Shown here piece by piece: positions 1 to 43,402 of a DNA stretch of 43,402 bases. This DNA is from Deltaproteobacteria bacterium (GTDB taxonomy: Bacteria > Desulfobacterota > Binatia > UTPRO1). Each line of letters begins with the position of its first letter. The first letter of the stretch is position 1. A program made the position numbers and the translations under genes. The stretch is from the NCBI GenBank assembly GCA_029262315.1, contig JAJCZP010000227.1, positions 1 to 43,402 on the forward strand, written 5' to 3'. The notes under the pieces are model-generated. The model had not been told where the DNA came from and did not search any database. It was given only the letters and a program-made list of their open reading frames with translations.

Positions 1-798
1 GGCGGCTTTGCGTTGCTCCAAGTGGAGCGTTCGAAGGACTTCCACCAGCCGTTGCGAGAGGTCCACCCGTCGCGTCTTACCGCTCTTCGGACTGGTGAGC
101 TGTCCCCGTGAGTGTGCCTGATGGACCGTTGCAAAGCGGCCATTGAAATCGACAGCCGACCACTCCAAGGCCGTCGCTTCACCCAGACGCATCCCCGTTC
201 GCGCCAGCAGGAATACGAAAGGATGCCAGCGCGGGAAGTGTTCGGTGCAGGTTCCCAGGAGCAGCGCGAGTTCGTCTGCCGTCAAGAAGTCGGCAGCCTG
301 CTTTGAACCATCCTCGACTCGACTGCGCTTCAGGACGTTCGCGGCGGGGTTGCTCACCACATGGCCATCCTCGATGGCGTGATTGAACATCTCCCGTAGC
401 GGAGCCAGCGTTGCTCGCACTGTGCTTCGGCTGAGTTTCTTCTCCGTCATTGTCGCGACGATCTGCTTCGTGTCCTGACGGCTGATCTCTCGCAGATCCC
501 GGTTGCCGAGATACGGTTCCAAGTGTCTCCGAAACGCGACCTCATAGCTGACATACGTCGACTCCTTGCAGTGCGTTCGTACGTAGCTGTCGAGCCATGC
601 GCGATAGTAGTTGTCGAAAGGACGAGGTTCGGGCTTGCCGAGATTGAACTTCCCAAGGGCAAGCTGCTCCCTGATTCCTTTAGCCACCCGCTCTGCCGTA
701 GCTTTGTCCGCGACGTTGACAGACTTCCTCCCCTTCTTGTGGTCGATCACAACCCACCAACCAGGCTTTCCTTTTCGTTGCCTTACTTTGACCGCCAT
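1..798 (-). CDS. int: Tyrosine recombinase/integrase, C-terminus cut by window edge
   Basis: The frame is open from an ATG at 798 down to base 1, giving 266 residues of a phage-type integrase. A purine-rich site (AAAGGAGA) precedes the ATG. The N-terminus (MAVKVRQRKGKPGWWVV) resembles the arm-binding domain. A core-binding SAM-like segment follows at about residues 67-160 (TYVSYEVAFRRHLEPYLG). The catalytic domain then starts, with the first catalytic Arg in ARTGMRLGEATALEW at about residue 200. The H-x-x-R box and the Tyr nucleophile would lie to the left of the window. Its job is site-specific integration and excision of the element, which fits the tRNA-derived attachment site at 10555-10596. 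Identification as a tyrosine recombinase is secure; the subfamily is not. Confidence 0.93.
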   Translation of the reverse strand, partial: MAVKVRQRKGKPGWWVVIDHKKGRKSVNVADKATAERVAKGIREQLALGKFNLGKPEPRPFDNYYRAWLDSYVRTHCKESTYVSYEVAFRRHLEPYLGNRDLREISRQDTKQIVATMTEKKLSRSTVRATLAPLREMFNHAIEDGHVVSNPAANVLKRSRVEDGSKQAADFLTADELALLLGTCTEHFPRWHPFVFLLARTGMRLGEATALEWSAVDFNGRFATVHQAHSRGQLTSPKSGKTRRVDLSQRLVEVLRTLHLEQRKAA

Positions 799-818
799 GC
801 GGTCTCCTTTCTCCTGCT

Positions 819-1022
819 CTATGTGAGCAGGTCGACCAGTTTCAGCCCCACCGCACGCGCTACCCGTTCGAGCACCGCGAGCGAGGGCGCCTTTCGTTCC
901 CCCGCTTCCAGCTTCAGCACGTAGATCCGAGAGATGCCCGCTTTGCGAGCGAGCGCCTCCTGCGTGAGGCCGCGCGCTAAACGCGCCTCTCGAATGCGTC
1001 TGCCGATCGAGCGAGGGGGCAT
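819..1022 (-). CDS. Xre/Cro-family transcriptional regulator
   Basis: This 67-residue protein is almost entirely one HTH_3 domain. The helix-turn-helix is visible as GLTQEALARKAGISRIYVLK, followed by LEAGERKAPSLAVLERVARAVGLKLVDLL. It sits 20 bp upstream of the integrase gene on the same strand and is probably co-transcribed with it. The start codon has no Shine-Dalgarno sequence. Instead it lies at the edge of a perfect 8-bp-arm palindrome (1021-1041). This suggests a leaderless or autorepressed transcript, with the repressor controlling itself and the recombinase, as in temperate elements. The specific target is inference. Confidence 0.85.
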   Translation of the reverse strand: MPPRSIGRRIREARLARGLTQEALARKAGISRIYVLKLEAGERKAPSLAVLERVARAVGLKLVDLLT

Positions 1023-1041
1023 GCATACTTCTAGTATGCAT
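1021..1041. promoter_or_regulatory. Palindromic operator overlapping the Xre start codon
   Basis: Two perfect 8-bp arms, ATGCATAC and GTATGCAT, flank a 5-base centre (TTCTA). The start codon of the Xre gene occupies 1020-1022, at the edge of the palindrome. A symmetric site here is best explained as the autoregulatory operator of the small Xre protein. It lies between the Xre-integrase unit and the upstream HTH gene at 1054-1362. Confidence 0.6.
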
Positions 1042-1053
1042 CCACCTGCGAAC

Positions 1054-1362
1054 TCAAGCGGACAAGCCCTCCATCACCTTACTCACCGCGCGTTGCACGT
1101 CCGCATCCCCCTCGCAGCGATAGGCCTGCATCCACGCATCGAACTCCGAGCGCTTCACCAGTACGCGCCCGTTCGGTCGGTAGCAGCCAAGCGGGCGAAC
1201 GGGATCGCTCAGAAACCCGCGCAGCGTGCGCTCCGACAGACCGCTGTACCGTGCGAGTTCGCGCAGCGAGAGGTAGCGATCGCCATCAGAGGCGAGCTGC
1301 TCGTGCACGGGCGTATGTTCGCGAGGAGCGCTCACGTCAGCCGTCGAGGGCGGCTCCTCCAT
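1054..1362 (-). CDS. Excisionase-like helix-turn-helix protein
   Basis: This is a 102-residue protein whose centre (DRYLSLRELARYSGLSERTLRGFL, then VLVKRSEFDAWMQAYR) is the MerR/excisionase HTH_17 pattern: one HTH helix pair followed by a wing ending in an Arg-rich 'F-x-x-W' helix. The N-terminal 28 residues are charged and probably disordered. Its place just upstream of the Xre and integrase genes on the same strand suggests a recombination directionality factor (Xis) or element regulator. Similar HTH_17 proteins also act as plain regulators, so the excisionase role is inferred from context. Confidence 0.7.
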   Translation of the reverse strand: MEEPPSTADVSAPREHTPVHEQLASDGDRYLSLRELARYSGLSERTLRGFLSDPVRPLGCYRPNGRVLVKRSEFDAWMQAYRCEGDADVQRAVSKVMEGLSA

Positions 1363-1527
1363 TTACTGAGTTCATCCGGGTGCACGCGCGCCGGACACTC
1401 TGAGGCGTGTTTGCGCACCCGCGTTCGAGAACCCTTGCGATGCTGCACGATTCGAGGCCGTGCTTCACCTTCCTAGTCGAATGCTTACGCCGCCAAGCAA
1501 CGATTCGTACTGAACGCTCGTGTACCC

Positions 1528-1872
1528 TCACGTTTGCACCGTTCGGCGCTCGCCAAGATGCTCCGTGTGCGCTCCCAGGAGCGTACAGCGCAGCCCGTCT
1601 GCGAATCGGAACGTCTCCTCGTCGTACGCGTCTGCGAGTAGGCGATTGAGTTCGCGGTTCAGCATGGGCGCGCACTCCGTGCAGAGAGCAGGTAGCTCCG
1701 CTGCACGGCGATCTGCCCGTACACCCCGTCTTCGGCGCTGCTCCTCCTCGACGGCAATCTGGACTTCGAGCCCGCCGACCTCCTCTTTCTTCAACCAGCG
1801 CAGGTACGATGCTGGGACCGCGCTGATCTTCCAGCCTTGGTGCTTCCCGAAGGGCATCCGCATCGTGCTCAT
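1528..1872 (-). CDS. DUF3820-like protein
   Basis: A 114-residue protein. Its N-terminus, MPFGKHQGWKISAVPASYLRW followed by LKKEEV, matches the short signature of DUF3820 (M-P-F-G-K-x-x-G ... P-x-x-Y-L-x-W), found alone and next to nuclease or ATPase genes in phages and elements. The rest contains an Arg/Glu-rich helix and a C-x2-C pair (LCTEC). The ATG overlaps the stop of the RepA-like ATPase gene by 4 bp (ATGA), so the two are translationally coupled and probably act in the same replication or processing step. Molecular function is unknown. Confidence 0.65.
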   Translation of the reverse strand: MSTMRMPFGKHQGWKISAVPASYLRWLKKEEVGGLEVQIAVEEEQRRRRGVRADRRAAELPALCTECAPMLNRELNRLLADAYDEETFRFADGLRCTLLGAHTEHLGERRTVQT

Positions 1873-3017
1873 CGCACTTCCTCCATTTGCTTCCCTCCAC
1901 CCTCACAGCCACCACCGTCACCCTTAAGGGGGGTGACGGTTGGAGGCGGTGAACTTGGGTCACAGTCATTGCCGTCACTGACGGTGTCATGGCGGTCCTG
2001 GCGGTCACCAGCCTGCACAACAGCGCGATAGCGAGCGCCTTTGCCGTCTCCGTCCTTCTCGACGAGGCCGAGTTCGAGTAGCTCGTTTCTGGCTCGGCGC
2101 AGCGTGCTTTCGCTCTCGCCCAGCAGTTCCAGCCACTCCGTGAACGTTGCTCCCTCCGCGTCCTGCTCTCGGAGCGCGACGAGCGCCTTCTCGGCGCGTT
2201 TGCTGGGCCGCTGCGCCGTCGATACGTCGTCACCATCCGCCGCGACCAGCACGCACGAGCTGCGCTCCCCGCTCACTGTGACCGCCTCCAAGCGGAGGTG
2301 AATGGGCTCGAAGTTCGGCAGGTCGCGCTGTTTCGGATTAGTCAGCGTCACCATCCCTTTCTTCTGTGTCAGCGCCAGCTCCGTGTCCGCCGTCGCCTTC
2401 AACGCGGAGCTGCCACGCGCTCGCCCGCGCCCTTTCACGCCTTCGTGGTGGATCACAAGCACAGCAGCCTTCAGATCCGTTGCGAGCTGCCGAAACGCGC
2501 CCGCCGCGCGCCCCGCATCCTTCGCCTTGTCCTCATCACCGCCACCCGCTGCGAGCGACGCTGACCATGTGTCCACGACGATCAACGCGGGCTCCAGCTC
2601 CATCTCCGCGATCTGCTTTCCGAGCGCGGCGATCTCGTTTGCGACGAGCGGATCGAGCGCGCGAGGCAGGAAGTACACGCCGAGCTTCTCTGCCTTCCCG
2701 TGATGCTGCTTCCACGCCTCGACCCGCGTGGCGAGCCCGCCTTGCCCCTCTGCCGCGATGTACACGACTGGGCCTTGCTTGACCTTACAGCCCTGCCAGG
2801 GCGCGCCGCTCGCGATCGAGAGGCTCATGTCGAGCGCGAGGAACGTCTTTCCCTTGCCTGACTCCGCGTGCAGCAGGATGAACGCATCCTCCGTGCAGAC
2901 GCCCTTGATGAGGTGCGGCTGCTCCGTCCGCTCCTGCATGATCTGCTCGTCATCGAGCAGTTTGAATGGCATGTGCGGTTGCTGCACGGCGCGCGCGTCG
3001 CCTAGCGAAGCCTGCAT
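1869..3017 (-). CDS. RepA-like AAA ATPase / replicative helicase
   Basis: From the ATG at 3017 this encodes 382 residues. I chose this start because it overlaps the TGA of the upstream HTH gene (TGATG). The open frame extends further upstream but that part looks like non-coding readthrough. The Walker A motif is AESGKGKT (51-58) and Walker B is ALIVVDTW (about 144-151). A conserved VLVIHHEGVKGRGRARGSS segment (187-205) is typical of RSF1010 RepA/AAA_25 hexameric ATPases. A winged-helix-like tail at about 285-345 (TLRRARNELLELGLVEKDG) probably binds DNA. The last 40 residues are low-complexity Asp/Gly/Pro. The likely role is unwinding at the element's replication origin. Confidence 0.85.
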   Translation of the reverse strand: MQASLGDARAVQQPHMPFKLLDDEQIMQERTEQPHLIKGVCTEDAFILLHAESGKGKTFLALDMSLSIASGAPWQGCKVKQGPVVYIAAEGQGGLATRVEAWKQHHGKAEKLGVYFLPRALDPLVANEIAALGKQIAEMELEPALIVVDTWSASLAAGGGDEDKAKDAGRAAGAFRQLATDLKAAVLVIHHEGVKGRGRARGSSALKATADTELALTQKKGMVTLTNPKQRDLPNFEPIHLRLEAVTVSGERSSCVLVAADGDDVSTAQRPSKRAEKALVALREQDAEGATFTEWLELLGESESTLRRARNELLELGLVEKDGDGKGARYRAVVQAGDRQDRHDTVSDGNDCDPSSPPPTVTPLKGDGGGCEGGGKQMEEVR

Positions 3018-3235
3018 CAGTCTGCTCCGCCTTCTGAGTTGCCCTCCGCATCGTTGGCGTGCTCGGCCTCGTTGGATGGGAAGAGCAGGGCGCGCAGTCG
3101 CGCCATGTCCTTCTCGCTGTAGCGCCGTTGGCCCGCCCAATCGCGCATCGGCTCGATGTGTCCGCGCCGCTCCAAGTTGCGGAGCGTATCCGCGTGGCAG
3201 CCGAGTTCGTGTGCTGCTTCTGTGATTCGTCGCAT
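3017..3235 (-). CDS. MerR-like HTH DNA-binding protein
   Basis: A 72-residue protein starting with a MerR-type HTH: RRITEAAHELGCHADTLRNLERRGHIEP, then RDWAGQRRYSEKDMARLRAL. It lacks the long dimerisation helix and effector domain of full MerR regulators and ends in an acidic tail. Its stop overlaps the start of the RepA-like ATPase gene by one base, so it heads the three-gene operon HTH-ATPase-DUF3820. Small HTH proteins of this kind in mobile elements often act as origin-binding or regulatory partners of the helicase; that role is inference. Confidence 0.75.
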   Translation of the reverse strand: MRRITEAAHELGCHADTLRNLERRGHIEPMRDWAGQRRYSEKDMARLRALLFPSNEAEHANDAEGNSEGGAD

Positions 3236-3354
3236 AGCTAGTCCTTTCGTGGGGAATCGTTCCCCGCTGTCGAAAGAATACGACGGAATGGACGTGCGTT
3301 CCTCCCCGAATGGCCTGCAGGCGCGTAGGAAAGCGCGCCCTTCGTGGGAGGAGG

Positions 3355-4344
3355 TTACCTACGCGCGCGACGGTCTGCGGCCCGGTAGGCGTCGTGCACG
3401 GCGCGCTCGATCGTGCGCACGAGCTGCGGCAGCTTCTTCTCGACATCGTTAGCGCGCTGGCGCAGCTTCTGCGGGTCGTTCCTGAAGTAGCGGGGCGAAT
3501 CGCTCACCGAGGCTGCTGCGTCGAGCACGTTCGCAAGCCGCCTGTACGGGGCGTACACGCCGCGCGCGCGGAGCAGCGCTGCGAGGAAGGCGACGAGGCA
3601 GTTCAGCTTGTCCTCCGGTGGGCGCCCCGTTCGCCGCAGCGTACGCGCGGCATGCTCCATCCGCCCGTGCATCAAGCGCAGTTCGCTCGCGAGATGTTGC
3701 AGCTGCGCTTGCATGGCGATCTCGCGCGGCCATCTGATCGCGTCAAGCTGCTTCTCGACCCTCTCGTACAACTCGACTTCATACGCTGGCGGCTCGTCTG
3801 GGTACGACTCCGTGCGTACCGCTTCGAAGTCGGCGTTTGCGAGGGCGTCGTGCGCCAGCGGCGCGTTTCCGATGCCGCCCTGCTGATCGACGAGGCGCGC
3901 GATGCGCTGGAACTCCCCGATCGTCGCTACCGCCTGCTCCATCGGCTTCAGCCGCTTCGCCCACTGTCGCTCGCTGCGCGCGAGCAGCGCATGCACGGGG
4001 TTGCGCTCGTCGATGTGCCAGTTCCAGGCGTAGCGTACGAGCGCGGCAGCGATGACGTTCGGGCTGACGCCCGCCGTCGCGAGTCTCTCCAACTCAGCGC
4101 GCGCATGTTGAAAGAAGCTGCGGCACTTCTGTTCGAACGACGTGGATGGCTCGCGTAGCCTTCTGGCTGCTGCCGCAGCGGCACTTCCTGCACGCGGCTT
4201 CCGATCGAGCAGGCGCTTCGCCTCCTGCGACCAGTACGCCTCCGGTTGCCGCAGCGCGCTGCGTGCGGGCAGGCGATCACGCGGTAGCAGGTATTCCCGC
4301 TCCAACAGCGTTGCCGGATCAAACGTCTGCACCACGCTCCCCAC
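3355..4344 (-). CDS. Hypothetical protein, 329 residues
   Basis: I do not recognise this family. The protein is mostly alpha-helical and rich in Arg and Ala. It has no signal peptide or membrane segment. Helical stretches such as SFEQKCRSFFQHARAELERL and RVEKQLDAIRWPREIAMQAQ could form coiled coils. The C-terminus is strongly basic (RAVHDAYRAADRRARR), which would suit nucleic-acid binding. It is read in the same direction as the downstream HTH-ATPase-DUF3820 genes, 119 bp before them, and diverges from the HNH gene at 4465. Upstream start codons are absent near 4344, so the start is reasonable. An accessory replication or cargo role is possible but unsupported. Confidence 0.65.
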   Translation of the reverse strand: MGSVVQTFDPATLLEREYLLPRDRLPARSALRQPEAYWSQEAKRLLDRKPRAGSAAAAAARRLREPSTSFEQKCRSFFQHARAELERLATAGVSPNVIAAALVRYAWNWHIDERNPVHALLARSERQWAKRLKPMEQAVATIGEFQRIARLVDQQGGIGNAPLAHDALANADFEAVRTESYPDEPPAYEVELYERVEKQLDAIRWPREIAMQAQLQHLASELRLMHGRMEHAARTLRRTGRPPEDKLNCLVAFLAALLRARGVYAPYRRLANVLDAAASVSDSPRYFRNDPQKLRQRANDVEKKLPQLVRTIERAVHDAYRAADRRARR

Positions 4345-4464
4345 GCCCCACAGCCTCCACCGCGAGCTTACCGCTCGTGCGCGTGGGGCGCCAGCCTTCG
4401 TGCGCTGCGTGGCCCGCGCGGGTCGCCTACGTGTCTGTCGTCCAATCGCGCGCTACGTGAGGGC

Positions 4465-5157
4465 ATGGTTGCGACCAAGCCGCAGCGCGTGCCCGTCGAG
4501 TGCTACCTCTGCGGACGACCGATCACGCGCGACGCTACCGATCCGCGCTTCCTGCGCACGCGAGATCACGTGCCGCCGCAGGGCTTCATCCCGAAGCCCC
4601 GCCCGGCCAACCTCATAACGCTACCGTGCTGTCGTGCGTGTCAGGACGAGTACCAGCGCGACGAAGACGAGTTCCGTAACAACCTGGGCGCACTTGCGCC
4701 CGCCAGCGTGAACGCAGCTGCTCGCGTGACCTGGGAGACGGCGAAGCGAGCTTTCAAGCGCGGGCCAGGCGTCACGAAGGACTTCGTCTCACGGCTCCAG
4801 CGAGTAGCCGTGCCTCGTGCGGACGGCAGCACCGAAGACCGGCTCGCCTTAGCGTTCGATGCCGCGCAGACGAGGCGGGTCATTCACAAAGTCGGCTGTG
4901 GGTTGCTCTACCACCACTTGCGGCAGCGCCCGCGTGCGGACCAGCCGCTGGAAGTCGAGTGGGACACGCATCTCGACGCGGCTGAGTATCAGCCGATGAT
5001 CGACGCTTCGCACTATCGCGACTCGTTCGGACGAGCGTTTGCCTACGTCGGCCTCGTAGTGGCAGGCTCGCGCGACTCGATCTGGCTCATGTGGTTCTTC
5101 GAGCATCATATGGCATCGGTCGCCTTCTTGGATGCGGTGCCTACGTGCGACAGCTAG
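4465..5157 (+). CDS. HNH-endonuclease-like protein
   Basis: A 230-residue protein whose N-terminal 70 residues have the zinc-bound HNH layout: CYLCG (13-17), TRDHVPPQGF with the DH pair at about 33-34, and LPCCRACQDEYQRDEDEFR with a second Cys pair and the closing Asn/His-like region. The remaining 160 residues have no familiar domain; they include a helical part and a C-terminal beta-rich stretch (FAYVGLVVAGSRDSIWLMWFF). GAGG precedes the ATG. It diverges from the gene at 3355-4344 and is followed after 62 bp by a membrane-protein gene. DNA cleavage is likely from the family, but the final HNH His/Asn is not obvious and the target is unknown. Confidence 0.65.
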   Translation: MVATKPQRVPVECYLCGRPITRDATDPRFLRTRDHVPPQGFIPKPRPANLITLPCCRACQDEYQRDEDEFRNNLGALAPASVNAAARVTWETAKRAFKRGPGVTKDFVSRLQRVAVPRADGSTEDRLALAFDAAQTRRVIHKVGCGLLYHHLRQRPRADQPLEVEWDTHLDAAEYQPMIDASHYRDSFGRAFAYVGLVVAGSRDSIWLMWFFEHHMASVAFLDAVPTCDS

Positions 5158-5219
5158 CCGAACCAAGCTACTTGCTCCGCTGCTGTGCGATGGCCTCGCA
5201 CGGCGAGAAGAGGTGAGAT

Positions 5220-5936
5220 GTGAGTTCCGCTGAAATCGAGCGGCGCCAGGTCATCAACGAGTTGCACCGCCTCGTGGCGCAGGTGCGCAAGGATATGGCG
5301 CTGCTTGCGGGCAATCCCCCTGTCTCCAAGTTTCAGGTAGCCGCCAACCAGAGCATCGAGAACCATCGCATGTACTTCAATGCGAATCGGCATTGGCTCC
5401 CACTGGACCTGTGCGCAGAGTTGCAGCAGCTGAGCGGATTTTTTCATGATGCTTTCGTCGATTTCACGATTCAAGGCCATGAAGGTCGTGGCGAGGCCAT
5501 CTTGCGAGCGTGGCATCTCTTGAACGAAGATGCGACGGAGCTGCAGCAGCAGATCGAGAAGGGCTTCCGAGAGCTGTTGGCCACGAACGTGTCAGCTGGG
5601 GCACCGAAGAGAGGTCACGAGTCAGTCTGGAAGTTCTTATTCGGGGGTCTGGGAGCTGGAGTTGTTGTTTTGGGTCTCGGCTATCTGCTGAATGGGTGGG
5701 ATCCTCTAGGCCTGTTCGCGGATCGCGGCAAAGCTCTCGATCTAGACCGATATTGTACGGTGGTGTTGGGTGGAGTTGACGCCGACCATGATGGAAGCCG
5801 TTGGCAGTGCGAAATGGAAGATGAAACGCGCCGAGATTTCGACGCTGAGAAAGTCTGCGCATGGCAGTTCAACGGGGCGCGACCTCGCGCGGAGCGGATC
5901 AACGATTCTCCTCACGGGTGGCGATGCTTCGAGTGA
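5220..5936 (+). CDS. Single-pass membrane protein with C-terminal cysteine domain
   Basis: Read from a GTG, this gives 238 residues. Residues 1-125 are helical and soluble. Residues 137-158 (KFLFGGLGAGVVVLGLGYLL) form one membrane span. Residues 170-238 form a small domain with four Cys (179, 197, 213, 236), probably two disulfides outside the cytoplasm. Its last part (VCAWQFNGARPRAERINDSP then HGWRC) resembles the short 'ACRWQY ... DPYSWRC' motif of many actinobacterial surface proteins. It lies 62 bp after the HNH gene on the same strand and may be co-expressed. The architecture would suit linking an outer signal to a cytoplasmic domain, but function is unknown. Confidence 0.6.
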   Translation: MSSAEIERRQVINELHRLVAQVRKDMALLAGNPPVSKFQVAANQSIENHRMYFNANRHWLPLDLCAELQQLSGFFHDAFVDFTIQGHEGRGEAILRAWHLLNEDATELQQQIEKGFRELLATNVSAGAPKRGHESVWKFLFGGLGAGVVVLGLGYLLNGWDPLGLFADRGKALDLDRYCTVVLGGVDADHDGSRWQCEMEDETRRDFDAEKVCAWQFNGARPRAERINDSPHGWRCFE

Positions 5937-6017
5937 GGGTGGAAGTTCCTCAGGACGACGTTGAGCGAGAACTTCGGGTCGCTGAACCGGGCCGGAGCCC
6001 CGATAGCGAAGTAGCGA

Positions 6018-6045
6018 GAGAGTTCAGGGCAGGACCCTGGCAGCG
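6018..6045 (+). repeat. Short copy of an inverted repeat (arm 1)
   Basis: The sequence GAGAGTTCAGGGCA, then GGA, then CCCTGGCAGCG is matched on the opposite strand at 6203-6253. The outer 14 and 11 bases are identical; this copy lacks 23 central bases. The stop codon of the possible small gene at 6024-6161 lies inside it. Confidence 0.6.
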
Positions 6046-6161
6046 GAAAGCAGCGCAATCTTGAGACCCAACGGTTCGTGAACCGCCAGACCCCATCCAA
6101 AGGCCAACCAACCGACAAGCACCAGGGCAGCTTGGAAACAAGCGTACACGTTTCGCTTCAT
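6024..6161 (-). CDS. Possible 45-residue membrane peptide
   Basis: An ATG at 6161 is preceded at ideal distance by a strong ribosome binding site (AAGGGAGG, then ACTGCC). The frame runs 45 codons to a TGA at 6024. The product starts MKRNVYACFQ, has one hydrophobic span (about residues 11-28, AALVLVGWLAFGWGLAV) and a short amphipathic tail. It lies 171 bp downstream of the zinc-ribbon membrane protein on the same strand, so it may be the last gene of that operon. Its final codons are formed by the repeat at 6018-6045, which could mean the repeat inserted into the gene end. The ribosome site and hydrophobicity support it; no homolog is recognised. Confidence 0.45.
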   Translation of the reverse strand: MKRNVYACFQAALVLVGWLAFGWGLAVHEPLGLKIALLSAARVLP

Positions 6162-6178
6162 GGCAGTCCTCCCTTTCT

Positions 6179-6253
6179 CCCGCGAAGGCGGGGTTCCAGA
6201 ATCGCTGCCAGGGCGTCCCTGCCACGCACGAGTGCGTCGTGCCCTGAACTCTC
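6179..6253. repeat. Cluster of hairpins with inverted-repeat arm 2
   Basis: Three hairpins follow each other: CCCGC-GAAG-GCGGG (6179-6192, REP-like), CAGGG-CGT-CCCTG (6209-6221) and ACGCAC-GA-GTGCGT (6224-6237). Bases 6203-6253, read on the minus strand, carry the same outer 14 and 11 bases as the copy at 6018-6045. This looks like a palindromic intergenic mobile repeat present in full-length and internally deleted forms. Confidence 0.55.
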
Positions 6254-6332
6254 TCCCTGCCCTCTCGTAGCAGAGTGTTAAGCGGGTGGCTAGTAGGATT
6301 GGGCGAGGACTGCGACCTGCGAAGGTATACCG

Positions 6333-7040
6333 CTATGAGTGCTTGTCCGGTTTGATTGGCTCGTTGCACTTGTCGATCTCGGCTAGCTCGATTGCGACAG
6401 CCAGCGGGGGTGGGGTTGGCTCGCTGCGAGGGGCGGCGGCATACAGTCCACTGACCTCGAAGCAGGAGCACCATGTTTCGCGATTGGCGACTCCGTGGGT
6501 TCCGTACAAGGCGACGGTGCACCGGAATCCTCGTCTGGCGCGAGTCTCGCTATCCAACTCGAAGACGTTGAGAGCATGCTTCTCTTTGTTCGGCTTCTTC
6601 GTCTCGTGGCGTACAGGTCGCAAGTCGCCGGGAGGGATCGAGACGAAATCGGGTATGACGATGGTCGTGATGGGAATGTCAGGGAGCAGTTTCGGAAACA
6701 CCTTCAAGTGCGACAGTGATACGCTCTTGTGGCCACTGTTCTCTACCGACAACGTCACGCTCTCTGGTACCCAGTTGAGAATTCTAAACTCGATCTCGGG
6801 TTGCCCAGCCCATTCCCCCCACCACGTGAACACGCTCGGCAGTAGTACGATGATGGCGAGGGCAACTCCCGCGAAAGCCTCAAGGTGCGGCAGGGCCGCG
6901 CGCAGGCGGTTCTGATACGTGCCGCAACCTTGGCAGAGGATCGCTTCGGCTGGGATCGTGTGACGACAGGCCCGGCATGATCGCTCAGGGGGCGTTGTCT
7001 TGCTCGGCGCTGCATCTAGAGGGCCGCTCTCCGTAGGCAT
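6333..7040 (-). CDS. Zinc-ribbon single-pass membrane protein
   Basis: A 235-residue protein with an N-terminal zinc ribbon (SCRACRHTIPAEAILCQGCG, Cys at 22, 25, 36 and 39) and one membrane span at about residues 54-74 (EAFAGVALAIIVLLPSVFTW). A 150-residue beta-rich domain follows, expected outside the cytoplasm (EFRILNWVPESVTLSVENSG, VIPDFVSIPPGDLRPVRHE). That part resembles an immunoglobulin-like or substrate-binding fold but I cannot name it. It starts 53 bp after the lipoprotein gene on the same strand and is probably in its operon. A ribbon inside plus sensor-like domain outside is common in membrane-anchored accessory proteins; the role here is unknown. Confidence 0.65.
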   Translation of the reverse strand: MPTESGPLDAAPSKTTPPERSCRACRHTIPAEAILCQGCGTYQNRLRAALPHLEAFAGVALAIIVLLPSVFTWWGEWAGQPEIEFRILNWVPESVTLSVENSGHKSVSLSHLKVFPKLLPDIPITTIVIPDFVSIPPGDLRPVRHETKKPNKEKHALNVFELDSETRARRGFRCTVALYGTHGVANRETWCSCFEVSGLYAAAPRSEPTPPPLAVAIELAEIDKCNEPIKPDKHS

Positions 7041-7093
7041 TCGTCAGTCGTGTCTAGCAGCCACACCAACCGTGTCGCAAAGGCAGTTCGCGC

Positions 7094-7549
7094 CTAGCCG
7101 AACCACTTCACCTTGAGCCACACGTACCACGGCACGTAGCCTGTTTCGCTCCGCACGGGCACTTCGAGGCCGCCAGCCGCAGCAAGCACCTTGTACTCGC
7201 CGTACCAGCCGCGTCGCATCGCTTGAATCGAGATGCCGCCATCCCTGGCGCTCACACGGCGGCACTCCCAGTTCTGCGCGTTCTGCACGGTGCATTCCCG
7301 CTTAGCGCAGTACTGCTCCGACTCGCCGCATTTCGCGAGTGAACGCAGCGCGGCGTGCTTGCCGCTCTCGAAGACCTCCTGCCGCTCGACGACCGCAGTG
7401 TAGGTACGGGGCTCGTACGCTTCCTGCTTGCCAGCTGGCGCAATGCTGACCGGATAGACGAGCACGCTGCGGCTGTCGCATGCGGCTAACGTAGCTGCTG
7501 CGAGGAGCAGGGCGAGGAGATTTCCCCGAATGAAGTGATTGTCCCCCAT
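7094..7549 (-). CDS. Small lipoprotein
   Basis: From the ATG at 7549 this is 151 residues. The signal sequence FIRGNLLALLLAAATLAAC ends in a lipobox with Cys at residue 24. The mature part has a beta-rich start (SRSVLVYPVSIAPAGKQEAY) and four Cys in KCGESEQYCAKRECT and NWECRR, probably disulfide-bonded. An in-frame ATG at 7558 is an alternative start; both lie within the operator at 7541-7556, so repressor binding would block expression. It is the first gene of the minus-strand cassette with the zinc-ribbon protein and diverges from the second Xre gene. No known family is recognised. Confidence 0.65.
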   Translation of the reverse strand: MGDNHFIRGNLLALLLAAATLAACDSRSVLVYPVSIAPAGKQEAYEPRTYTAVVERQEVFESGKHAALRSLAKCGESEQYCAKRECTVQNAQNWECRRVSARDGGISIQAMRRGWYGEYKVLAAAGGLEVPVRSETGYVPWYVWLKVKWFG

Positions 7550-7586
7550 GTGGGACATAGCTTGCGCGAAGATCCCACAAGTGGGA
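7541..7586. promoter_or_regulatory. Two operator palindromes between divergent Xre and lipoprotein genes
   Basis: Site 1 (7541-7556) is GTCCCCCATGTGGGAC, symmetric except for one base pair. Site 2 (7573-7586) is TCCCACAAGTGGGA, with perfect 6-bp arms. They share the consensus TCCCAC-N2-GTGGGA. Their centres are 31 bp apart, close to three helical turns, so dimers bound to both would face the same side of DNA. Site 1 covers the start codons of the lipoprotein and site 2 covers the GTG that could start the Xre gene. The adjacent Xre protein is the obvious ligand. Confidence 0.65.
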
Positions 7587-7784
7587 CAGCTCCGCAAGCG
7601 GCTAGCACTCTTCTTACGTGGGAAGCGCGGCGATCTGACCGAGCGCGAGTTCGCGCGGAAGGTGGGGCTGTCGAAGAGTACGCTCAGCCGCTTGGAAAAT
7701 CAGCAGCAGAACGCCACGATCCATACTCTTGAGCACCTCTGCAAAGTGTTTCGCTGCGAGGTCGGCGATCTGTTCCCACGCTGA
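7581..7784 (+). CDS. Xre-family transcriptional regulator
   Basis: Read from the GTG at 7581 this is 67 residues; an upstream in-frame ATG at 7548 would add 11. I prefer 7581 because the extension would be encoded by the two operators and does not look like protein. The HTH is DLTEREFARKVGLSKSTLSR followed by LENQQQNATIHTLEHLCKVFRCEVGDLF, the common Xre type that ends in a G-D/E-L-F motif. The gene diverges from the lipoprotein and zinc-ribbon genes, with operator palindromes over both starts. Autoregulation together with control of the envelope cassette is inferred. Confidence 0.75.
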   Translation: MGQLRKRLALFLRGKRGDLTEREFARKVGLSKSTLSRLENQQQNATIHTLEHLCKVFRCEVGDLFPR

Positions 7785-7810
7785 CGTTGGTGCGCAGCCC
7801 GCCACGCGTC

Positions 7811-7906
7811 CTATTCGTCGCAGGCGGTCTTCTCGATGGTCGGGTAGACTTGCCCGTACTCGGCATTCAGCAGGTCTGCGATTCGCGTTCTCGCTAGTTC
7901 TCTCAT
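7811..7906 (-). CDS. Possible 31-residue peptide coupled to Ycf48-like gene
   Basis: An ATG at 7906 overlaps the TGA of the Ycf48-like gene at 7903 (ATGA) and opens a 31-codon frame to a TAG at 7811. The product is MRELARTRIADLLNAEYGQV, then YPTIEKTACDE. It looks like a normal soluble helix but has no known homolog. The same A/G-TGA-A/G-AGAA junction recurs after the second copy and the third, broken copy, where the frames differ. It may therefore be just the shared 3' flank of the repeat unit, or a remnant of a larger gene. Confidence 0.25.
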   Translation of the reverse strand: MRELARTRIADLLNAEYGQVYPTIEKTACDE

Positions 7907-9003
7907 GGTACGATCGCGACACTTCGGAGTTCAGGCGTGTCGGGCGGGAAGGTTGCAAGCACCCACTCTTCCCCACCGTTGCTAGTGGTGTACGCGAGCG
8001 CAACCTCTGCCCCTGCCGCATCCGTGGTCGAGCCTACGGCGACGCCATTGTCCGCATCCGCGAACTGTACGTCGGTGAACATCGCGCGCGCGTCCCCCGG
8101 CACTTCCTGCGTTGCCCAGCTACCACCACCGTCGGTCGTGTGTAGGATCGCGGGGAAACCCGCCGCATCCTCTCCTACGACCCAGCCGAGCAGCTCGGTC
8201 GCGAACGCGATCCCATCCAAGTTCCCCGTGAACTCCAACGGTATGGTTGGCTGTGCAACCCATGTCACGCCACCGTCGATCGATCTGGAAAGGTCGGTGC
8301 GACCGCCCAGTGCCCAGAGTGTCGTCGCACCGACACAGGCAACCGCGTCCCCTCGGATACGGTCCCCGATGTCCTGCCAATCACTGTCCATTGCGCCGAG
8401 ATGGCAGAAGGGGGAAACGCCATTGAAGGTGTTAAAGTCGCGTCCACACGCGAACCCCAGGCCCGTGTCCGTGAGGCACAGTCGGCGTAGCTCCCCCCTA
8501 CCCCCACGCCCGTCGGCCTGGAAGTCGATACGCGGTCGACGCCAAGTAGCGCCAGCGTCCGTCGTGAGGCGAACGTCCACCAGTCCGAATCCCCCCGCAA
8601 ACGGGTGGGGACGAACCATGCCGCCTACGATCACGGCACGCGAGGCACTCGGAGCCGAGACCGCGTAGACGCGCGTCACGTTAAAATCGACTCCGCTGCT
8701 TTGATCGACCCAGCTGTCGCCCCCATCGGTCGTGGCGAGAATCGTTTGCGGAGCTACCGCCCAGCCACTTGAACGGTCGGCGAAGGAGACACTCGTGAGT
8801 CCTTCCGCCGCTAGCACGACCTCCCAGGTGCGTCCTCCGTCATCTGAGCGTACGATCGTGTCGCCAGCGGCCCATGCTCGCGCCAACGGAATCGGCGTCG
8901 AAGTGGCCTGAGCGGGCTCCTCGGCACCACTGCCGCCACAGCCGAGAGCGGCAAGAGCAAGTATTGCTACGCTGATATAGGACTTGGACACCGAGCTACC
9001 CAC
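7903..9003 (-). CDS. Ycf48-like beta-propeller lipoprotein A
   Basis: A 366-residue protein from a GTG at 9003; a second GTG at 8991 is possible. The signal peptide ends at a lipobox (AILALAALGC) with Cys 22. A Thr/Pro/Ala linker follows. The rest is built of BNR/Ycf48-type blades with the signature 'S/T-x-D/N-G-G-x-x-W': SDDGGRTWEVV, TTDGGDSWVDQ, TTDAGATW, SIDGGVTWVAQ, TTDGGGSWATQ and TSNGGEEWVLA. Between them are 'F-x-D-x-x-x-GWAVG'-like strands. Ycf48 itself assists photosystem II assembly, but bacterial relatives of this size are mostly surface proteins of unknown function. It is a tandem paralog of the gene at 9045-10166, 41 bp downstream of it. Confidence 0.8.
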   Translation of the reverse strand: MGSSVSKSYISVAILALAALGCGGSGAEEPAQATSTPIPLARAWAAGDTIVRSDDGGRTWEVVLAAEGLTSVSFADRSSGWAVAPQTILATTDGGDSWVDQSSGVDFNVTRVYAVSAPSASRAVIVGGMVRPHPFAGGFGLVDVRLTTDAGATWRRPRIDFQADGRGGRGELRRLCLTDTGLGFACGRDFNTFNGVSPFCHLGAMDSDWQDIGDRIRGDAVACVGATTLWALGGRTDLSRSIDGGVTWVAQPTIPLEFTGNLDGIAFATELLGWVVGEDAAGFPAILHTTDGGGSWATQEVPGDARAMFTDVQFADADNGVAVGSTTDAAGAEVALAYTTSNGGEEWVLATFPPDTPELRSVAIVP

Positions 9004-9044
9004 CGACGGTCACCATCCCAGACGCATCCTGCCTGCCGCTTCTT

Positions 9045-10166
9045 TCATGGTGCGACCGCGAGACTCTCAAGCGGTGGGGTATCGAGCGGAAAGCTTGCGG
9101 CCTGCCAAACAGCCCCGCCGTCCGTGGTTGCGAAGCCGAGAGCTGTGGGCTCCCCGGCTTCGTTCACCTGCTCCCCGACGGCAACTCCGCGTAGGGGGTC
9201 GGCGAACTGAACCGCCATCAGGCTCCCGGTCGTGGTGTTCCCAGGAAGCACCTGCGCCACCCAGCTCGCGCCCCCATCGGTCGTACGAAGAACCGTCGGT
9301 CGCCCAGTATCGTCCCTGCCCACCAGCCAGCCGTGCATGCTTGTCGCGAATGCGACAGCCTCAAGGAAACCCTCAAACACAGCTCGCAGGGCGTTGCTCC
9401 GGTCCACCCATGTCACCCCTCCATCGATCGACTGACGAAGTCCACGAGGACCCAGGAGGGTCCACAGCGTCTCATCGCCGACGCATGCGACCGAGCCTCC
9501 GCGCACGCGGCCCGTAATATCGAACCAATTGCTCCCAGCGTCGTCGCTCAGCGCGCAAAGCACGGCCCCAAACGTAACACCACAGGCCAATCCGATACCT
9601 GCTTCCGTGAAGCACATCGTTCGCAACTCGCCCTTGTCCGTGCCGCTACCGGTGATCCGACCGGGCGGCCAGGTTGCTCCAGCGTCCGTCGTCACACGGA
9701 TGCTGACCGGTCCGAAGGAGCCTGCGAAGATCGGGGCGAAGCCTCCTACGATGACAGCGCGCGTCGTGCTGAGCGCCGTCACCGCATTGAGCGAGCGAAT
9801 GATGTTGATGTCCACGGCGCCGGTCTGATCGTCCCAAGTGTCGCCGCCATCGGTACTATGCAGGATGGTCTTCGAGGCCACGGCCCACCCGGTCGCGCGG
9901 TCGACGAACGCAACGCTGTTGAATCCTTCTCCGGCCGGTCGCACGACTTCCCAGTCGAGACCACCGTTGTTCGATCGCACAATGACGTCCCCAGCTGCCC
10001 ACGCACGCACGTCACCACCCGGACTCGGGCTCGGGGTTGCTGAGACGCTACTGGGCGTCGCCTGCGGTTCCTCACCATCATTTCGACCACTCCCGCTACC
10101 GCACCCAACGAGCGCGACGACAACCGTGACGGCAACGCCGTGCCTGACTTGGAGCGAATGGGTCAT
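9045..10166 (-). CDS. Ycf48-like beta-propeller lipoprotein B
   Basis: A 373-residue paralog of the preceding protein. It has a lipoprotein signal (GVAVTVVVALVGC), a Ser/Pro/Thr linker (TPSSVSATPSPSPGGD) and seven blade motifs: SNNGGLDWEVV, STDGGDTWDDQ, TTDAGATW, SDDAGSNWFDI, SIDGGVTWVDR, TTDGGASWVAQ and TTDGGAVWQAA. AGAAG precedes the ATG. The two copies share the RAWAAGD-IVRS start of the mature domain and the closing PLESLAVAP / ELRSVAIVP. They arose by duplication and have diverged strongly. A display or adhesion role on the outer membrane is possible; no partner is evident. Confidence 0.8.
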   Translation of the reverse strand: MTHSLQVRHGVAVTVVVALVGCGSGSGRNDGEEPQATPSSVSATPSPSPGGDVRAWAAGDVIVRSNNGGLDWEVVRPAGEGFNSVAFVDRATGWAVASKTILHSTDGGDTWDDQTGAVDINIIRSLNAVTALSTTRAVIVGGFAPIFAGSFGPVSIRVTTDAGATWPPGRITGSGTDKGELRTMCFTEAGIGLACGVTFGAVLCALSDDAGSNWFDITGRVRGGSVACVGDETLWTLLGPRGLRQSIDGGVTWVDRSNALRAVFEGFLEAVAFATSMHGWLVGRDDTGRPTVLRTTDGGASWVAQVLPGNTTTGSLMAVQFADPLRGVAVGEQVNEAGEPTALGFATTDGGAVWQAASFPLDTPPLESLAVAP

Positions 10167-10202
10167 AATTTCTTCTAGGCTTCTCGCTACGGCTACATTC
10201 TT

Positions 10203-10388
10203 TCACGGTACGATCGAGACGCTTCGTTCCGGCGAATGACCTGCAAACTCCAGCGTACGCCACTTCGTCTGCGAACGGCAACGCAAAATCCGGTCGTGGG
10301 CTCGGCGACGGGTGCCAGGCTGAGCGGCGTGGCGCGTCAGGGACAAGTTTCGAAAACGTATCACCCACCGACGACCCCGAACTGGCAC
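10203..10388 (-). pseudogene. 3' remnant of a third Ycf48-like paralog
   Basis: The last 20 or so codons (10203 to about 10266) read KWRTLEFAGHSPERSVSIVP and stop. They align with the ends of the two intact copies (EEWVLATFPPDTPELRSVAI and WQAASFPLDTPPLESLAVAP). The DNA flank after the stop (GTGAAAGAA) also matches theirs (ATGAGAGAA, ATGAAAGAA). Upstream, to about 10388, the frame is open but has no blade motif. So one copy of a former array of at least three has lost almost everything but its 3' end, next to the element boundary. Confidence 0.65.
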
Positions 10389-10460
10389 TCGTAGAGGTAC
10401 CCCCTATGGCACGCACGTGGTGGGGGTGGGGGCGTACGGCGGCGTGCTCACTGCTCCCGC

Positions 10461-10505
10461 TAGGTTGCGTATAGGTTGCGCCTCCTGCCGCTCAGTGCCG
10501 CTCTG
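10461..10505. repeat. Paired direct repeats beside the attachment site
   Basis: TAGGTTGCG occurs at 10461-10469 and 10472-10480, 11 bp apart. TGCCGCTCAG and TGCCGCTCTG follow in direct tandem at 10486-10495 and 10496-10505, 10 bp apart. Both lie on the element side, 50-95 bp from the tRNA fragment. Short direct repeats with one-helical-turn spacing at this position are typical of integrase arm-type or Xis binding sites; that role is inference. Confidence 0.45.
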
Positions 10506-10513
10506 TGCAGAGT

Positions 10514-10547
10514 GAAGGGCGCGAAGTTGTTACACTCCGCGCCCTTC
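10514..10547. repeat. Perfect 10-bp inverted repeat next to attR
   Basis: GAAGGGCGCG (10514-10523) and CGCGCCCTTC (10538-10547) are separated by 14 bases. No T-run follows on either strand, so it is not a clear terminator. Its GGGCGC core matches the acceptor-stem end of the tRNA fragment (TGGGCGC at 10589-10595). This may be part of the recombination site or a trace of the original tRNA 5' end. Confidence 0.45.
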
Positions 10548-10554
10548 GAGCGAA

Positions 10555-10596
10555 CTACGAATCAAAAGGTCGGGTGTTCGAATCACCCTGGGCGCA
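10555..10596 (+). other. attR: 3' part of a tRNA-Arg(ACG) gene
   Basis: The bases read as the 3' portion of a tRNA: anticodon loop CTACGAA (10555-10561, anticodon ACG), the 3' anticodon strand, variable loop AGGTC, a T-arm with perfect stem GGGTG/CACCC and loop TTCGAAT (10577-10583), then the acceptor strand TGGGCGC and discriminator A; CCA is not encoded. The matching 5' half is missing: bases to the left cannot pair to form an anticodon or acceptor stem. It is therefore a truncated copy, as left by integration of an element into the 3' end of a tRNA gene. The chromosome resumes at about 10597. Confidence 0.85.
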
Positions 10597-11087
10597 CTTG
10601 GTAGGTCGGGCACTTAGCTGCTCCCTTCCCGCCAGCACAGTCCCGTATCGACGCTTGAAGTAGCACCGAGGTAACACGGCGACACCGTCCGGCCGGTTGG
10701 ACAGGCCCAGTGGAGTGAGAGCCGACTAGCAACAGTCCACAGAATCCTGGGAACTCCACTTCTACTCCCGCAAACTCGACGAGCCGCTTAACGTCGCCTT
10801 GATGTCGACCTTCGACAAACAGCGAGCAACTTCAATCTGGATCGTCACCCTAGAGAAAGAGAAGGCCCGCGCAACGGACGATTGTAGACTACGTACCGCG
10901 CCCGTCATCGTAGCGTTTCCGTCGATGTCATCGAGTCCCGCTAGCCCGTATCATCACAAGCAGAACCTGGGGTGTCAGGACTCGGGTACCTGAGCGGAGA
11001 GGCGACTTGTCATGGCGCAGCCGTGGCGGACTCCCGTTGTACGGTCCGCCGATAGTTTCGGTGGTAGCCGTGTGGTAGCGAAACCCT
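10597..11087. other. Gene-poor stretch after the element
   Basis: No convincing gene was found on either strand in these 490 bases. Open frames are short, lack ribosome sites and have no recognisable composition. It is the first chromosomal DNA to the right of attR and may be the remains of older insertions, since decayed genes follow it. Confidence 0.4.
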
Positions 11088-11735
11088 ATGGGAGTAAGCA
11101 CGAGGGCGATGGTGGCGACCGTTCTTCTGCTCGCAGGGAGTGCGTGTGGTGCTATCAGAGAGGCGGAGCGAGAACGTTGGCATGCATTGGGGAGGCAACG
11201 CACTGCGGCACGGCAGCGAATGGTGGCGGAACGCTTCCCTGGCATTCCAGAGGCGCGCAGAGAGGCGATAGCGGGGCGTAGCCTTGTGCCTGGAATGTCG
11301 AGTGTTGAGGCGGACACTGCATGCACCGACAAAGAGGTAGACAAATATAGCGTGGCCTGGTTCCGTGCGGAATTGAGGACTGTAGAGGTACGCCGGGGGG
11401 GGCGCGTCTACTTGAAGGGGCGATTCGTTGTATGCACCCGTCAGTCCGCGATTCGCGGCCGCAGTCCTACGAAGCAGCCCGTGACCAGAATGATCGGTCG
11501 CATCGAGGATGGCATCATTACTCACGTGTACCGATCACTCGCACACGCCGCCGTCGGACGGCCGTTCAAATCGGTGCCGCCCTGTCCAACCGATGGCTTT
11601 TGGAGGCTCGCACAACGCCACAAGGTCGTAAAAGAACCAGGGGATTATTGCGTTACGCACTCATCACACAACCAGGAACCGGACTATGGATTGGAGAGCC
11701 GGACGGGGATTCCTGGGCCGGCTATGCAGCGTTAG
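11088..11735 (+). CDS. Putative lipoprotein of unknown function
   Basis: A 215-residue open frame. The N-terminus has a lipoprotein-type signal, MVATVLLLAGSAC, with the lipidated Cys at about residue 20; an internal ATG at 11109 is an alternative start. A helical stretch (REAERERWHALGRQRTAARQ) follows. The segment EAIAGRSLVPGMSSVEADTA resembles the 'G-x-x-x-x-GM-s-x-E-V' motif found in SmpA/OmlA-like small lipoproteins. The remainder has three Cys and basic stretches. The last 30 residues look atypical, so a frameshift near the 3' end is possible. No operon partner is visible. Confidence 0.45.
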   Translation: MGVSTRAMVATVLLLAGSACGAIREAERERWHALGRQRTAARQRMVAERFPGIPEARREAIAGRSLVPGMSSVEADTACTDKEVDKYSVAWFRAELRTVEVRRGGRVYLKGRFVVCTRQSAIRGRSPTKQPVTRMIGRIEDGIITHVYRSLAHAAVGRPFKSVPPCPTDGFWRLAQRHKVVKEPGDYCVTHSSHNQEPDYGLESRTGIPGPAMQR

Positions 11736-11809
11736 CGCAACTAGGCTGCTCTTGCCCTGGCCGGACAGGCGCTTGAGCTATGCCGGCGGGCGGCGCTCTC
11801 TCTGGGCGG

Positions 11810-12157
11810 CTATGCGTCACGCGAGCGTCGTTGTGCTGGCCCAAGTGCCGTCGGAACGACACGGTGGATGAGTATCCCCCCGACGACCACGAGCGTGGTG
11901 AGCGCGACTGTCTGACCGAAGTCCACCGTGAGCCCGCGGTTCATGACTTCTGCGGCCCCCGCTGCCATCAGCCCGACGTACGACCAGGACATCACCTCCG
12001 CGTGGTGGCGCATCCAGGTTCCGCGCGGACGGCGACGTATGACGAACACCATGCCCACCGCGACCGTTGTCAGGCTCACGAGGGCCAGCCAGTGGAAAGG
12101 ACCGAACGCACCGAACAGATCGTAGATCAGCAACGCCGTGCCGTTTCGGATGGAAGT
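11810..12157 (-). pseudogene. C-terminal fragment of a DUF2306 membrane protein
   Basis: From about 12157 the minus strand encodes LIYDLFGAFGPFHWLALVSL, three or so hydrophobic spans, and the DUF2306 hallmark RHHAEVMSWSYVGLMAAGAA then EVMNR. Intact members have two more N-terminal spans. Upstream codons to 12400 stay open but are polar Pro/Arg-rich text with no membrane span. The gene therefore appears to have lost its 5' half. A shorter functional form starting within the frame cannot be excluded. Confidence 0.55.
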
Positions 12158-12446
12158 GGACAGAGTTCGAGGAGGGTGGGGCAAGGCTTCTCGATCTTCC
12201 TGTCCGGCAGGCGGGAACTCGCCTCCACGCGCCTGCGTGCTATCTAGCGCCCTTCGCAAGCTAACACGCGGAAGCGGTGGTTCGCTTGCGCGAGGCAAGT
12301 CTGCGTTCCGGTGGCCTTTTCCAGTTCGCCCGTGATACCGAACGCCCGTGTTCATACAGACGGATTCTGCGGGGTTCTGCGTGTTACACAGACCGTCCAA
12401 TCCTAGTTATGCGGCTCAACCGTGGCCGTGAGAGGAGACAGGCGTC
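12158..12446. other. Intergenic stretch upstream of the Rieske gene
   Basis: No gene is supported here. A 7-bp inverted repeat (CGCAAGC at 12255-12261 and GCTTGCG at 12284-12290) is present. The promoter of the Rieske oxygenase should lie at the right end, just before its ribosome site (GAGAGGAGA at about 12430). Confidence 0.4.
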
Positions 12447-13568
12447 ATGCCTAACTTCATAGACGACCAAGCGGTGGCTGAGCGAGTCCTCTCGCACGTG
12501 CGCGACGGCACGACCGACGAGGGTAACGAGGTGTGGCGCGAACCGGTGGAGAACTATCGCAGCGAGGAGCGCCTTCGTCGGGAGCTCGCCGTTCTGCGCC
12601 GACTGCCGGTGCCGTTCTGCCCCTCGGCCGCGCTCCGGGAGCCCGGCGCCTACGTCGCGCGCCAAGCGGCTGGGGTCCCCATCCTCGCCGTGCGCGGGAA
12701 GGACGGGAAGGTGCGCGCCTTCCGCAATGCGTGTCGCCACCGAGGAGCCGAGGTCGCGAGCGGTATGGGCTGCGCGAAGGCGTTCGTCTGTCCGTATCAC
12801 GGCTGGACCTACGGGCTCGACGGTCGACTCGCGCGCGTCCATCACGAACGCGGCTTTCCGGACATCGACAAGAGCACACATGGCCTCGTCCCCGTTCTGG
12901 CCCAGGAAAGTTCCGGAATCGTCTTCATCACCCAGAGTGGGCAGCCGAGCGAGCAGGATCCCGGTGCGGGGCTGCCCGATTTGATCGCAGCCGACCAGGA
13001 CCTGATCGACGCGCACGACAATGAAGCCGACTTCAACTGGAAGGTCTCGATCGAAGGATCCATCGAGGGCTACCACACCCGCTTCGGCCATCCGGAGACC
13101 TTCTACCCGCACGGCTACGACAACCTGAACGTAGTCGAGCACTGCGGGCGGAACAGCCGCGTGACGTTCCCGTTTCGACGCATCGAGAAGCTGGCCGACA
13201 TTCCGGAGGCTGAGCGCCGCATCGAAGGCCGAGTCGCCTACGTCTACCACCTGTTTCCGAATGCGCTGGTCACCGTCTTGTCTCATCACACGATCCTGGT
13301 CGTGCTCGAGCCCATCGCCCCCGGCCGAACTCGGAACATCGCCTATTCCCTAGCGCCCACCGGCGGAGACCCCGTTGCTGCGGAGACAGCGAAGCGAGAC
13401 GCGCAGTTCGTGACCCAGACAGGTGCCCCGGAAGACCGCGCGCTCGCAGAGAGCATCCAGCGGACTATGGAGAGCGGAGCGAACGAGCACTTCACCTTCG
13501 GTCACTTCGAGAGCGCGATCATCCACTTTCATCGCAATCTCCATGCGGTGCTAGAAGAATCGGATTAG
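12447..13568 (+). CDS. Rieske non-heme iron oxygenase, alpha-subunit type
   Basis: A 373-residue protein. The Rieske [2Fe-2S] motif is C96-R-H98 ... C115-P-Y-H118-GW. The catalytic domain starts at NWKVSIEGSIEGYH, with the mononuclear-iron ligands probably H210 and H215 and a carboxylate near PEDRALAESIQRTMESG. The closing FGHFESAIIHFHRNL is typical of ring-hydroxylating oxygenase alpha subunits. Such enzymes need an electron-transfer partner, but no ferredoxin, reductase or beta subunit lies nearby. An AGGAG site precedes the ATG. The substrate (aromatic, carnitine-like or sterol-like) cannot be told from the sequence. It is a complete gene between decayed ones. Confidence 0.9.
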   Translation: MPNFIDDQAVAERVLSHVRDGTTDEGNEVWREPVENYRSEERLRRELAVLRRLPVPFCPSAALREPGAYVARQAAGVPILAVRGKDGKVRAFRNACRHRGAEVASGMGCAKAFVCPYHGWTYGLDGRLARVHHERGFPDIDKSTHGLVPVLAQESSGIVFITQSGQPSEQDPGAGLPDLIAADQDLIDAHDNEADFNWKVSIEGSIEGYHTRFGHPETFYPHGYDNLNVVEHCGRNSRVTFPFRRIEKLADIPEAERRIEGRVAYVYHLFPNALVTVLSHHTILVVLEPIAPGRTRNIAYSLAPTGGDPVAAETAKRDAQFVTQTGAPEDRALAESIQRTMESGANEHFTFGHFESAIIHFHRNLHAVLEESD

Positions 13569-13732
13569 CGCGCGTCGGAAGTTCGACCGAGTTAGCAGGC
13601 TCGTCGTGGGCCAAAAACATACAAGCCGCGTTCTAGCCGAAGGTCCGGGGATGAAAGCCCGCTACGGAATGACCCGTTACGATCGCACAGTTGTGCGAAT
13701 GCCGGGGTGACGGCGGCCGCTCCAACCGATGG

Positions 13733-14033
13733 TCAGTTGGTCGGTCGCGACTGCCAGTAGCCAGGACGTCGATGTTGATGGGCCACGGCGACAACCTCGA
13801 TGACGTCCGGTGACACACGGTACACGAGGCTGAACGGGTATCGAGGGAAGAGCGCCCGGCGCGTGTCCCCGAGATGCGTGGTGTATCGCTCAGGGGCCTC
13901 CGCTACTCGGCGGACAACGAGCGACTTCGAGCGCGAAAGCCTCTGCGGCAAGCTCACTTCGCTCAGCGTACCATGCCTGCGCCTCTACAACCTCTTCAGC
14001 CGCGGTTGGATGAAAGACGAGCTTACGACTCAC
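13733..14033 (-). pseudogene. parE: ParE/RelE-family toxin, frameshifted
   Basis: The 5' part, from a GTG at 14033, reads SRKLVFHPTAAEEVVEAQAW then YAERSELAAEAFALEVA, the typical N-terminus of ParE toxins. Then the frame leaves the family and stops. The rest of the toxin continues in another frame from about 13920: VVRRVAEAPERY, then RRALFPRYPFSLVYRV and VIEVVAVAHQHRRPGYW. A single indel near 13911-13925 explains this. The two halves together cover a full-length toxin of about 98 residues. The gene overlaps the antitoxin end by 11 bp, the usual order. The toxin is therefore probably inactive, unless a sequencing error or programmed frameshift is involved. Confidence 0.8.
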
Positions 14034-14253
14034 GCCTCTGCCCAAGGAGTTTCGCCCGCACGGTCTCCCAGGGAATGCCTTCGACGCCGGAATCGAGTTC
14101 CGCGAGGCGACGCTGGATCTCCGAGGCCCATGCCTCGTCAACGCCCTCATCGCGCTCGCTTTCGAGACTCTCGATGAGAAGACCGGCCAAATCGGCGCGG
14201 TCCTCCTCAGGCAACGCCCATGCTTCCTTGAACAAGCCGCGCACCGTGCTCAC
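14023..14253 (-). CDS. Antitoxin of ParE-type module
   Basis: A 76-residue protein from a GTG start. It matches the 'putative addiction module component' family: ALPEEDRADLAGLLIESLES at residues 13-32, then VDEAWASEIQRRLAELDSG and GIPWETVRAKLLGQ. These proteins are encoded just before ParE-like toxins and neutralise them by wrapping around them. The frame is intact although the toxin downstream is broken, which suggests the toxin was lost first. Confidence 0.85.
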   Translation of the reverse strand: MSTVRGLFKEAWALPEEDRADLAGLLIESLESERDEGVDEAWASEIQRRLAELDSGVEGIPWETVRAKLLGQRRES

Positions 14254-14301
14254 GCCGAAAAGTCTACCACAGCCGTCGCAAGCTGAGAACGGATACGAGA
14301 A

Positions 14302-14316
14302 GCCCCGGCTCCGGGC
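14302..14316 (-). terminator. Possible terminator of the GH65 operon
   Basis: On the minus strand, just after the GH65 stop, GCCCGG-AG-CCGGGGC forms a short hairpin followed by TTCT. It is weak, but its position at the operon end fits. Confidence 0.35.
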
Positions 14317-14322
14317 GAAACG

Positions 14323-16572
14323 CTAGCCCGGGCGGACGTTTACCGCGCCGCTTCGCATCGTCTCTCCGCGCCACAGCAGCGGGATGCTCACGCGACCCCA
14401 GGCCTCGGGTAGGTGAGGCTCGAAGGTGAGGCGATCCGCGCTTGCGGTGGCCCCACCGAAGCCGAAGACGAGGGCCTGCCACATGCCGCCGAGCGCCGCG
14501 ATGTGCACGCCGCCGGCGGCGGTCACCCCGCGTGTGAAGTCGAGATCGATGCGCGCGGCCTTGGCGAAGTAGCGCTGCGCATCCTCCAGATCGCCGAGTC
14601 GTGCTGCCATCAGCGCATGGATGCTCGCGCTCAACGAGCTGTCGTGCGACGTCCGTGGTTCGTAGCAGTGATAATTGGCCTCGTGGACGTTCCGCGGATG
14701 GGTGCCGGGGAGCAGCGCGAGCATCATCACGACATCGGCCTGCTTGAGAATCTGCGTCTCTGTCAACGGCCGCCACCCCAGCACGACGTCCATCGTTTGC
14801 GTCCGTGGCTCGTAGCTGTCGAGGTCGGCCGGTCGCAGGTCGAAGTATCCGTGGTGCTGCTCGATCACGCCGGTGTCGTGATCGAGGTTGTCCACCAATG
14901 CCGCGGCGACCTCCACCCACGCCGCCGGCTCGTCGACTGAAAGATCGAGCGCGGCGCTGAGCGACTGCCATCGGGACTCGTCCTGCGCTTGTAGCCACGT
15001 GGCCGTCTCGGTTGCGCGTTGCAGCGCAAAGCGGGCCATTGCATTCGTGTAGGCGTTGTCGTCGACGGCCTCGTGGTACTCGTCGGGCCCGATCACCGTG
15101 CGGATGTGATAGCGGCCGTCCGCGTCGCGTTCCGACCGACTCGCCCAGAACCGTGCGATCTCGAAGAGCATCTCGGCGCCGGCCGCCTTGATGAAGTCGT
15201 GGTCGTGTGTCGCCGTCCAGTACTGAGAGATCGCGTAGGCGATGTCGGCGGAGATGTGGTGTTCCTGCACGCCGGTCAGGATCTCGATCCGCTCCTCCGC
15301 GGCGTTGATCACGAACGACGGTGTGACGTCGACACCGGAGTCCGTCGATTCCCACGCGTAGAGCGCGCCGCGATATCCCTGCTCACGCGCCTTGGCGCGG
15401 GCCGCCGGCAGCGTATGGTAGCGATACATCAGCAGCGCCCTCGCCGTCGGCGGGTGGCTGTAGACGAAGAAGGGGAAGACGAAGATCTCGGTGTCCCAGA
15501 ACACGTGTCCCTTGTACCGCTCGCCGGTCAGCGATCGTGCGCCCGGCGATGCGTGTTCGTCGTCGGGGTTGGCGCACCCGATGAGATGATAGAGCGCGAA
15601 CCGCGTCTGCCGCTGCATCTCGTCGTCGTCCGCTATCTCGATGTCGGCCGCCTGCCAGCGCGCTGCCCAGGCGTCGGCGTGCGCCGCATGCAGCGTTGCG
15701 ATGCCCGCCGCTACCGCGGCATCGAGTCCGGCCAGGGCGCGTGCCGCCGGCTGCGAGTCGTCGCGGGACGTGTAGGTCACACAGAGCTTCCGCAGCGTGT
15801 GCGATCGGCCTGGCTCGACGCGGACGGTCCAGGCGTGCCGCAGGGTCGGACCGTCCGCTTCCGCGAGTCCTGTGACCTCGCGGCCATCGCTATTGATGAG
15901 TTCGGCCGCGCTGGCGATCGCCAGCGACACCTTGCCCTCCGTCGTGCGTGCCGACAGGAGCAGTCTGCCTGACTCCTGGCGCGCGGCGGTATCGACCAGA
16001 TGGCGGACGCCGCCTTCGTTGGTGACGTCGCCATCGACCCGCGTCTCGATTGTGAGGTCCCCGCGCCAATCCTCGGGCACGATCTCGACGACGTGGGCCA
16101 GGACGTGGCGGTCGTCGAGCGACACGAAACGCAGCGATCGCAGCCGTGTCGTCCGCCCGGCGCTCCGCAGACGCCATTCGCGTACGAGCACGCCGCGGTG
16201 CATGTCGAGTGTGCGCCGCTGCTCGAGCAGCTCGCAGTGATCCAGGTCGAGCGTGGTCCCGTCGACGCGGAGCCGCAGCTGCGACCACTCGGGCGCCTTG
16301 ACGAGCTCCGGTGTGGGCGCCGCGATGACCTGATGCTCGGGCGTCGCGGCCGACTGCGCGACGAGCTCGTGGACCGCATCGAAGACGCCATTCAGAAAGG
16401 TGGCCGGATTCGAGGCCGCGCTTCCCTCCTCGACGGCCGCCCGGACACCGCAGTAGCCGTTGACCAGGGCGCACACTGCCTCGACGCCGGCCTCTTTGTC
16501 GGGATGCCACCCGTCGATCTCGATCAGCCAGCGCGGGTCGCTGTCGACATCGAAGAGCGCGCGATCCGTCAC
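14323..16572 (-). CDS. Glycoside hydrolase family 65 (trehalose/maltose/kojibiose phosphorylase type)
   Basis: A 749-residue protein of normal family length. It has an N-terminal beta-sandwich (about 1-270), a helical linker, the (alpha/alpha)6 catalytic barrel (GYRGALYAWESTDSG, VIGPDEYHEAVDDNAYTN with the general acid Glu near residue 495) and a short beta C-terminal domain. The phosphate-binding HDSSLSASIHA motif is present, which favours phosphorolysis over hydrolysis. The product would be beta-glucose-1-phosphate, the substrate of the beta-phosphoglucomutase-like protein encoded just upstream; the two genes overlap by 4 bp. Trehalose is the most common substrate in this arrangement, but maltose or kojibiose are possible. 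It acts in the cytoplasm in storage-sugar recycling. Confidence 0.88.
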   Translation of the reverse strand: MTDRALFDVDSDPRWLIEIDGWHPDKEAGVEAVCALVNGYCGVRAAVEEGSAASNPATFLNGVFDAVHELVAQSAATPEHQVIAAPTPELVKAPEWSQLRLRVDGTTLDLDHCELLEQRRTLDMHRGVLVREWRLRSAGRTTRLRSLRFVSLDDRHVLAHVVEIVPEDWRGDLTIETRVDGDVTNEGGVRHLVDTAARQESGRLLLSARTTEGKVSLAIASAAELINSDGREVTGLAEADGPTLRHAWTVRVEPGRSHTLRKLCVTYTSRDDSQPAARALAGLDAAVAAGIATLHAAHADAWAARWQAADIEIADDDEMQRQTRFALYHLIGCANPDDEHASPGARSLTGERYKGHVFWDTEIFVFPFFVYSHPPTARALLMYRYHTLPAARAKAREQGYRGALYAWESTDSGVDVTPSFVINAAEERIEILTGVQEHHISADIAYAISQYWTATHDHDFIKAAGAEMLFEIARFWASRSERDADGRYHIRTVIGPDEYHEAVDDNAYTNAMARFALQRATETATWLQAQDESRWQSLSAALDLSVDEPAAWVEVAAALVDNLDHDTGVIEQHHGYFDLRPADLDSYEPRTQTMDVVLGWRPLTETQILKQADVVMMLALLPGTHPRNVHEANYHCYEPRTSHDSSLSASIHALMAARLGDLEDAQRYFAKAARIDLDFTRGVTAAGGVHIAALGGMWQALVFGFGGATASADRLTFEPHLPEAWGRVSIPLLWRGETMRSGAVNVRPG

Positions 16573-17348
16573 GCCCCGCGCTCGAGTCGGCCTGCCCGCA
16601 GCGCCTCCAGCGAGACGTCGTCGAGCGACGTTACGACCAGATCGGCCCCGGCATCATCCAAACGATCCGCGTCGTCGTGTCGAGCGATTCCAAGTGCCGT
16701 CATCTTCCCGGCCTTGGCGGCCTCGATCCCGGACATCGCGTCCTCGACGACCAGGCAGCCCTCGGGAGAGCATCCCAACTCGCGGGCCGCCGTCTCGAAG
16801 ATCTCGGGATGGGGTTTGCCCTGCGCGAAGTCGCGGCCGGAGACGTCGGCATCGAAGAGGTCGAGGAGGCTCATGCCCTCCGACACGAAATCGTAGCGCT
16901 TGCCTTGAGCGGCGGCGAAGGTGTCGAGCCGGATCTGCTTCAGGAACAGTCCAGCGTTCTTCGATGATGATGCGGCCGCGACCCGGATGCCCATGTCACG
17001 GACGGCGAGAATGAACCGCAGCGCATCGTCGAACCCCTCGAATTCGCCCTGCTCGATCAACGCGATGATGCGGTGTTGCTTGAGCTCGGCGTAGCGATGC
17101 ACGCGCTGTGCGGCGTCGGGAACGCCGAGGTGAACCAGGGCGGATTCCGCTCCGGCGAGTCGCGGTTTGCCGCTGACGTGCTCGAGGTAGACCTCGTGGG
17201 TGAATCGCGAAGGGTGGTAGCCCGCCTGCTGTCGGATGTCCTGCCACTCGGTATCGAAGAGCTGGTTGAACGTCTCGATCCAGGCCCGTTCGTGTGGCGA
17301 CTCGACGAGGACACCGTCCACGTCGAAGATTGCACCTGCAAAGCTCAT
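16569..17348 (-). CDS. pgmB: HAD-family hydrolase, beta-phosphoglucomutase type
   Basis: A 259-residue HAD protein. Motif I is FDVDGVLVES (nucleophile Asp 9, acid/base Asp 11), motif II is AAASSS, motif III is the Lys in QGKPHPEIF, and motif IV is VVEDAMSGIEAA. The cap domain (about 17-90) is the helical C1 type. Overlap with the GH65 gene (ATGA) strongly supports beta-phosphoglucomutase: conversion of beta-glucose-1-phosphate to glucose-6-phosphate. Its length is about 35 residues more than short single-domain PGMs, with a longer cap. Confidence 0.83.
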   Translation of the reverse strand: MSFAGAIFDVDGVLVESPHERAWIETFNQLFDTEWQDIRQQAGYHPSRFTHEVYLEHVSGKPRLAGAESALVHLGVPDAAQRVHRYAELKQHRIIALIEQGEFEGFDDALRFILAVRDMGIRVAAASSSKNAGLFLKQIRLDTFAAAQGKRYDFVSEGMSLLDLFDADVSGRDFAQGKPHPEIFETAARELGCSPEGCLVVEDAMSGIEAAKAGKMTALGIARHDDADRLDDAGADLVVTSLDDVSLEALRAGRLERGA

Positions 17349-17387
17349 GCTCGTTCCGTCCCCGAGTAGTCCGTGGGTGGAGGGGTC

Positions 17388-18449
17388 CTACAACCGCACC
17401 CAATCCTTGAGTTCCGGGTGTTCGAAGATCATCTTGTCCTGGATCGGCAGCGGCTGTCCGACGCCGGCGGCGACGGCGCGCTCGTACATCGCATGGGCGA
17501 TGCCGATGTCGGTGAAGGCCAGGCCGACGGCATTGAAGTAGATGCGCTCGTCGTCGCGTTCCCGCCCGGGCTTCTCCCCGCTCAGGATGTCGATCAGGTT
17601 GCCGTGGATGTCGTCGTCGGTCAGTGCGCCGTCCTTGTACATTCGGCTGAGCGTCTGGGTGCGGTGCTTCACGGTGTCCCAGTCGTCACAGACCAGCTTG
17701 TCGCACTGCGCGGCGACGGCGTACTCGTCCTCCCAGCCGCCGACATGGCTATAGAAGGCCCCGGGCTTCATCCATTCGGCTTTCAACAATGGCGCCTGCG
17801 CACTGGTGGCCGTGACGATGATGTCGGCGCCATCGGTGGCGCGCTCGAGACTGGTGCCGGCGCCCTTCACGTCCATGTCCGGAAAGATCGGCGTCATCTC
17901 GTCGACGAACTGGGCCTCTTCTTCCTCGGTTTTTGCGCCGACGCGGCACTCTCTGAGTGACGGCAGGACCGTTTTCATCGCGATGAGGTGCATCTTGGCT
18001 TGCTCGCCGGCTCCGATGAAACCGATCGACTCCGAGTCTTTGCGTGCCAGGTGTCTCGCGGCCAGACCGCCCATTGCGCCGACCCGCATGTTCGAACAGA
18101 GCGTTCCTTCCATGAAGGCGATGGGAAAGCCGTTGACGATCTCCGAAAGAATGATGACTGCCGAGAGATTCTGGAGGCCGTAGGCGACCGGGTTCGGCGG
18201 GAAGACCGAGACCCACTTCACGCCGCACACCTTCTTCGAGCGGAAGGTCGCCGGTAGGCAGTTGATTCGTTCCTGGGTTTCGTCGTTGAAAATCTGGACG
18301 ATCTTTTCCGGGAACAATACGTCGCCGGACGCGTAGAGTTTCATCGCCTCCTCGGCCGCGTCCATCGCCATGGCGATATCGAGGCAGCCGGCGGAGAGGA
18401 GGTCTTCCTGCGAGAAGTGCCGAGCCTGGATGGCGTGATTGCCGGGCAT
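17388..18449 (-). CDS. Ornithine cyclodeaminase / mu-crystallin family protein
   Basis: A 353-residue protein from ATG 18449; an upstream GTG at 18467 is less likely. It has the family's N-terminal substrate domain (MKLYASGDVLFPEKIVQIFN, GVKWVSVFPPNP) and a Rossmann NAD(P)-binding domain (ESIGFIGAGEQAKMHLIAM, DIIVTATSAQAP). The pattern FYSHVGGWEDEY ... CDDWDTVKHRTQTLSRMYKD resembles the subgroup often annotated tyramine oxidase subunit B, rather than true ornithine cyclodeaminase. The substrate is unknown. It lies 39 bp upstream of the PGM-like gene on the same strand, so it probably heads the operon, though a metabolic link to GH65 is not obvious. Confidence 0.78.
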   Translation of the reverse strand: MPGNHAIQARHFSQEDLLSAGCLDIAMAMDAAEEAMKLYASGDVLFPEKIVQIFNDETQERINCLPATFRSKKVCGVKWVSVFPPNPVAYGLQNLSAVIILSEIVNGFPIAFMEGTLCSNMRVGAMGGLAARHLARKDSESIGFIGAGEQAKMHLIAMKTVLPSLRECRVGAKTEEEEAQFVDEMTPIFPDMDVKGAGTSLERATDGADIIVTATSAQAPLLKAEWMKPGAFYSHVGGWEDEYAVAAQCDKLVCDDWDTVKHRTQTLSRMYKDGALTDDDIHGNLIDILSGEKPGRERDDERIYFNAVGLAFTDIGIAHAMYERAVAAGVGQPLPIQDKMIFEHPELKDWVRL

Positions 18450-18624
18450 GGTGCGCTTTCTTACCACAGATTCGAGCGCGGAAAAGCATCGAGCTCACGC
18501 TGCACGGATCATCGGCGGTCCTTCTCCTCGGAAGTTGTCAGCGCATATGAGGAGGTCGTCGCTGGTCGGTTTTCCCGCTAGAATCGGGTGTGGTACACGG
18601 AGTCGCCGTCACAAGGAGGTACCC

Positions 18625-19569
18625 ATGGCGAATTCAGGCCCCACCCGGATCGACAATCCGTCAGAGGTAGCAAGCCTGGTTGACGCCAGCCCGGTCGGCG
18701 ACAGTCCGGACGAGGGTGTCGCGAACAGCCTGAGCGCGGAAGATCTCGTACGGCTCAATAGCAATCGTGGCATGCTCACGCTGCTGCGTCAGCGGGGCAT
18801 CTCCGCCAAGCGAGCGCTGACCACGCTGCGCTACGAGGCCGAGTTGGAGAAGCTCCAGGTCGAGCTCGTGCGCCTCCAGCGAACGGTGCAGACCAGCGGT
18901 CGCCGCATCGCCATCATCTTCGAGGGCAGGGATGCTGCCGGCAAGGGCGGCACCATCCGACGCTTCATCGAGCACTTGAACCCACGCACGGCACGGACGA
19001 TCGCGTTGTCCAAGCCCACCGAGGTGGAGCAGGGGCAGTGGTACTTCCAACGCTATGTGAATGCTCTGCCCAACCCGGGCGAGATCTGTTTCTTCGACCG
19101 CTCGTGGTACAACCGGGCCGTCGTCGAGCCGGTAATGGGGTTCTGTACTCCGGAGCAGTACGACCGCTTCCTCCAGCAGGTTCCCGAGTTCGAGCACATG
19201 CTCTACGAGGACGGCGTCGAGATCATCAAGTTCTGGTTCTCCATCTCCAAGGAAGAGCAGGAGCGCCGGTTCCAGTCGCGCAGACTGAACCCACTGAAGC
19301 AGTGGAAGATCAGCCCGGTTGACGACAAGGCCCAGGAGCACTGGGACCTCTACACGACGTATAAAGAAGAGATGTTCAGCCGCACCCACACCACCTTCAG
19401 CCCGTGGATCATCGTGAAGGCCAACAACAAGAAGCGAGCCCGGTTGGACAGCATGCGGTACGTGCTGAGTCGGCTTCCCTACACCGACAAGGACGACGCC
19501 GGCACGCCTCTGCATCCCGATCCGGCCATCGTCCGGCGCTTTCACCGTTCGAACAAGCAGATCGACTAG
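18625..19569 (+). CDS. ppk2: Polyphosphate kinase 2 (class I type)
   Basis: A 314-residue protein. I chose ATG 18625 because AAGGAGGT stands 6-7 bases before it; the longer open frame upstream is non-coding. Walker A is IIFEGRDAAGKGGTIRR, Walker B is EICFFDRSWYNRAVVEPV, and the lid segment is RRLNPLKQWKISPVDDKAQE. PPK2 uses polyphosphate to phosphorylate nucleoside diphosphates or monophosphates; one complete domain of this length fits class I (ADP/GDP to ATP/GTP). The first 70 residues carry an acidic, Ser-rich extension. It diverges from the ornithine-cyclodeaminase-like gene and may balance energy with the sugar phosphorylase system. Confidence 0.92.
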   Translation: MANSGPTRIDNPSEVASLVDASPVGDSPDEGVANSLSAEDLVRLNSNRGMLTLLRQRGISAKRALTTLRYEAELEKLQVELVRLQRTVQTSGRRIAIIFEGRDAAGKGGTIRRFIEHLNPRTARTIALSKPTEVEQGQWYFQRYVNALPNPGEICFFDRSWYNRAVVEPVMGFCTPEQYDRFLQQVPEFEHMLYEDGVEIIKFWFSISKEEQERRFQSRRLNPLKQWKISPVDDKAQEHWDLYTTYKEEMFSRTHTTFSPWIIVKANNKKRARLDSMRYVLSRLPYTDKDDAGTPLHPDPAIVRRFHRSNKQID

Positions 19570-19597
19570 CCGCGCCCTGCGTCAAAGGTCCCGATCC

Positions 19598-20560
19598 TCA
19601 TTGCGAAGGGGGCTGCGCGGGGCGGAAGTAGGAATTGATCTTGTCGACCTTCCGGTACTTCTCGATCAGTTCGTACCCGTGAGCGAGGAAGTATTCCATG
19701 ACGGCGTCGCCGCTCGAGGCTTCGACGCAGCAGAGGTCTGGCTTGTAGCGTTGAATGTCGAACCCTTGCAGGGCGGCGGGCTCAGCGCCTTCGATATCCA
19801 TCGACAGAAAGTCGACTTTCTCGACCCCGTGTTCTTCGAGGATGGTGTCGAGTGTCGTTGTCGTGCGCTGAATCTGCTTCTTCTCGCCGCCGAAGTCTCG
19901 AACCATCTCCTCATCGAGTGAGTTGACGGCTTTGCCCACGTGGAACGTGACGGTCTCTCCGTCCTTGTCGGCCACGACGCGCGCGAGGAACTTCGCATTG
20001 GGCCTGTGCTCCTTCCAAGCCGGTGCGTACTTGGCCATCGCGTCGATGCCGATGCCGGTCCATCCGAGATCTCTTTCCAGGAAGTACGTCGTGCTGTTGA
20101 CTCGGGGGCGGAAGCAACCGACGTCGACAAAGAAGCCGTCCTTCTTGTCCTGAAAATAGTCTCGGATGACGAGTTCTTCGAAGCCTTGAGACCAGCGTGG
20201 TTCCTGATCCGCGAACCGAGCGGATAGTGCGGTGCGCCAATCGATATCGGGGCGCGCGAATGGCGGGTTCCAATTGAAGAGGCCGGCGCGATTGCCGTAG
20301 GCGGCCCGCTGCGCGGGTGTGAGGCGATCGGCGGCGTGAGGCGCGGACGCCGCCAGCGTTTCTGTGACGCGCTTCTCGTCCTCGGTAAGAGGGCGCGACG
20401 CGGACGCGATCTCCGTGCCGGACGTTGACCTCGATTCTTGGCAGGCCGTGAGAGGGAGTAGTACGGCGGTGATCGCCGCGGCGATCGCGCGGACGGAGAC
20501 GCGACCTGCCCCCGGAGGAACTGGATCTCGTCTCGCGTATGACCGGGGATCTGCTGCCAT
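19598..20560 (-). CDS. FkbM-family methyltransferase with lipoprotein signal
   Basis: From ATG 20560 this is 320 residues. The N-terminus has a basic start and a hydrophobic run ending at a lipobox, RAIAAAITAVLLPLTAC. A 110-residue Ala-rich spacer follows. The C-terminal part is the FkbM SAM-dependent domain: GFFVDVGCFRPRVNSTTYF (SAM loop), GIGIDAMAKY, VDFLSMDIEGAEPAALQGFD and KPDLCCVE. FkbM enzymes O-methylate sugars and natural products in the cytoplasm. Export of a SAM enzyme would be odd, so either the signal is only a membrane anchor or the domain has another role outside. It starts 7 bp after a lipoprotein gene and converges with ppk2. Confidence 0.8.
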   Translation of the reverse strand: MAADPRSYARRDPVPPGAGRVSVRAIAAAITAVLLPLTACQESRSTSGTEIASASRPLTEDEKRVTETLAASAPHAADRLTPAQRAAYGNRAGLFNWNPPFARPDIDWRTALSARFADQEPRWSQGFEELVIRDYFQDKKDGFFVDVGCFRPRVNSTTYFLERDLGWTGIGIDAMAKYAPAWKEHRPNAKFLARVVADKDGETVTFHVGKAVNSLDEEMVRDFGGEKKQIQRTTTTLDTILEEHGVEKVDFLSMDIEGAEPAALQGFDIQRYKPDLCCVEASSGDAVMEYFLAHGYELIEKYRKVDKINSYFRPAQPPSQ

Positions 20561-20567
20561 GACTTGG

Positions 20568-21014
20568 CTACGGTGCGGACACGGCTTCCGACCCCGGTGC
20601 TGCCGACTCCACGCGGGAGTCGAGCCGGTAGACGAAGCGACTCTTGGGGAACCCTTCGAGCGTTCCGGGCTCGCCAGCGAGCACGGCCGTTGCGGGGTAG
20701 ACCTTGCAGCCGAGGCGCACCCGCACACGGGGGTCGGCACGTATGTGATCCAGCCAGATGCGGCCTTCGGCTGGGTCGACATAGAGCTTGCCGTCCCGGA
20801 CGACGTAGTTCAGCTCGACCGAGTAGGGATCGTCGGGCCGGGTTTCCAGGTCGAGAAACCAGCTGTCCGCGAAGCTCCAGTCCTCGACGGGCTCACGGAC
20901 GATTTCCCCTTTGAGTCTTCCGCCGGGAAGCCCGAGCAGGGGGCTGCTGCAGCCGCTGACGCTTGCGATGATGAGGGCCGTTGCGAGCCCGAGCGCTACG
21001 CCGTGGATCCGCAT
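20568..21014 (-). CDS. Lipoprotein, PNPOx-like split-barrel type
   Basis: From ATG 21014 this gives 148 residues. The signal ALGLATALIIASVSGC ends in Cys 22. The mature part (LDLETRPDDPYSVELNYVVR, DGKLYVDPAEGRIWLDHIRA, DPRVRVRLGCKVYPATAVLA) follows the strand order of pyridoxamine-phosphate-oxidase-like flavin-binding split barrels. A lipid-anchored version is unusual but known in environmental genomes. Its stop is 7 bp before the FkbM lipoprotein start, so the two form an operon of exported proteins. Flavin binding is inferred, not evident from a single motif. Confidence 0.6.
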   Translation of the reverse strand: MRIHGVALGLATALIIASVSGCSSPLLGLPGGRLKGEIVREPVEDWSFADSWFLDLETRPDDPYSVELNYVVRDGKLYVDPAEGRIWLDHIRADPRVRVRLGCKVYPATAVLAGEPGTLEGFPKSRFVYRLDSRVESAAPGSEAVSAP

Positions 21015-21156
21015 GTTTTCGCCTCCATTGTCACGGCCGTCGCGCGATCGTGATGGCCCAACGTTCCAGCAATCGGGGGCCATCGCAACGGGTGGGCTCT
21101 CGGGGGCCATCCACGGTTGACCCGGTGACGCGGTTCCGGGTTACACTCCGCAGGCA

Positions 21157-23280
21157 ATGAGCACGACCTATGCGGCGGCGCCTTTCGCTGACGACCGAGG
21201 CGCCTCGGTGCCGACGGTGGCAGTTGCGCGTGCCCGGTTGATCGCAGCACGCCTCCCGCTGTTCTCTCTGTGCTGGATCGGCGTTGGTATCCCGTGGCTG
21301 TTGTTCCACGTGAGGGATGGGCGGCTCGATCCGTGGGCGGCCCTGGCGCATACGGCCGTGATGGCCGGAGGATTCGGGGCGGCGATTCTGGTCGCCCGCC
21401 GTCATCCCGACAGCCCGTACGGGCGGTGGGCGACGGTTGCCGCATGCCTGCTGGGGGTAGCGTCCGCCTCGGCGTTGCTCGCATCCATGCACGGCTCGGG
21501 CGAGGTGCTGGGATTCTCCCATCTGCTCCTGTGTCTCGGATCAGCGTTGATGTTCGCGTGGGGGTGGCAAGCGGCATCGGTGCTTGCCGGCGGCGCCCTC
21601 TTTGCCTGGTGGGTCGTCGAGCCGTGGTTGCAGCTCTTTCTTCCGATCGAGGAGTTGTGGGTCGGGTGCGTGGCGGGGTCTCTGGTCTCGCTGGCGCTCG
21701 CGGAAACGTCGGCACGCTCGTTTCGCACGCTCTGGCACGGCCGTCAGGCCGAGCACGCTGCGCGTACCGAGCTCGAGGCTTCCCGCGACGCGTATCGTGA
21801 TCTGGCCGAGAACGCCCGTGATCAGATTTGGCTCTCGGATCTCGATGGACGGATTCTGTACGTCAACGCGGCGTCGGCACGTTTTCATCGTGTTCCCGTC
21901 TCCGCTCTCATTGGTCAGTCCATGTTCGACATGATCACCGACCATGCGCGGAACCCCGACGCGACCGAGATATTGTGCGGTATCGTCCGAGGTGAGACAT
22001 TGCCGCCGCTGCTGTTTCAGGTGAGACCGCGCTCGGGGGATGCGGAGGCGCAGTGGCACGAGGTGCTCGTGTCCGCGGTGCACGGTCCGGACGGGCGCGT
22101 GACGGGTCTCCGCGGCATCAGTCGCGATGCCAGCGAACGGGTGTATGCGGCCGAGAGGCTTCGCGAGAGCGAGGAGCGATTCCGCGGCGCGTTCGCCGCG
22201 ACATCGGTGGGACTCACCATCACGGACACGGCAGGGCGCGCATTGCAGTTGAACGATGCGATCTGCGCCATGCTCGGCTATTCGCGAGACGAGCTCTCGG
22301 CCATGACGATCGATGCGGTGACGCACCCAGATGATCGCGCCGCCACGAATGCCGAGCGCCACCGGCTCCTGACCGGTGCGCAGCGGTCGTTTGCGCTGGA
22401 GAAGCGTTTCATCCGCCGTGACGGGCAGGTGGTCTGGGGGGCGATCAGCGTCTCGCCGCTGCGCGACGTGGACGGTACGCCAGTGGCCTTCATCGCGTTG
22501 GTGCAGGACATTACCGAGCGCCGCCTCGCAGACGATGCCTTGCGCCAGTCGCATCGGGAACTCCGCGAGAGTCGGGAGAAGCTCCGTAGGCTGGCCCGTC
22601 AGCAGACGACGATTCGTGAGGAGGAGCGCAAGCGGCTGGGCTTGGATCTGCATGACGACGTCTGTCAGGAGCTGGTCGGGATGTCGATCATGGTCGAGGC
22701 GCTCCGACGACGGTTGGGGCCCATATCGGAGGCGGACGCGGCGGATTTCGCCCGCATCGCGCGCGTCGCCAATGGGCTTGGCGACCATCTACGGTTGCTG
22801 GCGCACGAGCTGCGGCCCGTGCAACTTGGCGACCTTGGCTTGGAAGGGAGCTTGCGCTCTCTTGCGGGCGGCCTCTCGACGGACACGAGCGCCATCGAGG
22901 TCTTGTTCTCGACCGGCGTGCCTCGTTTCGAAGAGCAGACGGAAGTTGGCATCTATCGCATCGCCCAGGAGGCGCTCACCAATGCGATGCGCCATGCGGG
23001 CGCGAGCCACATCGAGCTGCTGCTGGCGGTCGAAGGCGACGTCGTGCGGCTCGAAGTGTGCGACGACGGGTGTGGCTTCGTCCTCCCGGAGGGAGGTGAC
23101 GGCTTCGGTTTGTTCAGCATGGAGGAGCGCGCGTTGTCCCTCGGCGGGCACCTGCACGTGTGGTCGTCGCCCGGGACGGGCACGACGATTCGCATGACCT
23201 GCCCGGTGCACAGCGGCCGCGTCGCGGATCACGAGGCGGCCGCTCCGGTAGCGTCGCCCGCGCCCATGGCTGGATCCTGA
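21157..23280 (+). CDS. Membrane PAS-PAS histidine kinase (HisKA_3 type), orphan
   Basis: A 707-residue sensor kinase. Residues 30-185 contain about five or six membrane spans without a known sensor name. Two PAS domains follow (about 210-325 and 338-455, each ending in a 'D-I/A-x-E-R' PAC motif) and a coiled coil (460-490). The phosphoacceptor is His 499 in LGLDLHDDVCQEL, the NarL-partner HisKA_3 type. The ATPase domain has the N-box GIYRIAQEALTNAMRHA (598-614) and VCDDGCGF. Such kinases signal to LuxR-type response regulators, but none is encoded nearby. It diverges from the lipoprotein-FkbM operon and is followed after 21 bp by a glycosyltransferase. Confidence 0.9.
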   Translation: MSTTYAAAPFADDRGASVPTVAVARARLIAARLPLFSLCWIGVGIPWLLFHVRDGRLDPWAALAHTAVMAGGFGAAILVARRHPDSPYGRWATVAACLLGVASASALLASMHGSGEVLGFSHLLLCLGSALMFAWGWQAASVLAGGALFAWWVVEPWLQLFLPIEELWVGCVAGSLVSLALAETSARSFRTLWHGRQAEHAARTELEASRDAYRDLAENARDQIWLSDLDGRILYVNAASARFHRVPVSALIGQSMFDMITDHARNPDATEILCGIVRGETLPPLLFQVRPRSGDAEAQWHEVLVSAVHGPDGRVTGLRGISRDASERVYAAERLRESEERFRGAFAATSVGLTITDTAGRALQLNDAICAMLGYSRDELSAMTIDAVTHPDDRAATNAERHRLLTGAQRSFALEKRFIRRDGQVVWGAISVSPLRDVDGTPVAFIALVQDITERRLADDALRQSHRELRESREKLRRLARQQTTIREEERKRLGLDLHDDVCQELVGMSIMVEALRRRLGPISEADAADFARIARVANGLGDHLRLLAHELRPVQLGDLGLEGSLRSLAGGLSTDTSAIEVLFSTGVPRFEEQTEVGIYRIAQEALTNAMRHAGASHIELLLAVEGDVVRLEVCDDGCGFVLPEGGDGFGLFSMEERALSLGGHLHVWSSPGTGTTIRMTCPVHSGRVADHEAAAPVASPAPMAGS

Positions 23281-23301
23281 GCGGCGCGCATCACGATCCG
23301 G

Positions 23302-24558
23302 ATGCGCGTGGCTCTCGACATGTCCGTACTCGGGGACGGGTACGCGGATGCACGCGGTCGTACCGGTGTCTTCCGGGCGACGGAGGGGGTCGTGGCGGCG
23401 CTTGCCGCCCGCGCGGACCTCGACCTGCGACTCGTGTCTGGGCACGACTTGGCACGAGAGGCGCGCGCACGGAACTACGCCGTGCAGGCCTACCCGGCGG
23501 GGGTCCCGCCGTTCGTGTCGCGCTGGCGTGCGCCGGCGCCCCTGGCGGGAGTGATGCGGCCCGACAGCCGATGGCGCGAGCGGGCGCGTGCGAGCGCGTT
23601 CGCACGCGCGGTGTGGTCGGTGCTGAAGCCGTTGACGCGGACATCGCGGCCCTCCCTGGTCGATCACCGGGCCGACGTCTACCATTCCCTCTGGGATCCG
23701 CTGCCGCCCATCGAGCAGACGCATGCGCGCGTGCGCGTCCTCACGCTGTACGACCTGGTGCCGTTGATCCTCCCGGAATGCGTGGAGGAGTCGGTGGCGC
23801 GTTACCATCACGAGATCCGGGCGTCATTCCGTTCGGAGCACGATTGGCTCGTGTGTCCGTCCGCGTCGGTGCGGGACGAGCTCGTGGAGCATCTCGGCGT
23901 GCCGCCCGCGCGCGTCATCCTCGCCCCACTGGCGGCCGATGCGCGCTTCCATCCAGAGGCGGATGCCGGCGTGCGTGCTCGCGCCCGTGCCCGCTATGGC
24001 CTGCCGGACGCGCCGTACCTCCTCAGCGTGGCGACCATCGAGCCGCGCAAGAACCTTGCGCATCTGATCGAGTGTTTCTCGCGGGTCGTCGCGGAGACTC
24101 CCGGGTTCGATCTACATCTGGTGCTCGTGGGCCGGGAGGGATGGAAGACCGAGCGGATGCGGGCGGCGCACGCCGCGAGCGCGGCGCGCCGCCGCATCCA
24201 TTTCGCCGGATACGTCGCCGACGAGGACTTGAGCGCGATCTACAGTGGCGCCCGCGCCTTCGCCTACATGTCGCTCTACGAGGGCTTCGGCTTGCCGGTG
24301 CTCGAGGCGATGCAGTGCGGCACGCCGGTCCTCGCGTCCGATCGGTCTTCACTGCCCGAAGTCGTCGGCGACGCCGGGGTCTTGATCGATCCCACGGACG
24401 CCGATGCGCTCTGTCAGGCGATCGTCGCGCTCGTTGGCGACACGACGGGTCGGGCCGCGCGACGGTTGCGTGGGTTGGCGCGGGCGGCGGAATTCAGCTG
24501 GTCGCGGTGCGCGGATCGGCTCGTCGAGGGATATCGGCGCGCGCTCGCCTCAGCGTAG
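23302..24558 (+). CDS. Glycosyltransferase family 4
   Basis: A 418-residue GT-B enzyme. The N-terminal domain begins MRVALDMSVLGDGYADARGR and contains VLTLYDLVPLILPE. The C-terminal domain has LSVATIEPRKNLAHLIECF, HFAGYVADEDLSAIYSGARA and the E-x7-E donor site EGFGLPVLE (327-335), followed by CGTPVLASDRSSLPEVVGDA. These are typical of retaining GT4 transferases of capsule, O-antigen or exopolysaccharide synthesis. No other polysaccharide genes flank it, apart from the convergent GT2 gene whose 3' end overlaps by 9 bp. The acceptor is unknown. It probably shares transcription with the kinase upstream. Confidence 0.9.
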   Translation: MRVALDMSVLGDGYADARGRTGVFRATEGVVAALAARADLDLRLVSGHDLAREARARNYAVQAYPAGVPPFVSRWRAPAPLAGVMRPDSRWRERARASAFARAVWSVLKPLTRTSRPSLVDHRADVYHSLWDPLPPIEQTHARVRVLTLYDLVPLILPECVEESVARYHHEIRASFRSEHDWLVCPSASVRDELVEHLGVPPARVILAPLAADARFHPEADAGVRARARARYGLPDAPYLLSVATIEPRKNLAHLIECFSRVVAETPGFDLHLVLVGREGWKTERMRAAHAASAARRRIHFAGYVADEDLSAIYSGARAFAYMSLYEGFGLPVLEAMQCGTPVLASDRSSLPEVVGDAGVLIDPTDADALCQAIVALVGDTTGRAARRLRGLARAAEFSWSRCADRLVEGYRRALASA

Positions 24559-25443
24559 GTGCGTAGGGCTCTTGCCGGGGCCGGCGGCGAGTCCGACGAG
24601 CATTCCCATTCCGTGACAGGCGATCAAGCCGGCGAGGAGCGGAACGCACGCACGCTGCCAGCCGGCGAGTCCACCCGTGGCTCGTAGCGCGTCGACGGTC
24701 TGGCGCAGCAGCCGCGGTAGGTGCGCGAGGTGCTGGCGGGCACGCTGTCGTCGCTCGCGGCCGGCAAGGGGGGCGGCGACGAGGCCTGTTGTCGTGCGGC
24801 CGTTGTGGAAGTGCGCCGCGAACGTGTTCAAGAACCCGTGCTCCTGCACGTGCTCCACCACGAGGCGGTCGTCGAAGGCGATCCGCCCGCGTGTCAGGAG
24901 GTGTTCGTTCAATGTGAATTCGAGCCACCCCGGCGCGGTGAGCGCGTTCGGGAGGACGCGGCGCTTGTAGGAGGCATTGGCAACCGCTGGTGCACGGTCG
25001 GTCAGTGACGCGTCGATCGGTGGTACGAACGGGGCGAAGGTGAGACCGAAGTTCGCGCAGTCGATGAGCCGCGCGGTGGAGCCGTTCACGACGGCCCCGC
25101 CGATCGCATCGGCGTCGGGATGAGCATCGTGTGAGGCGATGATGTGCTGGCACCAGTTCTGCCGCGGACGACAATGGTCCTCGGTGAAGGCGACGATCGC
25201 GCCTCGGGCGGCCGCCAAGCCCGCGGCCCGGAGCGCGAAGACCGACGCCCCAGGATGCGCGAGCCGACGCATATTGTGGCATTCTTCCGGAGGGAGCCCG
25301 GTCTCCGCGGCGGTGCCGTCGGCGACGATGAGTTCGGTGTCGGCGGCCGTGATTTGCGGACGGAGGAGGGTCACGCACTCGCGTATCGCCGGCCAGGGCT
25401 GTGTCGTGGCCACCACGACGGACAGGGTCACGGAGGCGCTCAT
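24550..25443 (-). CDS. Glycosyltransferase family 2
   Basis: From ATG 25443 this encodes 297 residues. This start overlaps the stop of the preceding gene (ATGA). The GT-A fold is seen as LSVVVATTQPWPAIRECVTL, ELIVADGTA, ALRAAGLAAARGAIVAFTED (with the D-x-H variant EDHCRP of the metal-binding D-x-D) and ADAIGGAVVNGS. A hydrophobic C-terminal stretch (ACVPLLAGLIACHGMGMLVG, about 265-285) probably anchors it to the membrane. It is the last gene of the three-gene operon starting at 27148. The substrate is not predictable; the E-D-H motif instead of D-x-D is noteworthy. Confidence 0.85.
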   Translation of the reverse strand: MSASVTLSVVVATTQPWPAIRECVTLLRPQITAADTELIVADGTAAETGLPPEECHNMRRLAHPGASVFALRAAGLAAARGAIVAFTEDHCRPRQNWCQHIIASHDAHPDADAIGGAVVNGSTARLIDCANFGLTFAPFVPPIDASLTDRAPAVANASYKRRVLPNALTAPGWLEFTLNEHLLTRGRIAFDDRLVVEHVQEHGFLNTFAAHFHNGRTTTGLVAAPLAGRERRQRARQHLAHLPRLLRQTVDALRATGGLAGWQRACVPLLAGLIACHGMGMLVGLAAGPGKSPTHLR

Positions 25444-26084
25444 GCGGTCTCCCCGGATGGCTGATCGGGATCGAGCAGCAGGAGCACGAAGCCCAGTGCG
25501 AAGAACAGCTCGGCGAGTTCTTCTTCTTCGTAGGTCGGCAGGTCGAGCATGAGGAGCGCGGCCGCGAGGAATCCCGGCACGAGAACGAGTGGCGGAACCA
25601 CGACGTGCCAGCGACTCGCCCAGGCGCGGATCGTTGGGAGACGCCGCAGGATCGGTAGGGCGACACCGAACGCCGAGAGGCTGAGCGCGGCGACCCACTT
25701 CGTCGTCATGCCCGACCATTGCTGAAAGACGTTGTGCAGGTTGATCTCCCGCTGGTCGCTGTGTCGAACGAAGAAGTCGGGACTCTCGATGCCGAGCAGC
25801 CGTTGCCCCCAACTGAGCTCCTCGAGCGCGGCGAGCGCACAGAAACACCCGAAAGCGCCGTAGAAGCGCCAGATCGGATGGCGTCGGTTCCGCATGGTAC
25901 GAGCGCGTAGAGTCGCGAGCGCGGCGGCTACGCCGAGCAGAACGACGGTCACCCATTCGACGACGCCGTCCTCGTCGAGGAGTCGCAGATAGGTGGCAGG
26001 GTCGCGCAGGTAGAGGAGGGCGAATCCCCCGAGAGGGAGCGGGAAGACCCAGAACACCAGCCGCCTGTAGAGATGGGGAGTCAC
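25440..26084 (-). CDS. Membrane protein of the 'EELSWGQ' family
   Basis: A 214-residue protein with about five to six hydrophobic spans (FWVFPLPLGGFALLYL, VTVVLLGVAAALATL, GCFCALAALEELSWGQ, WVAALSLSAFGVALPI, LVLVPGFLAAALLML, LFFALGFVLLLL). The central motif ALEELSWGQRLLGI followed by NLHNVFQQW is conserved in a widespread but uncharacterised membrane family. The gene overlaps both neighbours by 4 bp, between the SMP-30-like and GT2 genes, so the three are expected to act together, perhaps on a lipid or glycolipid in the membrane. Confidence 0.75.
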   Translation of the reverse strand: MTPHLYRRLVFWVFPLPLGGFALLYLRDPATYLRLLDEDGVVEWVTVVLLGVAAALATLRARTMRNRRHPIWRFYGAFGCFCALAALEELSWGQRLLGIESPDFFVRHSDQREINLHNVFQQWSGMTTKWVAALSLSAFGVALPILRRLPTIRAWASRWHVVVPPLVLVPGFLAAALLMLDLPTYEEEELAELFFALGFVLLLLDPDQPSGETA

Positions 26085-27148
26085 TCGGGCAATGGCAGTC
26101 GGCCGAGCGAGGGCGCGAGGAAGCTTCCGAGGAGCAGCTCGCCCTCGAACTCGCGGGCGCTGGTGATCATCGGAAACCCGGCGGCCGGGTCTTGCAGGTT
26201 GGCGACCACGTTGCCGTCCAGATCGAGTCCGATGACGAAGCCGTAGTGTGCCAGTGACGGCCGGGGCAGGAGCCGGAGCGCTCGGTAGAGGACCTTGCGC
26301 ATGAAGGGCGTTTGCGGGAACACGTCGAGGGTTGCGGTCCGCGGGATGAAGTGCGCGACCCAGAAGCGATCCCGTCCGTTGAAGGTGATGTTGTCCGGGC
26401 AGCCGGGCAGCTCCTCGATGAAGGGCTCGCTCTCGCCCGCGCGCGGGCCGGTCAGCCAGAGGCGGATGATGCGGTAAGAGAAGGAATCGTTCACCAGCAG
26501 GAACGCGTCGTCGGGTCCGAGGGTGAGGCCGTTTGCGAAGACGAGTCCCTCGAGCTGGACAGTCGTCTCGCGGGTGCGCGGATCGTAGGTGAGGACTCGC
26601 CCGGTGGCATGGCGATCGAGGAGCATCGCGAACGCATCGTCGACGGCGAAGCGAGAGCCATCGGTGAACCAGATGCGTCCATCCGAGGCCACGATCGCGT
26701 CGTCGACGAAATGCAGGCTCGTGTCGCCGACGCGATTGGTGAGGAGACCAACCGTACCCGCCGGGTCGATCGAGAGCAGGCCGCGGTGGGCATCGGCCAC
26801 GATCAGGTTGCCGGTCGCGTCGAAATCGAGGCCGAGTGGTCGCCCCCCGGTGTCGGCGAATTCCTCGACGGCGTCGGGGCGGTCACGGTGGAAACGGACG
26901 ATCCGACCATCGTCGAAGCCGGTGTAGAGTCGGCCGGCCGCGTCGCGCGCGACGTCCTCAGGGCCGATACCGGCACCTGCGAGGAGCGGCTCGATCGCGG
27001 CCAGGGCGTCGTTCGGTGCGAAGCGGCCGGTGAAGCCAGGATTGGCCGGTGGCGTCCACGCGATCGGATCGATCGGGACGGGCCAGGCGAGCAAGTAGAT
27101 CGCCAGGGTCGCAAGCGAGGCTGCGAGGAACCGAAGCGCGGATCGCAT
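26081..27148 (-). CDS. SMP-30/strictosidine-synthase-like beta-propeller protein
   Basis: A 355-residue protein with an N-terminal membrane anchor or signal (FLAASLATLAIYLLAWPVPI). The six-bladed propeller segments GRLYTGFDDGRIVRF, RPLGLDFDATGNLIVADAHR, IWFTDGSRFAVDD, GLVFANGLTLGPDDAFLLVN and ELPGCPDNITFNGRDRFWVA follow. The PGCPDNI and FANG motifs are characteristic of strictosidine-synthase-like/APMAP proteins, which include lactonases and esterases. It heads a three-gene operon with 4-bp overlaps. An outer or periplasmic hydrolase role is plausible; the true substrate is unknown. Confidence 0.85.
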   Translation of the reverse strand: MRSALRFLAASLATLAIYLLAWPVPIDPIAWTPPANPGFTGRFAPNDALAAIEPLLAGAGIGPEDVARDAAGRLYTGFDDGRIVRFHRDRPDAVEEFADTGGRPLGLDFDATGNLIVADAHRGLLSIDPAGTVGLLTNRVGDTSLHFVDDAIVASDGRIWFTDGSRFAVDDAFAMLLDRHATGRVLTYDPRTRETTVQLEGLVFANGLTLGPDDAFLLVNDSFSYRIIRLWLTGPRAGESEPFIEELPGCPDNITFNGRDRFWVAHFIPRTATLDVFPQTPFMRKVLYRALRLLPRPSLAHYGFVIGLDLDGNVVANLQDPAAGFPMITSAREFEGELLLGSFLAPSLGRLPLPE

Positions 27149-27171
27149 GACGCCGCTCCTAGCGTGCTCCT

Positions 27172-28389
27172 TCAGGACGGCCGCGCGGCACGCTTCTTCA
27201 GCTCGAGTTTGGCGATGGCTTCCCGGTGCACCTCGTCGGGCCCATCGCCCATGCGAAGCGCGCGCATGCCGGCGAAGATATTGGCGAGCGGCAGGTCCTG
27301 GGACAGGCCGGCGGCGCCGTGTACCTGGATCGCACGGTCGATCACGCGGAGAGCCATGTTGGGTGCGACCACTTTGATCTGTGCGATCTCGGAGCGCGCG
27401 GCTTTGTTGCCGACCGTGTCCATCATGTACGCCGCCTTCAGGGTGAGGAGGCGTGCTTGCTCGATGTCCATGCGGGACTCCGCGATGTGGTGGCGGGTGA
27501 TGCTCTTCTCGGCGAGGGTCGTGCCGAAGGCGGTGCGGGAGAGTGCCCGGTCGACCATCAACTCGAGCGCCCGTTCGGCCATGCCGATGGCGCGCATGCA
27601 GTGATGGATGCGACCCGGTCCGAGGCGACCCTGTGCGATCTCGAACCCGCGGCCCTCACCGAGCAGCATGTTTTCTTTCGGGACGCGCACGTCGCGAAAG
27701 GTCACCTCGGCCTGGCCGCTCGGCGCGCCGTCGAAGCCGAGGACGCACATCGGGCGGCCGACCTCGATCCCGGGCGTATCCCGGGGGACGAGAATCATCG
27801 AGTGCTGCTGATGGCGCGCGGCGCTGGTGTCGGACTTCCCGAGAAAGATGAAGATCCTGCACCGTGGATCGCCGGCGCCCGAGATGTACCACTTGGCGCC
27901 ATTTACGACGTACTGGTCGCCATCGCGCGTGACGGTCGAGGCGATGTTGGTCGCGTCCGACGACGCGACTGCCGGCTCGGTCATCGCGAACGCCGAGCGG
28001 ATCTCGCCCGCCAGGAGCGGCCGCAACCATTGGTCCTTCTGTGCGGGCGTGCCGTAACGCTCGAGGACCTCCATGTTGCCGGTATCCGGGAAGCTGCAGT
28101 TGAAGAGCTCGGGCGCCATCAACGAGCGTCCCATGATTTCGCACAGCGGGGCGTACTCCAGGTTGGTGAGTCCCGCGCCAGCCTCCGACTCGGGCAGGAA
28201 GAGGTTCCAGAGGTCGGCGGTCTTCGCCTTGTCCTTCAGCTGCTCGATGATCGGCGGAATCGTGAAGCGCGTGGGGGCGTCGGCGATGAACTCCTCGACG
28301 ACCCGTTCGCTCGGGTACACGTGTTCGTCCATGAACGCCGTGAGCCGCGCTTGCAGCTTCTTGACCTTGTCCGAGTATTCGAAGTGCAT
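27172..28389 (-). CDS. Acyl-CoA dehydrogenase
   Basis: A 405-residue flavoenzyme with the N-terminal helical domain, the FAD-binding middle ([32 protein letters not shown]) and the C-terminal four-helix domain ([40 protein letters not shown], which contains the usual 'R-x-x-x-I/G-x-x-E' FAD contacts). It belongs to the ACAD10/11-like group by length and ending. Together with the phosphotransferase and DUF6285 genes upstream it forms a conserved three-gene set thought to handle hydroxylated or unusual acyl-CoAs: a kinase phosphorylates a hydroxyacyl chain and the dehydrogenase domain acts on it. Confidence 0.92.
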
Positions 28390-28410
28390 GACGTCTCCCT
28401 GTGCGGCGGC

Positions 28411-28767
28411 TTACTTGTCGAGATACTTCGGATTGCTGATGGCCAACCGCGCACGCACAGCCTCCCGGAGGTGGGTGTGGAGGGCGCGGTCGTCGACGGC
28501 AATCTCGCCGTCGCGGATCCGGCGCACCAGTTCCGCGTCGAGTGCCGCCGGTGTGTCGTGGGTTCCGAGGAGCGCCGTCAGGCGTGCCTGCACCGCCGCC
28601 GCTGCCGCGGGGCCCTGTTGCAGTTCGCGAAGCGCGATCGCCAAAAGATTGGCGGCGATCCGTACTTCGAAGGCTCCGTGGCCGCTCATTGTGGGGAGGA
28701 GCGTGTCGTGGAGGAACGCGCGAACGGTTTCGATCAGTTCCTCGGTATTCGGGCGGTCGTCAGCCAT
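28411..28767 (-). CDS. DUF6285-family protein
   Basis: A 118-residue, all-helical protein: LIETVRAFLHDTLLPTMSGH and GAFEVRIAANLLAIALRELQ, then a shorter RIRDGEIAVDDRALHTHLRE. This matches the DUF6285 family, which almost always sits between an APH-like phosphotransferase and an acyl-CoA dehydrogenase, as here (6 bp after the former, 21 bp before the latter). It probably supports one of those enzymes; no catalytic motif is visible. Confidence 0.8.
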   Translation of the reverse strand: MADDRPNTEELIETVRAFLHDTLLPTMSGHGAFEVRIAANLLAIALRELQQGPAAAAAVQARLTALLGTHDTPAALDAELVRRIRDGEIAVDDRALHTHLREAVRARLAISNPKYLDK

Positions 28768-28773
28768 CGCGGG

Positions 28774-29790
28774 TTACCCCATCAGTTCGAGGATGTCGTG
28801 CTCGGTTTCAGCGACGCGCCGGCCGATGGCGGCGGCCTCGACCGAGCGCTGCACGCCGAGTAGGTGTGCCATGGCGCGCGCGACACACAAAGCGCCCCAC
28901 TTGAGATTGGCCAGGACCTCCCAGAATCGGACTGTCTCGGGGTCGATCGGTCCACCGCCGGCCTCCTCGTAGGCACGGTAGAAGAGGTCGCGGGGGCCGA
29001 ATCCGCCGACCTCGGCGTCGACCTTCCCGAAGCGCCACGGCTTCAGGCACACGAAGGCCACGTCTTCCATGGGGTCGCCGATATGCGCGTACTCCCAATC
29101 GAGAACGGCGCGCAATCCCTCCGGCCCGACGAGGAAGTTGCCGTTGCGAAAGTCGCCATGGACCAGTCGCTGGGGCGGCGCCGCGGGTGTCCGTTCGTCG
29201 AGCCAGCGGAGCCCGAGTTCGAACACCGGTCGGGGCGCTGGTCCGAGCGCGGTCATACGCCGGACGATGTCGATCTGTCGCGCGGGCGTGCGCTCGGGCA
29301 GGTGCGGGAGTTCCGCGGGAGACAGCGCGTGGATCTTCGCGAGCACGGTGCCGATATGCGTCGGCATGATCCGTCGGGCTTCGGCGTAGGTCTCCTCGCG
29401 GAGGAGCCGCTGCGGCAGTCCCTCGCCCTCCATACGTTCCATGACGAAGCAGCTCGCGAGTTCTTCAAGCTGATCCGGGAACGCCACGGGGTGCGGGACG
29501 GGCAGTCCGGCGTTAGCGAGTGTCTGGAAGAGCGCGAACTCGCCGCGGCGATCGAGGTCGTCGTCGATCCCGATCAACGACGCCAGAGTCGGACGACCCT
29601 TGTCGGCGAAGTCGCGACGGAGAATCAAGGGACGGAGTGCGCCGTCGGCAACCACGGCGTCGAACGCCCAGGTCTCACGCGAGGCTCCACCGGTGAGACG
29701 TCGCAAGTCCTCGATGCGGACGTCGCCGCCGAGCGGCGTGCGGAGCGCCGCCGCGAGCGCGCCGGCCAGTCGTGTGGTCGCGTCGTCCAT
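28774..29790 (-). CDS. APH-like phosphotransferase (ACAD10/11 kinase type)
   Basis: From ATG 29790 it is 338 residues; codons upstream of this are poor protein. It has the aminoglycoside-phosphotransferase fold: RRLTGGASRETWAFDAV (nucleotide loop), the catalytic LVHGDFRNGNFLV and the metal-binding LDWEYAHIGDPMEDVAF. This is the kinase type fused to acyl-CoA dehydrogenase in animal ACAD10/11, which phosphorylates 4-hydroxyacyl chains. It heads the operon with DUF6285 and acyl-CoA dehydrogenase. The function in hydroxyacyl-CoA breakdown follows from the family and context; drug resistance is unlikely. Confidence 0.87.
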   Translation of the reverse strand: MDDATTRLAGALAAALRTPLGGDVRIEDLRRLTGGASRETWAFDAVVADGALRPLILRRDFADKGRPTLASLIGIDDDLDRRGEFALFQTLANAGLPVPHPVAFPDQLEELASCFVMERMEGEGLPQRLLREETYAEARRIMPTHIGTVLAKIHALSPAELPHLPERTPARQIDIVRRMTALGPAPRPVFELGLRWLDERTPAAPPQRLVHGDFRNGNFLVGPEGLRAVLDWEYAHIGDPMEDVAFVCLKPWRFGKVDAEVGGFGPRDLFYRAYEEAGGGPIDPETVRFWEVLANLKWGALCVARAMAHLLGVQRSVEAAAIGRRVAETEHDILELMG

Positions 29791-29929
29791 CGTCGCGACC
29801 TGTAGCCTTCCCGCCGGGCGCTTGTCCACAGCGTTGCCTCGCGCGTACCGCGCCTGCGTTGCGGTACGCCGCGCGCTGGCCGCGCTCCATCCGGGGCCCC
29901 TCGGCATCCCCGCGTGGAGCGCGGTTTGA

Positions 29930-30949
29930 TTAGTCGCTCGGGAACGAGAAGGCGTACTGCAGGCCGGCCGTCACCAGATAGTCGGTCTCGAGCTGGGGCC
30001 CGTCGAGCGATTGATAGACCGGAAGACCGCCCTCGACCGCGATCCGGAGCCCCTTGAACATTCCGCTCGGGACCGAGCCGTTCAGGCCGAAGAGGAGATC
30101 GAGCCGGCGCCCGCCGCGGCGGTCGGGATCGGCGGTCGGGACCATCGCGGGGTTGAGCTCGGGATCTTTGCCGTGGAGGTTGAACCAGATCTGGCTGTTC
30201 AGCCGTATCGACGCGCTCAGCCAGTCGAGAAAGCGGTAGGCACCCCAGAGGCTCATGTCGATACGACGACCGAGCCGGTAGTCCTCGCTGTTGGTTGCGA
30301 GGCGAAGCGTGCCGAGGGGCTGGAAGCCCCACGAATAGCGGTCGAGTTGCCCGAGGTAGGTCACGCCGGGGAGCAGGTCCCAGGTGCCGGAGCCGAGCTG
30401 CATGGGGTAGGGGAGCTTGGCATCGTCGGCGGCGGGCGTGTCGTCGCGCTCGTTCACGGACCCGGTGGGCATACTCAGGCCGGCGTTGAGATGGAGCGAA
30501 TGGATCTCGTCGCTCCAGATTCGGTACAGTCCGGTCAAGCGGAAGTCGCCCGGGCCCGTCGAGCGCGTCGTGAACTTCGCGCCCATGCGTGTGCGGTGAT
30601 CCATGGAGAGATGGATCACAGGAAGCATCGCCATCAGCGTCAGGCGATCGGTCGGCGCGTACATCGCGCTCAGCATGTGCATCTCCATGTTCATGTTGAT
30701 CGGTGCGACCGGGAAGTCCGCCAGGACGTCCGACGTCGAGAGCCGATCGGTGCCGTCGCGGTTGTCCGCCATGCGCATGAACATGAACCGATACGACAGC
30801 ATCCATTCCCCGGCATGGTGCACGTGATCGCCCATGACGCCGATGGGCGCGTGTCCGTCGGGGCGGTCCGTCGTGTAGCCGGCGCACCACGAGGGCAGGC
30901 CGAGTGTCAGGACCAACACGATGACCGCGAGCGTTGAACGATGCGACAT
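29930..30949 (-). CDS. Outer-membrane beta-barrel (phenol-MetA/transporter type)
   Basis: From ATG 30949 (site GGGGAGAAATC before it) this is 339 residues. A signal peptide (STLAVIVLVLTLGLPSWCAG) is followed by alternating amphipathic strands such as WMLSYRFMFMRMADN, LTLMAMLPVIHLSMDH, HSLHLNAGLSMPTGS and LVTAGLQYAFSFPSD. Ending in Phe-x-Phe plus short polar residues and the YRFM/LPVIHL pattern match the 'MetA-pathway of phenol degradation' outer-membrane family. The N-terminus is rich in Met and His (GVMGDHVHHAGEWML, MNMEMHMLSAMY), which could bind copper or another metal. RegA-like sites lie 62-97 bp upstream. Confidence 0.8.
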   Translation of the reverse strand: MSHRSTLAVIVLVLTLGLPSWCAGYTTDRPDGHAPIGVMGDHVHHAGEWMLSYRFMFMRMADNRDGTDRLSTSDVLADFPVAPINMNMEMHMLSAMYAPTDRLTLMAMLPVIHLSMDHRTRMGAKFTTRSTGPGDFRLTGLYRIWSDEIHSLHLNAGLSMPTGSVNERDDTPAADDAKLPYPMQLGSGTWDLLPGVTYLGQLDRYSWGFQPLGTLRLATNSEDYRLGRRIDMSLWGAYRFLDWLSASIRLNSQIWFNLHGKDPELNPAMVPTADPDRRGGRRLDLLFGLNGSVPSGMFKGLRIAVEGGLPVYQSLDGPQLETDYLVTAGLQYAFSFPSD

Positions 30950-31010
30950 GATTTCTCCCCCCAGAGCGAGTGTGGGCTCCTTGCTATCCTGAGGCGGCGC
31001 CGTGCGCACT

Positions 31011-31046
31011 GCGACAAACGGTCGCGCCCCTGCGACAATTCGCCGC
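31011..31046. promoter_or_regulatory. Two RegA/PrrA-like inverted repeats, 21 bp apart
   Basis: GCGAC-AAACG-GTCGC (31011-31025) and GCGAC-AATTC-GCCGC (31032-31046) both follow the GCGNC-N5-GNCGC half-site pattern known for RegA/PrrA regulators (from memory of published motifs). The 21-bp period is two helical turns. They lie between the end of regA and the outer-membrane barrel gene, 62-97 bp before its ATG, so the barrel gene is a likely RegA target. Confidence 0.5.
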
Positions 31047-31051
31047 AGGGG
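31027..31051 (-). terminator. Hairpin after regA
   Basis: CCCCTGCG and CGCAGGGG (8-bp perfect arms, 9-base loop) stand just downstream of the regA stop at 31058. There is no long U-run, so termination may be incomplete. It overlaps the second RegA-like site, so the same bases could serve both purposes. Confidence 0.45.
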
Positions 31052-31057
31052 CCGCGA

Positions 31058-31645
31058 TCAGGTCCGTGGCGGGTACTTCTGGAGCTTGCGTTGCAGGGAG
31101 CGGCGATGGAGACCGAGGCGCCGCGCTGCCGCGGAGACGTTGCCACCGCAGTCGCTGAGGACGCGGTTGATGTGTTCCCACTCGGTGCGGGCGAGGGACG
31201 GCGGATCGGCTGGGATCGCCATGCTCGACGGCCCGCCGAAGGCCGCCAGGATGTCGTCGGCGTCCGCCGGCTTGGGTAGATAGTTCGTGGCGCCCAGGCG
31301 CATGGCTTCGACCGCCGTCGCGATGCTGCCGTACCCGGTCAAGACCACGATTTTGGTGGCAGGATCGAGTGCGCGGAGATCGCGGACGACCTCGAGCCCC
31401 GTCCGCCCTGGCATCCTGAGATCGACCACGGCGAACTCTGGGGAGTCGCGACGCGCCTGCGCGAGGGCCTGTTCGTAGTCGGCCGCCGTCGCGACCTCGT
31501 AGCCCCGTGTCCGGAACGCACGGGCGAGGCGCTCACGGAGTACCTCGTCGTCGTCGACGATCAGCATGAGCGGCAGCGCCGCGGGCTGGCCGGATCCCGT
31601 GTTTGCCACGATGCGGTTATCGCGGTCCCTGGACGGTGGATGCAA
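31058..31645 (-). CDS. regA: RegA/PrrA/ActR-type response regulator
   Basis: A 195-residue regulator. A GTG at 31609 is an alternative start; the ATG at 31645 overlaps the kinase gene by 29 bp. The receiver domain has LMLIVDDDEV (acidic pocket), phosphoacceptor Asp 75 in FAVVDLRMPG, and KPADADD with the conserved Lys. The C-terminus is a single Fis-like HTH, GGNVSAAARRLGLHRRSLQR followed by KLQK, the mark of the ActR/RegA/PrrA family; there is no AAA domain. It overlaps the regB gene, as expected of a global redox two-component pair. Expected targets include respiratory genes, and sites of its type lie directly downstream. Confidence 0.9.
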   Translation of the reverse strand: MHPPSRDRDNRIVANTGSGQPAALPLMLIVDDDEVLRERLARAFRTRGYEVATAADYEQALAQARRDSPEFAVVDLRMPGRTGLEVVRDLRALDPATKIVVLTGYGSIATAVEAMRLGATNYLPKPADADDILAAFGGPSSMAIPADPPSLARTEWEHINRVLSDCGGNVSAAARRLGLHRRSLQRKLQKYPPRT

Positions 31646-32936
31646 CCGCGCGCGGGTGGTCGGGGGTGACCGCCGACGGGAGGACGAGGGTCACGGTCGT
31701 GCCGGTGCCCGGCGCGGAGACGAGCTGGAGTCGCCCCCCGAGTTGTTCGAGGATCGCGCGGGTCAGGAACAAGCCAAGGCCCATGCCGCTGGCCGACTCG
31801 CGGTCGGCCTTGGTCGTGAAGAAGGGCTCGTCGGCGCGGGCGAGGACCTCCGGCGTCATGCCCCGTCCCTGATCCCGAATGTCGATCCGGATGCTCGCGT
31901 CGTCGCTCGCGATGGCAACCGTCACCGGGGCGTCGGGCGGTGAGGCTTCGCAGGCGTTCTTGACGACGCTCCGGATCGCACGCGTGAGCGCGCGGACGGG
32001 TACGCGGACGATGTGATCCTTCGCGTTCTCCGGGACCTCGATCTTGATGCGGTCGTTCGTGCTGGCGCCGCGCACGGCATCCTCGATGAGCGATGCCAGG
32101 CTGACGGCGGCCGCGGCTTCTCCCGTGCTGCCGCCGGCGTCGGCCGACATTTGGTCGAGGATGTCCCGACAGCGCGTGACCTGGCTCCGGATCAGGCGCG
32201 CGTCCTCCACGGTGTCGGGTGTGCCGCTGACGGCGAGCTGTCGCTCGAGCTCACGGGCGACGACGGCGATCGTCGAGAGCGGCGTGGCCAGCTCGTGCGC
32301 CGCGCCGGCCGCCAACGTGGCGAGCGACGCCAAGCGATCCTCCCGCGCGCGCCGTGCCCGTGCCGCGGTGAGTTCGGCATCGCGCGCGGCGAGCGCACGC
32401 GTCACCCGTTGGATGAAGTACACGATGAAGCCGGCGGTGACGCCGAACGCGACCCACATGCCCCGCAGATGGACGAGCATGGAGTCCTCGCCGTGGTGGG
32501 CATGTTCGGCGCTCCCGAGCGCGAGTGGATGGTGATCGAAGAAGAGCACCGCGAAGCAGGAAAGTGAGAACGCGGCCAGCGTCCACGCGCGCGCCGGGCG
32601 GAGCACGACCGCGCCGAGCGCCGCGTTCACGAGATAGAGGAAGCTGAACGGATTGAAAGGACCGCCCGTCAGGTAGAGGAGCGCGGTCAACAGCAGCACG
32701 TCGAGCAGCATGACGCCGTCGATCGTCGCCTCGCTGATCGGGGTGCGGCGGCGGAGCCTCCCCTGGCAGGCGACGTTGCTGACGAGGGCCAGCGCGAGAA
32801 TCGCGAAGATCGGGCCGAGTGGCAGCGCGATGCCGCCAGCGTAGTGCACCAGCAGGATGATCACCGCCTGGCCGAGCACGGCTCCCCACCGGAGTGTTAC
32901 GATCCAGGAGAAGTTGATGTTTTCGCGCGACTGCAT
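31617..32936 (-). CDS. regB: RegB/PrrB-type redox sensor histidine kinase
   Basis: A 439-residue kinase with about six membrane spans (residues 12-178). The quinone-binding heptapeptide of RegB, GGxxNPF, is present as GGPFNPF at 91-97. The dimerisation domain has LAAGAAHELATPLSTIAVV with His 214. The redox-active Cys of RegB is matched by Cys 256 in RSQVTRCRDIL. ATPase motifs are NACEAS, DQGRGM and GMGLGLFLTRAI. All three RegB hallmarks are thus conserved, so sensing of quinone state and oxygen is well supported. A His-rich loop (EHAHHGEDSM, about 144-153) between spans is extra. It starts 21 bp after the peptidase gene and overlaps regA. Confidence 0.93.
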   Translation of the reverse strand: MQSRENINFSWIVTLRWGAVLGQAVIILLVHYAGGIALPLGPIFAILALALVSNVACQGRLRRRTPISEATIDGVMLLDVLLLTALLYLTGGPFNPFSFLYLVNAALGAVVLRPARAWTLAAFSLSCFAVLFFDHHPLALGSAEHAHHGEDSMLVHLRGMWVAFGVTAGFIVYFIQRVTRALAARDAELTAARARRAREDRLASLATLAAGAAHELATPLSTIAVVARELERQLAVSGTPDTVEDARLIRSQVTRCRDILDQMSADAGGSTGEAAAAVSLASLIEDAVRGASTNDRIKIEVPENAKDHIVRVPVRALTRAIRSVVKNACEASPPDAPVTVAIASDDASIRIDIRDQGRGMTPEVLARADEPFFTTKADRESASGMGLGLFLTRAILEQLGGRLQLVSAPGTGTTVTLVLPSAVTPDHPRAVASTVQGPR

Positions 32937-32957
32937 GCGGTGATGCCCAGTGCGCCC

Positions 32958-34256
32958 TTACGCGTCCGGGGCGGCCTCGACCGCGCCCACGTGGGTCGCG
33001 AAGAAGGTCGCGAGATCGCGTCCCGCGACTTCTTCCGCTACGGCACGGAGACGCGCGTTCGTGATCGGTTGTGGGTCGTGCGCCAAGGTGACGAGGACGC
33101 TGTCGAGCGATCGGCGCTCCCGGGTGGCCGTGCGAATCTCGGCGTCGAGTGCCCGCAGCACCGTGACGGCGCGGGCGGTCACGGCGCCGTGTGCGTCGCC
33201 GGTGGTCAGGCGATCGGCGGCGCGCCCGCGTATCGCGATCTTCTCCAGCGCGCGCCGATGGCGGCGGCGGCTCACGGCTTTGGAGCGCACCAGCAACTCG
33301 AGGCCGTAGTACTCGGCGAGTCCCTCGACGATCCAATCGCTGCGGGCATCGCGCGCCGTGCCAACGACGGCGTGCATGACCTCATGGAGCAGCGGCGAGG
33401 TGAGGTCGTTGGTGATCAGGGGGCGATCGGCGTGGACGTAGAGCGACTGCGGGGCCGACAGGCCGCCGCGCCACATGGGATCGTTGGCGGCGACGACCGT
33501 CAGACGTTCCGGGAGCTCGGTGAGAATCAGGCGCAGCTTTGGGAGGGTGAGCCGCAGGAGCGCGAGCAGGTCGTTGCGACGGACGTTTTCGCCGATCGGG
33601 GCGGCGATGGTGACACGCATGCCCGCGATGGTTTCGCGGAGAATGCCGAGGTGACCGGCGATGATCCACGAGGTCGGGCGATCGAAATTCCTGGACGGGT
33701 CGGCAAGGTCGAACGTATCCGTCTCGAGGGGCGCGTGGCCGGTGACGATCTTCCAGCGCGTGGGGGCGTGGATCGTGAGCGTCGAGCGCGAGTGCGCGTC
33801 GTTGTCCCAGCGGACGCGCACCGTGGGCACGATATCGTGACCACGGAAAAGGGCCCACGTGTCGGTGCAGCGCGCATCGTAGCCGCCGCTTTTTCGCTGG
33901 TGATCGAGTGCCACGGTGTAGCGTACCGAACCGCCCCTGCCGGGCGGGATCCACTCGACCTGCTGCGCGTTGATCGCGAGGGCGCCGTCCGCCTCCCACT
34001 CGCGATAGCGGCTCGGGTCGTTGCGGAAGCGCAGCCACTTGAGGTCGCCGTGATGGTTGCCGATGGCGATCGTGACGCGGGCATCGTGGGTCGCGGGCCG
34101 TAGCTGCACGTCGTACGAGACCTCGTAGATCGTCGGTGCGTCGGTGGCGCGCAGGGGCGACGTGAGGAGGAGCAGCGCCGCGAGCGCAGCGGCCAGCACC
34201 ATCAGGGGTCGGCGGCGCCAACGTATTTCAGCGCCTGCGGGTGAGCCTGCCTCCAT
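32958..34256 (-). CDS. Membrane-anchored or exported MA-clan metallopeptidase
   Basis: From ATG 34256 this gives 432 residues; the longer frame upstream is unlikely. A hydrophobic signal or anchor lies at 17-34 (PLMVLAAALAALLLLTS). Residues 40-280 form a beta-rich part. The zinc site is HEVMH (291-295) with the third ligand probably Glu 311 in DWIVEGLAEYYGLELL, the layout of 'peptidase MA-like' gluzincins. A helical tail with acidic and basic patches completes it. It lies 21 bp upstream of regB on the same strand and may be transcribed with it, which makes regulated proteolysis in the envelope a possible link to redox sensing. Substrate unknown. Confidence 0.78.
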   Translation of the reverse strand: MEAGSPAGAEIRWRRRPLMVLAAALAALLLLTSPLRATDAPTIYEVSYDVQLRPATHDARVTIAIGNHHGDLKWLRFRNDPSRYREWEADGALAINAQQVEWIPPGRGGSVRYTVALDHQRKSGGYDARCTDTWALFRGHDIVPTVRVRWDNDAHSRSTLTIHAPTRWKIVTGHAPLETDTFDLADPSRNFDRPTSWIIAGHLGILRETIAGMRVTIAAPIGENVRRNDLLALLRLTLPKLRLILTELPERLTVVAANDPMWRGGLSAPQSLYVHADRPLITNDLTSPLLHEVMHAVVGTARDARSDWIVEGLAEYYGLELLVRSKAVSRRRHRRALEKIAIRGRAADRLTTGDAHGAVTARAVTVLRALDAEIRTATRERRSLDSVLVTLAHDPQPITNARLRAVAEEVAGRDLATFFATHVGAVEAAPDA

Positions 34257-34389
34257 GGGAGAGATCGGTTCCCATACGACTGTCGGGTCGTCAAGTCGGC
34301 TGCGAGCACGGGTTCGACGATTGCGCACTCGCCGACCGGTCGTCAGAATCATGCCCGTACCGGAAGCGTAGTTCGGGAGGGAGAAACTC

Positions 34390-35670
34390 ATGGTGGATCG
34401 CTCGGCAGAGCCTGCGACGGGATCGACAGCGTCACGCGCCGGGCACGCACCGAAGGTGTGGCGCTTTGGTGTGGCGGTGCTGCACGGCATTGAGCGTCAC
34501 GAGCTTTCCACGCGCGCGGCCGCGCTGACCTACGGGACCTTGTTCAGCCTCGTCCCGATGCTGGCCGTCGCCTTTGCGATGTTCAAAGCGTTCGGCGGTC
34601 TCGAGCAGGCCAAGGACGTCCTGCTTCCCCGTCTGCTCAGCTACATCGCGGTCGGCTCGCACGGAGTGGTCGAACAGCAGATCGATGGCTTCATCCAGAA
34701 CATCCATGGGGGAGCGATCGGCAGTGTGGGCACCGTGATGCTGTTGCTCGGTGTCGTCTCGCTCATGAGTCAAATGGAGCACAGCATCGATCGGGTGTGG
34801 GAGGTGCCGGTGGGGCGGTCGTTTCTGCAGCGGGCCGCCATGTACTGGACGACGGTGACGGTGGCGCCCACCCTGGTGCTGGCCGGAGTGAGCCTGCCGA
34901 CGACCCTGGCACGGTTCGAGCCCCTTGCCTGGATTGTGCAGGGGCAGGTCGGGCAGGCGATCTTTTCCGTCCTCGTGCCGTTGGCGCTGGTCTATCTCGG
35001 CTTCACGACGCTCTATCTGCTCGTGCCCAATACGCATGTCCCGATCCGTGCCGGCGTGATCGGGGGCGTCGTTGGGGGGAGCTTGTGGCTGACGGCCGTG
35101 TACGGGTACGCGCTCTACGCCAGCGTGACGGTGACCTACTCCAAGATCTACGGATCGCTCGGCGCGCTCGCGATCTTTCTGCTCTGGATCTACGTCACCT
35201 GGATGATCGTGTTGCTCGGTGCCGAGGTCGCAGCGCTCGTGGATCGGCTGGCGACGCTCGATGACACCGACGATGTCCCCCAGCCGAGCCCAGCCGCGCG
35301 CGAGCTGGTCGCGCTGCGGGTGATGTCGGCGATCGCACGGTCGTTCATCGCGGGCACGGGGGCGGTGACGCAGAACGAGATCGCGCTTCAGATCCCACTC
35401 CAGCGTGGATTGGTGGCTGGCGCCGTGGCCGAGCTTCGCGCCTCGGATTCACTGATCCTGGAGGACGCCACGGGGAGACTTGCCCCGGCACGGGATCCCC
35501 ACGGCCTCTCCGCGGCAGCCGTGATCGCCGCGCTCCGCGATCACGGCGATCCGGCGCGATGGCACGCCGATGATCAGGCCGGTCGAGAGATCGAGACCCT
35601 TGGGCGGCGTGCGGGGGAGGCCTCTGACCGAGTCTGGGGGGCCGTGACCTTGGAGCAGCTTGGGATCTGA
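34390..35670 (+). CDS. YihY/BrkB-family inner-membrane protein
   Basis: A 426-residue protein. It has the typical YihY start (RAAALTYGTLFSLVPMLAVA), about six membrane spans through residue 280, and the motifs YGSLGALAIFLLWIYVTWMI and VLLGAEVAALVDR. A cytoplasmic C-terminal extension of some 140 residues has a winged-helix-like segment (AVTQNEIALQIPLQRGLVAG). That extension occurs in part of the family. Function is not settled: proposals include lipid flipping and ribonuclease BN misannotation. A GGGAGGGAG site precedes the ATG. It diverges from the metallopeptidase gene. Confidence 0.88.
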   Translation: MVDRSAEPATGSTASRAGHAPKVWRFGVAVLHGIERHELSTRAAALTYGTLFSLVPMLAVAFAMFKAFGGLEQAKDVLLPRLLSYIAVGSHGVVEQQIDGFIQNIHGGAIGSVGTVMLLLGVVSLMSQMEHSIDRVWEVPVGRSFLQRAAMYWTTVTVAPTLVLAGVSLPTTLARFEPLAWIVQGQVGQAIFSVLVPLALVYLGFTTLYLLVPNTHVPIRAGVIGGVVGGSLWLTAVYGYALYASVTVTYSKIYGSLGALAIFLLWIYVTWMIVLLGAEVAALVDRLATLDDTDDVPQPSPAARELVALRVMSAIARSFIAGTGAVTQNEIALQIPLQRGLVAGAVAELRASDSLILEDATGRLAPARDPHGLSAAAVIAALRDHGDPARWHADDQAGREIETLGRRAGEASDRVWGAVTLEQLGI

Positions 35671-35893
35671 GGCGGAGGCGTGTGTGCGCACTTGCCGCAG
35701 CGTTGGCGCAGCCAGTGCGCTGGGCTCGCCGCGAGGTCCACACGCCGCACCGGGTCGAGGCCGCCGAGCCAGAAATCCGCGCGAGTTGGAGACTGGATGG
35801 TGTACAGCCTCCGGAGGCCGTGTCATCATCGATACCTATCGGACGGAAGCGTGGACGACGGAGGCGTGCAGAAGGTGGTCAAGGTGGAGAGTC

Positions 35894-36226
35894 ATGGCCG
35901 GTGAGTTGGAAGCGCAGATTCGTCAGATCGTCGCCGACCACCTCGGCGTCAACGCCGATGACTTGACGCCGGAGGTCTCGCTCACCGACGATCTCGCGGC
36001 CGATTCCCTCGATCTGTTCGAGCTTGCGGTTGCGCTCGAAGAGGAACTCGGCGTCGACGTGCCGGAGTCCGCACTCGAGCAGACCCGCACCTATGGCGAG
36101 GTGGTTGCCGTGACCATGGCTGCGCTCGGCCGCGCGCGGCGCGTGACCGAGCGAACGAGCAAGAGTCCCGCGCCTCCCAAATCCAAGACGACGGCTGCGG
36201 ATCGTCGTAGCCGTCGCGTCGCGTAA
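35894..36226 (+). CDS. Acyl carrier protein
   Basis: A 110-residue protein from ATG 35894. Residues 1-80 are a canonical carrier domain with the phosphopantetheine Ser in AADSLDLFEL (Ser at about residue 38) and acidic helix II (ELAVALEEELGVDVPESALE). The last 30 residues are a basic, Pro/Lys/Arg-rich tail (SKSPAPPKSKTTAADRRSRR) not seen in housekeeping AcpP. That tail may target the carrier to membrane or nucleic acid. No ketosynthase or acyltransferase genes adjoin, so it is probably a specialised carrier. A terminator hairpin follows. Confidence 0.9.
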   Translation: MAGELEAQIRQIVADHLGVNADDLTPEVSLTDDLAADSLDLFELAVALEEELGVDVPESALEQTRTYGEVVAVTMAALGRARRVTERTSKSPAPPKSKTTAADRRSRRVA

Positions 36227-36307
36227 GTCGTTCTGAAGAGACGATCCCCGGGCGAGGGCCGCGCTTCAGGTCGTCCACGTCGTAGCGACGCTCGGGATGG
36301 ATCGCAT

Positions 36308-36330
36308 CGCACTCCCGCGGGAGTGCGTTT
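36308..36330 (+). terminator. Rho-independent terminator after the carrier protein
   Basis: CGCACTCCCG and CGGGAGTGCG form a perfect 20-bp palindrome followed by TTT. It lies between convergent genes (carrier protein and sulfatase-like), so it can end transcription of the plus-strand unit and possibly both. Confidence 0.65.
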
Positions 36331-36344
36331 CCCGCCCGAGGTTG

Positions 36345-37796
36345 CTACCAGTTCCGACCGCTCATCCGGAGCTTGGTGCGGAATCCGCCGAGCGCGGTCT
36401 TGAGTTCCGCAACGCGTTCGGGGTGGCGATCGGCCAGATTGGTCGTCTCCCCAGGGTCAGCGATCGTGTCATACAGTTCGAATCGCTCCGGCGTGTCGAA
36501 GCCGTGCATCGGGTAGTTTTTGGTCGGGACCGCTGGGCGCCCGGCCGGGGTGTGGATCAACTTCCAGCGCCCAGCGCGCACGGCGAAGGGATGGTTCTCG
36601 CGCGGGCCGACGGCAAACGCCGTCCCCGACATCGGGGTGTCGGGGCGGAACAACGCGCGTGCGAAACTCTTTCCGTCGACGGGGGTCGCGTCCTCGGCCT
36701 CGGGCGCGACGCCGACGATTTCGTAGATCGTGGGTGCCACATCCACGGCGCTGACCTGCCGCTCCAGCACGGTATCGCTCGGCAGAACGCCGGGCCACGA
36801 CAGGAGCAGAGGCACCGTGAGCGTCGTGTCGTAGAGGAACCAGCCATGTTGGAAATACTCGTCGTGCTCGGTCAGGCTCTCGCCGTGGTCCGCCGTGAGC
36901 ACGACCATCGTGTCGGCCGGATCGATCGCCCCGAGCAACCGCTCGAGCTGCGCGTCCGCGAAGCGGATTTCCCCATCATAGCGGCGCACGAAGTCTGACG
37001 GGCGCGCCGGTTCCCCGAGAAACTGCTGGTACTTCGGAACGATGCCGAGGCCGAAGTTGCCCACACCTGGTGGAATCGGTGTGTCGGCGCCGAAGGCGTC
37101 GGCCGGATATGTGAATCCATCGCTCCAGGACGGCTTGGCCGAGATGTAGGGTCCGTGCGGGTCGATCAGATGAATCCACACGAACCAGGGCGTTGCCGGG
37201 GCCGCGGCAATCCAGGCGGCGGCGAGGGTGACCCCGCGATCGTCGGAAGGCGCCAGCGGGTTCTTGTGGCGAAACGCTTCGAAGTGTTCGAAGCCCTGAT
37301 CGAAGCCCCGATCGGCGCCGAGGAGCGTATTGCCGATGAAGCCAGCGGTCGTGTAGCCGCTCTCCTGTAGGCGTTCGGCGATCGTGCTCACGTACGCCTG
37401 GAGGGTGCCACGGTTGGCCACGACGCGCGTGCGGTACTGGTACATGCCTGTCAGGAGGGAGGCCATCGCGGGCGCCGTCTCAGGCGCGCTGGCCACGCAG
37501 GTTGCCACGCGTACACCGGAGGCGCTCAGCCGATCGATGATCGGGCTCGTCGGAGTGCCGTAGCCATACGCGCCGAGGTGATCGGGTCGCAGCGTGTCGA
37601 TGCTGATGAGGAGCACGTTCGGTTGCCGGCCTTGTGGTGTCCGGAGCGGAAAACGAACCTCGGACCGATCGCAACCGCTCGTGGCGATGGCGGCCGCGAG
37701 CAGCATCGGCAGGAGCAGCACGGCCGATCGCCATACCCGCCCGAGACAGTGCCTAGCCGGGTTCCGTCGTGGCGTGGTGCATGCTGCGCCTTCCAT
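36345..37796 (-). CDS. Sulfatase-like hydrolase, probable lipoprotein
   Basis: From ATG 37796 this is 483 residues. The N-terminus has a basic region and a hydrophobic run ending at a lipobox (LLLPMLLAAAIATSGC). Alkaline-phosphatase-superfamily metal motifs are NVLLISIDTLRPDHLGAYGY and VVLTADHGESLTEHDEYFQH. The usual sulfatase nucleophile motif C/S-x-P-x-R reads S-A-P-E-T here (103-107, before APAMASLLTGMY), so the Arg is missing and no Cys is available for formylglycine. It may be a Ser/Thr-nucleophile phosphoesterase or phosphotransferase rather than a sulfatase. The start codon shares a CCATGG with the opposite-strand stub at 37795. Confidence 0.85.
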   Translation of the reverse strand: MEGAACTTPRRNPARHCLGRVWRSAVLLLPMLLAAAIATSGCDRSEVRFPLRTPQGRQPNVLLISIDTLRPDHLGAYGYGTPTSPIIDRLSASGVRVATCVASAPETAPAMASLLTGMYQYRTRVVANRGTLQAYVSTIAERLQESGYTTAGFIGNTLLGADRGFDQGFEHFEAFRHKNPLAPSDDRGVTLAAAWIAAAPATPWFVWIHLIDPHGPYISAKPSWSDGFTYPADAFGADTPIPPGVGNFGLGIVPKYQQFLGEPARPSDFVRRYDGEIRFADAQLERLLGAIDPADTMVVLTADHGESLTEHDEYFQHGWFLYDTTLTVPLLLSWPGVLPSDTVLERQVSAVDVAPTIYEIVGVAPEAEDATPVDGKSFARALFRPDTPMSGTAFAVGPRENHPFAVRAGRWKLIHTPAGRPAVPTKNYPMHGFDTPERFELYDTIADPGETTNLADRHPERVAELKTALGGFRTKLRMSGRNW

Positions 37797-37959
37797 GGGC
37801 ACGGGTACGCGGACTGGATCTGAATCGGTGGGAGACGCCACGAGTCCGCCGCTTGGCCGGGACGCGACGGTGGTCTTTCTGCTGTCGCTCGGCGTCCTGA
37901 TGGTCGAGGTCTCGCTCACGCGCCGCTTGTCTTATTCGATTTCGTATCATTTTGCCTAG
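37795..37959 (+). pseudogene. N-terminal stub of a spermidine-synthase-like membrane protein
   Basis: The frame from ATG 37795 has 54 codons and ends DATVVFLLSLGVLMVEVSLT followed by RRLSYSISYHFA and a stop. That ending is the first membrane helix of large membrane proteins related to spermidine synthases (pattern 'FLLS-x-L-M-x-E-x-x-L-T-R-x-x-S-x-x-x-x-YHFA'), which normally run on for 600 or more residues. The similarity stops abruptly, 6 bp before the end of the Ig-repeat gene on the other strand. Most of the gene was deleted or replaced. The family assignment rests on one helix and is from memory. Confidence 0.5.
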
Positions 37960-37965
37960 GCGCTG

Positions 37966-40959
37966 CTACGGATCGGTGACGGTCATGGTGGCGTCGTCGC
38001 CCGAGTCACTCGACGAGATGCCCGTCAGCGGATCGACGACCGAGATGATCGCGCTGCCCGCACTGTGCGCGACGATGTGGCTTCGATGCCCATCGAGGTT
38101 CGTCGCCTCGACCACCCCGGGGTCGTCGGAGAGGTAGTCGACATCCTGGGTGAGGTTGGTGGTGCCCCCGCCAGCGTGTTCGCCGCGCACGGTGAGTTCG
38201 TACTCCTGACCAGGGGTGAGCTCGAACGGATTCGGGGTGATGATCAGGCGTTGGAGTGCCCCGAGGACGACCAGGATCGCGTCAGCGCCGGCCGCGGTCG
38301 AGGTGAGTCCCGACAAGGGCTCGGTCACCGAGATGAGGGCGACACCCGGTGTCGCGGGGAGGATCAGGCTGCGTTCGCCGATCGGGTTCGGGGCGGTTGC
38401 CACGGCCAGGTCGCTGGAGGACCACACCACGTCCTGGGTGAGATTGATCTCGGCGCCGTTGACGTCGCGTCCAACTGCCGTGAAGTAGGTTGGGCGCCCG
38501 GGATCGCGGACCTTGCCTGCCTGCGCGATGCGGACGCTCTCCAGCGTATCGAGCACAGTCAAGACGGCGTCGTCGCCGGTGTCGGTCGTGCTCAGGCCCG
38601 CCGAATTGGTGGCGGTGATCATCGTGGTGCCGGGGCCGACTGCTTCGATACGGCTCGCGTCCCGGAAGGCGTTCGGGGCCACCGCGACCGCCGGGTTGCT
38701 CGATGTATAGGTGAGATCCTGGGTTGCGACCTCGGTGAAGCCGCCTTCATAGTGTGCGAGGCCCAGAAAACGTGCCACCTGTCCTGGCAGTCGGCGCGTC
38801 GTGTCCGGGGTAAGGCTGATGCGCTGCAGTGGCCCGCGGACACCGAGCGTCAGGTTGTCGCCGCTGTCGTCGGTGCTGATGCCGGTCCGTCGGTCCGTGG
38901 CGACGACGATCACGTGGCCGCCACCCACGCCGATGAGGTCGAGCCCGTCGGTGTCCGGATCGACGTCCGCGATGGCGGGGTCGCTCGATTCGAGAAGAAT
39001 GTCCGCAGGCTCGAGGGCGGCGCTGCCATCGCCGAAGAGGCCGATCATGCTGTAGCGTGCGCGCTGGCCAACCTCGATCATGGACGTGCGCAAGCCGAAG
39101 AAGATCCGCTGGAGGCCGTGTAGTCCCCGCACGTTGTGCGGCGGCGCGATCAAGCCGGTGGCGACATGGGTCGCGGAGATTTGGGCCGTGCCGCCGCCGA
39201 TGACGTCGAGGAGTCCGGGGTCGTTGGGGTCGTTCGGCGTCGTGACGATACCGGGAGCGTTCGACGCGAAGACGACCTCGTCGGTGACATCGGCGAAGCC
39301 GCCGCCTTGATATCGCCCAATCGCTCGCATGTGGCCGGTGCCAGGCGCGCGGATCGTGACCCGGTCGTTCGGCTCGACCAAGTCTAGGAAGATCGCATCC
39401 AGCGGACCGAAGACGAGCACGGACGGGGTGATCAGGGCGGCGATGCCGCTGTTCGGCTCGACGGCGGTCACCTGCGTCGTGCCGGCGCCGACGGCGTCGA
39501 TCCGGCTGCGGTTGCCCTCCGGATTGGTGGCGACGGCGATCGACGGGTCGGTCGTTCCCCAGACCACGTCCTGCGTTAGCCCGCGCGTGACGCCATCGGG
39601 GGCATAGGTTCCGACGGCCGTGAACTGCTTCGACTCACCCGGAAAGAGGCGCGGTGGACTCGTCGTGATCTCGATCGACTGGAGCGGTCCCGTGGCGATG
39701 AGTTGCGCGTCATCGCCACTATTGGCGGTGCTGACCCCGCTTGCGGGGTCGCGCGCGGTGATCATCGTCGTCCCCTGGGCCAGGATGTCGATCCGGTTTC
39801 GGTCCGTGGGATCGTTTGGCGCGATCCCGACCGCGGTATCGCTCGACGTGTAGACGAGTTGGTCGGAAATCTCCGCGGTCGAGCCATCGCTGTAGTGACC
39901 GGTGGCGAAGAAATGCTTGGCCTCACCCGGGAGGCGGGCGATCTCGGGCGGGCGGAGCGAGATGCGCTCGAGGGTGACCGCCGGCGTGCCGAGAGGTGCT
40001 GGGGTGACGGTCGTGGTCGGCGTGACTGTCGCGCCCGCGGTGCTGGTGGGTCCAACCGCGGTGCCGCTCGGTCCGGGGGAGGCGATTGGCGTTGGGCTCG
40101 GGGTTGCGGCGGGGTCGAGTGACGGTACGCAGAACTCGAACTCCTTGGCCAGCTTGAGGACCTCGTCGCCGAACTGATTGTGTGTCGAGACCAGACGGCT
40201 CTGGAAGCGTGCCTGGCGCGGGCTGGTCCGTGCCAGCTTGGCGGCGTAGCAGAGCAGCGTGCCGGGCGTGTTCGGTGCGTCGGGATCCTCGTCGTTCTTG
40301 TTGGCCGGGAGGCATACGCGCGTCGGCTTCTGGAGGTTGAACAGGCGTTCTCCGAACGCGTCGGTCACCGAGATCGCGCGTGGTGTCGGTGCCGGGCCTG
40401 GCGCCCCGCGCGGTCGTCGCGCCAGGCGTGCCTTGTAGCAGCGGAAGTGGCCGACGTCGGTCGTGTCGAGCGCCGCGGCGCCGCCGCTGCCGTCGACGGC
40501 GGCGGAGGGGACGAGGAGGTCGTGCGCGGCATTGAGGAGCATCTCGAAGTGCCCCAGCTGGTTTTCGACTTGCAGGGCCCGCTTCGCGAATCGGGGCTGG
40601 TTGGGGCGCGTCCGGGTTCGCTTCGCTTTGTAGCCCTCGAGATGGGTTTCGGTGTCGACGATGCCTTCGCCATTCTTGTTGGCGGGGACGCAGAGGGTCG
40701 TCGACTTCGTGAGATCGACGAGATGCTGGTCGTTCGGGAGCGCCGAGGAGAGTGCGTCGGTGACGGTGACGCCGGCGCGCGGCTCGAAGCGAGGAAAGGC
40801 GGCCGCGCCGCGCGGCGGACGGGCCTTGCGTGCCGTGTAACAGAGATAGTGATCGTTGGCGGTCGTCGCGCCAGCGGCGACGGACGAGGCGAGTGTCAGC
40901 GCCGCGAGGATGGCGATCGCGATCAGCGACGCGAGGCGTGCGGAGCGTTCGTAGCGCAT
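37966..40959 (-). CDS. Large secreted protein: cysteine modules plus seven Ig-like repeats
   Basis: From ATG 40959 this is 997 residues. It has a signal peptide (LASLIAIAILAALTLASSVAAG). About 280 residues follow with three copies of a Cys module of the form 'HYLCY-x-A-x-K ... V-D-x-F ... CVPANKN-x-E', for example HYLCYTARKARPPRG with STTLCVPANKNGEG. A Thr/Pro/Ser linker (about 285-325) comes next, then seven Big_2/Ig-like repeats of about 85-95 residues. Each starts L-x-x-I-x-L, has 'SSDPAVAVAPN' in the middle and ends 'GTTMITATDPxSGISTTDSGDDA'. It is translationally coupled (TGATG) to the DUF1501 gene. A surface or matrix structural role is likely. Confidence 0.82.
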   Translation of the reverse strand: MRYERSARLASLIAIAILAALTLASSVAAGATTANDHYLCYTARKARPPRGAAAFPRFEPRAGVTVTDALSSALPNDQHLVDLTKSTTLCVPANKNGEGIVDTETHLEGYKAKRTRTRPNQPRFAKRALQVENQLGHFEMLLNAAHDLLVPSAAVDGSGGAAALDTTDVGHFRCYKARLARRPRGAPGPAPTPRAISVTDAFGERLFNLQKPTRVCLPANKNDEDPDAPNTPGTLLCYAAKLARTSPRQARFQSRLVSTHNQFGDEVLKLAKEFEFCVPSLDPAATPSPTPIASPGPSGTAVGPTSTAGATVTPTTTVTPAPLGTPAVTLERISLRPPEIARLPGEAKHFFATGHYSDGSTAEISDQLVYTSSDTAVGIAPNDPTDRNRIDILAQGTTMITARDPASGVSTANSGDDAQLIATGPLQSIEITTSPPRLFPGESKQFTAVGTYAPDGVTRGLTQDVVWGTTDPSIAVATNPEGNRSRIDAVGAGTTQVTAVEPNSGIAALITPSVLVFGPLDAIFLDLVEPNDRVTIRAPGTGHMRAIGRYQGGGFADVTDEVVFASNAPGIVTTPNDPNDPGLLDVIGGGTAQISATHVATGLIAPPHNVRGLHGLQRIFFGLRTSMIEVGQRARYSMIGLFGDGSAALEPADILLESSDPAIADVDPDTDGLDLIGVGGGHVIVVATDRRTGISTDDSGDNLTLGVRGPLQRISLTPDTTRRLPGQVARFLGLAHYEGGFTEVATQDLTYTSSNPAVAVAPNAFRDASRIEAVGPGTTMITATNSAGLSTTDTGDDAVLTVLDTLESVRIAQAGKVRDPGRPTYFTAVGRDVNGAEINLTQDVVWSSSDLAVATAPNPIGERSLILPATPGVALISVTEPLSGLTSTAAGADAILVVLGALQRLIITPNPFELTPGQEYELTVRGEHAGGGTTNLTQDVDYLSDDPGVVEATNLDGHRSHIVAHSAGSAIISVVDPLTGISSSDSGDDATMTVTDP

Positions 40960-42164
40960 CACGTGAACAGCCCCGGAAAGCGTGCGGCGTCGACGTCGAA
41001 GCCCGGCAGGATCGACCGGCACTCGCGCAGGCCGACGCCCAGGTGGGCGTGCAGGATTTCCGCGAACACGTCGCGAAAGTCGGTCGTGACCGGGAGGTCT
41101 TCGCCGCGGAAGAGCGCGTCGGGGGCGAGGCCGGGCCAGCGGTCGTCGCGGGTGAGCACACGCCCGCCGGCAACTCCACCGCCGAGCGCCAGCATCAGCC
41201 CACCATGACCGTGCTCGGTTCCGCCGGTGCCGTTCTCGCGTACGCGGCGGCCGAACTCGCTCATGCAGAGGGTCAGGGTGTGGGTGGCGTGTGTGCCGAG
41301 GTCGTCGTGGAACGCCCGCAGCGCTGCCGCCAGCTCACCGCCCATGGCGTCGAGGCCGTCGACTTCGCCGAAGTGGTGATCCCAGCGCCGCGTGTCCATG
41401 GCGATCACTTTGACGCCGACCTCGGCTTTGATCAGGGCCGCGGCATCGGCCAACGCGGCGCCGAGCTCGCTGTCCGGATAGCGGTCACGATCAGGCTCGG
41501 GGACCGCGGCGAGGACATCGACCGTGTCGAGCGCGTCGAGCATGTGGTCGCCCGCCATCGTTCCGGCGGTCGGCGCGTAGCGCTCGATCAGCGCGGTCCG
41601 TCGCTCCGTGATGAAGTCGCCCGCGAGCGCGAAGCTGGCGATGCGTGGAAACGAGAGCGACGGTGCCGGACCTTGCATCGCGCGCACCATGGCCGCTTTG
41701 AGGCTGACACCCGCGACGGGGTCTCCACCGCCGGCCACGGCCAGGTAGCGGTTGAGCCAGCCGTCGGCGACCGACTTGTCGTCCGGGGCCGCGCGTTCCA
41801 TCACGCTCTGCGACAGAAAGTGCGAGCGCGTCGGGTGCGGGCTTCCGCATGCATGCACGAAGGCGAGCGCGCCGTCGTGGTAGAGCGGCAGAAGCTCCGC
41901 GAAGGCCGGGTGCAGTCCGTAGAAGCCGTCGAGCGCGAGCTCGGTGTCGCGCGGGACCTGAATTGTGGGGCGCGCGGCGTAGTACAGCGGGTCGCCCGTT
42001 GGTACGACGACGTTCAGTGCATCGACACCGCCACGCAGGAACAGCACGACGAGCGTCGGCGTGCCGGTGGTTGCCGCGGCGAGGTCGCGCAGGCGTGGCG
42101 GCAGGAAGAGAGCCGTCAAGCCAACGGCGCCAGCTTTCAGCAGTGATCGTCGTGTGCAGTCCAT
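40959..42164 (-). CDS. DUF1501 protein, Tat-type signal
   Basis: A 401-residue protein from ATG 42164. The N-terminus MDCTRRSLLKAGAVGLTALF is a twin-arginine-like signal. LVVLFLRGGVDALNVVVPTG, GFYGLHPAFAELLPLYHDGA, GSPHPTRSHFLSQSVMERA, DTRRWDHHFGEVDGLD, MSEFGRRVRENGTGGTEHGH and GGLMLALGGGV are the family's conserved blocks, related to the alkaline-phosphatase fold. DUF1501 genes nearly always pair with DUF1800 genes, as here (11 bp apart). The pair's biochemical function is unknown; the neighbourhood suggests they process or present the large secreted protein encoded next. Confidence 0.9.
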   Translation of the reverse strand: MDCTRRSLLKAGAVGLTALFLPPRLRDLAAATTGTPTLVVLFLRGGVDALNVVVPTGDPLYYAARPTIQVPRDTELALDGFYGLHPAFAELLPLYHDGALAFVHACGSPHPTRSHFLSQSVMERAAPDDKSVADGWLNRYLAVAGGGDPVAGVSLKAAMVRAMQGPAPSLSFPRIASFALAGDFITERRTALIERYAPTAGTMAGDHMLDALDTVDVLAAVPEPDRDRYPDSELGAALADAAALIKAEVGVKVIAMDTRRWDHHFGEVDGLDAMGGELAAALRAFHDDLGTHATHTLTLCMSEFGRRVRENGTGGTEHGHGGLMLALGGGVAGGRVLTRDDRWPGLAPDALFRGEDLPVTTDFRDVFAEILHAHLGVGLRECRSILPGFDVDAARFPGLFT

Positions 42165-42175
42165 GGTTCGTTGCC

Positions 42176-43402
42176 TCAGTGGTGCAGAAATTCCGGGCTC
42201 GCGAGCAGGGTGGCGGCGGCGTTTTCGACGCGCGCGTCTGGGCCGGCGGGGGGAAGATCCTCGAGCAGGGTGAGGGCGGCGTTCCGCGTCGCGGGCGAGA
42301 TCTCGGCGGCGAAGATCAGATCGACCAGCGAGGCGACGAGCACCGGGCCCGCGCCATCGACGCGCGGATAGGTGAAGTCGTAGCCCTGCCGGCGCCCCGC
42401 GGCACGGTTGATTTCGTTGACCCGGAGGATCATGCCGCCCGGGCTCGTCCACACGGTCGATTCCTCGGCGTAGCCCATCGGTGCTCCCGCGCGGTACAGC
42501 TCTTCGCCCATGTCCCGGATACGGATGCGGAGGCCATCCAGGTTGAGTTGTGCCGGGTCGGCGCCGAGCGCCCGCACCAGGCTGGCAACGAAGGTGAGGG
42601 GTCGCTTGACCTTGGTGTGGCGGTGCTCGGGGTGGTGCAGGAACTCCGGCGACAGCAGGATGGTCTCGAGCACGGCGCGGAGATCGCCGTCGGTGGCGAG
42701 AAACACCGCTGTGGCTGCATCGACCAGACGTGGCGGCGGCGCGTCGCCGACGAACCGCACCACCAGCTTCCGGCTGATGGTGCGCGCCGTGCTTGGATGC
42801 GCGGCCAGGTAGGCGAGGAGCTTCAGTCCATCGTCCTCACCACCCCTCGGAGGGAGGGAGAGATCCAGCACGGTTTTGGCGTCGCGATCGTGCCACCCGA
42901 GGATGAACTGGAATCCCTCGGGCGCGAGATAGTCGTCACGCCATCCGGTGAGCGCACGCGCGGCCGCGGTGACGTCCGCCTCGGTGAACTTGCCGTCGAG
43001 GCCGACCGTGTGCACTTCGAGCAGCTCGCGGCCGTAGTTCTCGTTCAGGGCGCCGATCTGGCTGTGACGATTCTGCAGGTAGTCGCCCATCGCCGGACTG
43101 CGGGCGACCGCGAGCAACAGATCGCCGAAGCGGCCGAGCACATGCGGACGGATGACGTCGCGCTCGTACGAGACGATGTCGTAGTTGCGCCGGTCGGCGG
43201 TGTTGACGTTGAAGTGGTTGAGCCAGAAGTCGACCAGCACTTGTTCGAGCTGGCGACGCGTACTGACAGCCCGCAGGATCTTCGCACGCGTCAGCTCCTT
43301 GAGGACGTCGCCCACGCTCGGCTGCCCAGGTCCGCCGTGAATCGGGTAGCGCGCCCGGAGCTCGCTGAAGCTCATCGTGAGGCTCGGGAACTGCGCGAGC
43401 GC
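42176..43402 (-). CDS. DUF1800 protein, 5' end beyond the window
   Basis: The frame stays open to the right edge (ALAQFPSLTMSFSELRARYP), so the start lies outside; 408 or so residues are visible. Conserved DUF1800 blocks are LVDFWLNHFNVNTADRRNYD, SYERDVIRPHVLGRFGDLLL, AVARSPAMGDYLQNRHSQIG, LNENYGRELLEVHTVGLDG, ADVTAAARALTGWRDDY and the closing LASPEFLHH. It is the first of three minus-strand genes with DUF1501 and the Ig-repeat protein. DUF1800 proteins are exported, and the trio is most likely one export or surface-assembly unit. Confidence 0.9.
   Translation of the reverse strand, partial: ALAQFPSLTMSFSELRARYPIHGGPGQPSVGDVLKELTRAKILRAVSTRRQLEQVLVDFWLNHFNVNTADRRNYDIVSYERDVIRPHVLGRFGDLLLAVARSPAMGDYLQNRHSQIGALNENYGRELLEVHTVGLDGKFTEADVTAAARALTGWRDDYLAPEGFQFILGWHDRDAKTVLDLSLPPRGGEDDGLKLLAYLAAHPSTARTISRKLVVRFVGDAPPPRLVDAATAVFLATDGDLRAVLETILLSPEFLHHPEHRHTKVKRPLTFVASLVRALGADPAQLNLDGLRIRIRDMGEELYRAGAPMGYAEESTVWTSPGGMILRVNEINRAAGRRQGYDFTYPRVDGAGPVLVASLVDLIFAAEISPATRNAALTLLEDLPPAGPDARVENAAATLLASPEFLHH

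Follow-up and report, generated by a model that had tools for sequence, protein, structure and literature searches.

A small Xre-type regulator gene and its paired palindromes share one geometry across three mobile elements

A small Xre-type gene and a lipoprotein-like gene diverge from each other over a pair of similar palindromes, which raises the questions of whether these palindromes are operators, to which protein they belong, and whether they join the divergent genes into one regulated system. The window, i.e. the whole stretch of DNA that was analysed, is an entire contig of 43.4 kb (C227) from a genome of 5.92 Mb in 298 contigs, and the features around the palindromes are the following.

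7581–7784, plus strand: xre regulator gene, 67 aa, GTG start, with HTH_26 and HTH_3 matches above cut-off
7571–7588: putative operator 2, GATCCCACAAGTGGGACA, 6/9 pairs, over the xre start, centred 1.5 bp before it
7540–7557: putative operator 1, TGTCCCCCATGTGGGACA, 8/9 pairs, over the lipoprotein start, centred 32.5 bp before the xre start
7094–7558, minus strand: lipoprotein-like gene, 151–154 aa (start ATG 7549 or 7558), with a signal peptide and the lipobox LAAC, of no known family
6333–7040, minus strand: zinc-ribbon membrane protein gene, 235 aa, with a sub-threshold DZR match (E 0.013) and TM
6024–6161, minus strand: ORF for a 45-aa hydrophobic peptide, with a Shine-Dalgarno duplex of −11.3 kcal/mol, the best of those tested
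6013–6258: inverted repeat with arms at 6013–6035 and 6236–6258, single copy in the genome

Judged by its sequence, the 67-aa product is an Xre protein with a predicted Cro/C1-type HTH, scoring 43.3 bits against PF13443 (cut-off 22; HTH_26, E 4e-11) and 40.9 bits against PF01381 (cut-off 23; HTH_3, E 2e-10), and its GC3 of 0.75 is coding-like. The start was fixed at GTG 7581 by alignment with homologues from the Vibrio plasmid p123, whose ATG aligns at this position, and from genome G096. The longer forms starting at ATG 7548 or TTG 7539 are less likely; the initial annotation had called the gene correctly but had begun it at TTG 7539 (81 aa), which the homologue alignment suggests is probably 14 codons too many. 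A clear Shine-Dalgarno sequence is missing at all three Xre starts (duplexes of −1.0, +1.7, and −0.4 kcal/mol), and the xre transcript is therefore probably leaderless.

Both start regions are covered by the palindromes. GTG 7581 lies inside operator 2, and operator 1 overlaps the lipoprotein start at either ATG 7549 or 7558, although the operator core itself includes ATG and this overlap might partly be coincidence. Direct reading of the lipoprotein frame revealed no ATG, GTG, or TTG from 7549 to the signal peptide, so the gene would have to start in operator 1 or upstream of it. The two sites are 31 bp apart and have 14/18 letters in common. The positions and spacing of the phased palindromes were thus as first described, whereas the exact core ascribed to both was found only in operator 2 (7573–7586, TCCCACAAGTGGGA), with one mismatch in operator 1 (7542–7555, TCCCCCATGTGGGA).

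As a pair, these palindromes are far beyond chance. The window holds no excess of loose single sites (19 vs 22.8 expected), as would be anticipated if the palindromes were accidental or reflected structure in the transcript and were not operators, but the pair score of 28 at this locus was reached by 0/20,000 Markov 120-mers and the next best score in the window was 23, figures that do not amount to a clean P value, the score and its 30–33 bp range having been chosen after the loci were seen. The DNA upstream of 24 other Xre genes serves as a fairer control than the random 120-mers, and there the pair score was at most 22 with spacings of 20–45 bp permitted. With a pair also found at the same position but with a different sequence beside each of two homologues, an origin by chance or as transcript structure is scarcely credible. 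When sites with up to three mismatches were ranked genome-wide, the two palindromes came first and joint second of 19 (reversed control, 16). No further convincing operator site was found in the 5.9-Mb genome, and the Xre therefore looks like a local regulator.

Only two close homologues of the Xre were found, one in Vibrio tubiashii ATCC 19109 on p123 (62% identity) and one in G096, a genome of the same class as the source genome (47%). The p123 operators are TGTCGCGCATGTGCGACA and AGTCGCATATATGAGACA, 31 bp apart, and those of G096 are CTCTACACATGTGTAGAG and CTCTACACATATGAAACG, 32 bp apart. Since both homologues have a pair of their own at similar spacing, the paired operator is judged to belong to the Xre. 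In all three cases (3/3), the Xre start codon lies 32.5–33.5 bp downstream of the centre of the stronger palindrome and 1.5 bp downstream of that of the weaker one (8/9, 9/9, and 8/9 pairs for operator 1 vs 6/9, 5/9, and 7/9 for operator 2), and the regulators are 67–76 aa long. The operator arms vary between TGTCC, TGTCG, and CTCTA, with a CACATGTG-like core kept in the middle; constant position and spacing with altered sequence are the pattern expected of an operator that changes together with its protein. The expectation that the palindromes would be conserved upstream of homologues was therefore borne out in architecture (pairs at 31, 32, and 31 bp), the motif sequence being different. This conserved geometry is drawn from three homologues, one of which has a poor second site: in G096, only the left half of operator 2 is good, making it essentially a half-site and weakening the G096 case. 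Because the geometry recurs in homologues, the observation of the palindrome pair is nevertheless stronger than the sequence of the window alone could tell.

A profile built from the three Xre proteins returned no further homologue with paired sites among 395 genomes of the phylum and 148 of the class, the sole match in the phylum (G214) being without them, and weaker Xre matches likewise had no operator pair. The same search of 398 genomes of another phylum was empty, a result that had no positive control and shows little. The p123 homologue, which starts at ATG 6001 (L056 6001–6231; NZ_CP009357.1 53480–53707), is absent from the gene table of the plasmid.

The operator motif was also sought in viral contigs. 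The exact form TGTCCCACNNGTGGGACA occurred in 22 stretches and the degenerate form TGTCNCNCATGTGNGACA in 30, none of them lying within 600 bp of a related Xre. In two of these contigs (L050, 901–955, and L054, 191–245), perfect TGTCCCACNNGTGGGACA sites occur as a pair 37 bp apart; no related Xre is near, and another regulator may use the motif there. A further viral contig (L090) has three TGTCTCACATGTGAGACA sites at 963–1020 and 3003–3020, two of them 40 bp apart, also with no related Xre near.

The left end of the window carries the genes that place this locus on mobile DNA.

1–798, minus strand: tyrosine integrase gene, cut by the contig end, with Phage_integrase and Phage_int_SAM_3 domains, marking an integrative element
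819–1022: second Xre gene, at the left end of the window
1054–1362, minus strand: gene for an excisionase-like HTH_17 protein, an element gene
1869–3446, minus strand: gene for a RepA-like AAA_25 ATPase (AAA_25, E 2e-36; phage primase/helicase PHROGs), whose true start may be inside the ORF

An integrase, an Xis-like protein, and replication genes are clustered in one block at 1–3446, and the linkage to a mobile element proposed in the initial annotation is upheld by the truncated tyrosine integrase, the Xis-like HTH_17 protein, and the RepA-like AAA_25 protein found there. A QSregVF_b domain protein is encoded at 1528–1872 within the integrative element. The integrase and RepA genes keep this order in G001 and G002, which belong to the family of the source genome and carry other cargo, and the region 5220–7784 is likely to be part of the element. 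Synteny around a Rieske gene was followed in two more genomes (G003 and G004) to locate the right end, but no other window gene lay alongside and the boundary was not found. The G096 locus contains TraD/TrwB, RadC, DUF2958, and HigB genes, and p123 was typed as conjugative (MOBH/MPF_F) and carries KfrA. All three Xre genes sit with mobile-element genes, and the 62% identity between the Xre proteins of the source genome and the Vibrio plasmid points to horizontal transfer.

The Xre could also be an antitoxin, i.e. the DNA-binding half of a toxin–antitoxin pair, and it does have weak similarity to the HTH domains of the PezA and HipB antitoxins. This similarity is limited to the generic HTH and falls far below the family cut-offs, no toxin-like partner directly adjoins any of the homologues, and the HigB gene of G096 has its own adjacent HTH antitoxin-like gene, all of which make an antitoxin role very improbable.

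The arrangement of the Xre gene divergent from a lipoprotein gene was borne out, with coding-like GC3 for xre, lipoprotein, and zinc-ribbon ORFs alike (0.79 for the lipoprotein and 0.71 for the zinc-ribbon/TM ORF). The zinc-ribbon gene follows 53–54 bp behind the lipoprotein gene and the two are probably in one operon. Membership of the 45-aa ORF is doubtful because it lies inside the single-copy inverted repeat. In this repeat of ~245 nt, the arm in the 5′ UTR pairs with the 3′ end of the 45-aa ORF (RNA fold z −2.0), and the whole may represent either a small-peptide mRNA with paired ends, of the hok type, or a MITE-like relic. Further along the window, two tandem, related YCF48/BNR-repeat lipoprotein-like genes (7903–9003 and 9045–10166, both on the minus strand) apparently arose by duplication.

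It had been suggested that these envelope genes form an undescribed element-borne system for exclusion, defence, or signalling that is silenced by the Xre. Such a role is compatible with autorepression by the Xre and would add a function for the cargo: a surface system kept off until entry into an Xre-free cell, serving, for example, in exclusion of a second copy or of phage. The coding-like GC3 of the lipoprotein and membrane protein genes, the operator over the lipoprotein start, and the adjoining integrative element are in keeping with this suggestion. However, relatives of the lipoprotein were found in none of 145 genomes and in no viral contigs or plasmids, and those of the zinc-ribbon protein in none of 141 genomes. 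The lipoprotein had no match in Pfam (at 0.1), PHROG, NCBIfam, or PADLOC, and the zinc-ribbon protein had sub-threshold matches only, with none in PADLOC. AlphaFold models from single sequences were uninformative (pLDDT 37 for the lipoprotein and 34 for the zinc-ribbon protein). Nor do the three genes co-occur elsewhere as foreseen, other genes flanking the Xre homologues: in p123 the Xre gene has a KfrA-type plasmid gene on one side and a gene of unknown family on the other, with no divergent gene starting at operator 1, and in G096 the divergent gene encodes a secreted-looking protein of 514–521 aa with no Pfam match. Elements of this kind often carry orphan cargo genes, and no paper was found on an Xre/lipoprotein/exclusion element. 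The three envelope genes are not supported as one system, and with no positive evidence for exclusion, defence, or signalling the envelope-system reading is improbable. Assignment of the lipoprotein and zinc-ribbon protein to entry exclusion or defence by homology was rejected, neither having a match above threshold to known exclusion or defence proteins.

The reading preferred here, with a probability of roughly 0.68, is that the Xre is a local autorepressor acting on two operators which in this genome also cover a divergent cargo gene. A small Xre dimer, encoded beside the core of an integrative element, would bind two operators 31 bp apart, probably occupying operator 1, the better palindrome, first. 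A spacing of about three helical turns would then let a second dimer sit at operator 2 on the same face of the DNA, possibly with looping of the kind proposed for the restriction–modification (R-M) controller C.Csp231I. Occupancy of operator 2 would shut off the probably leaderless xre transcript, so that Xre would keep its own amount at a fixed level by negative autoregulation. Since operator 1 overlaps the start of the lipoprotein gene, this complex should also control the divergent lipoprotein/zinc-ribbon cargo, probably by repression, and cargo expression would begin once Xre is diluted out or missing, e.g. just after transfer; this step is drawn from geometry in one genome only. The tight silencing until a signal arrives that was first proposed goes further than the palindromes, the conserved part fitting plain autoregulation equally well.

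Alternatively, the Xre could be an activator–repressor switch like the C-proteins of R-M systems, in which Xre bound at operator 1 would activate the xre promoter (or that of the lipoprotein gene) and occupancy of operator 2 would then repress, giving a delayed burst of expression after entry. The strong distal and weak proximal sites, the likely leaderless start, the spacing of 31–33 bp, and the mobile setting all resemble C.Csp231I, and a sigma-70 promoter scan of 5900–7950 gave none recognisable, so that activation and repression are indistinguishable. Against such a switch, no R-M genes lie near any of the three Xre loci, and in the Vibrio plasmid a TATAAC seen by eye between the sites would place operator 1 over the −35/−10 region, repressing rather than activating. 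Activation is accordingly considered unlikely, and autorepression is retained.

The switch is ordinary in kind, and it is the conserved geometry that makes it moderately interesting. One regulator of 67–76 aa and one two-site layout recur on a Vibrio plasmid and on two mobile elements from a single bacterial class, while the DNA motif has changed, and the three loci form a small natural experiment in which Xre and operator change together under fixed spacing. It further suggests that mobile DNA carries timing switches of the controller type that are not tied to a restriction system. Interest would rise considerably if the orphan neighbours did prove to be surface exclusion genes.

Among known regulators, phage CI/Cro-type repressors (phrog_8 and phrog_3) have the same HTH fold as the window Xre and often repress divergent genes, but their profiles span 346–430 positions against 67 aa, and no lysis–lysogeny gene pair is present here. 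CylR2 of Enterococcus faecalis is nearly the same size (66 aa) and was matched over most of its length with weak similarity (E 0.0017). It acts jointly with the small membrane protein CylR1 and has one operator, and it is not known to have a phased pair. Similarity to C-proteins amounts to 18.7 bits (E 4e-4) for the PADLOC Control_protein model and to weak matches of the Xre profile to C.BclI (E 0.0098) and C.Esp1396I-like chains, other Xre families scoring higher. The known C-box (GACT/AGTC or CTAAG-N5-CTTAG) is absent, the sites having TGTCCC, TGTCGC, or CTCTAC arms, and no R or M gene was found adjoining any of the three Xre genes; an HNH-like ORF at 4465–5157 is sub-threshold (E 0.06). With no R-M genes, a different C-box, and similarity that appears to stay at the generic Xre level, the Xre is not classed as an R-M controller protein. 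The window Xre does share with C-proteins two palindromic operators upstream of its own gene. C.Kpn2I, an R-M controller, likewise has a site that overlaps the region where its own gene begins, limiting the C.Kpn2I transcript, although that site lies mostly inside the ORF and acts as an elongation roadblock (PMC6237814). C.Csp231I binds two 15-bp sites separated by an 18-bp spacer, 33 bp centre to centre, with spacer length but not spacer sequence being critical and looping proposed, and the EcoO109I controller has a 25-bp spacer (PMC4321490); the mRNA of the C.Csp231I C gene is leaderless (PMC4824078). Regulators of the C.Csp231I and EcoO109I type are, like the window Xre, small Xre-type dimers with two well-separated palindromes upstream of their own gene, but they are found with R-M genes and have a different operator sequence. 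C.Csp231I is by analogy the closest worked-out parallel, and the window Xre may work like an R-M controller despite not being classed as one.
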